IMG/VR virus record: IMGVR_UViG_3300044608_000966
Coordinates: 1 to 40,630 of that record
Origin: a virus
DNA: 40,630 nt
Reading direction: 5' to 3' (one strand)
The position numbers and the translations under genes were made by a program. Below are positions 1-40,630 of the stretch, piece after piece; position 1 is the first letter of the stretch; every line of letters starts with the position of its first letter. The notes under the pieces are model-generated. The model was not told the origin of the DNA. It saw only the letters and a program-made list of their open reading frames with translations, and did not search any database.

Positions 1-1250
1 CCACCGCTTAAAGCAATCTGAGTTCTTGCGTTTGAAGATCCAACAACAGATCCGCGCTTAGGTGCTACATACAAACTTGTTGTGCTAGAAGCAACGCCAA
101 CCGGAACGCTAACTTGCCCAACTACTGTTGGCTCATCTACAGTCAAAAGACCAGCAGTTGCAGCAGACAAGAAGTAAACTTCTCCAGCCGTAAGTCCAGT
201 TAGTCCTGTAACTTCTCCAGACAAAGTAACTTCAAATGTGCTTGCGTCTATTACGCGACTTACTACACCCACAACCTCAGCCGCAGCCGCAGATGTGGCA
301 ATTGCTTTAGTATATGTAGATCCATTTAGATAAAGAACATCGCCGACTACAAATCCGTGGCTTGCTTGCGTAACTCTATCTGTAGTTCCACCGCCGCCAA
401 TAGAAGCCCAACCAGCAATTTCGTTGTAACCTTCAAACACATCATCAGTGTCGTTGTAACGAATCATTCCCTTAAGATCGGCGGCATTTCCAGCCGGTCT
501 TTCAGTTGTTGCGTTGCCAACAGGAAGCTTTAACGCTCCGGTCAATTCTGCGGTGCTTGAAACGCTTTTGTTAATAAGTGTTTCAGATCCATCAAGTGTT
601 GCAAGTGTTCCTGAAGTTGGAAGAATTAATGACGTGTTTGAAGATGTGATTAATTCAACAGGGTGATCCCCAGTTCTTGTTAATGTCGCATTTTCAGTAT
701 TTGCTATGCCTGTACCGCCTTTTGATGGAGGTGTAACTGGCAATGCACTTGGATCAAATGAACATCCTGTGCCAAGTGTTTTATTTGTAAGTGTTTGTGT
801 GCCGTCTGTATTAACAAGCTCACCTGCCGCATCTGTTCCAACAGTAAATAGCTTTTGAAATGCTGTGTTATCTACAGATCCATCGGCGATCTTTGTAGCA
901 TCAATCGCTGCCGCTGCGTCAATGTCTGCGTTTAAAATTGCAGATGCTTCTGAAACACCACCAGAAATTTTTAAGACGCCAGACCATCCACTAGCGTCTG
1001 CTCCTAAACCGCCTTTTGCCAAAGAAACAATCGGCAACGCGGCAGAATCTACAACGCAAGATGAGTTTAGAGTTTTACCAGCTAGAGTCTGACTAGAATC
1101 AAGATCTACAGCTACTTTCCAAGCAGATCCAGTGTGCCACTTTAAACCTGTGGTAGAGTTGAAATAAACCAAGCCAACCACAGGGCTAGTTAAATCACTA
1201 GCAGAAACCTGAAGCTGCGCTCTGATCAGTTCGCCGTAAATCTGTGCCAT
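1..1250 (-). CDS. Tail fibre-like protein, open at the window edge (N-terminal 416 residues)
   Basis: The ATG at 1250 follows a GGAG ribosome site that overlaps the end of the upstream fibre gene, and the frame stays open to position 1. The N-terminus (MAQIYGELIRAQLQ) leads into Ala/Gly/Thr/Ser-rich beta-type sequence with pieces such as GLVYFNSTTGLKWHTG, KGGTGIAN and a PVGVASSTTSLYVAPKRG segment. These are typical of phage fibre or appendage proteins, which project from the virion and bind the host surface. The visible part ends in IALSGG. The 3' end is missing; the fragment at 40553-40630 is the likely C-terminus. The fibre assignment rests on composition and on its place after another fibre gene. 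Confidence 0.8.
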   Translation of the reverse strand, partial: MAQIYGELIRAQLQVSASDLTSPVVGLVYFNSTTGLKWHTGSAWKVAVDLDSSQTLAGKTLNSSCVVDSAALPIVSLAKGGLGADASGWSGVLKISGGVSEASAILNADIDAAAAIDATKIADGSVDNTAFQKLFTVGTDAAGELVNTDGTQTLTNKTLGTGCSFDPSALPVTPPSKGGTGIANTENATLTRTGDHPVELITSSNTSLILPTSGTLATLDGSETLINKSVSSTAELTGALKLPVGNATTERPAGNAADLKGMIRYNDTDDVFEGYNEIAGWASIGGGGTTDRVTQASHGFVVGDVLYLNGSTYTKAIATSAAAAEVVGVVSRVIDASTFEVTLSGEVTGLTGLTAGEVYFLSAATAGLLTVDEPTVVGQVSVPVGVASSTTSLYVAPKRGSVVGSSNARTQIALSG

Positions 1251-1251
1251 G

Positions 1252-3378
1252 TCATACTCCTACAAGTCTGTATGTTCCCGCTGGCAGCGGTGATGAAACT
1301 GTTATTCTTACATTGGTTGCAGATGTTGCTTTTATGCTAACATACATACACTCAAAGTCATTACTATTATCTTTTAACTGCCATATAGCAAAACGCGCAT
1401 CTGCACCAGAAACTGTAACGTCTTTAAGAGTATCTGTACCGTTCCATGACGTGTCATAGTATACCCTAAAACCGCCTACTTGTTTAATGGCTAGGCCAGT
1501 ATCAAGGTAAAGATTTTGATCTGTTGTTAAATAATAAGCCTTACCTGGCGTCGTAGACGAAGATGATGGCAAAGTATCAACATTTTCAAACCTTAAGCCT
1601 TTGTGCTGTCCGGCAGAATAGATATCTTTCCAACGCTTAGTCGCTCCGCCTAAATCTGTTCCATCCCACTGGGTAGAATAAGAAGCATCTGTAAATGGCC
1701 TTAAAACGCTTTTTACCTGAACAGAGCCTTTGGAAGCATTAGATGTGCTTTCAAGATCTAAACTTTCACCAGCAGCAGTACCGCCAATAATTGCTTGTCC
1801 ACCAGCACGCCCTGCAAGCAAAGCAAACTGCGTGTGTCCTGCATCACCAGTTGTAAGACCGCCAAGCGAACTATGAGCAATCTCTGTATCCGGAGCACTT
1901 GCAAGCCATTGTGTTCCGTCCCAAAACAAAGCATCGCCAACCTGTGCGCCTTGGCTTCTGTCTGCCACGCGGTAATTGGCGTCTTTTAGTTTCATTAAAT
2001 CAGAAATTGGGAAAGTATTTGTGTTATCTTTAATTGATTGGCTTATAAACAAATCGCGCCAACGCGCTACTCCTACCCCAAGATCTCTTGTGCCATCACC
2101 CGTTGGATAAAGATGGCTAGAAACGCTTACATTGCCGCCGTTTGGTTGCAGAACAATATTAGAACTAGCCGCAACAGAACTAAGCACAACGCCTTGCATT
2201 TTAAGGCCGCCAGCTTGCAAATATGACGTAGCACCAGACACAATAAGCGGAGCATCAACTACACTTACTTGATATCCGGTTAATAATGTGCTTCCAAGAA
2301 CAATAGAACCTGTACCATTTGCAGATATATTAAGGCTACTATTAGTAACACTTGTTTGTATGTTGTTGTCATACAAATATAGATTATTCATTAAATACAA
2401 ATCACCAGCATAAATTACGCCAGTGGTTGTAAAGTTAAGATCATTTAAACTAACATTTGTTGTATCACAATCTATATTTCCATTAGTAAACGTAAAATCT
2501 GCAACCTTAGATCCAGACGGCAAGTTTAGTCCGCTAGTCAAGATAAGGCTGTCAGCATAGATATCGCCTAGTGTACGAAGGTCGGCAGTATCAAAATCAA
2601 TCTCACCAGTGCTGTCAATAATTTGACCCACGCCCGTAATAGATGTGGTTCCGGCAGCAATAGCGCCTTGTGTATTTAGGTTAGTTGTCCCCATGCTGAT
2701 ATCGCCGGATGAATCTGTAAGAGATCCTCCAGACAATGACATGGTGCCAACATTAACTTCGTGTGCCCATACAGACATCCATCTTTCGTCTGTGGTTCCA
2801 AGAGATAATTCATTATCTGTAGCCGGTCTAAAATGGTCTGTAACCTGCACAAATCCAGTCTGTGGGCCAGCACCGTCACCGCTATTTGCAGACAGTGTAA
2901 GGTTTGTATTAGGCGATGCTCCGCCATATACGCGCTGTCCGGCATATAAGCCAGTAATTGGTGTGCCAGTCTCATCAGCATCATCATGGCCAATCTTTTG
3001 GACATAAAAGCCAAGAGTTTGGTTTTGCCAAGCAGACAAAATAGAATCTGTAGACCAATCGACATCATAGATTTTATGCCAGCTTGGTGCGGCTTCGCCT
3101 TCGCGCTGTTCCCAGCGATATCCAGCACTGCGTCCATCACCGTCATCATTTACTACGCGGTAATCAGCAAGAGTGTTTCCTGTCAAAGGAAGATCTGCTG
3201 GAGTTGGTACGGCTGGCTTGGCGTTGGGATAAATAACGGCGATTAGATAGTCTAACGCGCCTTGCATATTGGTAACGTCTGGAAGATTTGGGTTTGCATA
3301 CCCAAAATCAGACATACTATGAACGAAAGGATGCTGGTTCTGGTTCCAGATCTGAAACCTATGGTGATTAAAGATCAT
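1252..3378 (-). CDS. Large tail fibre / virion appendage protein (708 aa)
   Basis: The start follows an AGGAG site with 6-nt spacing. Residues 1-150 form a distinct N-terminal part rich in W and D. The rest is a low-complexity beta-rich shaft of many short TSITGVGQI-like strands. Three copies of a fibre motif are visible (LGTTDERWMSVWAHEV, LGVGVARWRDLFISQS, LGGATKRWKDIYSAG), a pattern common in fibres of podoviruses. The C-terminal 70 residues look like a compact beta domain ending in PLPAGTYRLVGV. The gene sits between the coat cassette and a second fibre, and its stop overlaps the next gene's ribosome site. It is probably a host-binding or spike component; the receptor is unknown. Confidence 0.8.
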   Translation of the reverse strand: MIFNHHRFQIWNQNQHPFVHSMSDFGYANPNLPDVTNMQGALDYLIAVIYPNAKPAVPTPADLPLTGNTLADYRVVNDDGDGRSAGYRWEQREGEAAPSWHKIYDVDWSTDSILSAWQNQTLGFYVQKIGHDDADETGTPITGLYAGQRVYGGASPNTNLTLSANSGDGAGPQTGFVQVTDHFRPATDNELSLGTTDERWMSVWAHEVNVGTMSLSGGSLTDSSGDISMGTTNLNTQGAIAAGTTSITGVGQIIDSTGEIDFDTADLRTLGDIYADSLILTSGLNLPSGSKVADFTFTNGNIDCDTTNVSLNDLNFTTTGVIYAGDLYLMNNLYLYDNNIQTSVTNSSLNISANGTGSIVLGSTLLTGYQVSVVDAPLIVSGATSYLQAGGLKMQGVVLSSVAASSNIVLQPNGGNVSVSSHLYPTGDGTRDLGVGVARWRDLFISQSIKDNTNTFPISDLMKLKDANYRVADRSQGAQVGDALFWDGTQWLASAPDTEIAHSSLGGLTTGDAGHTQFALLAGRAGGQAIIGGTAAGESLDLESTSNASKGSVQVKSVLRPFTDASYSTQWDGTDLGGATKRWKDIYSAGQHKGLRFENVDTLPSSSSTTPGKAYYLTTDQNLYLDTGLAIKQVGGFRVYYDTSWNGTDTLKDVTVSGADARFAIWQLKDNSNDFECMYVSIKATSATNVRITVSSPLPAGTYRLVGV

Positions 3379-3395
3379 CCTGATCTCCTAATATA

Positions 3396-3620
3396 TTAAA
3401 ACAGCTCCCACGAAGCATCCCAAGTGGCTGTCTCTTCTTTCATGTATAAAACTCTAGTAGATAGCCCGTCGTAGGCATATCTAACAACAGAACAAGGAGT
3501 TCCGTCTTTAGCATCAGCTCTAACTGTGTAAACTTCTACCATTCGCCCTGAGCCATCGTATTCACAGTGCTGTTTAACAAGTTCGTTGGCTTGGGTTTTT
3601 AAATGGCCTGTATCTGCCAT
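3396..3620 (-). CDS. Small conserved phage protein downstream of the coat gene (74 aa)
   Basis: The start is set at MADTGHLKTQ because a GGGAG site lies 6 nt upstream; a longer open frame to 3671 has no good site. The protein contains EYDGSGRMVEVYTVRADAK, a conserved Tyr-containing segment (VVRYAYDGLS) and a Trp-containing end (TWDASWELF). This YDG-Gx-G plus terminal WD pattern resembles small proteins found near head or tail genes of many phages, whose function I do not know. Its place between coat and fibre genes suggests a virion or head-tail connector role. Confidence 0.7.
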   Translation of the reverse strand: MADTGHLKTQANELVKQHCEYDGSGRMVEVYTVRADAKDGTPCSVVRYAYDGLSTRVLYMKEETATWDASWELF

Positions 3621-3639
3621 GACTTTCTCCCATACAGAA

Positions 3640-3676
3640 GGGGAGAATGGCCACCGTCCTAGCAGCCACACTCCCC
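3640..3676 (-). terminator. Hairpin between coat gene and next gene
   Basis: GGGGAG at 3640-3645 pairs with CTCCCC at 3671-3676, and TGGC at 3648-3651 pairs with GCCA at 3665-3668, with a symmetric 2-nt internal loop and a 13-nt apical loop. Read on the minus strand it starts 13 nt after the coat stop codon. No U-run follows, so it is more likely an RNA-stabilising or partial-termination element than a full terminator. Confidence 0.45.
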
Positions 3677-3689
3677 CAAAGTTTAACTA

Positions 3690-4961
3690 TTATGCAGGGT
3701 ATACATAATCGTAATCGATGCTGTGCATGATCGCATTGTGGCCTGGAGCGTTGACTTCCAACTGGCCGAACAAACACATATCAACTACATACTTGAAGCC
3801 GTCAGTTCCACGAACTTCAAAGTATTCTTTACCTTCAGGAGACTTGCGTTTACGGAAGCCGCCACGGGTACGGAATACCATCGATTTGAGATCAAGATAC
3901 ATGATCACGTCATCGTCCATCTCCGCAATTCCAACAATGGTCAAAACCCCTTTCACGGAAGTTATTTGAAGCTCAGTCCATCCGTATAGCGAAGCACTTG
4001 GTTGCTTCGTAACAGAGAATGGACCTTTTTGAGTTTCAACCAATTTCATGATAGAGCCAAGATGCTTGAACGACATAAGAACCGTATTAGCATTACCTTT
4101 AGCTTTACGACGAACTTCAGTGTAACCATCAAAAAGCTTGTCCAAAATATTCGAAGAGCTGACCCCAGACCCGTCGATATTCGTTGCTTGAAGTATGGGG
4201 TACAACAATTTACTCACACCATGAACGGTGCTTGAGCCGCCGTTTGCTGCGCTCAAAAGAACTTCGCGGATCGAAGTAAATGAACCAGCAAGTGCGCCTG
4301 GATGGTAACATTTAGCAGCTTGTGCAACTGTGTAAGCAGAAACATCAGCAGCAAGTCCGCCGCGTGTTGCAGAAACAGTAACTGTACCTGTTCCAGTTGT
4401 TGCAGCATTAACATTGATCGCAATTACATAAACAGTCAAAGGTGCGCTGTTTGCGTCATCAAGAACAAGTTTTTGTCCAATTTGGAATCGATCAATGTGA
4501 TCAACTTCAAATGTTCCGCCAACTTGTCCGTCAGTAACCAATTGTGCAAAGTGGCTACCTGCGCCAAGAGCTGTAGAAACAACTTGCTTGAAGTAATCAA
4601 CCATCGAATCAACTTCGCCTGGAAGAATTTTCAAGAAAGTAGCTTCAGGAATTTTGCCTTCAGCGTCCAATAGATCGCGGTGGTTGAAAACAAGAGAAGC
4701 CCAAGCTTCTACATAGCTGTCAATCGAACCACGAACATAAACTGATTGAGAGATGTCACCGACATCTGCCAATTGACCGAACTCAACTGTAGATGCACCA
4801 GCTCCTTTGAAAGGAACGATGATCTTAGAGCCTTGCCAGCCATTATCGATTTCTAGGTTAGAAAGAAACCAGTCACGCTTGACTAGCTCTTCCATGATCA
4901 TGCGGTTCGGTAGATACTCATTGAGCATCGACTGAAACGAACTATTTACTACTGTTGCCAT
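3690..4961 (-). CDS. Major capsid (coat) protein (423 aa)
   Basis: The protein starts MATVVNSSFQSMLNEYLPNR after a good AGGAG site. Its 423 residues are close to the usual size of P22-type coat proteins (about 430). The sequence has a helical N-arm, a Gly-rich VPFKGAGASTVEFG stretch, and a beta-rich insert at roughly residues 170-215 (TATGTGTVTV-like), as expected of an HK97-fold shell protein. Its place directly after portal and scaffold is the strongest support. It would form the icosahedral head. Assignment comes from gene order, length and composition, not from an active-site motif. Confidence 0.88.
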   Translation of the reverse strand: MATVVNSSFQSMLNEYLPNRMIMEELVKRDWFLSNLEIDNGWQGSKIIVPFKGAGASTVEFGQLADVGDISQSVYVRGSIDSYVEAWASLVFNHRDLLDAEGKIPEATFLKILPGEVDSMVDYFKQVVSTALGAGSHFAQLVTDGQVGGTFEVDHIDRFQIGQKLVLDDANSAPLTVYVIAINVNAATTGTGTVTVSATRGGLAADVSAYTVAQAAKCYHPGALAGSFTSIREVLLSAANGGSSTVHGVSKLLYPILQATNIDGSGVSSSNILDKLFDGYTEVRRKAKGNANTVLMSFKHLGSIMKLVETQKGPFSVTKQPSASLYGWTELQITSVKGVLTIVGIAEMDDDVIMYLDLKSMVFRTRGGFRKRKSPEGKEYFEVRGTDGFKYVVDMCLFGQLEVNAPGHNAIMHSIDYDYVYPA

Positions 4962-4988
4962 TTCTCACTCCTTGAGAATTGTGTTTTG

Positions 4989-5993
4989 TTAATATTGTTC
5001 TGTCAGTTCTTTAGCCCGCTTTTTTAAATCTTCCAGCGACTTCACTGCTGGTTTGACTGCACTTGTCCCGCGACCTTGAATGTTCGGGATGACTGGCTTT
5101 TGTGAAGCTTGCACTATCTGCGCACCACCAGCAACCGGAGCAACACCTAGGCTTGGGTTAATTGCTTTCAAATGCTTGATGGCTTCACTTACGGCAAGAT
5201 TTGCGGGGATGTCCTGTCCACGCGCAGCATATGCCTGACCAATCTGAATGCAGTAATCTTTAAAGGCTTCTGGGCTTCCCATTCCAGCGTTGTATGTGTC
5301 TGCCACAACCTTGGCTTCTGGTTGCGATAGAGCCATATCAAGCTCAAAGGTTCGTTGTTGAACTGCAAATTGCTGCTGGCTTTGCTGCAAACGCGCGTTC
5401 TCAACTTCGTAATATCGGGCAGCTTCTTTGGCTTGCTTGCTTGCTTGCCACTGAGCCTTCTGCTCAGGCGACATCTGCTCACGTTTTACTAATTCTAAAG
5501 CATACCCCAAAATCTTGTCTTTTGGAATATTGAGTCCTTCAAAAAAGCTGTCGAAGTCATTGTCTGATAGATATTTTCCAAGAATGTTAAGAGCTTGATC
5601 TGTTTCAGCAGCTTTTGACTTAGTTGCCTCAAGTTCTTCTTTGATGGCTTGATGTTTTGGCTTGATAGAATCAAGACCGTAAGCCTTCTCATAAAGTTCT
5701 TTAACTTTCTTCTCCATATCTTGACTTTTGATAACTGGTCTGAGCCACTCATCAATCTCAAGTTCTTTATCCAGCACTTTAAACTTGTAGTTTGGTGTGT
5801 ATGGATCTTGAGCTGGAGGAACATCTTTAAGATTCTTGTCAATCGCCGTCTTAGGGCTTGCTGTCTTGATAGCATCAAGTCCTTTTGGCTCAGAAGCTTT
5901 TGTTTCTACCGCTTCTGTGGTAGGCGTCGTTTCCGGCGCAGTTGTTGTGGTGTCTACCGTTGTCGTTTCTACACTTGTTGATTCAACTTCCAT
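4989..5993 (-). CDS. Scaffolding protein (334 aa)
   Basis: A Thr/Glu-rich disordered N-terminus (repeated VETTTVDTTTT-like sequence, residues 1-45) is followed by a highly charged, helical Glu/Lys/Gln-rich body and a basic C-terminus (KSLEDLKKRAKELTEQY). Such a helical protein between portal and coat matches scaffolds of P22-like phages, which guide procapsid assembly through a basic helix-turn-helix at the C-terminus and then leave the shell. The start follows a GGGAG site overlapping the portal stop. A covalent role such as a protease is not suggested by any motif. Confidence 0.82.
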   Translation of the reverse strand: MEVESTSVETTTVDTTTTAPETTPTTEAVETKASEPKGLDAIKTASPKTAIDKNLKDVPPAQDPYTPNYKFKVLDKELEIDEWLRPVIKSQDMEKKVKELYEKAYGLDSIKPKHQAIKEELEATKSKAAETDQALNILGKYLSDNDFDSFFEGLNIPKDKILGYALELVKREQMSPEQKAQWQASKQAKEAARYYEVENARLQQSQQQFAVQQRTFELDMALSQPEAKVVADTYNAGMGSPEAFKDYCIQIGQAYAARGQDIPANLAVSEAIKHLKAINPSLGVAPVAGGAQIVQASQKPVIPNIQGRGTSAVKPAVKSLEDLKKRAKELTEQY

Positions 5994-5994
5994 G

Positions 5995-8088
5995 TCACAT
6001 CACTCCCATAGGGCTTTGCTGGCCCTGTTGTTGCCCAGATTCGTTCAGTAGCAACCCTGCTACCTCAGCCATCTGAGCTTGATTCATTTGCTGCATAGCA
6101 TCCTGCGTCATACCTTGCTGTTGAAGCTGCTTTAGCAACCAATCCAGTGCTTGATACGGCAATCTTACGCGCTTAGGTGCTTTCGTAGGATCTGAATCAG
6201 GCACATACATATCGGCAGCCACCATAGCTCCACCAGTAGGAATAAACTCAGCTTGAGCAGCTTTTAGAGCAGCAGCCTCTTGAGCTTGCTTGTCTAAATG
6301 GAACTGCTCATACTGCGTATACAGGTCTTGAATCTGAGGATCAAGAAGACCGAAGTCTCTTTCCTTCTTGCGTTTAGCAACTTGCTTGAGAACATATGCA
6401 GAGTCGTCACTTGGAGAGATCTGCGGCATCTCACCGCGCTCCATTGCAAGGAAGTCATTCTTGACGTTACGCTCATTAATCGTAAAGTCACCAAACGCCT
6501 CTTGCCAGTTAGCAAAAGGAAACTGTGTGATGAGTTTTCCGATGTCATCGCGCTCAAGATTGGTGCCAACATACTGCATGATGTGATTGAGAACCAAAGT
6601 CTTCCCTAACTTTGTCTCAATCGTCTCTAGTTGGTCTTCTACTTGAATTAAATGTGACAGCGGAGTTGTTGTTTTGAACTCTGCAATGTTAATAACCTCT
6701 GCCCGTCCTATGGCAGCGATCAATTCGTCACCTTCAAGGTAGAATTTAGCTAGATCAAGGAACTTCTCACACATTTCAACTAGCATTTCACCAAACTTTG
6801 TCGCATAAAATGAGAACTTTTGGGTCTGATTCATGCTGCGAAACAGCATGGCCATAGGGTCTAAATTGGTCGCTTTTTCTTGATCTACTAGGTCAATCAT
6901 GAGCGCACGGCTCATTTCTTGTTCGTTCATGGCTATGTATTCGTAGAATTGTTCGCCATTTCTTCCAGGTAATATGGTTGGCGGCTGGCCTTGGTATGTA
7001 ATCCCTCTAACTCCAGGAAGAAGACTACCTTGGGACACCTTCGTACCGGCTTGATAAAGAATCTTATCTTCCGCAATCGTGATACCATGTAAGGCAACCT
7101 GCGACGACGCACGGTTTATTTCCGCCTGCCACGGCCTAGCAACCTTAACAATGCTAGTGGCCCTTGCCTTAGTAGGATGTTCGTCAAAACCTTTCCAAGC
7201 AATCGGAAAGATCCCTCCAGGTAGAGGCCCTTCTTCAAGGATGCCCGCTTTTGTCGCGATGTAAAAATATCCCTGCGGATACTCCGGAGAAGGTTTAAAG
7301 TAGTATTCAAGGAGTAAAGTTTGATCCTTTTCACGTCCATACCCACTTTTCATGGAGTCAAATACTACAAAGTCTTCGTTTGATTCAGTAATGAACTTAA
7401 TCTTCTCTTCTTGGTCTTTATATCGTTCTTTCAGCACTTTGCTTGATTCAAGCTTCTCAATACCAATCCATCTTGCGTCTTTCATCTGCATACATGATGG
7501 ATCTCTAAATACATTTTGACCGAAAAGACGTTCAAATACAAATTCTCCAGAAAATACTGGCTTAGACTCATCGGGCACTGGCATACCCATCTCATCTACT
7601 GCTGGATTTCCTAGTTCATCTACAGTTGGCTCATATCCTTTGAGCTTTCCTTTAGTAGGATCAAAGAAAATCTTTACCGCACACTCACCGATACCGCAAA
7701 AATCACCACAAAGATCACGAATCAAAGCGTTTAGCTTGTATCTTTGTTTTGCGTCTTCCCAAACTGCTTTATTTAGTTCGGCAGACTTCTGATCTTGCAG
7801 TTCTGTTTGGTTTCTTGGAGAAATAGTCACGCCAGGAGCTTGAGACATGATGGCGTTGACGTAAATCCTGTGCGCTCTGTGAAGCCAGTTCTTAGTAATG
7901 CGTAGTTGATACGGATCTGCCGTGATTCCATTAACTCTGTTGCGTTGCCAGAGATCATTTAAGCGTTTTGAATAATGCTCACCAGAGATAAGCAAAATAT
8001 TAGAACGCATCTCAGACAATACTTCTTTATCGACTGATTTTGCGTCATCGTGAAGTTTATTTAGCTCATCAATTTTCATGGGCTTCAT
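5995..8088 (-). CDS. Portal protein (697 aa)
   Basis: The start is set at MKPMKIDELN because AAAGGAGA lies 8 nt upstream; an in-frame ATG at 8112 has no such site. The length is close to P22-type portals (about 725). Typical features include an N-terminal helix, a Trp/Arg-rich stretch (SKRLNDLWQRNRVNG), a conserved NRASSQ/ITIAEDKI region, and a long Gln-rich helical C-terminus (QQQGMTQDAMQQ) like the barrel of P22 portals. It should form the dodecameric ring through which DNA is packaged and ejected. Its neighbours, terL upstream and scaffold downstream, support the call. Confidence 0.87.
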   Translation of the reverse strand: MKPMKIDELNKLHDDAKSVDKEVLSEMRSNILLISGEHYSKRLNDLWQRNRVNGITADPYQLRITKNWLHRAHRIYVNAIMSQAPGVTISPRNQTELQDQKSAELNKAVWEDAKQRYKLNALIRDLCGDFCGIGECAVKIFFDPTKGKLKGYEPTVDELGNPAVDEMGMPVPDESKPVFSGEFVFERLFGQNVFRDPSCMQMKDARWIGIEKLESSKVLKERYKDQEEKIKFITESNEDFVVFDSMKSGYGREKDQTLLLEYYFKPSPEYPQGYFYIATKAGILEEGPLPGGIFPIAWKGFDEHPTKARATSIVKVARPWQAEINRASSQVALHGITIAEDKILYQAGTKVSQGSLLPGVRGITYQGQPPTILPGRNGEQFYEYIAMNEQEMSRALMIDLVDQEKATNLDPMAMLFRSMNQTQKFSFYATKFGEMLVEMCEKFLDLAKFYLEGDELIAAIGRAEVINIAEFKTTTPLSHLIQVEDQLETIETKLGKTLVLNHIMQYVGTNLERDDIGKLITQFPFANWQEAFGDFTINERNVKNDFLAMERGEMPQISPSDDSAYVLKQVAKRKKERDFGLLDPQIQDLYTQYEQFHLDKQAQEAAALKAAQAEFIPTGGAMVAADMYVPDSDPTKAPKRVRLPYQALDWLLKQLQQQGMTQDAMQQMNQAQMAEVAGLLLNESGQQQGQQSPMGVM

Positions 8089-8425
8089 GGAACGCTCTCC
8101 TTTGTTCAGCATTTAAAACTTCACGCTCAAAACCAAATGGGTCGTCAATCATAAGCTGTGACATCCGAACTTCATCCATGAGTTCTTTGTCAATTGCCGC
8201 TGGTTTTTTCATTTCGTTTGCATCAACGAAATCACCGACCTCTTGAGATCTTTCCAAAAAAAATTCTACCTCAAATTCGGTAGTCTTTATCTTGCTGACG
8301 CCAAGTTTTCGACATTCGTTTATAATACCAAGAAGTTTATAGCGTTTGCTAGTTTCCGTATGCTTCGTTCCATGCGGCAACTTCGTCTTTGAAGTTTTGC
8401 CATTCGTCTTTTGAACAGTCTTCAT
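8069..8425 (-). CDS. Unknown protein between terL and portal (118 aa)
   Basis: The start MKTVQKTNGK is chosen for the GGGGAGA site about 7 nt upstream. The gene overlaps the 3' end of terL by 77 nt and the portal start by 20 nt, so it is locked into the packaging cassette and probably co-translated. The N-terminus is Lys/Thr-rich and basic; the C-terminal half is acidic and helical (MIDDPFGFEREVLNAEQRRA). No catalytic motif is visible. Small genes at this position in other podoviruses are mostly uncharacterised; a terminase or portal accessory role is only a guess. Confidence 0.65.
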   Translation of the reverse strand: MKTVQKTNGKTSKTKLPHGTKHTETSKRYKLLGIINECRKLGVSKIKTTEFEVEFFLERSQEVGDFVDANEMKKPAAIDKELMDEVRMSQLMIDDPFGFEREVLNAEQRRAFHEAHEN

Positions 8426-9992
8426 CAAACATCTCCCCACGACGTTGTTTTATTTGCCACTGTTGGTACTGATCTTTTGTCCAATCAGTATGCGGCACTT
8501 CTTCGCGTTCTTCATCCTCTAATTTTAAATTTGGAGCAATTTTAACAAAATCCCAAGGAATAAGCTTCAAAACATAACGAAGAGCGTCAGTTAGGTCGTC
8601 TTGGTACTTTCTGTTCTTTTCTCCAGCAGGGACAGACATTAACTCCGTGACAAGCTTAGGATTATCGTACACCCCGTCATCAATTGTCAAAGCTCCGGTC
8701 TGGAACAATGTGTTAGCTATCTGCTCCCCAGAGTCACGATGCTTGTCGGCAGGCAGGAACGGCTCACCGCTACGACTAGCAATGAGACCAAACTCCCTAG
8801 ACTGGTAATCATAGCAAGCCTGTGTGATGACTATTCCTTTTCTAAGCTCTTTGTACTTCTCAAGGATGTCTTTGGCTGTTGTCTCTTCGTAATCACCACG
8901 CCAAGTCCTAACAACTCTTCCACGATCCAAATCGTTACTGCAAGCGACAATAACCACAGCACCAGCACTCCTACCGCGCCCACCACTACCAATGTCAACG
9001 CCAGCATAATACCTCCAGTTAGGTGGAATTTTTTCTGTTGCATCGCCAAGAGCTGTGTCTGGATTAAATGATCCATACCTTCGCCCTTCATCTTTTACAA
9101 ACCTACCATCGATACGCTTTAAGATCTCCGCCTGGGATGTGCAGTAACCTTCAGCTTCCTTAATCCTCTCAGGAGTCCATTGACTTGGTGTGCCGTCATC
9201 GTAGTACATACATTCGCGCATTGATACGCTGCGCTTCCATGCTTGCGGAAACATCTCCTCAGATGTGCCGATACACTCCATGGCTCTATACCAAACCTGC
9301 AATCCACGGGTAGCCGTGAAGACTTGATTAAAATATCCCCTTGTGGCACGAAGCCGCGCAAGACATTCGTTTATAATCTCTTCAGGGGCCTCCTCATCGA
9401 AGGTCATCATTGCGACAGCACTTGTCTGCAAATTAACAACCTTCTGACCATAGGACTTGAAAAATATACTACACCCACTGCGAAAGTGTATGGCGTGCAC
9501 ATCTCCGCTTTTATACTCAATGTCCCAACCATAGTTCTCATGGTCTTTCATCGCACCACGCGGCAAAAACTCAGGAACCCAAGATTTTTCTACTTGAATA
9601 GTCGAAACCTGATCAGAAGGATAAAAATACCAAAATTGCTTTGGCTCTTTATCCCACAGCTCTGGCCACAGCTTCTTATTGCAAGCCCATTCGATGTTTT
9701 TTCTGATAGCGATACTGCTCTTACCAATCTGGTTAGCAGCACAAAGAAGATTCATTCTGTTGCGGGACTCAAAAAACTCTCTAGCCCATGGATAAAACTT
9801 CCACCCATATAGGTGCGGTAAATCTTCCCGAAGCTCCTTAATCCTAGCCTTAATAACACTCTGCTGGAAAGTGAGTGGATCAAGGTTTTTCATGCGCGTC
9901 ATCTCACGCGTCATCTCCTTGAGCTGTCTTTCCTTAGACTTCTCTACGAAAGCATCAATGCGTGCTTCGCGGCTCTGCTTCTTCTTGGCCAT
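8349..9992 (-). CDS. terL: Terminase large subunit (547 aa)
   Basis: This is the ATPase-nuclease motor that packages DNA through the portal. An adenine-binding/Walker A region (CAANQIGKSS, about residues 84-93), a Walker B (MMTFDEEAP, about 195-203) and a C-terminal RNase H-like nuclease start (YYAGVDIGSGG, Asp near 333) are all visible, followed by the KYQDDLTDALRY element expected to hold later nuclease acidic residues. The start at MAKKKQSREA is preceded by GAAGAGG. It overlaps terS by 38 nt. The length fits P22/Sf6-type large terminases. Confidence 0.93.
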   Translation of the reverse strand: MAKKKQSREARIDAFVEKSKERQLKEMTREMTRMKNLDPLTFQQSVIKARIKELREDLPHLYGWKFYPWAREFFESRNRMNLLCAANQIGKSSIAIRKNIEWACNKKLWPELWDKEPKQFWYFYPSDQVSTIQVEKSWVPEFLPRGAMKDHENYGWDIEYKSGDVHAIHFRSGCSIFFKSYGQKVVNLQTSAVAMMTFDEEAPEEIINECLARLRATRGYFNQVFTATRGLQVWYRAMECIGTSEEMFPQAWKRSVSMRECMYYDDGTPSQWTPERIKEAEGYCTSQAEILKRIDGRFVKDEGRRYGSFNPDTALGDATEKIPPNWRYYAGVDIGSGGRGRSAGAVVIVACSNDLDRGRVVRTWRGDYEETTAKDILEKYKELRKGIVITQACYDYQSREFGLIASRSGEPFLPADKHRDSGEQIANTLFQTGALTIDDGVYDNPKLVTELMSVPAGEKNRKYQDDLTDALRYVLKLIPWDFVKIAPNLKLEDEEREEVPHTDWTKDQYQQWQIKQRRGEMFDEDCSKDEWQNFKDEVAAWNEAYGN

Positions 9993-10842
9993 CCGTGACC
10001 TCTTCAAACTTTAATTCAATGTCAGGTAACTCTGGAATGTCTGGCATCATCATCCGCTGACCATGCCTTGTGACAGTCTCCACATCGTCCAAAATCTCTT
10101 GATCACCACTCTTAATCAGAGACTTAATATCTCCGTCATAGTGCTTCAAATACCTGTGCTGATCTCTCTTAGCCTTCTCAATCCTACGCTCAAGAGTCTC
10201 AAGATCCTCTAACTGTAAACTACTAACCTGCTCCCTAAGCTGATCTACAGGTTGCTCAGAGTTAAAGTTTACATTCACAGACTTTTGCTCAACTTGCATA
10301 CGCTGAACAATACCACCCTTTATACGCATATCAGCTAACTGCCATGCCTTCAAAATAAGGGTCGCTACCTTCGTATCTACCTTGCCGTCTTCACCCAACA
10401 TAGGAAGGTTCATAATTTCTAAAAGACGCTCAGTTCCCTTATGCAAGATATGTCTCATCTGGATCGCATAACTGACCGGCGGGGTAAAGATCCAAAGCAT
10501 ACGCTTATTGTTAGGCTCATAGCCAGATACCCACATCTCCCAGCTCACAGCACCACAGATGATCGACTGTAAAGCCATCTTCTTGCCGCTAGCAGTAGCC
10601 GCATTATACTCATCCCAGAACGATAACCTGACACGCTCGTCACGCTCATCAGGCTGGCACTGCGTCCTGATCTCCCTCTCAGTCAGCATCAATGTCCTAG
10701 GCAGTTTGTTCCGCACACGCTCTAAGATAGGCACCAATCTAGGAGGCAACCTGTTCAGTAAAGCATCTGGATTTTGAGGGTCATATAAGGCTGAAATAGC
10801 CTCATCAGGCACTACCTTCGGCCTACCTGGCTGTCTGGCCAT
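9955..10842 (-). CDS. Probable terminase small subunit (295 aa)
   Basis: This is the first gene of the late block, directly upstream of and overlapping terL, with GAGGT 7-8 nt before the ATG. The N-terminus (MARQPGRPKVVPDEA) is basic; the middle contains an AxxSGKKMALQSIICGAVSWEMW helical region, and the C-terminal third is charged and coiled-coil-like, ending in an acidic tail. Small terminases bind the packaging site and load the large subunit. The call rests on position and architecture. At 295 residues it is longer than many TerS proteins, so a fusion with an extra C-terminal domain is possible. Confidence 0.7.
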   Translation of the reverse strand: MARQPGRPKVVPDEAISALYDPQNPDALLNRLPPRLVPILERVRNKLPRTLMLTEREIRTQCQPDERDERVRLSFWDEYNAATASGKKMALQSIICGAVSWEMWVSGYEPNNKRMLWIFTPPVSYAIQMRHILHKGTERLLEIMNLPMLGEDGKVDTKVATLILKAWQLADMRIKGGIVQRMQVEQKSVNVNFNSEQPVDQLREQVSSLQLEDLETLERRIEKAKRDQHRYLKHYDGDIKSLIKSGDQEILDDVETVTRHGQRMMMPDIPELPDIELKFEEVTDGQEEAEPRSTH

Positions 10843-10935
10843 AAAAATACCTCGTTAACATGGTTTTATGAAGATTCTAATATAGCCTTAGTAGGGGAAT
10901 AAGAATAGTGCAAGGATTGTTTGCGAATTTTTTGA

Positions 10936-10971
10936 GGGGGGCAATGCAAAAATAATTGCAAGTAGACCCCC
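10936..10971. repeat. G/C-run inverted structure upstream of terS
   Basis: A G6 run at 10936-10941 faces a C5 run at 10967-10971, and between them TGCAA (10945-10949) pairs with TTGCA (10956-10960) across a 6-nt A/T loop. A further C7 run follows at 10973-10979. It lies about 95 bp from the terS start. It could be a packaging recognition element or a transcript structure. Confidence 0.4.
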
Positions 10972-10979
10972 ACCCCCCC

Positions 10980-11034
10980 TGTCAGTTTTCTGACACCTGT
11001 CAGGAATTTTGACAGTTTGTCCAAACTTTTGACA
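10980..11034. promoter_or_regulatory. Array of six TGACA/TGTCA boxes, about 10-bp phased
   Basis: Boxes begin at 10980 (TGTCAG), 10990 (CTGACA), 10998 (TGTCAG), 11009 (TTGACA), 11019 (TGTCCA) and 11029 (TTGACA). Orientation alternates and spacing is 8-11 bp, so the boxes face one side of the helix. CTGACACCTGTCAG is a perfect palindrome. The last three boxes recur with the same spacing at 13956-13981. This looks like a cooperative operator near the late promoter. Confidence 0.55.
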
Positions 11035-11041
11035 CCTTTGT

Positions 11042-11193
11042 TAACAGCTTGATATCGCTGCTGTTTGTTTTAAGTACCTGATATCGTTTGCGTTTGCGCT
11101 TGCGTTTCCTTTCTTGTTTGCGATTGGAATCTTTTCCCGTCGCCTTACTGGTATCATTGCAAGCTCTGTTCCAAGCTGTAACAGTCTGATATC
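11042..11193. repeat. GATATC direct repeats with TTTGCG repeats
   Basis: TAACAGCTTGATATC at 11042-11056 and TAACAGTCTGATATC at 11079+100 (11179-11193) match at 13 of 15 positions, and a third TGATATC lies at 11079-11085. Between them is a run of TTTGCG/CTTGCG-type repeats (11087-11123). The function is unknown: a packaging or protein-binding site, or a secondary replication signal. Confidence 0.45.
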
Positions 11194-11194
11194 A

Positions 11195-11222
11195 TTGACA
11201 GACACCACTAATAGCGTGTCAA
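11195..11222. promoter_or_regulatory. TTGACA / TGTCAA inverted repeat
   Basis: TTGACA at 11195-11200 and TGTCAA at 11217-11222 form a perfect 6-bp inverted repeat with a 16-bp spacer, and a TAGACA follows at 11229. The half-sites match those of the arrays at 10980 and 13956, so it may be a further operator for the same protein. Confidence 0.4.
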
Positions 11223-11484
11223 TATTTTAGACAGCGGTTCATTTAACACTAGTATTTTGAACGCCTATAGTTATATCCCTGCAGCATCATAGCACTATCT
11301 AGGATGTCGCTTTAAAAGGCCGCAAATAGGCCTCTGACGCGTTAGGCTGTCTTAGAATATATCGACATGGTCAGGCAGAGAGAGGGCCTTAAAAACGGTG
11401 CTGCAGCGTCTGCCTGTTTTAAATAAATAAGGCGCGATAGTTACGCGCTGACCATATACCTTTCCCTATACCTTTCCCCTAAAC

Positions 11485-11508
11485 ACAAAAAAACCGCCTT
11501 TCAGCGGT
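11485..11508 (-). terminator. Rho-independent terminator of the small-gene operon
   Basis: Read on the minus strand, ACCGC and GCGGT (11504-11508 and 11493-11497) form a stem with a 6-nt loop, followed directly by a run of seven T. It lies about 25 nt beyond the last gene of the operon (stop at 11534) and should end that transcript before the late region. Confidence 0.8.
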
Positions 11509-11533
11509 CTTATTTGCTTGCGTGCTTTTTTCC

Positions 11534-11752
11534 TCACAAACCATGGTTATATACCTTAAGTATATTTTCCTCAGCCACTATCTCTAATGCTTTCTCATAG
11601 GCCTCAGCTAGCGTCTTATACATATAGATATCCCTGTCACTCTCATAGGCATAAGCACCCTTATCCCAGTAGGTAGCTAGATAGCTATCATTGCCTAAAC
11701 TTTCTACTGTCACCCTATACTTGTCATGTTCGACGGTCTTATAGACTTTCAT
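11534..11752 (-). CDS. Unknown small protein (72 aa)
   Basis: This is the last gene of the 13833-11534 operon, about 25 nt before its terminator. It starts within the operon's recurring initiation string GGTGAAACATG. The sequence alternates polar and aromatic residues (MKVYKTVEHDKYRVTVES, then YLATYWDKGAYAYESD) and ends in a helix (LAEAYEKALEIVAEEN). This suggests a small alpha/beta fold of the kind seen in many early phage proteins. I do not recognise it. Confidence 0.7.
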   Translation of the reverse strand: MKVYKTVEHDKYRVTVESLGNDSYLATYWDKGAYAYESDRDIYMYKTLAEAYEKALEIVAEENILKVYNHGL

Positions 11753-11769
11753 GTTTCACCCTTTTAGTT

Positions 11770-12141
11770 TTATTTAACACAAACAGGAAACTTAACGCCT
11801 AATTTTCTGTCATGTTCGATGTCGTTCATTTCATGAAAATATCTGCAGTATTCTAGATGTTCCAAAAAATGACCGGCACCTTGATTTTTATTTTTAAAGT
11901 TGTCCATTAGGTCGTTTGATGTTTTTAGTTTTATGCCGCGATGTTTCAGCCATGTTTCTATTGGCGGTGGTTGAAAGCATCTATTCCAGTCATGATATCC
12001 GTCAATGTATTCAACAAACCAATTAGACACCCATCGAACATCCTTCTTACACTTAATTTTTATGTACCTAATTTTCCACTCTTTAGACTGTTTGCTTAGA
12101 TCCCAACTGCTATCGTTATTTTGTGTTGGTTTTATTTTCAT
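11770..12141 (-). CDS. Unknown basic protein (123 aa)
   Basis: The gene begins at GGGGTGAAACATG directly after the upstream gene. It is Lys/Trp/His-rich, with a WDLSKQSKEWKIRYIKIKCKK N-terminal segment in which basic and aromatic residues alternate, a PPPIETWLKHRGI stretch and a C-terminal YCRYFHEMNDIEH segment with several Cys and His. Metal binding is possible but the spacing matches no family I know. No signal or membrane segment is seen. Confidence 0.65.
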   Translation of the reverse strand: MKIKPTQNNDSSWDLSKQSKEWKIRYIKIKCKKDVRWVSNWFVEYIDGYHDWNRCFQPPPIETWLKHRGIKLKTSNDLMDNFKNKNQGAGHFLEHLEYCRYFHEMNDIEHDRKLGVKFPVCVK

Positions 12142-12144
12142 GTT

Positions 12145-12390
12145 TCACCCCTTAAAATAAGTTTCTGGCGTCGCCACTAACGCGTTTACTTTCTCCGCGC
12201 CGTGTTTTTTAATTAGTGCTTTCAGGCCTGACTTACTTATAACCTGTTCACTATCGCCCTGTTTTAATATAACCGCGTCACGATAATCTAATATCTCTCC
12301 AGTAACGCTACAAAACATCGTCATAGAACAGAAGTCTCTAAGGATATTTTTAAAGATAGTTTGAGCCATGTGGTCGTTTACTTGTTTCAT
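12145..12390 (-). CDS. Unknown small protein with CSVTGEIL motif (81 aa)
   Basis: The gene starts at AGGTGAAACATG, where the TGA of the upstream gene forms part of the ribosome site, so translation is probably coupled. The central part FCSVTGEILDYRDAVIL resembles a segment of the upstream neighbour (VCSVEGNILQFV). The two may be distant relatives or share a small fold; with one Cys each, a zinc site is not evident. The function is unknown. Confidence 0.65.
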   Translation of the reverse strand: MKQVNDHMAQTIFKNILRDFCSMTMFCSVTGEILDYRDAVILKQGDSEQVISKSGLKALIKKHGAEKVNALVATPETYFKG

Positions 12391-12393
12391 GTT

Positions 12394-12738
12394 TCACCTC
12401 ACATAGTTATTTGTAGTGCTGAAAACATTGCAGTCTATATCTAGCGTCATATTTTTTTGCTGATAATGCGCTATAGCTTCAACCATGATAATGGCCAATT
12501 GGTTTAGTGCTTTCTGATGCTGTTCAGCTATATTTTTCTTGGTCGCGCGTTTGTCTGTCCTAATGACTGATTTTAGATAATCAGTAAACATGACAAACTG
12601 TAAGATGTTTCCCTCAACTGAACAGACACTAGCCATAGTGGTCAATTGTTTGCTCGTTATGCATTTACTCGTTTCTAGCCTTAGTGTATTTCTTACCAGG
12701 AGTCCTGTTTTGTTGTTTAGTTTGATAGTGGTCAACAT
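12394..12738 (-). CDS. Unknown protein (114 aa)
   Basis: The protein begins MLTTIKLNNKTGLLVRNTLR; AAAGG lies about 8 nt upstream of the ATG. The middle contains VCSVEGNILQFVMFTDYLKS, which echoes a segment of the next gene. The C-terminal half is helical (KKNIAEQHQKALNQLAIIMV). It sits between a GP88-like gene and another small gene in a tightly packed operon. No recognised family. Confidence 0.62.
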   Translation of the reverse strand: MLTTIKLNNKTGLLVRNTLRLETSKCITSKQLTTMASVCSVEGNILQFVMFTDYLKSVIRTDKRATKKNIAEQHQKALNQLAIIMVEAIAHYQQKNMTLDIDCNVFSTTNNYVR

Positions 12739-12740
12739 GG

Positions 12741-13436
12741 TTATGCCTTTCGTAGAAAATTGGTGGTCGATGGTTGAGGTTTTTTTGCTGATTTTAGTCT
12801 TAGTCCGACGATAACGCCCTTAGGGTCAAGGAAACGTAAATCAGATATATCGCCGTCTATAACCGGTACAGTACCAACACGGTCAGGTAACGCTCCACCG
12901 TGACGTGACCAAATATCAAAAACCATAGCGACGTTTATGCCACGGTCTAAAATATCAGCCATAACGCGCGTGCTAGTGTTTTCGTTATAGCTATAGGTCA
13001 TGTGAACATTGAGCAAACGATGGTTTTTGACAGCAAGGTCAGGCCGTTTCGTATACTCCCAAAAAAGCACATCAGGAAAAGACGTATAGACGTCTGACCA
13101 GTCTAGATCGCTGCCGCCGTTTAGTCGGACACATGGCATTTTCCCTAGCTTCTTAGCCTTTTTAATTAAGGCGCGGATATCTTTTGCCAGGATATACATA
13201 AAACCGGAGCGATTGTTGAAAAGAAAATTAGTCCTTTGTTGACGCGCTAACCTAACCGTTTCCATTATACCGCGGCCGCTTTCAGTGACTAAACAGTGAG
13301 CGCGACACCCTTCCGTACTAGCCGGGCATAGACGATGGTCTGCAGCACCCGCTAGATATAAGATAGCCGTTAGATATTTGTCGCTTTCACTCTTAGCTAA
13401 TTTTGGAGAGCTGATTTCTGGTGTCAGTAGTTTCAT
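12741..13436 (-). CDS. GP88-like phage protein with Cys cluster (231 aa)
   Basis: The pattern CPASTEGCRAHCL (Cys37, Cys44, Cys48), then basic RLARQQRTNFLF, VRLNGGSDLDW, a Tyr/Thr-rich YTKRPD, and near the end VIDGDISDLRFLDPKGVIVGL matches what I know of the phage 'gene product 88' family. The function of that family is not established; the clustered Cys could hold a metal or Fe-S centre. The start ATG overlaps the stop of the 42-residue gene upstream (TAATG), so translation is coupled. It is the largest gene of this operon. The family assignment is from memory of conserved motifs. Confidence 0.7.
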   Translation of the reverse strand: MKLLTPEISSPKLAKSESDKYLTAILYLAGAADHRLCPASTEGCRAHCLVTESGRGIMETVRLARQQRTNFLFNNRSGFMYILAKDIRALIKKAKKLGKMPCVRLNGGSDLDWSDVYTSFPDVLFWEYTKRPDLAVKNHRLLNVHMTYSYNENTSTRVMADILDRGINVAMVFDIWSRHGGALPDRVGTVPVIDGDISDLRFLDPKGVIVGLRLKSAKKPQPSTTNFLRKA

Positions 13437-13564
13437 TAGAAAGGTACCCCTTCAATGTATGGTTTGCGTTTTTGTTTCTTAGGTTTTTTGGTTTTAGTTT
13501 TTTCTGCTACTATTGGCGCGACTGTTTTATAAACGTAGTCATAGAAGTTAATTATTTTGGCCAT
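13436..13564 (-). CDS. Basic 42-residue protein
   Basis: A short frame, MAKIINFYDYVYKTV followed by a Lys-rich tail (KTKTKKPKKQKRKPY), has GAGGGCG 7 nt before its ATG. It starts just past the upstream stop and its own stop overlaps the next ATG as TAATG. This tight fit, plus the strongly basic tail, suggests a real nucleic-acid-binding or host-interacting micro-protein. No family is recognised. Confidence 0.65.
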   Translation of the reverse strand: MAKIINFYDYVYKTVAPIVAEKTKTKKPKKQKRKPYIEGVPF

Positions 13565-13566
13565 GA

Positions 13567-13833
13567 TCACGCCCTCTTGATTTCTAGTTTTTTGTAAGCA
13601 GTTTTTTTCTCAAACCGCTTTATGGCGTCACCTAGTTCAACGGTTAGTGCTTTTTTGTCCAAGTCAGTCCTAGTGACCTCAGATAGAATCAAAACGATAT
13701 CGCCTAAAGTGACTACGGTTTGATCTCCCATAAAACCTTTAATTTCGTCTAGTATGGGCGATAGTTCATTCTCTAGTGCTTTTACTTGTTCCCTGATAGT
13801 TTGAGCCTTAATTGCTTTTGCTTTGATGTCCAT
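13567..13833 (-). CDS. Coiled-coil protein, Gp157/YqaJ-tail-like (88 aa)
   Basis: This is the first gene of the operon. The start MDIKAKAIKAQ is chosen because AAAGGA lies about 9 nt upstream; the frame extends to 13866 without a better site. An N-terminal coiled coil (IREQVKALENELSPILDEIK) is followed by VVTLGDIVLILSEVTRTDLDKKAL and a basic KTAYKKLEIKRA end. The RTxLDxKAL...K-Y--F motif occurs in small phage proteins and protein tails near recombination nucleases, so a DNA-metabolism role is plausible. Confidence 0.68.
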   Translation of the reverse strand: MDIKAKAIKAQTIREQVKALENELSPILDEIKGFMGDQTVVTLGDIVLILSEVTRTDLDKKALTVELGDAIKRFEKKTAYKKLEIKRA

Positions 13834-13955
13834 GATGCTTTTCCTTTGTTTGTTCCGGTCGACCATCGACGGGATATAGCCGTTAGTGCATGCATCGTGC
13901 CAAGCGACAAACCATTGAACCGCAAGGGCTGCGGGTGTTTTGTGTGTATAATCAT

Positions 13956-13989
13956 TTGACAGTTTGTCTAAAAACCTGACACTTGGCAG
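13956..13989. promoter_or_regulatory. Second TGACA/TGTCA box array
   Basis: TTGACA at 13956, TGTCTA at 13966, CTGACA at 13976 and a weaker TGGCAG at 13984 repeat the 10-bp phasing seen at 11009-11034. TTTGACAGTTTGTC (13955-13968) is identical to 11008-11021, and across the 27-bp module 22 positions agree. It lies just upstream of the operon starting at 13833 and is the likely operator of that operon. Confidence 0.55.
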
Positions 13990-14183
13990 GATGGTGCTCT
14001 AGTAAAATCAAGCACTTACGACTTGGCGCGGGCATTGCATCATGTATGGTGTGGTTAACGAAAACCACAAAAAACCCAGTGAAAACTGCAGGCTACGGGA
14101 TATCAATGCCTTACCGCCGCACGCTCACGCGCGCCCAAAATTTTTCCTTTTTTTAAAGCTGGAAAAAACTCCCTATAGGGCTG

Positions 14184-14238
14184 TTTGGGATTTTGAAATT
14201 TGGTTTTTGAAAATCCAAAATCCATTTTGGGATTTGAA
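14184..14238. repeat. AT-rich direct and inverted TTTGGGATTT repeats
   Basis: TTTGGGATTT occurs at 14184-14193 and again at 14226-14235. Between them lies the inverted form AAATCCAAAATCC (14211-14223); GGATTTTG (14188-14195) and CAAAATCC (14216-14223) are perfect inverted repeats, and CCAAAAT pairs with ATTTTGG across CC. Alternative hairpins can form. It could be a regulatory RNA fold or a DNA-unwinding site. Confidence 0.45.
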
Positions 14239-14440
14239 GTAATAAACCTGACCATAATTTAAAAGCCCTCAGACTGGCCTAGAATCTCACAAAACAGTTT
14301 TCTAATACATAGACTCCAAAAACATTTGAAACGCATCAGAATTGATTTAAACGATTCCAAATATTGCCCTACCACAAATGCCTATAGTTTCACCAAGATG
14401 TGCTAGACTTAGGCAAACTGACATACCTTGGGGGCCATTG

Positions 14441-15178
14441 ATGAAGACCTTCTTAGTTTTGCCAGACATTCACGTCCCGTTTCACTGCCGAAAGTACATC
14501 AAGCTGGTGACCAAGATCATCAAGCACATAAACCCCGACGGGTTAGTCCAACTTGGTGATGCACTAGACGCCTTCCAGATCTCCGCCTACTCCAAAGATC
14601 CATCCCGCAGAAACTTACTTGCCGAAGACATCGAAGACTACAAACAAATCCTCAACGAATGGGCAAGACATCTCAAGCCACATTCACACATTCACTTGCT
14701 AGAGGGTAACCACGAAAATCGTTTGTCCAGGTACATTGCTTCTCACTGCCGCGATCTTCACGGTCTTGTGCCAGACTGGAAAACTTTGCTTGGAATCGAC
14801 ATCAGAAACAAAGTTGGTCAACACCACTGGCACTGGCATCCCTATCACAAATGGAATTCTTGTCAGATTGGTGACTGCGTGTTGATGCATGGTTTTTATT
14901 TTAATCAACACGTCGCTGCAACGTGCTTGCAGAAGTACCGCACCAACGTAATCTTTGGCCACACACACAGGTTGCAGTTTATTCATGACGGCACACACTG
15001 GGCTTGCTCACTTGGACATGGCAGTGATGAGAACGACACAGCTCATCAGCCGACGCCAACAGGATGGAAGCAGTGCATGGGACTTCTTCATGTCGATCAC
15101 AAAGGTAAAACAAAACTAGATGTCATCGAAGTCAATGACGGAAGAGCGGTGGTATATGGCGAACAGGTCAGTATTTAG
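14441..15178 (+). CDS. Calcineurin-like metallophosphoesterase (245 aa)
   Basis: The two-metal phosphoesterase motifs appear in order: LPDIHVP (Asp9, His11), LGDALDAF (Asp40), LEGNHENR (Asn90, His91), a later LMHGFYF and a terminal IFGHTHRLQ. Members cleave phosphodi- or monoesters in nucleotides, nucleic acids or proteins; the substrate cannot be read from the sequence. The start MKTFLVLPD is chosen because the domain begins there; upstream in-frame codons to 14378 do not look like protein, although the site before this ATG (GGGGG) is poor. It overlaps the HExxH gene that follows, so the two form one unit. Confidence 0.87.
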   Translation: MKTFLVLPDIHVPFHCRKYIKLVTKIIKHINPDGLVQLGDALDAFQISAYSKDPSRRNLLAEDIEDYKQILNEWARHLKPHSHIHLLEGNHENRLSRYIASHCRDLHGLVPDWKTLLGIDIRNKVGQHHWHWHPYHKWNSCQIGDCVLMHGFYFNQHVAATCLQKYRTNVIFGHTHRLQFIHDGTHWACSLGHGSDENDTAHQPTPTGWKQCMGLLHVDHKGKTKLDVIEVNDGRAVVYGEQVSI

Positions 15179-15461
15179 TTTAAAGCGTCCACCAAGATCT
15201 GTGATGGTCTGCGGCCAGAAGGTCACAGTGAAGGTCGTTGCTTACTTGGAAGATGATGCTGAAGAATTACTTGGCGCGTTTAACGGTGAGACAAAAACCA
15301 TTTACATTTTGAAGGGCAGCAACTGGAAGCAAACGCTGCTTCATGAATGTATCCACGCGGCGTTATACTTCTCAGGTGCTGGTGAAGGACTTAGCCTTAG
15401 CAAAGAAGAATCAATTGTGCTTGCGCTTGAACACGGGCTGTGGCCTTTGCTTTTTGGGTGA
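15156..15461 (+). CDS. HExxH metallopeptidase-like protein (101 aa)
   Basis: The protein contains LLHECIHAALYFSG (His63, Glu64, His67), the zinc-binding HExxH signature, followed by an acidic EE at about 84-85 that could provide the third ligand, then LALEHGLWPLLFG. The small size and the preceding LKGSNWKQTLLHE segment resemble phage SprT- or ImmA/IrrE-like minimal proteases. The start MANRSVFSLK overlaps the phosphoesterase by 23 nt. Its 3' end overlaps the minus-strand coiled-coil gene by 51 nt, a convergent overlap. The target is unknown. Confidence 0.75.
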   Translation: MANRSVFSLKRPPRSVMVCGQKVTVKVVAYLEDDAEELLGAFNGETKTIYILKGSNWKQTLLHECIHAALYFSGAGEGLSLSKEESIVLALEHGLWPLLFG

Positions 15462-15647
15462 AGGTTTTTTTTTCGCTTCAAGTTTTTTTAAACGTGCATC
15501 AAGTTGTTCAAGTCCTTTTCGACATTGTGTAACAACATCAACCTGCACTTCTACGCTTTCAGCTAATGCTTTTTCTAGTCTCATGATTTGTTTTTTGCAG
15601 TCATCACAAGTCTTGCATTGTCTCTTTGACCAACTGAACAGTTTCAT
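15411..15647 (-). CDS. Coiled-coil protein with CxxCxxC cluster (78 aa)
   Basis: The N-terminus MKLFSWSKRQCKTCDDCKKQ has Cys in a CKTCDDC pattern, followed by a heptad-like region (MRLEKALAESVEVQVDVV, then LEQLDARLKKLEAKKK) and a basic Pro/Lys tail. It is the last gene of the helicase operon and overlaps its upstream neighbour by 44 nt and the convergent HExxH gene by 51 nt. A dimeric DNA-binding or replication accessory protein is possible; no family is recognised. The double overlap makes it less certain than its neighbours. Confidence 0.6.
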   Translation of the reverse strand: MKLFSWSKRQCKTCDDCKKQIMRLEKALAESVEVQVDVVTQCRKGLEQLDARLKKLEAKKKPSPKKQRPQPVFKRKHN

Positions 15648-15942
15648 TTTGCTTTTCCTTCTTTTTCCTGCCGCCTCTTGGCGGTCCGTTAAAGTAACCT
15701 AGTTGCTGTAATCGTTTTTTTGTCGCCCTGTTTATGTCCCAGCTTATTTCCATGCCTGGGTAGTACGGAGGACAATCCGAACATCTTTCCACCATGATGT
15801 AATCTTTCTTTTCTCCGTAACGCTTTTGGCAGTGAGGACAGATGAAGCCGTATTCAACAGGATCGCCATCACGATACACCCACCAAATGTATTCAAGCGG
15901 ATCATACCAGTAACCGGCTTCTGACATTGATGGGGCTTTCAT
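15604..15942 (-). CDS. Zinc-ribbon protein (112 aa)
   Basis: Two Cys pairs, ICPHCQKRY and ERCSDCPPYYPG, about 30 residues apart, form a probable zinc ribbon. The N-terminal SEAGYWYDPLEYIWWVYRDGDPV is rich in Trp and Tyr, and the tail is basic (NGPPRGGRKKKEK). Phage-terminase GpA-type and other nucleic-acid enzymes carry similar ribbons, but nothing else of those families is present. The start is at the ATG overlapping the helicase stop (TGATG), with AGAGG just upstream. Likely a DNA- or RNA-binding replication accessory. Confidence 0.72.
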   Translation of the reverse strand: MKAPSMSEAGYWYDPLEYIWWVYRDGDPVEYGFICPHCQKRYGEKKDYIMVERCSDCPPYYPGMEISWDINRATKKRLQQLGYFNGPPRGGRKKKEKQNETVQLVKETMQDL

Positions 15943-17213
15943 CACGCCTCTTCGTAAATATTAAAGTGGTGAATGTGCCGAAGCTTTGTAACGCCTGTCA
16001 TGCCGTAGCGATTTTTGCTTATGCTAAGAGCCACCTCAGAGTCTGCAATGTCGCGCTTGTGAAGAATCATAACAACGTCCGCATCCTGTTCTAAGCTTCC
16101 AGAGTCTTTGAGCTGGCTAAGAGATGGTAAATCTTCCTTGCCACCCTTCTCAGCCTCACGGTTAATTTGCGCTAGTCCTACGACAGGAATGTTTAGATCC
16201 CTGCTAAGACGCTTCATGGCGTCAGATACCGTACTTACTTGTTCGTATTTGCTCTTAGAAGATTTAACACGAACTTGCTGCAAGTAGTCAACAAAAACCA
16301 TGTCGCACTTACCATCTCTGTGCTGGCGGTAGACCGTTGTTAGAAGCTCATCAAGATCCCACCCAGACTTTTCATCGATGGAGATATTATACTTTGCAAG
16401 ATCGTTTGATGCTGCCATGAAGCGTGTAAGATCTTCGTCGGTCAGATTACCTGTCTGAAACTTGTGTGTGCCGACTTTAGCTTCTGCCGCAATAAACTTT
16501 TCGATGATGTCTTCCTTGTCCATTTCGTTGCTAAAAAATAATGGCCTCTTGCCTTGCTTCATTGCTTGTAGTGCCATCCAGGTGGCGAAGCTTGTCTTGC
16601 CCACTGATGTCCTAGCAGCGACGATGTAGAATCGTCCACCGACAAGGCCAGCGATGTAAGCATCAAGCTTAGTAAGTCCCATTGATACGCCTCTAGGTTT
16701 ACCTTGTGCGTTCATGGTGATTCTTTGTTCTATGCGATCTGCCGCGCTTTCTATCATCGCGGGCATCTCTGGAAATTTCTGAGATATGACGCTCATGCGC
16801 TCAGTTTTGTCGGCAATGTTTTTTAGTTCTGAGATAACTGGCTCTACAGCGTCTGAGTAGTTTGCTTTTATAATCTGCTGAGAAAGATCAGATAGGTTAA
16901 GAACTACTTGCTTCACGTTATACCAGCTTGTGAGCTGAGACATGAACCAATCAATGTTTACTTCAAGCATGGATGTCTTGATAAGCTGGATAAGAAGTCC
17001 TGCACATTCACCGCCTAAGCTTTCTCTCACCGTCGCGTAGTTTACTTCTGTGCCCTGATCACTGAGAGTCTTGATAGCGAAAGCAATTTTGATTCTTTCG
17101 AAGTCTCCAAACATCTCAGGCTTCCAGTGATGGCATACTTCAGGCCAATACCTTTTGTGCTGAGATAAAACCATGCCAAGGATTTGATCTTGAAATTCGT
17201 AGTTCATAGCCAT
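15942..17213 (-). CDS. Replicative DNA helicase, DnaB-like (423 aa)
   Basis: The N-terminal helical domain is followed by a linker and a RecA-like core with Walker A ARTSVGKTS (about 200-208), FFSNEMDKEDI, Walker B MVFVDYLQQV, and GLAQINREAEKGG ... LSQLKDSGSLEQDADVV, the diagnostic end of DnaB/P22 gp12 helicases. It would unwind DNA at the fork as a hexamer loaded by the initiator encoded just upstream. The start MAMNYEF (or MNYEF six bases later) follows AAGGTGAG. It overlaps the initiator gene by 10 nt, like the 18-12 gene pair of P22. Confidence 0.92.
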   Translation of the reverse strand: MAMNYEFQDQILGMVLSQHKRYWPEVCHHWKPEMFGDFERIKIAFAIKTLSDQGTEVNYATVRESLGGECAGLLIQLIKTSMLEVNIDWFMSQLTSWYNVKQVVLNLSDLSQQIIKANYSDAVEPVISELKNIADKTERMSVISQKFPEMPAMIESAADRIEQRITMNAQGKPRGVSMGLTKLDAYIAGLVGGRFYIVAARTSVGKTSFATWMALQAMKQGKRPLFFSNEMDKEDIIEKFIAAEAKVGTHKFQTGNLTDEDLTRFMAASNDLAKYNISIDEKSGWDLDELLTTVYRQHRDGKCDMVFVDYLQQVRVKSSKSKYEQVSTVSDAMKRLSRDLNIPVVGLAQINREAEKGGKEDLPSLSQLKDSGSLEQDADVVMILHKRDIADSEVALSISKNRYGMTGVTKLRHIHHFNIYEEA

Positions 17214-17986
17214 CTCACCTTGTCTTCCCATTTTTCTTTTTCTTTGGTTTTGTTTTCGTAGTTACCTTCAATGATCTTGATGCGGTTGTTCTCGGACATG
17301 ATCCAGTCAAAGTTTGCTTTCCACACCCCAGACTTGCCTGTGAGGAAGTCACTAGCCTTGATCTTGGTGATGGCGTCTTGCCAATGAGCAATGTCTGGGT
17401 ACTTCTTGATCTGCGCATTGAGGGTCGTACGTCGTTTCATCGTAAGCCTGATCACCTTGGGAAGTACGCCCGCAAGATCCTTGTTCCACATGGTTACTAT
17501 TTCATCAGCCTTATCTGGGGTATTATGTTCTGTATTTGTTTCATTCTTACTTTCTTTATTTCTTATATTCTTCAATATGTGGCTCTCCGATGGCTCTCCG
17601 ATGGTTCTCCGATGGTTCTGCGATGGCTCAACCGCTGGTTCTTCCATACCTTCCATGCTCTGATATTTGTCGTAATTACAGATAGTTATGATCGATCCTG
17701 TGTTGGTTGTTTCGATGGTTATAATTTCTTCAATTTCAAAATTTTTTAAGCGTTTTCGTATCAACCCCCTGGCGCAACCTAAAGCTAACTCCATTTCTTT
17801 GACACTTGTAACAAGGCTTCCGCGCTTAACTGTGATTCTTTTATGACCACTTCTAGCTAACGCTTTGCCGTCCGTATAATTGGCATTAGAGATCAGCCAA
17901 AACAAAATGCCTATGTCGGTGGCATCATATGTGCCATCGCATAAGCTACGACTTATCTTTACCCAACCGCCTGTGAATCTACCCAT
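17204..17986 (-). CDS. Replication initiator, O / gp18-like (260 aa)
   Basis: The N-terminal region (1-105: GRFTGGWVKISRSL, ILFWLISNANY, RITVKRGSLVTSVKEMELALGC, then RKRLKNFEIEEIITIET) reads as a winged-helix domain of the phage O/DnaD-type replication proteins. A polar linker (about 110-165) contains the repeat region described separately, and the C-terminal 95 residues should contact the helicase. The start MGRFTGGW is chosen for AAGGA 8 nt upstream; the frame extends to 18088 without a good site. It lies directly upstream of the DnaB-like helicase. Confidence 0.82.
   Translation of the reverse strand: MGRFTGGWVKISRSLCDGTYDATDIGILFWLISNANYTDGKALARSGHKRITVKRGSLVTSVKEMELALGCARGLIRKRLKNFEIEEIITIETTNTGSIITICNYDKYQSMEGMEEPAVEPSQNHRRTIGEPSESHILKNIRNKESKNETNTEHNTPDKADEIVTMWNKDLAGVLPKVIRLTMKRRTTLNAQIKKYPDIAHWQDAITKIKASDFLTGKSGVWKANFDWIMSENNRIKIIEGNYENKTKEKEKWEDKVRWL
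17519..17647. other. Candidate replication origin: 11-bp iterons plus AT-rich tract inside the initiator gene
   Basis: Four tandem 11-bp units start at 17581, 17592, 17603 and 17614: GGCTCTCCGAT twice, GGTTCTCCGAT, GGTTCTGCGAT. Degenerate units follow at 17625 and 17637. Eleven is not a multiple of three, so the repeats do not give a repeated peptide (the protein reads EPSQNHRRTIGEPSESHI), which points to a DNA-level function. In coding direction a strongly AT-rich stretch (17580-17519) follows. Lambda has the same order, iterons then an AT-rich stretch, inside gene O. Confidence 0.68.
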
Positions 17987-18186
17987 AACAACGATCCTTG
18001 TGTTGCGGGGTAGAATAGATATGATACACTCATATACGAAACCACCCCATGGTTTCAGAAACTCAACGACGCCAATAACGTTGACCAATAGCCGCCATAA
18101 TCTGACCAGGATATGGTGGTTTTTTCTTGGTGATGTGGTGATATTACCTGACGGGTAAGACGCCGCAAGTGCAAATATAGGTACGA

Positions 18187-18648
18187 CTACGACAACCTCA
18201 AGTTAGTCTCAACAATGTTCCACAAGGCTAGTAATCCTTGGTCTTTGCAAATCTGTTTTGCTTTCTTTGCAGTCAAGCCGCCATCAATTTGAAAGTGAGC
18301 CTTTTCAAACTTCAATGGTTTAAAGCCATGACGTTTAAACACTTCTGTAATTTTATCGTAATCAATAGACCAGTCCCATTTCTTATTGTAGTAGCCGACG
18401 ATATCGACCGCTAAACCATATTGATGAAATGATTCGTATGGACGTGCATTGGTGATTATTTTTCCATCCCTAGTGCGGCCCTGGTCATACAGCCATTGCT
18501 GTCTATCAGGCGATCTATAGCCCTCAAATACAGCGACGACATAACCAAGCGAAATACATTCGGCTAGTGCTGCGTTTAACTTAACTACAAGAAAAGGTGC
18601 AAGTTTTGTGGCATCTCTACAAACAGTTTGCACTTGAGATTTTGACAT
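18187..18648 (-). CDS. M15-family peptidase, endolysin (153 aa)
   Basis: Zinc peptidase motifs are complete: EGYRSPDRQQ, the SFHQYGLAVDI signature (His75, Asp82) and KAHFQI (His118). The family cleaves peptidoglycan stem peptides (L-Ala-D-Glu or D-Ala-D-Ala type) and phage members release progeny. The start MSKSQVQTV is chosen for GAGAGGA upstream rather than an in-frame ATG at 18705, which would overlap the divergent gene. No signal peptide or cell-wall-binding domain is present, so it would need a holin. It leads the minus-strand replication gene set, away from the structural genes. Confidence 0.9.
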   Translation of the reverse strand: MSKSQVQTVCRDATKLAPFLVVKLNAALAECISLGYVVAVFEGYRSPDRQQWLYDQGRTRDGKIITNARPYESFHQYGLAVDIVGYYNKKWDWSIDYDKITEVFKRHGFKPLKFEKAHFQIDGGLTAKKAKQICKDQGLLALWNIVETNLRLS

Positions 18649-18686
18649 GGTAGTAATCCTCTCCCTCAAACAACATAGGAGCATAT

Positions 18687-18863
18687 ATGCCAGCGGAGCC
18701 AACACCTTATGAGCGCGTTAATGTCATTATACCACGTCAACTTAAACGGGAGTTAATCAAGTACGCCAAAGAAAACGAAAGCAGTCTTACAAGAATCATG
18801 CGTTTAGCTCTTCGTGAATACATTGGTAAGACGACGAAAGGAAAATCTGATGTCAGAAAATAA
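18687..18863 (+). CDS. Ribbon-helix-helix DNA-binding protein (58 aa)
   Basis: An AGGAG site 5 nt upstream of ATG starts a frame reading MPAEPTPYERVNVIIPRQLK, followed by ELIKYAKENESSLTRIMRLA and LREYIG. The pattern (a short beta strand RVNVIIP, helix QLKRELIKYAKEN, turn ESS, helix LTRIMRLALREYI) is that of CopG/Arc-type repressors, which bind operator half-sites as dimers. It is the first gene of the plus-strand operon, diverges from the endolysin with a 38-bp gap, and overlaps the next gene by 14 nt. It is the best candidate for a phage-coded transcription regulator. Confidence 0.78.
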   Translation: MPAEPTPYERVNVIIPRQLKRELIKYAKENESSLTRIMRLALREYIGKTTKGKSDVRK

Positions 18864-19416
18864 AAGCCTGGCGGCGATGATGTCTGCTTTGCAGATCTTA
18901 GAAAAAGAAATTGACAACTCAGAAGAAATTACACCGGAGCAATGTGATGCACACTTTAGTTCGATTAAAGACATTGACGTTAAGGTTGACCGTCTTTTGG
19001 CTTTCATGGATCTTTGTAAGCAAAATGCTGCAACCTATTCTGAGCGCGCAGAATCACTTAAACACGCCGCTGAATCATGGGAACGCAAACACGATGCCTT
19101 GTCAAAGTACGCCATGTGGCTAACTGAGCGTTATCCAGAAGTCGAATGGCGCGGCAGTGACCGCACTTTTGCTAAGAAACTAAATCCTCCATCTTTGACC
19201 TGTCAGATGAAGAAAAGCTTTAGCACTAGCAACCTTATCCCTGATGAGCTGATCTTCTCAGTGCCGGAGAAGTACCGTGAATGTAAAGTGATTTGGCTTT
19301 TGAAGTCTGATCTGGTGAAAGAAGATCTTAAGGCTGGCAAGAGTCTTAACTTTGCACGGCTTGATAGAAAGGAAGCTTTATCTATTAAACCTAAACTAAA
19401 GGAGGATAGAGCTTGA
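18850..19416 (+). CDS. Gp157-like protein (188 aa)
   Basis: A long N-terminal helical and coiled region (about residues 1-95) is followed by a compact end containing KLNPPSLTC, VPEKYRECK and DLKAGKSLNFARLDRKEALSIKPK. This arrangement matches the siphovirus Gp157 family, commonly encoded next to single-strand annealing proteins; a role in recombination or host-nuclease resistance has been proposed for such proteins. The start MSENKSLAA follows AAAGGAAA; an upstream in-frame ATG at 18814 lies inside the regulator gene and lacks a site. Confidence 0.78.
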   Translation: MSENKSLAAMMSALQILEKEIDNSEEITPEQCDAHFSSIKDIDVKVDRLLAFMDLCKQNAATYSERAESLKHAAESWERKHDALSKYAMWLTERYPEVEWRGSDRTFAKKLNPPSLTCQMKKSFSTSNLIPDELIFSVPEKYRECKVIWLLKSDLVKEDLKAGKSLNFARLDRKEALSIKPKLKEDRA

Positions 19417-19682
19417 AGTCCGACGATGAAATTAATGAAGAAGCTTATGAAAGCATAATGCAAGATAAGGACGATATAATTGATATCAGAGATAAATACG
19501 CCAAAGTCTTGGATGCTTTTAAAGAAGAAGAAGATTCACCAATCCTATTTATACTGACGCAGAACATCGTCTTAGGAATGGAAGCGGCTCTACTGAATAT
19601 CGATAACCTAGTCAGCATCTACTTGAATGAACACGTCAAACCAAAAACAAAAAAAGGAGTTAAACGTGAGCGAATTAACTAA
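19413..19682 (+). CDS. Acidic unknown protein (89 aa), TTG start
   Basis: The start is TTG at 19413, 7 nt after a strong GGAGGA, overlapping the stop of the Gp157-like gene. The protein is very acidic and helical at first ([20 protein letters not shown]) and basic at the end ([14 protein letters not shown]). Its 3' end overlaps the annealing-protein start by 17 nt. DNA-mimic or accessory functions are conceivable, but no family is recognised. Confidence 0.68.
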
Positions 19683-20535
19683 CTACCATCCGGTTCCTGA
19701 ACTACTGTTTAGCGCGGAACAAGTTAACCAAATCAAAACACAAATATGCAGAGGCGCATCAGATGACGAACTTTCAATGTTTCTTTATCAGTGCAAGCGC
19801 ACTAGGCTTGATCCTTTTGCTAAACAGATTTATGCCATTAAGCGATATGATTCAAGAGAACGAAAAGAAGTCATGGGTGTGCAAACAAGTATTGACGGAC
19901 AAAGACTTATTGCACAGCGCACCGGAGAATATGGAGGACAAGAAGGGCCATACTGGTGCGGAGATGATGGAGTCTGGAAAGATGTCTGGATTTCAGACAA
20001 ACCACCAGTTGCAGCAAAGGTGGGTGTATTGCGAAAAGGGTTTTTACAACCACTCTTCGCAGTAGCTAAATTTAATAGTTATGCACCACGCGGCAAAGAT
20101 GGCCAGCTTACAATGTTCTGGTCAAAAATGCCCGACACAATGATTGCTAAGGTGGCTGAAAGCTTGGCTTTGCGCCGCGCCTTCCCGCAGGAGTTAAGTG
20201 GTCTTTATACATCAGAAGAAATGGAGCAAGCTAATGTTACAACGATTGACGCAAAACCAGCCTTGGTACCGCAGAATAATCAGCCTATTGTGGTTAAAGC
20301 GGAGGATGCCGCTCCACGGAACGCTGCCACTTCGCCTACGATGGTTTGGGACAAGCACAACGCCCAGCACCAAAAGAAGGTTGCTGAGTTCGTTAGATCG
20401 AAAAATCAACCAACATACTGGGTTAAATTGATGGAGATGTTGGATGGCAAAAACCTTTCACAGCAAGTATTAAACGAAACATGGGCGATGCTTGACCCCG
20501 AAGCTCCAGATAAAGATCCGGAGGATGACAAGTGA
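19666..20535 (+). CDS. bet: Single-strand annealing protein, Bet/RecT superfamily (289 aa)
   Basis: The segment [20 protein letters not shown], then [35 protein letters not shown], and [37 protein letters not shown] are hallmark regions of lambda Bet-type proteins, which anneal complementary single strands during phage recombination. A GTG start at 19666 with AAAGGAG 6-7 nt upstream is preferred to the in-frame ATG at 19627 inside the preceding gene. The C-terminus beyond residue 200 is variable and ends acidic. No Exo-type partner nuclease is adjacent. Confidence 0.92.
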
Positions 20536-20705
20536 GATTCATAGAACTTGAAACAACACATGGGCCTAGAGTCATGCTTAACGTCGATAAAATTATAGCA
20601 ATCACACCAGACGATGAAGACAATTGTACTGCTATTAAACTTATCGATACTATTCTTTATGTCAAAGAAACTCCACATGACATTGTATTAAAAATAAGAG
20701 GATGA
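20532..20705 (+). CDS. FlbD-like small protein (57 aa)
   Basis: The GTG start at 20532 follows GGAGG by 8 nt and overlaps the stop of bet (GTGA). The protein [20 protein letters not shown] continues [20 protein letters not shown] and [10 protein letters not shown], a small beta-sheet pattern like FlbD-family proteins (residues such as IIAI, then LYVKETP). Such small proteins are frequent in phage early regions with unknown roles. The frame ends immediately before the next gene. Confidence 0.72.
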
Positions 20706-20706
20706 G

Positions 20707-20892
20707 ATGAATGAAAACAACAATAGCAAATTGGACGATTACAAGCATGGCTTACATAATAGCGATTATTGTTTTGATGATTGCGGCTATCATGGCGGCG
20801 TGTGGAGCACAGCTAAAAACTATGTCATTTTGATTGTCGGTATGATTATCTTGGCAGTAACACTAATTTTTGACGACGACCTAGGAGGATGA
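20707..20892 (+). CDS. Small membrane protein (61 aa), possibly the second half of a frameshifted gene
   Basis: The frame ends one base before the ssb start, and its C-terminal third is a clear membrane segment (NYVILIVGMIILAVTLIFDD). The N-terminal part (NSDYCFDDCGYHGGVWS) looks less like real protein. Only 4 nt separate the AGAGGA site from this ATG, whereas an overlapping frame at 20711 has a better 8-nt gap. A -1 shift at the A5 run near 20817 would join the two into a 60-residue protein with two membrane segments. See the candidate at 20711. Confidence 0.5.
   Translation: MNENNNSKLDDYKHGLHNSDYCFDDCGYHGGVWSTAKNYVILIVGMIILAVTLIFDDDLGG
20711..20833 (+). CDS. Nested small membrane peptide (40 aa), candidate
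   Basis: This frame lies inside the 61-residue one but is shifted. It reads MKTTIANWTITSMAYIIAII then VLMIAAIMAACGAQLKTMSF, with a convincing membrane helix and a weak lipobox-like IMAAC. AGAGGA ends 8 nt before the ATG. At CTA AAA ACT the ribosome could slip back one base, or the assembly may lack one A, and the frame would continue into NYVILIVGMIIL. The combined product would be a two-helix membrane protein of holin-like size. Confidence 0.5.
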   Translation: MKTTIANWTITSMAYIIAIIVLMIAAIMAACGAQLKTMSF

Positions 20893-20893
20893 A

Positions 20894-21265
20894 ATGGCTA
20901 AGGGCGACAACAACAAATGGCAAATTGAAGGATATGTATTTAATGATGCTGAAATCAAGACAAGCCGCGACGGTAGCAAGAGTTGGGGTGAGGTTACGGT
21001 GTCGGTCTACTCCGGCAGTAAACTTAAGCCTAAAAAACTCTGGGTTAGATGCACATCGTTTGGCGATGAGAAGTCTGCCTTGGTGTCGTTTGCAAAGAAG
21101 GGCGCAAAGGTTAAGGTCACAGGAAAGCTAGACGCTGACGCCTATATTAGCAAGAAAGACGGCAAACCTTCGGCAGCACTAAACCTGCTGGTAAGAGAGT
21201 TTGAAGTGCTTGAAGCCCCTAAAGCTCCAGGCATCGGCGACGGTGAGTTTGAGCTTCCATTTTGA
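20894..21265 (+). CDS. ssb: Single-stranded DNA-binding protein (123 aa)
   Basis: An OB-fold pattern is visible (KWQIEGYVFNDAEIKTSRDG, WGEVTVSVYSG, KKLWVRCTSFGDEKSALVSF, KVKVTGKLDADAYISKKDGK) and the protein ends in an acidic/hydrophobic tip, DGEFELPF, which resembles the SSB C-terminal tail that recruits replication and repair proteins. It is well preceded by AGGAGG. The location in a recombination operon with Bet suggests use in both replication and strand annealing. Confidence 0.9.
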   Translation: MAKGDNNKWQIEGYVFNDAEIKTSRDGSKSWGEVTVSVYSGSKLKPKKLWVRCTSFGDEKSALVSFAKKGAKVKVTGKLDADAYISKKDGKPSAALNLLVREFEVLEAPKAPGIGDGEFELPF

Positions 21266-21272
21266 GGTGCCT

Positions 21273-21560
21273 ATGTATTTTATAAAAGACGGAACAACTT
21301 TATATCGATTCAACCAGTGGACAGACATTGAAGATTTCACTGGTAAAACAAGATCTGATTTTGGCAAAAGTCTTCCTGCGGCAATAACCACAGTCTTCCC
21401 AGGCTGTGAGTTTGCGGCCTTCTATGGAGCTTTCTTTAAAGGTTGGATAACAGACAAGGGTGAGCCAAAGCCTGAGTTCAAGAAAGGAAATCTGTGGGAT
21501 GGAAAAGACGAAAGAAACTATCGTATATCCGATTTTGTAAGTGATGGAGGAAAACTTTAA
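21273..21560 (+). CDS. Unknown protein (95 aa)
   Basis: The start MYFIKDGTTLYRF has a GAGGTG site just upstream; the open frame extends back into ssb, but those codons are not protein-like in this frame. The sequence is aromatic-rich (CEFAAFYGAFFKGWITDKGE) with a basic KPEFKKGNLW segment and a polar tail. No family is recognised. It overlaps the next gene at its stop (TAATG). Confidence 0.65.
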   Translation: MYFIKDGTTLYRFNQWTDIEDFTGKTRSDFGKSLPAAITTVFPGCEFAAFYGAFFKGWITDKGEPKPEFKKGNLWDGKDERNYRISDFVSDGGKL

Positions 21561-21697
21561 TGCCATCAGAAAACGTATACATGAAGTTTTCATCGCTGGA
21601 AGAGGCCCAAGCTTATATTCAAAGCCAAGGCTTCAACCCATACATAAGCTATAGCGGGCCGACACAGCTTGTGAATGTAGAAGATCCGACCAAGTAG
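21560..21697 (+). CDS. Unknown 45-residue protein
   Basis: The ATG at 21560 overlaps the stop of the previous gene (TAATG), and GGAGG lies about 9 nt upstream. The product MPSENVYMKFSSLEEAQAYI continues QSQGFNPYISYSG and ends NVEDPTK. The helix-then-beta pattern with SLEEAQAYIQSQG resembles small alpha/beta phage proteins. The function is unknown. Confidence 0.62.
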   Translation: MPSENVYMKFSSLEEAQAYIQSQGFNPYISYSGPTQLVNVEDPTK

Positions 21698-21737
21698 TAT
21701 GTGATCGTAACCTATTGGCCACCGGATTGAGGTGTTT

Positions 21738-21971
21738 ATGACTATGCCTTTTGAAAGAACATACGCCGTAAAAAATGCTAGAGAGTTTTTGTACAGCTTG
21801 CTTGATTCAAAAGTAACGCCAAGGGTGCCAAGAGCTATTAGAGATAAAGCGCGTTCAATCTTAAGGCATTATCCCAGTGACTGGGATATGGATGAGATGT
21901 TTCTTGGGCGGCGCGTGTTTGATCCAATTCCTAATCGGGTAAAAAAACTAGACAAAGAGAGGCGGGGATGA
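21738..21971 (+). CDS. BPSL0761-family-like protein (77 aa)
   Basis: The sequence PFERTYAVKNAREFLYSLLD, then TPRVPRAIRDKARSILRHYPSDWDMDEM, matches what I recall of the BPSL0761 family: a small, mostly helical, basic protein found in Proteobacteria and their phages, with unknown function. The ATG at 21738 has GAGG 5 nt upstream; GTG at 21732 is an alternative. The presence of this family hints at a proteobacterial host. It overlaps the next gene by 4 nt. Confidence 0.75.
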   Translation: MTMPFERTYAVKNAREFLYSLLDSKVTPRVPRAIRDKARSILRHYPSDWDMDEMFLGRRVFDPIPNRVKKLDKERRG

Positions 21972-22102
21972 GCATTCCAGAAATGATAACTATTGGGTTT
22001 AGTGTAATCACAATTATTTTTTCTGTTTTAATAATTTTAGATTCGTACAAAGTAGAAAAAATTGTCAACAAAATGATGGATGATATAAGGAAGGGGAAAT
22101 AA
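21968..22102 (+). CDS. Small single-pass membrane protein (44 aa)
   Basis: The ATG at 21968 overlaps the preceding stop (ATGA) with GGGG just upstream. The product MSIPEMITIGFSVITIIFSV plus LIILDSYK forms one membrane helix, followed by a basic cytoplasmic tail (VEKIVNKMMDDIRKGK). Such peptides are common in early regions and may act on host membrane functions; nothing more can be read. Confidence 0.62.
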   Translation: MSIPEMITIGFSVITIIFSVLIILDSYKVEKIVNKMMDDIRKGK

Positions 22103-22288
22103 ATGAGTGATGAAAAACTGACAGAATGTACACATGAATGGAAAGATAAAGGAAGCTATTTTAAATGCGTTGAGTGCGGCGAAACAAAAGAAAATATATC
22201 CGGAGTTTTTCTTTACGCTAAGGGATATGGTTTATCGCCTTTAGAGTTTCATATGTTAAATAACCAAGATAAAAATGAAACCAAATGA
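22103..22288 (+). CDS. Small zinc-finger-like protein (61 aa)
   Basis: The start follows AAGGAAGGGG directly after the previous stop. The sequence ECTHEWKDKGSYFKCVECGE has Cys/His in a C-x-H ... C-x-x-C pattern, like small phage zinc-ribbon proteins of the CTHEW type. The second half (YAKGYGLSPLEFHML) is hydrophobic. Probably a nucleic-acid- or protein-binding accessory protein. Confidence 0.66.
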   Translation: MSDEKLTECTHEWKDKGSYFKCVECGETKENISGVFLYAKGYGLSPLEFHMLNNQDKNETK

Positions 22289-22830
22289 ACGTCAACACTC
22301 CACTTATATACACTCACGTTAGGCTATCTGAGATCACCCAAGATGAGCAGCATGGCTTGGTTGAGTGTCGTATATTTGGAGCTTGTTCCCTTGGCGGCAG
22401 AGCGATCTTGTTTCACATCCAGATGAATAACGGCGCGGTTTACTACCGTCTGCCTGTCTCAGCCTTCAGAGAAGAACGCTTCTCAGAGCCTCAGTTTAAG
22501 CTCTCACAGCTCCAGCCATGGGACTGCCCTTCAGAGGACATGGAGGTCATTACCTATGACTGGCTGTTTAATCAACGTGTCCAGTGCATAAAGCTAGGCG
22601 ACATGATGGGTAACTATGTGACTACCTTTGATTGGTCTGGTCTTGGCACTACTGCTGAGATTGCCCATGAGCATAAGTGTGCTCACTTAATAAAGCTTGA
22701 TAACGGGCAGTTTGCATTGCAACCCAACAACTTTCTATTGTGGCTAGAAAAGAGTAATATTAATATTGATGGGAGTCATGCAATGTTAAGAACTAATAAG
22801 GAATACCCTAGCGTGGAGAATGGAGGATGA
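22285..22830 (+). CDS. Unknown phage protein (181 aa)
   Basis: The start overlaps the preceding stop (ATGA); no good ribosome site exists, so coupling is likely. Features include VECRIFGACSLGGRAILFHI, a Tyr-rich VYYRLPVSAFREE, then DMEVITYDWLFNQRVQC, VTTFDWSGLGTTAEIAHEHKC and LIKLDNGQFALQPNNFLLW. It looks like a compact beta-rich soluble protein. Similar unnamed proteins occur in other phages, but I cannot assign a function. Confidence 0.75.
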   Translation: MNVNTPLIYTHVRLSEITQDEQHGLVECRIFGACSLGGRAILFHIQMNNGAVYYRLPVSAFREERFSEPQFKLSQLQPWDCPSEDMEVITYDWLFNQRVQCIKLGDMMGNYVTTFDWSGLGTTAEIAHEHKCAHLIKLDNGQFALQPNNFLLWLEKSNINIDGSHAMLRTNKEYPSVENGG

Positions 22831-22835
22831 AAGCA

Positions 22836-23033
22836 ATGTTTAGCTTCCAATTACCCGAAGAAAATGAAGAGTATAAGCTTCATTGCCAAGCCGGAGATTT
22901 ACATTCTGCGGTGTGGGATTATGCAGAGTGGCTCAGAGGTATCTGCAAACATGGTGATCCTAGTCAAATAGATGCTAGTGCTTGCCGCCAGAAGCTGTAT
23001 GAGCTTTTAACTGAGCACAATGTAGATTTGTGA
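22836..23033 (+). CDS. Conserved unknown phage protein (65 aa)
   Basis: An ATG at 22827 abuts the GGAGG site with no spacing, so the ATG at 22836 (9 nt after it) is chosen. The sequence MFSFQLPEENEEYKLHCQAG, then LHSAVWDYAEWLRG, CKHGDP and a helical LYELLTEHN end, follows a pattern seen in many phage small proteins (FxLPEE ... AxxDyxxWLR). The function is not known. Confidence 0.7.
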   Translation: MFSFQLPEENEEYKLHCQAGDLHSAVWDYAEWLRGICKHGDPSQIDASACRQKLYELLTEHNVDL

Positions 23034-23092
23034 ATTAACAACTTTTTGCACTTCCGTGGTAAAATCAAATCATCCACAAAGATGAGGTGATT

Positions 23093-23296
23093 ATGCCAGC
23101 ATGGTTGGTTTACCTTCCGACGATCATCCAAACCCTTGTTCAACTTGCCAAACTTCTTGTAGATCTTGCCAAAGAAAAAAAATCAGACGACATCAAAGAA
23201 TGTGCCATAGCAATCGAAGACGCCCGCAAATCAGGTGATACGGCTAAACTTACTCAACTCATCGAAAAGATGAGGAAAGGTCAGCCATGCGATTAA
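23093..23296 (+). CDS. Small amphipathic/membrane protein (67 aa)
   Basis: GAGG lies 5 nt before the ATG at 23093. The N-terminal segment PAWLVYLPTIIQTLVQLAKL is hydrophobic enough for membrane attachment, followed by KEKKSDDIKECAIAIEDARK and a helical tail. The size and one hydrophobic helix plus charged tail fit a membrane-attached accessory or a holin-like protein, but other readings are possible. It overlaps the next gene by 10 nt. Confidence 0.6.
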   Translation: MPAWLVYLPTIIQTLVQLAKLLVDLAKEKKSDDIKECAIAIEDARKSGDTAKLTQLIEKMRKGQPCD

Positions 23297-24069
23297 TCAT
23301 TCTTGTTTTGGTGTTTTTTCTTGGATCTGCTGCAACACCTCCGGATGACGCAGAAGACGTAATGAAGCCAGGTGATTACAAGATTGCTAAACGCTACGGC
23401 TATAAAGCTAAACAACTAAAAGAAGCATATAAAGAGATAAGAGAATCTATTGATGAAGAAGCTATTGCCGAAGACATCGCCAATGCTTTTGAAAATGACA
23501 CGTTTAAATCTGCTCAAATTGTAGATGAAGCCATTGATAATATGTTTAGGTGGTCTTTCGTTATTCTTCGCGCAGAGGGCCGCACAGATATTGCAGATAC
23601 ATTAGAGTTTGAATATAGCGTTGTTTACAAGGATTACTTCCAGCGCAGTGTTCTTGGCATCCTAGAAATGGGCGATCACCCGCCACTTAATGAATGGCTT
23701 AAAGAAACTCACGAAAAGATTCACAAAGCTGTTGGTGACTTTATTTGTCAGCAAACCCATATGCACGATATTTATGTTTTGAACCAGTCAATTCCTGTGG
23801 TATTCTCTCCTAAATCGTACAAACTTGATGATTACTTAGATCACTTTGCGGGCCACCTAATCTGGGGGTGGTGGTGGGAGCATCACGGCTTTGCTGGTGT
23901 TGTCACTTACTGGGTGGTAAACGGTGCTTGTATCGGTATGACTTATGGCCTAGGCGTCGTGCCGTTCGTGTGCGGCCCAATCGCCACGCTTGCTGAGGAG
24001 GTAATGGACAAGCGAATCGCTCCGCCCATGGGAGAACGCATCTGGAAGAGAGCGCAAGAGAGTAAGTAA
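23287..24069 (+). CDS. Exported protein with C-terminal hydrophobic region (260 aa)
   Basis: The N-terminus MRLIILVLVFFLGSAATPPD is a typical Sec signal peptide, with likely cleavage after the Ala-Ala near 15-16. The body is helical and acidic, contains WKxT-type segments (LNEWLKETHEKIHKAVGDF) and a His/Trp-rich region (LDHFAGHLIWGWWWEHHGFA). It is followed by hydrophobic VVTYWVVNGACIGMTYGLGV and a further FVCGPIATLAEEV. It would lie in the periplasm or span the inner membrane. It is the last gene of the plus-strand operon; a role in altering the cell envelope or excluding other phages is a guess. Confidence 0.75.
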   Translation: MRLIILVLVFFLGSAATPPDDAEDVMKPGDYKIAKRYGYKAKQLKEAYKEIRESIDEEAIAEDIANAFENDTFKSAQIVDEAIDNMFRWSFVILRAEGRTDIADTLEFEYSVVYKDYFQRSVLGILEMGDHPPLNEWLKETHEKIHKAVGDFICQQTHMHDIYVLNQSIPVVFSPKSYKLDDYLDHFAGHLIWGWWWEHHGFAGVVTYWVVNGACIGMTYGLGVVPFVCGPIATLAEEVMDKRIAPPMGERIWKRAQESK

Positions 24070-24297
24070 AGCCTCTTTTGCGCCGACCGCCAAGACAAGT
24101 CCATTAGCCGTCATGGCCATGTATTTCTTAGCTCTATAAGCGACACAAACGCCTGTAAGGTTTCTTATCTTTGAAAGACGCTGAGAAATGGCAGGTTGAG
24201 TTAAGTGCATACGCTTGCCAATCTCAGTGACAGATATGCCGTCAGCCATCATGACCAATATGATCAAATCATCTATATCCAGTCCACGAAGTTTCAT
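23950..24297 (-). CDS. LysR-type helix-turn-helix protein without effector domain (115 aa)
   Basis: Residues 5-65 match a LysR N-terminal domain: LIILVMMADGISVTEIGKRM, then HLTQPAISQRLSKIRNLTGV, with the recognition helix near 33-45. No effector-binding domain follows; the protein ends at 115 residues. A weak start (no clear AGGAG) and a 120-nt antisense overlap with the exported gene lower certainty. It may regulate phage or host genes as a minimal DNA-binding dimer. It lies beyond the late-side terminator, so it probably has its own promoter. Confidence 0.7.
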   Translation of the reverse strand: MKLRGLDIDDLIILVMMADGISVTEIGKRMHLTQPAISQRLSKIRNLTGVCVAYRAKKYMAMTANGLVLAVGAKEALLTLLRSLPDAFSHGRSDSLVHYLLSKRGDWAAHERHDA

Positions 24298-24339
24298 GCT
24301 AGGATATTACCACAAGTTCAAAGAATGATTCCGATATTT

Positions 24340-24374
24340 AATAAAGCCCTGGCCATTAGGTTGGGGCTTTTATT
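24340..24374. terminator. Bidirectional terminator between convergent units
   Basis: AATAAAGCCC (24340-24349) pairs with GGGCTTTTATT (24364-24374), with a 14-nt loop and one bulged base. T-rich sequence follows the stem on both strands. It would stop the plus-strand early operon (last gene ends at 24069) and the minus-strand unit ending at 24356. Confidence 0.75.
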
Positions 24375-24694
24375 TGGCTGGCAGCAGTAATAAATTCCCT
24401 GATTTCATCCTTGCTTCTCAAAACAATGGCCATAGCCCCAGACAAGTTAAGCTTGGTAATCCACTCATGCTGCTCCGGCGACAGCCTACCCTTGTCGGTC
24501 TTTAGCTCTATGGCGAAGAACTTACCGTTAGGAAATACTCCAGCTATGTCAGGAAAGCCCTTTATAGGGCTACACTTACGGATAACCTTGTTGCCAATGC
24601 TGTGCATGACAGGTCCATTAGGAACCCGCCAATAAACAAGCCCCGACTGCTTTAGGCACGTCAGGGCGAAGCTTAGTAATTCAGACTCTTTCAT
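24356..24694 (-). CDS. VRR-NUC domain nuclease (112 aa)
   Basis: The VRR-NUC/PD-(D/E)xK core is visible: PNGPVMHSIGNKV, KGFPDIAGVFPNGKFFAIELK with Asp49 and Glu63-x-Lys65, then KGRLSPEQHEW (Gln75). Stand-alone members of this size in phages act on branched or structured DNA, probably as Holliday-junction-type nucleases. It could resolve replication and recombination intermediates with Bet and SSB before packaging. It overlaps the upstream gene by one base. All core residues are present, so it should be active. Confidence 0.88.
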   Translation of the reverse strand: MKESELLSFALTCLKQSGLVYWRVPNGPVMHSIGNKVIRKCSPIKGFPDIAGVFPNGKFFAIELKTDKGRLSPEQHEWITKLNLSGAMAIVLRSKDEIREFITAASQIKAPT

Positions 24695-25020
24695 TAGCCC
24701 CTAACTTTTAAAGCCAGCGAATAAAGCTTCAACACGCAATCCACAGCTTCTTCACAGACAGCCTCAAGCTCATCATCTTCTAAGTCTAAGTGTTCTTTAA
24801 CCAAAGCACTAAGCTCTGCCAGTTCGTCGGCACTGAGATCAGCAGCTTCAGCTACAACCTCATCTAGGCCGTCTAGGGCACTAGGGATTTTATAAAGAGC
24901 TGGCATAAGTTTAACAGCGTCAGCTACCGTAACCTTACCGTCCGCAGCGGCGTCGGAAATGGCTGATGCTAATGCACAAACAAACGCTACTGCTTCACCT
25001 AATTCTTTTGTACCAGCCAT
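24694..25020 (-). CDS. Unknown acidic helical protein (108 aa)
   Basis: The protein is Ala/Leu/Glu-rich and probably all helical (KELGEAVAFVCALASAISDA, GKVTVADAVKLMPALYKI, ELSALVKEHLDLEDDELEAV). It has GGAGAG before the ATG and sits between a membrane protein gene and the nuclease gene. Similar Ala-rich helical proteins with a 'DGKVT-AD' turn occur in many phage structural regions with no assigned function. A lysis regulator or virion component cannot be told apart. Confidence 0.7.
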   Translation of the reverse strand: MAGTKELGEAVAFVCALASAISDAAADGKVTVADAVKLMPALYKIPSALDGLDEVVAEAADLSADELAELSALVKEHLDLEDDELEAVCEEAVDCVLKLYSLALKVRG

Positions 25021-25208
25021 TATTTTCTCTCCTTTTTTACTTCTATGGCCCTAAGCCGTAATTCATGATCTTTAACTTGTTCAATAATAATACCAATTTT
25101 AGTATTCAAATCACGAAGAGTGCCAAGAACATTCATCAAGACCTTCACACCCGCCGAAACCGCCATAGCTATAATGCCCAGGAACGCTTCGCTGATGTGA
25201 AAGTCCAT
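25020..25208 (-). CDS. Small membrane protein with coiled-coil tail, possible holin or spanin-like (62 aa)
   Basis: The start MDFHISEAFLGII follows GGGG at 5 nt. One membrane helix (FLGIIAMAVSAGVKVLMNVL) is followed by a charged heptad region (LNTKIGIIIEQVKDHELRLRAIE) and a Lys-rich end. The size and topology fit a class of phage membrane proteins encoded near lysis genes, but the endolysin lies 6 kb away. Holin is the leading guess; a single-pass spanin-like subunit is an alternative. Confidence 0.68.
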   Translation of the reverse strand: MDFHISEAFLGIIAMAVSAGVKVLMNVLGTLRDLNTKIGIIIEQVKDHELRLRAIEVKKERK

Positions 25209-25243
25209 ATCCACCCCGCATTTATTGTTTGATTAAAATTATA

Positions 25244-25651
25244 TCAAACTTCTGCGTCAGTGGAAATAATCGGCTCTAATGTTGAGAGATCAACCGGAGA
25301 CAGTTTTGCCGCATATAAGGTATCAAGGCCAATCTTGTCGCGGCCAATTTCTGCTGTTTTGGTTAAAAACCCCATAATCTCCTTTTTTGCCGCGTCCTTA
25401 TCTACGCCATCAAGATAGTCAAAATCTGTTTTATCTTCGTTTAATTTCCACTGAGTTCCTTCAGTTTTGACGTATTTTCCTAGCAATTTTACCCATTCAA
25501 CTTGTGTTTCTCTAAGCTTAGTTTCAATGTCTTTAGCCAACCTCATGACACGATAAGCTGTTTTAGGCTCAAGCTCTGTGGAGTTTACAAGTTTGCTTAG
25601 GCTTGCTTTGAAAGGATCTGAGCGCAAGGTGCCGTAATCTACGGTAATCAT
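25244..25651 (-). CDS. Unknown protein (135 aa), first gene of a new unit
   Basis: AGGAGG lies 5-6 nt before the ATG. The protein is helical and charged (LVNSTELEPKTAYRVMRLAK, ETKLRETQVEWVKLLGKYVK) and ends in LSPVDLSTLEPIIS. A terminator and a TATAAT box lie upstream, so it probably starts a transcript that also contains the membrane protein and nuclease. Proteins with this TAYRV-RLAKxI region occur near virion genes of other phages; the function is unknown. Confidence 0.72.
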   Translation of the reverse strand: MITVDYGTLRSDPFKASLSKLVNSTELEPKTAYRVMRLAKDIETKLRETQVEWVKLLGKYVKTEGTQWKLNEDKTDFDYLDGVDKDAAKKEIMGFLTKTAEIGRDKIGLDTLYAAKLSPVDLSTLEPIISTDAEV

Positions 25652-25686
25652 AAAACCTCCTGAATTAGTTTATGAATATCGTAGTC

Positions 25687-25692
25687 ATTATA
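25687..25692 (-). promoter_or_regulatory. TATAAT candidate -10 upstream of 25651
   Basis: A perfect TATAAT lies on the minus strand about 35 nt before the start at 25651, inside an AT-rich stretch directly after the terminator stem. The -35 region (TTCTTC) is poor, so it may be activator-dependent or weak. Confidence 0.35.
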
Positions 25693-25705
25693 TTTTAAAT
25701 ATCAA

Positions 25706-25736
25706 GGGAAAGAAGAAGGGGGGCTTTTGGCCCCCC
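25706..25736 (-). terminator. GC-rich hairpin terminator at the end of the fibre block
   Basis: GGGGGGC at 25718-25724 pairs with GCCCCCC at 25730-25736 across a 5-nt loop. Read on the minus strand, the stem is followed by TTCTTCTTT. It ends the long virion-gene transcript just after the 24-codon micro-gene. Confidence 0.7.
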
Positions 25737-25742
25737 CGTGAA

Positions 25743-25817
25743 TTATGGTTCCATTGGTGGAATTTCGCGTTCAGGTAACTCTTTTTCTTCTTTTGGTAAC
25801 GGTAGTGGTGCTGGCAT
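25743..25817 (-). CDS. Proline-rich 24-residue micro-protein
   Basis: The frame reads MPAPLPLPKEEKELPEREIP then PMEP, with a strong AGGAGG 5 nt before the ATG and a stop just before the terminator hairpin. The alternating Pro and acidic/basic composition looks selected rather than random. It is the last frame of the virion transcript. The function is unknown. Confidence 0.5.
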   Translation of the reverse strand: MPAPLPLPKEEKELPEREIPPMEP

Positions 25818-25830
25818 ATTGCCTCCTTTA

Positions 25831-27888
25831 TTAAGCTAGTCGTAAGTATTGAACGTAGATGTCATCGCCCTCTTCCAAGATGGCAGCAAGGTCTGGCTCA
25901 AAGCTGATCCTTGTAACTCCGCCCTCAAGAGACAACACATAGTCATCACCGGATCCTTCGTTGTGAACAACGCCGCCCGTCATGACCATCATGGTGTCTG
26001 CCATAGCTGCAAAAGCACAATCTACATAGCCGTTAGAAATGTCAGTAGCTGTCAAAACAAATCGCTCTTTCTTTCCAACAGGTGTCTGAGCAGCGGGTAT
26101 AGCAGCGATTGCGGCTTCAAGCTGAGACTTGCTTACAGCATCTTGTGCATCAGTACCGTCAGCAAGATCTTTGATCTGCTTGGCACTCATGTCCAATTCG
26201 CGGGCATTGATCTTAACTTTACCACGAACGCCTGTGCCACTTACAGCAGCAGTTTCTAGTTCTATGTTACCGCCGCTTACGTTTGCTTGTAGGCCGTAGG
26301 CATCTGGCTGGATGAATATATTCTTACCAGCGGTATCACCTGCTGGGTCGTAATTCTCCATCGCAGACAAGATGTACATATCCGTACCAGCCGAAGCATG
26401 GACGTAGGCGAAATTGAACATCCATTGCTTGCCCCAGTCACCATTATTATGACTGTTATTAGCCAATGGCTTCAGCATCTTAGTCTCAAGGTCATGGTTG
26501 ACTCTTGGAGTCATCGCAATCAACTGTCCGCCGTTTAGCAGTTGCGGTACAGACTTTCCTTGAGAGATAAGATCTGCGTCAGCATAAGAGCTTACGCCAT
26601 CAACAACTAGATTTTCGATATACATCCCACGAAGGAACGCAGAGCATCGACGACCAAAGTTGTCAACGGTTGTAGTAAGCGTCAACGTGCCGCCAATGTG
26701 GCCGCCAAATGCGCTCAAAATAGTAGCCATGCCACCATTTGGGTGCTGGTTTAAAGTAACATTGCCAAAACAAATGTTGTCTTTAAATGTACCAACATTG
26801 ATACCGCTTACAGTTAAATTTCCAAAAAACTGACAGCTATCAAAAGCCGCTTGAGCAATGGCATTGTTGTAACCGTTCATTGTTACTGCGCTGTTGAAAA
26901 ATACTTCAGTGAAGTACAACTTACCAGCCGCAGAAGTAACAGCATTCCAATCGAAGTTACAAGCACCAGTCAAGATAATGCGCGCCATACCGGATCGGTT
27001 ATCTGCGCTGCTTGCAGCAGAGAAAGATGCGTCCATAGCTACCGATGTAGCGGTAACGCGAACAGCCTCTTTAAGATCACCAATAACAAATACGTTTGGC
27101 TTTAAAGTCAATGCGCCTTCGGTATACGCTCCGGCTTCGACCTTAATTGCGTAGCGTTTTGTAGGAGCAGCATCAGTGATAGATGCCATTGCAGCGGCGA
27201 TAGTAGCAAATGGATTTGTAAGAGTACCGTCACCAGTTACGTCACTTCCGCCTTTGCTAACAACTTTTGTCTGAGCAATGCCAACAGATGTTGGGACTTC
27301 TTGCCAGGTAAGATCACCTCTAAGGAATTGGCTAGTTGTGCCAGTTCCAAGGCTGTCTTGTTTTCCAGACAACTCATCTGCTAATGCAGCTTCAGCAGCA
27401 GAGTCGAAGTCTGTGATGTCAGCAGCAACGTGAGTGTGAACCAGATCAGCTTTGCCAGAAAGTGCAGAAACAAGTGCGTCCTGTGCTCTTTCAGGTGTGA
27501 AGTAAAGATTTAAAACACCTTCAGCTACTTCATCTGTAGAGCCTGGGCTTGCTGAGATCTCGATGTAAACTGTGCCGCTCCAGCGATAAACCTTATTGGT
27601 GTCTTGAGCTACATATAGCTTGCCAGCGGAACCTTCAACAGGGAAAGATGCCAAATCAGCATACTCTTCAACATCATCGACATATCCTGGAAGCTGAGAA
27701 GATGGGACTTTGCCATCAACCAAGTCTGCTTTTGCAGATAGATCAAGTGCAGCAACAGCAGCAGCAGCTTCATCAGCGGCCTTTTGATCGACGTAACCTT
27801 TTCTTGCAAGGTCTTTTAAATCTACTGGATCATTGTCTGACTGAATTGGAATTGTCTTATCGACAAACCTACCTTTGACTAAAGCCAT
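25831..27888 (-). CDS. Tail fibre / tailspike-like protein (685 aa)
   Basis: The N-terminus (MALVKGRFVDKTIPIQSDND, then KDLARKGYVDQKAADEAAAA) and DLSAKADLVDGKVPSSQLPG are typical of phage fibre shafts. The segment GKADLVHTHVAADITDFDSA is another common fibre module. The middle (about 240-560) alternates short strands and turns like a parallel beta-helix (GACNFDWNAVTSAAGKLYFT), as in pectate-lyase-like spikes. The last about 75 residues form a separate domain resembling the end of the next upstream gene. A virion-attached receptor-binding or polysaccharide-degrading protein is likely; no catalytic residues can be named. Confidence 0.82.
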   Translation of the reverse strand: MALVKGRFVDKTIPIQSDNDPVDLKDLARKGYVDQKAADEAAAAVAALDLSAKADLVDGKVPSSQLPGYVDDVEEYADLASFPVEGSAGKLYVAQDTNKVYRWSGTVYIEISASPGSTDEVAEGVLNLYFTPERAQDALVSALSGKADLVHTHVAADITDFDSAAEAALADELSGKQDSLGTGTTSQFLRGDLTWQEVPTSVGIAQTKVVSKGGSDVTGDGTLTNPFATIAAAMASITDAAPTKRYAIKVEAGAYTEGALTLKPNVFVIGDLKEAVRVTATSVAMDASFSAASSADNRSGMARIILTGACNFDWNAVTSAAGKLYFTEVFFNSAVTMNGYNNAIAQAAFDSCQFFGNLTVSGINVGTFKDNICFGNVTLNQHPNGGMATILSAFGGHIGGTLTLTTTVDNFGRRCSAFLRGMYIENLVVDGVSSYADADLISQGKSVPQLLNGGQLIAMTPRVNHDLETKMLKPLANNSHNNGDWGKQWMFNFAYVHASAGTDMYILSAMENYDPAGDTAGKNIFIQPDAYGLQANVSGGNIELETAAVSGTGVRGKVKINARELDMSAKQIKDLADGTDAQDAVSKSQLEAAIAAIPAAQTPVGKKERFVLTATDISNGYVDCAFAAMADTMMVMTGGVVHNEGSGDDYVLSLEGGVTRISFEPDLAAILEEGDDIYVQYLRLA

Positions 27889-27906
27889 AGTCTCTCCTTT
27901 GTGAAA

Positions 27907-28803
27907 TTATCTGGTATATGTGACGCGAAGTTTATCACCAACGTCAAGTATACCATACAAAGGAGTCGTATCCCAACTGAGCACGTTTGCCGTTACGAAG
28001 TAATCTTCACCGTAAATTTGCGCACTTCCTGAAATAACATCAAGAGTTACAGTCGTTGCATCAGTAGGAGTATGAGATAAATTTATAGACGATGAAGATA
28101 TGTTTAAAGAGTCTAAAGTGAAATATTCCACTGTGTAAATATTGCTTGGAGGAACAGAGATTGTCTTGTTTTTCCAAAGCTGTGTAGCAGATTCGTAAAC
28201 AAGTGCTTGTCCATTTGTAACACCATTAATTGCTACATTGTGAAGCTCTTGAAGTTCAAATCCATTTTGGATCTTTACTTCAATTGTTCCTTCTGTGGGA
28301 TGTGCGCGAACAACGTAACCAACAAACACCATATGGTTTGGTGCAGATGGCTTTGTGGTAGTAAGTCCACCGGCTACTGTAGGAGACAACCAAAGAAGCT
28401 GGCCTTCAGTAAACATTGACGTATTGACGTTATTTAGCTGTCCTTCGACGACAACATATCCAACACCATTATGAAGTATGTCAGACTCTGCAAGGCCAAA
28501 AGTCTTAGAGCTTGTAGACTCACTGTTTGCCTGAGAATAGTTAATCGTAGGTCTATTACCGCTTGCACCATTGATGTAAACAGCAGACTTCTTTGGAATA
28601 GTCGCGCCAGTAATATTGCGAACAAGGCACTTTAAAGTCGTAGTATTCGTGACAATGCTGCCGCCAATAAGAGGCTCAGCCACCCCGTCGTCACGCTTTA
28701 TTTTAAAGATTTGTTCGCCTTCGTCGTACCACATGAACACCCGCGCCGCTGGCGGTGTTTCCGGCTCTGCTATCGACGACCATCTAATTTTGCTATCTGA
28801 CAT
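27907..28803 (-). CDS. Fibre / receptor-binding-type virion protein (298 aa)
   Basis: Residues 1-50 (SDSKIRWSSIAEPETPPAAR) resemble a short attachment module. The middle (about 55-190) carries a conserved phage segment (KCLVRNITGATIPKKSAVYI, then GVGYVVVEGQLNNVNTS, EGQLLWLSPT, VFVGYVVRAHPTEGTIEVKI), and the last 75 residues form a domain related to the end of the downstream fibre. It is preceded by GAGG and the TGA of a small gene. A collar, fibre-tip or adaptor role is likely. Confidence 0.78.
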   Translation of the reverse strand: MSDSKIRWSSIAEPETPPAARVFMWYDEGEQIFKIKRDDGVAEPLIGGSIVTNTTTLKCLVRNITGATIPKKSAVYINGASGNRPTINYSQANSESTSSKTFGLAESDILHNGVGYVVVEGQLNNVNTSMFTEGQLLWLSPTVAGGLTTTKPSAPNHMVFVGYVVRAHPTEGTIEVKIQNGFELQELHNVAINGVTNGQALVYESATQLWKNKTISVPPSNIYTVEYFTLDSLNISSSSINLSHTPTDATTVTLDVISGSAQIYGEDYFVTANVLSWDTTPLYGILDVGDKLRVTYTR

Positions 28804-28804
28804 A

Positions 28805-28975
28805 TCAAGCCTCTAGTATTAAAGTGCCCTCAAGGAGAAGCGTTCCCTCTAAATTTAAAGGGCCAAACGTCACAGAGATCCTGTATTGTACCACACGAAC
28901 AATGGTTCTCTGAGGTATCGTGGACCACCCACAATGCCAATCAGAACCCGCTAATACTGGTACTACAAAGCTCAT
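28805..28975 (-). CDS. Small beta-repeat virion-type protein (56 aa)
   Basis: The ATG at 28975 overlaps the stop of the gene upstream (TAATG). The product MSFVVPVLAGSDWHCGWSTI continues PQRTIVRVVQYRISVTFGPL and ends with LEGTLLLEGTLILEA, a beta-strand repeat like fibre N- or C-termini. The exact coupling to both neighbours makes it convincing despite its length. It may cap or attach the fibres encoded downstream. Confidence 0.66.
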   Translation of the reverse strand: MSFVVPVLAGSDWHCGWSTIPQRTIVRVVQYRISVTFGPLNLEGTLLLEGTLILEA

Positions 28976-29553
28976 TAACTTATCTCATCCACAATGATTA
29001 CGCTGCCGCCAATTTGTGCCTTTGCGTAGATTTGAATTGTCCCCTTTACGTCGATGGCTCTTTCACTTTGGTCATTAAGTATAATTCCTGTAAAGCCAGG
29101 AATAGTGTTGCTGTAATTAAGCCTAATTTCATCGCCAGAATAGTTTTGGATATTAATGGCGTTACGATCAGCTAATGGCCCACCAGGAGGCAAGGCCGTC
29201 CACTCTGTAGTGCTTAACAAAACTTCAGTTACTCTGCCCGCATTGCGAAGGCCAGACGGTGTAAATGTGCCCGTCACCGAAATATTGCCATCTAAAGGAT
29301 TGTCATCATCAGGAATAGCAGGTGGTGTGAAGTAAGATTCGCGCTCAGTCCATTTACACTTGTATTCGCCCATAATAGCGTAGTTTGAAGTGATAATGTC
29401 GCCATTTCGGTACTGACGCATGATCTGCCAAATAGGCTGATCTTCTGTACCGCGCATAGAACTAGACCTGCCAATATATCTAATATTAGCAGCAGGTTCG
29501 TCTATTTTGATGAGCTTTATCTCATCAATTCTTACCTGTTTGACTTCAGCCAC
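28975..29553 (-). CDS. Unknown virion-region protein (192 aa)
   Basis: The N-terminal MAEVKQVRIDEIKLIKIDEP is beta-like; RYRNGDIITSNYAIMGEYKC-type sequence follows, then a Pro/Asp-rich turn (TPPAIPDDDNPLDGNISVTG) and a C-terminal beta domain (NAINIQNYSGDEIRLNYSNT, VKGTIQIYAKAQIGGSVIIV) like the small decoration or cell-binding domains of phage virions. It overlaps both neighbours by one or a few bases. Probably a tail or fibre-base component. Confidence 0.72.
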   Translation of the reverse strand: MAEVKQVRIDEIKLIKIDEPAANIRYIGRSSSMRGTEDQPIWQIMRQYRNGDIITSNYAIMGEYKCKWTERESYFTPPAIPDDDNPLDGNISVTGTFTPSGLRNAGRVTEVLLSTTEWTALPPGGPLADRNAINIQNYSGDEIRLNYSNTIPGFTGIILNDQSERAIDVKGTIQIYAKAQIGGSVIIVDEIS

Positions 29554-30134
29554 TATTCAATCCCCTTAGATTTTAAAACCAAGTCTCTGAAGGTTAATTT
29601 CTTTTTTGCTGTTTTATCTGCTCTTTTTTTAATGTCTTCATATTCTTCAGCATCAGCGACAGGGCCAGCAGATCCATATTTCATTGCGGCAAGTTGATTT
29701 TCAGTTACTGTATAATTTGGAATTTTATCATTTGTAAAAACCTCTGTATATTCAGAAGGAATTCCAAGCTTTGTTATTGTGTTTAAATCATTGGCTGATA
29801 AATAACCCTTTTCGGTTTTTGTGCGCGGAAAATCTTGCCAATTATGAATTAGCCCCCACGGGCCTGTTAATTCTTTATAGTTATAATTACTTTCTGTTGA
29901 TGGCAAACTTCCCAAATTAGCCGAACCTTTTTGAGCTTGTTTAATTGTTTCTTGCGGTGTAATTCCCATGTTATACCAAGGACTTTCAGCTATCATGGCA
30001 TTATAAACATCTGCATTAACAACAGGGCCAAAGCCTGAGACGTTATCTGCATATGCATATGGAAGAAGCTGGAGAGACCTCATTCCATCTCCAGGCTTGT
30101 TTTCGTCTTGTTTTAAAAGAAGATTTAAATTCAT
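29553..30134 (-). CDS. Unknown virion-region protein (193 aa)
   Basis: The protein starts MNLNLLLKQDENKPGDGMRS and contains VNADVYNAMIAESPWYNMG, a Thr/Asn/Lys-rich middle (STESNYNYKELTGPWGLIHN) and a basic Lys-rich C-terminus (KKRADKTAKKKLTFRDLV). It overlaps both neighbours by one base (ATGA/TAATG type). No catalytic motif is visible. A scaffold-like or injected protein is possible, given the injection-protein genes upstream. Confidence 0.68.
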   Translation of the reverse strand: MNLNLLLKQDENKPGDGMRSLQLLPYAYADNVSGFGPVVNADVYNAMIAESPWYNMGITPQETIKQAQKGSANLGSLPSTESNYNYKELTGPWGLIHNWQDFPRTKTEKGYLSANDLNTITKLGIPSEYTEVFTNDKIPNYTVTENQLAAMKYGSAGPVADAEEYEDIKKRADKTAKKKLTFRDLVLKSKGIE

Positions 30135-30430
30135 TAGTCTTCTCCCTCAGACTCCATGCCCTTCATGACCTTTTCGTTGTACTTGCTTTTAAGGTCTTTC
30201 AGAGACTTAGGCGCGGTGGCTTTGTTTTCTTGTTTAAACAGTTCTTCAACCATCTTGTTTTTGCTCATGGCATAGTCTTTGACCATAGCAAATAGCTTTG
30301 GATCTGCTTCGATCTTTTTAGCTTCCATGTAGCTTTCAAGCATCTCTTCCATCTGCTCTTGATCGTAAATGCCTTCGTCGGTCTTAGGCATTTCTTCGCC
30401 TTCAGGCTTTGCGCTCATGTCCATTTTCAT
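30134..30430 (-). CDS. Small charged protein (98 aa)
   Basis: AAGGAAA precedes the ATG. The sequence is almost entirely charged helix (GIYDQEQMEEMLESYMEAKK, KLFAMVKDYAMSKNKMVEEL, LKDLKSKYNEKVMKGM) with many Met. It lies directly downstream of the largest injection-type protein and overlaps the next gene by one base. It may be a chaperone or small internal virion component. Confidence 0.66.
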   Translation of the reverse strand: MKMDMSAKPEGEEMPKTDEGIYDQEQMEEMLESYMEAKKIEADPKLFAMVKDYAMSKNKMVEELFKQENKATAPKSLKDLKSKYNEKVMKGMESEGED

Positions 30431-30431
30431 A

Positions 30432-32417
30432 TTATTTTCCTTTCATTAAATTCCAAACAGATTGTGCTGCCGCCTGTTTGTTTAAAGCCGATTGTGTATA
30501 TTCAGATGCTGGTAATCTTTCTAATAATCCTTGTGAAGCATCTTGAAGTTGTTGCGCTCTAAATTGATTTGCAACACCGCCTAAAGCTCTTGAAGCAGCC
30601 GTTTCAGCTTGCAGCACGCCCTTCATTGCTGCTGGTGTAGAAGCCAAAGCTCCAAGACCACCACCGATGGCAAAACCAGTTGATGCCGCTCCAGGTATTC
30701 CGGTTAAAAGTCCGCCTATATACCCTAAAGAACCGCCAACAGCAGTACCCCTAAGTGCCTTAACGCCGCCACCGCCACCGACAGGCTCTCTTGCCGGCCT
30801 TCCAAAATAACGCCATGTTGATGCTATGTCAGTAAGCGGGCCAAGATTTGCAGTATATTGTTTGTCAAAATTTTTAATTACATTTTTAAGGTTTGGTCTT
30901 GCTAATGTTTCCGGATTAGTTATCGTTTTAAAAGCGGTATCTTTGTCTTTAAACAATGGATAGAGATATTCACTATATTCCATGTGTTTAGCGTATTCTT
31001 GTCTTAATCCTTCGTTTTTAGATCTTTTTAAAACATCATCAAGATAGTCGGCCATTTGACGTTCAACGGCTTTTAAAGCACCTTCTTCTACGCTAGAAAC
31101 TGGGCCTTGTTTTAAAGCTGCCGCTGGAGATTTTGACCAATTAATAAGATCACTAATTCTATTTTTTATGTCAAAAACATCGCTTGGCTTAACAACAGTC
31201 AATTGATCTTCTGGGCCTAAATATTGAAGAACTTGAGTAATCCTTTGAATGTCAGGCTCATAAGCGTCTGTTCCGGTCTTTCTTCCGCTTTCTATTAAAT
31301 TATTTCTAAGATCAATTAATGGCTGACCAAAATATTGTAATCCGGTGTTTTCATCAGATTTTTGAAATGCCGTTTTAAGCTTTTGAGATGTTGTTGATCG
31401 CGCTGTTTTTAAATTATCAAAAACTTCTTGTTGAGCTTTTTCTGAAACTTTCTCAATTCCCTCTCTTTCAATTATATCTGCAACCTGAAGGTTGTTATAA
31501 CTTTTGTTTGGTTTTAACATTTCTAATTTTGCAAAATCATCTAAAAGCTTTTTAGGAACTTGATCGGTTGCCCTAACAAGCTCTTCTTTTGGAATGCCAG
31601 ACCATTTAGAAGCAAAGTTTTTAAACGCTCCTTTTAATAAACCTTCTTGTCCTTGTTCTATAAATTCCTTTGTTAGTTGCACTTTTGTGCTTTGCTCTAA
31701 ATCTTTAGGAACATTCTCCATTATTTTATTAAGAACATTTTTAACCACTTCTGGTTTAGATGCCGCTTTTTCAATAATCTTTTTACTAGCACCAGCTCCA
31801 AGTAAACCAGTTGTTGCTCCGCCAAGAACACCAGACAAAGCTATTTCACCGCCGCCCATTTCTTTTCTAGCACCAACAACATATTTTCCAATAGCCTGTT
31901 TTACAGTTTCAAGACCAGCACTAGCAGCCGCAGATGCAGCCGCTCCAGTGGCAAGTCCACCAGCTCCGAATCCAAATAAAGCTCCAGGAACTGCGCCAGC
32001 AGCACCTGCAATAGACGTTAAAGCACCAGAGCCAATATCTGTTCCAACATCAACCGCGTCCTTAAACGCTTCGCCAATGCTTGTCACCCCTGTTGGGTCT
32101 AGTTTTTTCCACTCTTTTTCTTCTGGTCTTTTGGCGATAATTTCGCCTTCCCATTGTTTAATATCAAGGTTTTCATTTCTTCTTTTTAAGAAATCTATTT
32201 GATCTTCTATTGAGCCACCAAAGTTTTTAACGGCAGCTCTGTCAAGAAACCCAATCTCTGATTCTTCGTTTAAAATGTTAATTGGTTCTTCTTTTTTTGG
32301 AGCTGCGCCTTGAGCCGCCAAAATAGCTTCTATTTCGGGATCGCCTGACGATGTTGGCGCATTTCTTTGATTCTGTCTTTCAAGAATCATTTGAATTTCA
32401 TCATCTATTTGAGCCAT
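30432..32417 (-). CDS. Large injection (internal virion) protein, gp16-like by position (661 aa)
   Basis: The polar N-terminus (MAQIDDEIQMILERQNQRNA) is followed at about 130-200 by a Gly/Ala-rich hydrophobic stretch (GSGALTSIAGAAGAVPGALF) and another near 570-610 (GTAVGGSLGYIGGLLTGIPG), typical of ejected proteins that enter the host membrane. The rest is helical. Its size and place, third of three after 249- and 420-residue proteins, correspond to P22 gp16. No transglycosylase motif is obvious. Confidence 0.72.
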   Translation of the reverse strand: MAQIDDEIQMILERQNQRNAPTSSGDPEIEAILAAQGAAPKKEEPINILNEESEIGFLDRAAVKNFGGSIEDQIDFLKRRNENLDIKQWEGEIIAKRPEEKEWKKLDPTGVTSIGEAFKDAVDVGTDIGSGALTSIAGAAGAVPGALFGFGAGGLATGAAASAAASAGLETVKQAIGKYVVGARKEMGGGEIALSGVLGGATTGLLGAGASKKIIEKAASKPEVVKNVLNKIMENVPKDLEQSTKVQLTKEFIEQGQEGLLKGAFKNFASKWSGIPKEELVRATDQVPKKLLDDFAKLEMLKPNKSYNNLQVADIIEREGIEKVSEKAQQEVFDNLKTARSTTSQKLKTAFQKSDENTGLQYFGQPLIDLRNNLIESGRKTGTDAYEPDIQRITQVLQYLGPEDQLTVVKPSDVFDIKNRISDLINWSKSPAAALKQGPVSSVEEGALKAVERQMADYLDDVLKRSKNEGLRQEYAKHMEYSEYLYPLFKDKDTAFKTITNPETLARPNLKNVIKNFDKQYTANLGPLTDIASTWRYFGRPAREPVGGGGGVKALRGTAVGGSLGYIGGLLTGIPGAASTGFAIGGGLGALASTPAAMKGVLQAETAASRALGGVANQFRAQQLQDASQGLLERLPASEYTQSALNKQAAAQSVWNLMKGK

Positions 32418-32426
32418 GGCGTCCTC

Positions 32427-33689
32427 TTATTTTATTCCTAATTCGCTTTTTATTTGCTGAAATCTTTGTGGGTCTTGTTGTCTTATTTGTGACAATTCTT
32501 CAGCACTATATTTTTTAGCCTGCTCCTGCTGCCCTAAGCCTCTTGCTTGATCATAGAATGAGCGCGATTGTTGGTACACATCGGCTACAGGATCTCCCCA
32601 AACAGATTTAGCTCTTTCGCCTATATTTTTAACCGTATCATCTGTTCCTTTTAACACTCTATCTAATACTTTTATAGCACCAGCGGCCCCACTTCCAGCG
32701 ACGTTTGATGCTAAATTGTTAAATGAACTAATTGAAGTGCCAGTTGCTTTTTCCAACAATTTTAAATCTTGGCCAGCAAGCGCACCAAGTCCAGCTTTGT
32801 CTGAGTTATATCTGACTAGCAATGATGATACGGCGGACTGATAATCTTCAAACTCAGGATCTCCTATTACCGGAAGCCTTCCCTTGCGATTAAGAATATC
32901 TCTGGCTATTTTTGCGTTTTGAGCCATCTCTGTTAAACCAACAATATTATTTCCATATTTGTTATCAAATTTTTCTTTATACTCAATTTGTTTTTGTTCT
33001 TTCCTCCAAGAATCTCTTTCTTCTTTTGCTTGACCAAGTTCTCTTTTTCTTAAAGCAATTTCTTGAAGCCTTTGCTCTCTAGCTTCTTTTGATTCTTCAA
33101 GCTTACCTAAATTTGTTTCTCTTCTTTCTGCAAGATCTGCTGCTCCACCACGGGCTTTAAGAACAGCCTCTTGAAGAGCTTGAACTGTTTTAGCTTGATC
33201 TGTTGGTGGTCTATAAGCACGAAGAAGTCCTGATGGTTGTTGTGACCAGCTCTCAGCTAAAGCAATAAGGGGGCTAAGATCCATTTGTTGCGGGCGATTT
33301 CTAGCGGCAGAAAGTTGTTCTTCTGCGCTTCTAATTGCTTCATCTTGAAGACGTTGTTGCTGTTCATAAACCTGCATTAATCGTTCTGCACGGGTTGGCG
33401 GCATGGCAGGAGCATTTGCTTCTTGATTTTCAATATTCAAATCTTCTTGCGTAGGCATTTGCATCATTGGTCTTGGCGCAGCTTGTGGAGCTGATGGCAT
33501 TTGTTGCATAGCAGCCAAGTCAATAGCAGGAGGCTGTGTGGCGTCAGTTTGGCCATATTGAGCAGCTTCAAGTTGAGCAATTAAATTTGCATCTAAACTT
33601 TGATTGTTAGCTGGCAATGGCATAACCGGAGGCATGGTTTCCTGTTGTGGCCTATTCATAGCTAAGAAAGGTAAAAAGCTGCCTACCAT
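32427..33689 (-). CDS. Injection (internal virion) protein, gp20-like by position (420 aa)
   Basis: The start MVGSFLPFLAMNRP is chosen for GGAG 6 nt upstream. The first 150 residues are Gln/Pro/Met-rich (MPSAPQAAPRPMMQMPTQED); the middle is a long charged coiled coil (REQRLQEIALRKRELGQAKE), and a C-terminal helical part follows. Composition and order match phage ejection proteins that form a channel or enter the periplasm with DNA. The size is near P22 gp20 (471). Confidence 0.7.
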   Translation of the reverse strand: MVGSFLPFLAMNRPQQETMPPVMPLPANNQSLDANLIAQLEAAQYGQTDATQPPAIDLAAMQQMPSAPQAAPRPMMQMPTQEDLNIENQEANAPAMPPTRAERLMQVYEQQQRLQDEAIRSAEEQLSAARNRPQQMDLSPLIALAESWSQQPSGLLRAYRPPTDQAKTVQALQEAVLKARGGAADLAERRETNLGKLEESKEAREQRLQEIALRKRELGQAKEERDSWRKEQKQIEYKEKFDNKYGNNIVGLTEMAQNAKIARDILNRKGRLPVIGDPEFEDYQSAVSSLLVRYNSDKAGLGALAGQDLKLLEKATGTSISSFNNLASNVAGSGAAGAIKVLDRVLKGTDDTVKNIGERAKSVWGDPVADVYQQSRSFYDQARGLGQQEQAKKYSAEELSQIRQQDPQRFQQIKSELGIK

Positions 33690-33713
33690 ATTAATCTCCA
33701 ATTACAAACTTTT

Positions 33714-34094
33714 TCAGTACATTGGCCGTCTTGACATCAACCTTGGATCTACACTTTGGTTTTGCATTTCCATCATTTGGAATGGAAACTGTTGTGGAGA
33801 TGCTCCAGCTCCGCCAGCTAAGTTTGTTTCAGCCAAATCTTTAGCTTTTTGTGATGCAATATCAGCGTCAAGCTTTTGCTGTGATTGGGATAGCATTGCG
33901 CCAGTTAAACCGCCTTGAATAGCTGAACCAAATGGATCTGCTTCTTGAACGGCATTAGGGGCCATACCAGTCCAAGGAGAATATCTCATTGTGTTTGCAG
34001 CTTGTTGGCGTTGTCTTTCTTCTCTTGGACGGTCTATTAACTCAGACTTTGCCAAACCCAGACCAGCCATTACACCAATAGTTACCGGATCCAT
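33714..34094 (-). CDS. Small injection-type virion protein (126 aa)
   Basis: A short hydrophobic N-terminus (MDPVTIGVMAGLGLAKSELI) is followed by REERQRQQAANTMRYSPWTG. The RYSPWTGM segment recurs in small internal or ejected proteins of many phages. The remainder is Gln/Ala-rich (QSQQKLDADIASQKAKDLA). It lies between two other injection-type genes, supporting the call. Precise function unknown. Confidence 0.7.
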   Translation of the reverse strand: MDPVTIGVMAGLGLAKSELIDRPREERQRQQAANTMRYSPWTGMAPNAVQEADPFGSAIQGGLTGAMLSQSQQKLDADIASQKAKDLAETNLAGGAGASPQQFPFQMMEMQNQSVDPRLMSRRPMY

Positions 34095-34111
34095 TTTATT
34101 CTCCCTCTTTA

Positions 34112-34861
34112 TTATTTTCCACCAAACAAGTTTCCAAATAAGCCGCCACTTCCACTGTTCTCATATCCTTGAGCAGTTTTTTCAGCAGCATAACCTTTCA
34201 TACCTTCTCCGTATTGGAACAGTTTTCTTCTTTCTTTGTTGGCCAAATCAGCAAGACGTGTTTGAAGGTTTGTAACATCAGCACCAGTTTGTTGGCCAAT
34301 GTTAAACTGTCCAAGCCTAGAAGCAAGATCTGCTCCCTGCATACCAAGTTGACCGCGCTCTACAGCTCCACCTTGACGCTGTTGCTGCATAAGGTTAGCA
34401 ACATTTTCAGCTCCAGCAGTAGCCATCCTTTCAGCAGCTCCGCCTCTTAATCCACCGCGCATAGCAAGATTGGATCTAGCTCCAGCTAAAGCTCCGGCTT
34501 GCTGTCTAGCTGCTTGATCCATTAGTCTTGATTGTTCAGCTTCTTGTCTTTCAAATGCCATTTTTAGCCAAGGAGACTGAGCCATTTGACTCTGAATTTC
34601 TTTTCCACTTAAAGTTCTTGCTTGTAGCTGGCCTTTGTCAGCAAGAGTTCCAATGCCTTCATATTCAGCAAGTTTTGGCTTTAAAAGCTCATCATCAAGA
34701 AAATTTTGATATCCTTCTATTAATGAGTTTTTCATTGAATTTTGAACCCATCCTGATCCAGGAATAGATTCGTCCAATCTTTTTCGATATTCTTGAGGAG
34801 TTTCTCCTGGACGCGGTCTTAATGGATCTTCTGTATGTGCCCTAGTAACATTTGTTTCCAT
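34112..34861 (-). CDS. Injection-type virion protein, gp7-like by position (249 aa)
   Basis: The middle is Ala/Gln/Arg-rich and helical (QAARQQAGALAGARSNLAMR, GGLRGGAAERMATAGAENVA), and the C-terminus is Gly-rich (ENSGSGGLFGNLFGGK). The R-G-G-L-R-G-G-A-A-E-R-M pattern is frequent in phage internal proteins. Its length is close to P22 gp7 (about 229). It is the first of the injection cluster, directly after the adaptor gene. Confidence 0.72.
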   Translation of the reverse strand: METNVTRAHTEDPLRPRPGETPQEYRKRLDESIPGSGWVQNSMKNSLIEGYQNFLDDELLKPKLAEYEGIGTLADKGQLQARTLSGKEIQSQMAQSPWLKMAFERQEAEQSRLMDQAARQQAGALAGARSNLAMRGGLRGGAAERMATAGAENVANLMQQQRQGGAVERGQLGMQGADLASRLGQFNIGQQTGADVTNLQTRLADLANKERRKLFQYGEGMKGYAAEKTAQGYENSGSGGLFGNLFGGK

Positions 34862-35565
34862 TATACTTCTCCCCCAGTCATTTCTGCGTAAAGTCTATAA
34901 TCTGGTTCAATCGTGTCTTCGTTATCTGCATACATATCAGACAGTGTTTTAAGCGTATCTGCCTTTTGCTGCTCAACATCTTGAATAGCTTTAGGCAGAT
35001 TTGGATGAAGCTCTTTTTCAAGACACTTCATTTTCATATAAGACATGACGTAATTGACTGCTTCAGGAATATCACATTTAGAAGCATTGTCTGTCAATTC
35101 GTTAGCGTTACGGATATACCAGATGTAAAGATATGAACCAGCTTCAGTAGGCGTCGGGGTAAGAAGAAGCTTTGGCTTTTCACCTTCAGCAGAGTTTAGA
35201 ATGAAGAAGCCATATTGCTGTGTGCCGTTGTTGATAGTTTTTTCAGTCTCATAGATGGCGATCTTATGCCAGTTGCGCAGACGTTTAAGTTTCCAGACTT
35301 GTGTGCCGGATCGGTAAATAATCTGACGGATCTTCATGCCGTAGATGTTATTTGGGATGTTGTATTCTTCTTCTCCAGGAACAAGAGTGATTTGGCCTCT
35401 AGCCAAGAAATAGTCTTCACAAAGAGTAAGGATCTGGCGTTCTACTTCATCAATAGCCTCATTGGCGTAACCTAGAAGCTCTGCCTCATTGATGAATGTC
35501 TCACCTTCAAGATCAAGGTCGCGCAGCACCTTTGATTTGATTTCGTTCCAGGTCCAATATCTCAT
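34861..35565 (-). CDS. Head-to-tail adaptor / tail tubular protein A-like (234 aa)
   Basis: The sequence MRYWTWNEIKSKVLRDLDLE, LLGYANEAIDEVERQILTLC, EYNIPNNIYGMKIRQIIYR, and LLLTPTPTEAGSYLYIWYIR follow the usual order of podovirus adaptor proteins, with an N-terminal helical bundle and a beta-rich core. It should sit below the portal and attach the tail tube. It overlaps neighbours by 1-4 nt and lies beside the long tail protein. Confidence 0.75.
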   Translation of the reverse strand: MRYWTWNEIKSKVLRDLDLEGETFINEAELLGYANEAIDEVERQILTLCEDYFLARGQITLVPGEEEYNIPNNIYGMKIRQIIYRSGTQVWKLKRLRNWHKIAIYETEKTINNGTQQYGFFILNSAEGEKPKLLLTPTPTEAGSYLYIWYIRNANELTDNASKCDIPEAVNYVMSYMKMKCLEKELHPNLPKAIQDVEQQKADTLKTLSDMYADNEDTIEPDYRLYAEMTGGEV

Positions 35566-35879
35566 GAGTATCTCCCAACAAGACAGCGAAGTAATGTTGC
35601 GCCGGACGCATTAATATCAAGCTCGTTAGAATCGAATTTAGAATAGTTTAATGTAATTGCCGCATTATTACTATTGTGCATAATTATAACATCAAGAGGA
35701 GTAAAACCTAAGCCATGTCTGTACTTAAAGTTAGTAACAGCACTAGGAATATCTATTGAAAAAAATTGAAAGCTTGCCCTGTCTAATGGATTGGCATTGC
35801 CATAGTCCATAAGCCTTTTAAAGTTCTCTTGGACATACTGATCTTCAATCTCTTGCCTAAGCAGCCTTGGAAAGGTCAT
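35562..35879 (-). CDS. Small virion protein (105 aa)
   Basis: The protein has a helical N-terminus (TFPRLLRQEIEDQYVQENFK) and a beta-rich second half (VTNFKYRHGLGFTPLDVIIM, then NAAITLNYSKFDSNEL). The FKYRHGLGFxPxDVI pattern appears in small fibre or tail-associated proteins of other podoviruses. It overlaps both neighbours by 4 nt. Probably part of the tail hub or fibre base. Confidence 0.72.
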   Translation of the reverse strand: MTFPRLLRQEIEDQYVQENFKRLMDYGNANPLDRASFQFFSIDIPSAVTNFKYRHGLGFTPLDVIIMHNSNNAAITLNYSKFDSNELDINASGATLLRCLVGRYS

Positions 35880-38842
35880 TGGTTAGTCCCCGCCTCTCCA
35901 CTATTAGACACTTTGTAAGCTCCTTGACTTGGCCCAGCAATATCGTAAATAAGGGACAAATTAAGCAAATTGAGGACTTCGCCAAGAGGACGGCCCCTGA
36001 TTACCCACTTCTTGTTTGAGCCGTTTAAAGACGTTCCTAGCGGGTCTGAATAGGTAATGATTTTCTCATCGCCACTCAGGCCAGTGATCTCATATTCTTT
36101 GGTAAAGTCGTCTTCAAAAGCTATAAAATAACCAATAGATTTTGTGGGCCATTTATCAGCAACAACTACGTCTAAGCCATCTACTATTATTATTTTACCA
36201 ACTAAAGTAACGTGTTTTAATGTAGAATTAACATTTGCATTTGATATTATATCGCTTGATACAATTGCAACGTGTGCGTTAGTAAATTTAAGACTTTTAT
36301 AGTTACATCTAAGGCTTTTAGCTGGCATTAAACGCTTTTCATGAATAAGCCCTTGTTTATTCCAGTCTAGGGTATAATCACCCCAATAAACATCTGGCTC
36401 ACCCCACAAAATTTTGCCGCGCGATCTAATGGGCAAAAGGTCTGCCACAATACGATCATCATCGTTATTGCTCACAATCCTTAGAGACAAGTTGGTAGTT
36501 GATTCACAGGTAACATTGGCCTGTGTGACATATTTTCTGACCGCAGATGTTCCAAAGTTATAAGACGATGTTTCTAGGTTATAAACAATAACCTCATCTC
36601 TCCAATCAAGAACAGACGCGGCACTACCAATTTTAGGATCAGTAAAGAGCGTGTCTTGGTGATATAAGACGTATCCGTTGACATCACAGCGAACCATATT
36701 GCCATTGATAAACTCAATAGCAGACGGAGCAAAGCTGTCTCCGGTAACAGTAGTAAACGTGGAGTTTTCTCTGATTCCCCAGTTGAGATCTAAGACGTAA
36801 CATTTGTTTAAATCACTAGCGTCTTCGTCTTGTACAGTCCACCAAACACGATTTTTCTTGTTATCGTATTTTCCTTGGTACTTTACATTCCTAGAATCAA
36901 AATCAGTAAAGCTCTTATACGTTTTGTCGTAGTCTTGATTTAGCTTAATAACTCTAAATCCATCTGTGAAATAAACGGCCTCTTTGCCAAGCCACATTAC
37001 GCCGTCAAGAGCCTGAACTGGTGTATTAACACCAATACATCCAGCCGTATCACTAATACGCTCTACGACCATTCCTCCGCGCCCAAGCTCATCAAATATA
37101 CCGTCTACCCTGTACACCTTTTCTTTGCACAAAATAATGACGTTATTTTTGGTTGAAGATACAGCAACAATCTCATCGTCTACATCGACATAAAATGTTT
37201 CAGGAACAGAATCTATATCGCCAGGAACAGCTTGCAAAAGTCTGTATGATTGGCCAAGTATGCCGCCGTAATAAGCAATATCATTTCGTATATGTATGCT
37301 TCTGCATTTTGGTGGAAGATCATTTGCAACGACTCCACCGTTTGTATAAAGAGGCTCTCTTAATGTTAAATCTTCGTCCGATGTTGTGTCTGAATATGAA
37401 ATCGTTCCATATGGAACTGTAGTCAAAAAATAATAATTTGTTCCGTTATTTGTTGTTCTATATATGTCTATCAACATTTTAGATTCATCAAAGTTTGTTT
37501 CTGTTGTGTTTAATAATTCATAAACAGTGCCGTCACCAGTACCTATTCCGGTTGCAAAAAAAGTAATGCCGATTGTATTTGACGCAGCACCAACTGTTGT
37601 GAAATTAGTAGTTCCAACTGATTTTATTTCATACTTCTGACCAACAACAAGATTCGTAGCTAAAACTGTTTTATTTGAAAACGAATCGATAAACACACTA
37701 TTTGCCGCAGAAGGGCCTATTGGATTCATTGCTTTGTTGTTTGCAGTTGCTGGTAAACTTGGCGAACCCAAATCTACAAAAAAATCAGAATCTGTTTCTG
37801 TTACTGTTCCGTCTCCAAGACCAACTCCGTTTACGCCATTTGCTCTAAAATATAAACCAACAACATTATCTGTTGCGCCAAGAAGTTTAAAGTTAGTGGT
37901 TCCAATAGAGTTTATTCTGTAAAGTTTGTTTTCTTTTAAATTAAAAACATTCAATACATTTTCATCATATGGACCAACTGTATACTCTCTTCTATAAACA
38001 AATTTATATAGATAACTTAAATTCCAAGCCTTATCTGCCGTTCCTGTGCCAGATCCAACTCCGGTCGCGGTAAATTCAACCCCAACAGTATTGCTTGATG
38101 CTCCGATTGCTACAAAGTTTGTTGTTCCAACAAATTTTATTACATATTTTTGTCCTACTATAAAACTTCCAGCATTAACCGTTGTCGTTGTAAATTCAAA
38201 ACGAACAAGAGAACTATCTGGTTTTGGAAGTCCGGCTTGTACAAGAGAAATAGAATCTCCATTTTGCAAAACCTTCATCGGATAGCCAGGAAGAGATGAG
38301 TTGGCTATAAGAGTGTGATAGTTCCAGTTGTCGTATGTAAATTGGTGCGGCGGCTCTTCTGGCACGTTTATTGTTCCTGGGAAAGCAAAATTATCGTCTG
38401 GAACATCAACAAATTCCCATATGCCTTTTCTTACATTTCCTGTTCCTAATCCAGGGCCGCTGGCCGTAAAATAAACTCCAACTTCATTTGTTTTTGCGCC
38501 AACCAAAACAAAGTTTGTGCTTCCAAGATTTGTAATTTGATATACTTCTCCAGCTACTAAAGCTGTTGCCATGACTGTAGTGCTCTTGTAATAGAATAAA
38601 TTTCCAGCAATTTGCACATAAAGCTTGTCTTTGTAATAAAAACAAGTTGTAGCCCTATTAGCATCCGGCCTATCTGCGGTCTTGTCATACAAAACAGATC
38701 CTGGCCTAGTAAATACTTTGCCTTGGTTTTGATACTGATTGATCAACAAGTTGTCACAATTGCGCATCTTGTTAGGTGGCGCAGACAAATAATAGTCAGT
38801 CACGCCGCCAGAGAAGTCTTCTAGCTCTATCTTCTCTACCAT
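35876..38842 (-). CDS. Tail stabilisation / tail tubular protein B-like, with four inserted repeats (988 aa)
   Basis: Outside the repeats the protein resembles gp10/gp12-type nozzle proteins: FSGGVTDYYLSAPPNKMRNC, LLINQYQNQGKVFTRPGSVL, later IDIYRTTNNGTNYYFLTTVP and CKEKVYRVDGIFDELGRGGM. These form a beta-propeller-like tail tube. Four roughly 45-residue units (about 91-137, 224-269, 299-348, 395-441) carry a YxIxxxGTTNF-xxxGAxxNxVGxxFxAxG-xGxGT pattern. They account for part of the great length (P22 gp10 is about 472). The ATG follows a GAGAAGG-poor context but overlaps the stop of the upstream gene closely. Confidence 0.8.
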   Translation of the reverse strand: MVEKIELEDFSGGVTDYYLSAPPNKMRNCDNLLINQYQNQGKVFTRPGSVLYDKTADRPDANRATTCFYYKDKLYVQIAGNLFYYKSTTVMATALVAGEVYQITNLGSTNFVLVGAKTNEVGVYFTASGPGLGTGNVRKGIWEFVDVPDDNFAFPGTINVPEEPPHQFTYDNWNYHTLIANSSLPGYPMKVLQNGDSISLVQAGLPKPDSSLVRFEFTTTTVNAGSFIVGQKYVIKFVGTTNFVAIGASSNTVGVEFTATGVGSGTGTADKAWNLSYLYKFVYRREYTVGPYDENVLNVFNLKENKLYRINSIGTTNFKLLGATDNVVGLYFRANGVNGVGLGDGTVTETDSDFFVDLGSPSLPATANNKAMNPIGPSAANSVFIDSFSNKTVLATNLVVGQKYEIKSVGTTNFTTVGAASNTIGITFFATGIGTGDGTVYELLNTTETNFDESKMLIDIYRTTNNGTNYYFLTTVPYGTISYSDTTSDEDLTLREPLYTNGGVVANDLPPKCRSIHIRNDIAYYGGILGQSYRLLQAVPGDIDSVPETFYVDVDDEIVAVSSTKNNVIILCKEKVYRVDGIFDELGRGGMVVERISDTAGCIGVNTPVQALDGVMWLGKEAVYFTDGFRVIKLNQDYDKTYKSFTDFDSRNVKYQGKYDNKKNRVWWTVQDEDASDLNKCYVLDLNWGIRENSTFTTVTGDSFAPSAIEFINGNMVRCDVNGYVLYHQDTLFTDPKIGSAASVLDWRDEVIVYNLETSSYNFGTSAVRKYVTQANVTCESTTNLSLRIVSNNDDDRIVADLLPIRSRGKILWGEPDVYWGDYTLDWNKQGLIHEKRLMPAKSLRCNYKSLKFTNAHVAIVSSDIISNANVNSTLKHVTLVGKIIIVDGLDVVVADKWPTKSIGYFIAFEDDFTKEYEITGLSGDEKIITYSDPLGTSLNGSNKKWVIRGRPLGEVLNLLNLSLIYDIAGPSQGAYKVSNSGEAGTNQ
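37520..38572 (-). repeat. Region of four protein-level repeats in the tail gene
   Basis: Units at about residues 91-137, 224-269, 299-348 and 395-441 each start with a short hydrophobic lead, then YxI, GTTNF or GSTNF, a GAxxNxVG or GAASNTIG step, FxATG and a Gly-rich exit. DNA identity between units is low, so the duplications are old or came from different sources. Confidence 0.75.
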
Positions 38843-38844
38843 GA

Positions 38845-39231
38845 TTACACCAATATGTGAGCTACGGCGTTAGTCAAATCTTGATCGTTTGTATATATTC
38901 TGCACTTTTTATCTTGACCAACAACTGGCTTTACATCTAGTAACAACTGATCTCCAGCAGAGCTTTTAACCATAACTACAACATCTGAATAATTTACATC
39001 TACCAAATCAAGCTCTTTATACCACCTTCGGTTTGGAATATCCTCTGTCCAAGATCCAGACAAAACATATTTTACAGCTTCGATGTTAGTTGTTTTTACT
39101 TTTTCACTAGTTATTCCATCATGAATGTGATTATTGAGCTGCGTGATGTTGTGCTCAAGTGCCGGAAACCAAGTCGAACCCTTGTCGCCTGTGTTTGGGA
39201 GTATGTAGCCTTTTGATAATGTTGTTGCCAT
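38845..39231 (-). CDS. Conserved virion-region protein (128 aa)
   Basis: GGAGAGG precedes the ATG. The sequence MATTLSKGYILPNTGDKGST, WFPALEHNITQLNNHIHDGI and TSEKVKTTN contain the HIHDGxTSEKV segment found in fibre-proximal proteins of many phages; the rest is beta-rich with LSGSWTEDIPNRRWYKELDL. Located between the lipoprotein gene and the tail stabilisation protein, it probably belongs to the tail or fibre base. Confidence 0.74.
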   Translation of the reverse strand: MATTLSKGYILPNTGDKGSTWFPALEHNITQLNNHIHDGITSEKVKTTNIEAVKYVLSGSWTEDIPNRRWYKELDLVDVNYSDVVVMVKSSAGDQLLLDVKPVVGQDKKCRIYTNDQDLTNAVAHILV

Positions 39232-39239
39232 AACCTCTC

Positions 39240-40100
39240 CTATAGTTGTCCGGCGACATAAGCCGCAAATAAATAGTCTACACCGTCGTGTGTTTTGTCA
39301 GAATCACAAGGCTCCCAGTCTGAGCCAGGATTACGCTGCCACAAATACTCTTCACAGCGATCTTTTGCGTTCGGAAGTCGATCTTCTGGAAAAAGGCTGG
39401 TGTTAAGTAGAATGGCTATTGTTTCGTCCTGATTTCCATCTTTGTACTTGTGATACAAGGCCGTGACCAAAGCATTATTGGGGCTTTCATTTTGGTAAAC
39501 TCTGAGAAGCTCATAATCTGCCTCAGATATTCCTCCGCGCATAATGCCTCTCGTAAAGATAGCCATGACATCCAAGTGCTTCTCATATCCAGCTTTCTTT
39601 TCATGTGCTGGTACTGCTTCTGGCAGTACAGATAACCTTAAAATCATTTCCTGTAACACTAAAACAAGAGGAGGAACCATGTAGGTGCGTGATAGTGGGC
39701 CTCTGCCCATTACCCATCCATTTGATTGGCCGTAGTCCCATATACGCTTTAATGCTGGCTTGTCTCCTTTTAGATACAAGTAAGGCCACAACATGATAAA
39801 CATATCTTTAGAGATATCCGACTTTGAATTATTTGGATAACAGTCATGAGATTCATTACGATACCAGCGTCCAGGTTCACCTTCAGCTTTGTAGATATCT
39901 ACTTCAGCACATCCACCTGACATCTTGCAAAGAGATGTAAAACCAAGCGAATCACAGCCGCCTTGATGCGCCCATCCGGTATGCAATCTCTTGTATAATT
40001 CAGCCTTAGCAACAACAGCTTCATTTACTTGTTGCGGCTTTTTAGGCTCACGCTTTTGGCATGAGCTGATGGCTAAAATTATAAATATTAGTTTTAGCAT
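39240..40100 (-). CDS. Phage-coded lipoprotein of unknown function (286 aa)
   Basis: The N-terminus MLKLIFIILAISSCQK has a short hydrophobic core and a lipobox ISSC (Cys14), so it should be lipidated and, in a Gram-negative host, sorted to a membrane. The mature part has several Cys (GGCDSLGFTSLCKMSGGCAE) that could form disulphides, a Trp-rich helical body (MLWPYLYLKGDKPALKRIWD, SNGWVMGRGPLSRTYMVPP) and ends with AAYVAGQL. The helical repeats could fit an (alpha/alpha) barrel. It may block receptors or superinfecting phages, or act in attachment; none is proven. Confidence 0.78.
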   Translation of the reverse strand: MLKLIFIILAISSCQKREPKKPQQVNEAVVAKAELYKRLHTGWAHQGGCDSLGFTSLCKMSGGCAEVDIYKAEGEPGRWYRNESHDCYPNNSKSDISKDMFIMLWPYLYLKGDKPALKRIWDYGQSNGWVMGRGPLSRTYMVPPLVLVLQEMILRLSVLPEAVPAHEKKAGYEKHLDVMAIFTRGIMRGGISEADYELLRVYQNESPNNALVTALYHKYKDGNQDETIAILLNTSLFPEDRLPNAKDRCEEYLWQRNPGSDWEPCDSDKTHDGVDYLFAAYVAGQL

Positions 40101-40543
40101 TAGGCGATTCTTATAGCCTGAATTTTGACGTTTGTTGATCCGCCTGCACTTGGATAAACAACTAATGCTCTACATTTCAAAACTAATGTTCCTGATGTTA
40201 CTCTAAAATTATAAAAACCTGTCGCTAAAGATATTCCGCTTGCGCCTCCAGACGGCTGAAAAACGTCTGCGTTCCAATCAAGACCGTCAGAATCTTGCGT
40301 AGGACTATTTGCAGAATTTGTAACTACAAGAGAAACCCTTGTCGGGGCCACAACGGACGCAACAGAATGGGCCTGAACCATCCAAACTCCAGGCGTTAAT
40401 GTTATTCCAGTTCCAAGGTTTGTTGTTATTGTTCCAGATGGAAGACTAATTTCTGTTCCTGATGATAACAACCTTTCGCCAATATACCCCGCCGGAGCCG
40501 CTGTCCCATCCCCCGCTGATTGTAATAATGCTTTCTGTGTCAT
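40100..40543 (-). CDS. Small fibre or decoration-type virion protein (147 aa)
   Basis: GGAGC lies upstream of the ATG. The protein is beta-rich and Gly/Ser/Thr-rich: AGYIGERLLSSGTEISLPSG, then LGTGITLTPGVWMVQAHSVA, VSLVVTNSANSPTQ and GFYNFRVTSGTLVLKCRALV. This pattern resembles C1q/collar-like domains at the ends of fibres. It lies directly downstream of the fibre fragment at 40553. Likely a fibre tip, chaperone or decoration protein. Confidence 0.72.
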   Translation of the reverse strand: MTQKALLQSAGDGTAAPAGYIGERLLSSGTEISLPSGTITTNLGTGITLTPGVWMVQAHSVASVVAPTRVSLVVTNSANSPTQDSDGLDWNADVFQPSGGASGISLATGFYNFRVTSGTLVLKCRALVVYPSAGGSTNVKIQAIRIA

Positions 40544-40552
40544 GTTTGCTCC

Positions 40553-40630
40553 TTAAATCTTAATCAGCTTGTTGCATGAAAGGTTGATAGGGCGGGTTTC
40601 TGCATCTCCACCGCCAGAAATTGTAACTGA
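40553..40630 (-). CDS. C-terminal end of a fibre gene, truncated by the window edge
   Basis: The minus-strand frame enters at 40630 as SVTISGGGDAETRPINLSCN followed by KLIKI and a TAA at 40553-40555. The ETRPxNxxxNxxIKI ending is a common fibre C-terminus. Its start is outside the window. It is probably the end of the gene that is open at position 1, but the two fragments are not in the same frame when the window ends are joined directly. Confidence 0.68.
   Translation of the reverse strand, partial: SVTISGGGDAETRPINLSCNKLIKI

Follow-up and report, generated by a model that had tools for sequence, protein, structure and literature searches.

The initiator gene and its internal repeats

The stretch of DNA analysed here, which we call the window, is a virus record of 40,630 bases. 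It carries a gene for a putative replication initiator followed, on the same strand, by a gene for a DnaB-type replicative helicase, the start of which overlaps the 3' end of the initiator gene by 28 bp. The features on which the analysis draws are listed below; with the exception of the helicase gene, all lie within the initiator gene.

17204-17986 (-): initiator gene, 260 aa, with an N-terminal winged helix, an iteron-bearing linker and a helical C-terminal domain
17732-17770 (-): recognition-helix codons (residues 73-85), from the modelled secondary structure; the second-best region for predicting the unit sequence
17681-17722 (-): wing-hairpin codons (residues 89-102), from the modelled secondary structure
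17711-17721 (-): upstream wing-coded iteron 1, TAACCATCGAA; own-core matches in the family at -61/-62
17699-17709 (-): upstream wing-coded iteron 2, CAACCAACACA; own-core matches in the family at -49/-50
17660-17689 (-): inter-block element coding for ITICNYDKYQ, ATAACTATCTGTAATTACGACAAATATCAG; wobble positions conserved relative to own codon usage
17580-17641 (-): linker iteron block with six GARCCA cores, starting at 17641, 17629, 17618, 17607, 17596 and 17585
17540-17579 (-): A-rich tract, the presumed unwinding element, directly after the last core; 80% AT
15942-17231 (-): DnaB-type replicative helicase gene (Pfam DnaB_C, 5.6e-65; phrog_19, 1.7e-77)

The initiator matches the PHROG families 'replication initiation protein', 'DnaD-like helicase loader' and 'replication initiation O-like' (1e-26 to 1e-17); a Pfam search gave no match, although the second of these labels names a DnaD-like protein. 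An AlphaFold2 model made with a 30-row alignment gave a confident winged helix (residues 21-110, mostly pLDDT 87-97 in blocks), in which residues 73-85 form the recognition helix and residues 89-93 and 98-102 the wing strands. The model continues with a disordered linker (residues ~112-156) and then the helical C-terminal domain. A single-sequence model was discarded (pLDDT 35). Profile and fold searches of the PDB with the initiator returned generic winged helices only, the best at E = 0.015 to CodY; the plasmid initiator domains 4pql and 4pt7 were weak fold matches among many winged helices.

The gene directly upstream of the initiator (18187-18705, minus strand) is peptidase-like and, by eye, of the endolysin type ('GYRSPDRQ...H..GLAVDI'), an unusual neighbour for a replication operon. 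Also by eye, we noted candidates for a RecT-like annealing protein (19627-20535, plus strand) and a single-strand binding protein (20894-21265, plus strand); these putative recombination genes lie on the opposite strand and diverge from the initiator-helicase operon.

Within the linker codons, the six cores follow each other at 12, 11, 11, 11 and 11 bp. The first, starting on the coding strand at 17641, is GAACCAgcggtt; the second to fourth are GAGCCAtcgca (17629), GAACCAtcgga (17618) and GAACCAtcgga (17607); and the fifth and sixth are GAGCCAtcgga (17596) and GAGCCA (17585). All core copies in the window have the same orientation, on the coding strand. With a score of 30, the array ranks first among the tandem repeats of the 40.6-kb window, and nothing else exceeds the cut apart from its own 22-bp harmonic. 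Codon shuffles of the initiator gene matched the array's score with p = 0.005, which is the floor of the test.

A preliminary description of this DNA had reported four near-identical 11-bp units in the initiator linker. These are indeed present, at 17580-17626, but the starts given for them (17581, 17592, 17603 and 17614) are one position off, and four is too low a count: they are the four most alike of the six cores. It had also reasoned that, since 11 is not a multiple of three, the encoded peptide is not repeated, and that the conservation must therefore lie at the DNA level. The premise is only half right; the cores occupy all three reading frames, but 3 x 11 nt equals 11 codons, and the linker peptide recurs as EPSQNHRRTIG/EPSESH. 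Because the peptide does recur, DNA-level conservation had to be examined with synonymous-codon controls, and across relatives these bore the claim out, as described below.

The origin coordinates proposed at that stage (17504-17647) also miss two further copies upstream, at 17721 and 17709. Relative to the NYDKYQ motif, these wing copies lie at -62 (TAACCATCGAA) and -50 (CAACCAACACA). They fall under the strict cut used for the family count and were left out of it; as individual sites they are suggestive. On the other side of the array, the AT-rich tract and the helicase gene that had been placed after the units in the coding direction were both confirmed at the positions listed. The tract is markedly richer in AT than the whole initiator gene (80% versus 57%) and has an A-T skew of 0.40, being A-rich on the coding strand. 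The cumulative GC skew of the window showed no sharp switch that would by itself place an origin; near 18 kb there is a local minimum, which tracks the switch in coding strand.

Conservation of the layout among relatives

We collected 96 relatives from IMG/VR and bacterial genomes, anchored them at NYDKYQ and kept one per 70% identity group, leaving 82 loci. An unbiased set comprised 17 anchored relatives that came from protein or profile searches alone, without use of a DNA pattern. Two further scans of IMG/VR yielded few additional loci, and searching 297 genomes of a single order for prophages turned up six new loci, of which three could be anchored. Scans of IMG/VR with the exact unit DNA matched only the window's twin and two other phages. 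The twin (L002) is the sole close relative, and its initiator gene is identical to that of the window, so there is no short-distance variation to compare.

In the 120 nt after the motif, self-matching at lag 11 across the 82 loci was 0.401, compared with 0.295 in codon shuffles (z = 25) and with 0.323 after synonymous resampling of codons within each gene (z = 21); values at lags 12, 22, 23 and 24 were raised too. An array was found at p <= 0.01 (codon shuffles) in 68 of the 82 relatives, with about a sixth having none at that level, and in 13 of the 17 members of the unbiased set. The first core usually lies 17-18 nt past the NYDKYQ motif, early steps are mostly 12 bp and late steps mostly 11 bp, and the layout seen most often (20 loci) has five cores, at steps of 12, 12, 11 and 11 bp. 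The unit sequence itself varies by phage (CGGGACA, CGACGCA, CGATACA, CGGACA, GGACCA, AACAAAC and others). Linker peptides vary among relatives as well, while the period and position of the DNA repeats persist; the alignment of initiator genes suggested in the preliminary description, which asked whether units are kept while the peptide varies, was thus positive across the 82 relatives. The array, its periodicity, its fixed position and its conservation at the DNA level are direct outcomes of these computations. A free alignment of the cores (expectation-maximisation with per-column mutual information) gave misregistered cores and was dominated by phylogeny, and hence was not used.

The A-rich tract is also a family feature. 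AT content after the last core exceeds that of the gene by 0.20 and 0.18 in the first two 20-bp bins, the excess is confined to these 40 bp, and the A-T skew reaches 0.47.

For the region ahead of the linker, each locus was scanned with its own core matrix over the 110 nt upstream of the motif. There were 88 own-core copies, compared with ~3 expected from flanks, with peaks at -73, -61 and -49; the opposite strand had practically none. In the wing segment only, 80 own-core matches were found in 56 of the 82 loci, against 1.3 with the cores of other phages and 16 with synonymous resampling (sd 3.8, maximum 26). The excess of wing copies is at the DNA level, though the reading frame common to both blocks explains ~16 of the 80. 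Sulfitobacter phage pCB2047-A, for example, has CGGGACA at -72, -61, -49, 17, 39, 50, 61 and 72, and one wing copy near -50 is present in S. aureus phage PVL, Enterococcus phage EH-TP1, Staphylococcus phage phi879 and a prophage on a Paracoccus megaplasmid.

In the ITICNYDKYQ codons, which lie between the two blocks, certain wobble bases are preserved in both directions (ATA, AAT, TAC, AAA, TAT), and this holds in GC-rich phages too. The strongest of these is the A of TAAC, which is present in 80 of 82 loci (20.9 expected; z = 16.4) and in 16 of the 17 loci of the unbiased set (4.3 expected; z = 7.0), where TAAC is kept whichever of the amino acids I, V and L is encoded. Wobble conservation is much lower at codons for invariant R and G residues in other parts of the domain. 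We restrict the claim to TAAC because in the unbiased set the signal at the remaining wobble positions is weak. As a guess, TAAC may serve as a contact for a host factor or for the initiator.

Over all 9-residue windows of the domain, and with domain identity held constant, the wing was the best predictor of unit similarity (partial r = 0.17), followed by the recognition helix (partial r = 0.11; Mantel-type p = 0.005). We do not take the wing's score as evidence of protein-DNA contact, since iterons are present in the wing codons themselves; core copies are rare in the recognition-helix codons. Among helices of the form VxRF, pairs with the same x had an identical hexamer in 26% and 38% of cases (30-40% and 40-50% background identity, respectively), compared with 3% and 4% for pairs with different x in the same bins (stratified permutation p = 0.001). 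The link is weak overall and is absent under 30% background identity. By eye, R at position x goes with GACGCA and D or E with GGGACA, whilst Q goes with GATACA, A with GCGACA and V with GGAACA (two loci each); exceptions exist, e.g. DKKRVRRF with GGACCA. Like the wing copies and the A-rich tract, this link between recognition helix and unit is a computed result.

A probable origin within the initiator gene

These observations point to an in-gene theta replication origin of the SPP1 oriL kind inside the window's initiator gene, a reading that we consider very probable (probability roughly 0.87). We infer that core binding, tract opening and helicase loading take place in the window phage, as follows. 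The winged-helix domain would bind a 6-7-bp core once per 11-12 bp, i.e. roughly once per helical turn, at six cores in the linker codons and at two in the wing codons about six turns upstream. The recognition helix would sit in the major groove of the core, with initiators arranged head to tail on nearly one face of the DNA, and the resulting nucleoprotein structure would open the adjacent A-rich tract at 17540-17579. Relaxed B-DNA has 10.5 bp per turn; with steps of 11-12 bp, the DNA in a straight filament would be slightly underwound, and this could aid opening of the tract. The six helical turns between the blocks might be accommodated by looping, or by a continuous filament across the inter-block element. 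Gene order suggests that the C-terminal domain would recruit the phage's own DnaB-type helicase, no separate loader gene being seen adjacent.

Other readings of the repeats have to be weighed against this. They could serve the protein, as a linker peptide repeat that binds a partner, and three 11-bp units do make an 11-residue repeat. The excess at lag 11 over synonymous resampling, the use of all three frames by the cores, and the persistence of the DNA period where linker peptides differ among relatives render this highly unlikely. Slippage generates tandem repeats, but a chance or slippage-born array without function can practically be dismissed, given that place, period and orientation are constant, and the sequence different, in dozens of divergent phages and prophages. 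It is also conceivable that the initiator binds the cores mainly for autoregulation (repression or a roadblock of its own operon) or for copy control, with the origin elsewhere. The sites do lie inside a transcribed gene and upstream of the helicase gene, and iteron-bound initiators can control copy number too, as in iteron plasmids. We nevertheless find this improbable, since the A-rich tract is always immediately past the last core, the homologous SPP1 locus is a proven origin (PMC6316719), and there is genetic evidence in 80alpha (PMC5499656).

A true lambda-O-type origin would have a homologous initiator and palindromic 18-bp iterons. In its favour are the shared order, i.e. an initiator with internal iterons, an AT-rich tract and a helicase-related gene, and the weak match to PHROG 'replication initiation O-like' (1.1e-17). 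However, the window protein has no BLAST similarity to lambda O (E = 0.54), its similarity to P22 gp18 extends over only 20 C-terminal residues (E = 0.005), the 11/12-bp array is absent in lambda (p = 0.30) and in P22 (p = 0.62), and the window units are direct, without two-fold symmetry. We regard this possibility as very unlikely.

That an iteron origin can be nested in an initiator gene is already known, as are the 11-bp repeats of SPP1 gene 38 within a known origin. The literature searched did not describe the family-wide layout, the copies in the wing codons, the link between helix and unit, or the TAAC element, although older SPP1 studies could contain parts of these. With slightly better than even confidence, we propose a phylum-spanning origin class in which the wing is encoded by the initiator's own site copies. 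The layout would be a wing block, ~66 bp, a linker block at 12-12-11-11 and a 40-bp A-rich tract, with TAAC between the blocks and a partly readable VxRF code (R GACGCA, D/E GGGACA, Q GATACA, A GCGACA, V GGAACA). Such a class would cover phages and prophages of Alphaproteobacteria, Gammaproteobacteria, Firmicutes, Bacteroidetes and others. If it is true, origin specificity could be predicted from sequence: an anonymous repeat would become a predictable origin class, anchored by SPP1, where the origin is experimentally proven. Should the wing copies and the helix code prove correct, the origins and initiator specificity of many uncultivated phages would be readable from sequence, and a joint change of specificity of the initiator and five to eight sites, which themselves also encode part of the DNA-binding domain, would become testable.

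Relation to known origins

In lambda, the initiator gene contains iterons and then an AT-rich tract, and the next gene is for helicase loading, an order like that of the window. The iterons are different: lambda has four, annotated as 18-bp sites spaced 20, 24 and 23 bp, whereas those of the window are 11-bp direct repeats. The lambda iterons are two-fold symmetric as published (PMC7466680). P22 resembles the window in having its origin in the initiator gene (18), followed directly by a DnaB-like helicase gene (12), and there is a weak C-terminal resemblance, but gene 18 is without an 11/12-bp array.

Direct-repeat iterons bound by winged-helix initiators are also found in iteron plasmids and with RepA_N initiators (pSK41, PLE RepA); searches for sequence or fold similarity between these initiators and that of the window gave no significant match. 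A relative of the winged-helix domain, unannotated and with 37% identity, is encoded on small Salmonella plasmids of about 5.87 kb (CP148862 and relatives), which are possibly a small replicon that uses a window-type initiator.

Repeat arrays were also noted in other genes. At three loci (L099:4185-4928, minus strand; L100:363-1346, minus strand; and L105:1177-1887, PP9W2), the window unit GAACCATC is present in 3-4 copies at 11-bp steps, in genes for initiators with a helix-turn-helix domain other than the window's, which may reflect convergence or linker exchange; in L099 and L100 the gene contains a further, separate repeat of 22 bp. Marinitoga camini virus 2, a phage of a thermophile, has a short initiator-like gene (L107:1318-1950) with seven TGAACCAGnnnn cores, each step being exactly 12 bp. 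In Pseudomonas phage phi297, a gene annotated as encoding a replication protein (L104:874-1896) carries a 24-bp repeat that includes GTCAC and, in addition, a microsatellite-like GACAGG run, a different iteron design.

Among the closest known counterparts is SPP1. The window protein is a distant homologue of SPP1 G38P (E = 1e-6, 28% over 82 aa; BLASTP), and the winged helix of a relative retrieves SPP1 gene 38 at 3e-9 in a protein search. Gene 38 contains five 11-bp direct repeats, AAACGACAnnn, after a wing-NYxKWQ motif, in the same place as in the window, and the two loci share a winged-helix initiator, an AT-rich tract beside the repeats and a helicase gene in the operon. The oriL direct repeats, which are bound by SPP1 gp38, lie in gene 38 next to an AT-rich unwinding element, and in vitro reconstitution of theta replication from oriL has been achieved (PMC6316719). 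There are also differences. The unit is AAACGACA in SPP1 and GARCCATC in the window; SPP1's only wing copy, at -40/-41, is weak; ATAAAG stands in place of the TAAC element; and SPP1 needs a separate loader (gene 39), whereas in the window the helicase gene is directly next. SPP1 has a second origin, oriR, which is not known to define the class; there was no second core cluster of this kind in the 40.6-kb window. The SPP1 layout (L228) appears shifted by about one turn: its cores, 28-72 nt past the anchor, start one unit later than in most relatives, and the upstream copy is at -40/-41 rather than -49.

Two staphylococcal phages extend the comparison. Orf46 of PVL, a G38P-like initiator, has eight 11-bp CAACATCAAAn units, which differ from the window's, and a single wing copy, at -50. 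The G38P homologue of S. aureus 80alpha, ORF20, could not be complemented in trans, which its authors read as reflecting an embedded origin (PMC5499656). ORF20 pairs with a DnaC-like loader and the host DnaB, while the window has its own DnaB-type helicase gene.

The 'distinct iteron type' of the preliminary description is distinct relative to lambda but not within this family, where an 11-bp pitch is normal, SPP1 gene 38 included. Its label 'lambda-type' fits the gene order but neither the protein nor the form of the iterons, and Neamah et al. call G38P unrelated to lambda O (PMC5499656). Since the window protein has homology to the SPP1 initiator and no BLASTP similarity to lambda O, 'lambda-type' should be replaced by 'SPP1 oriL-type'.
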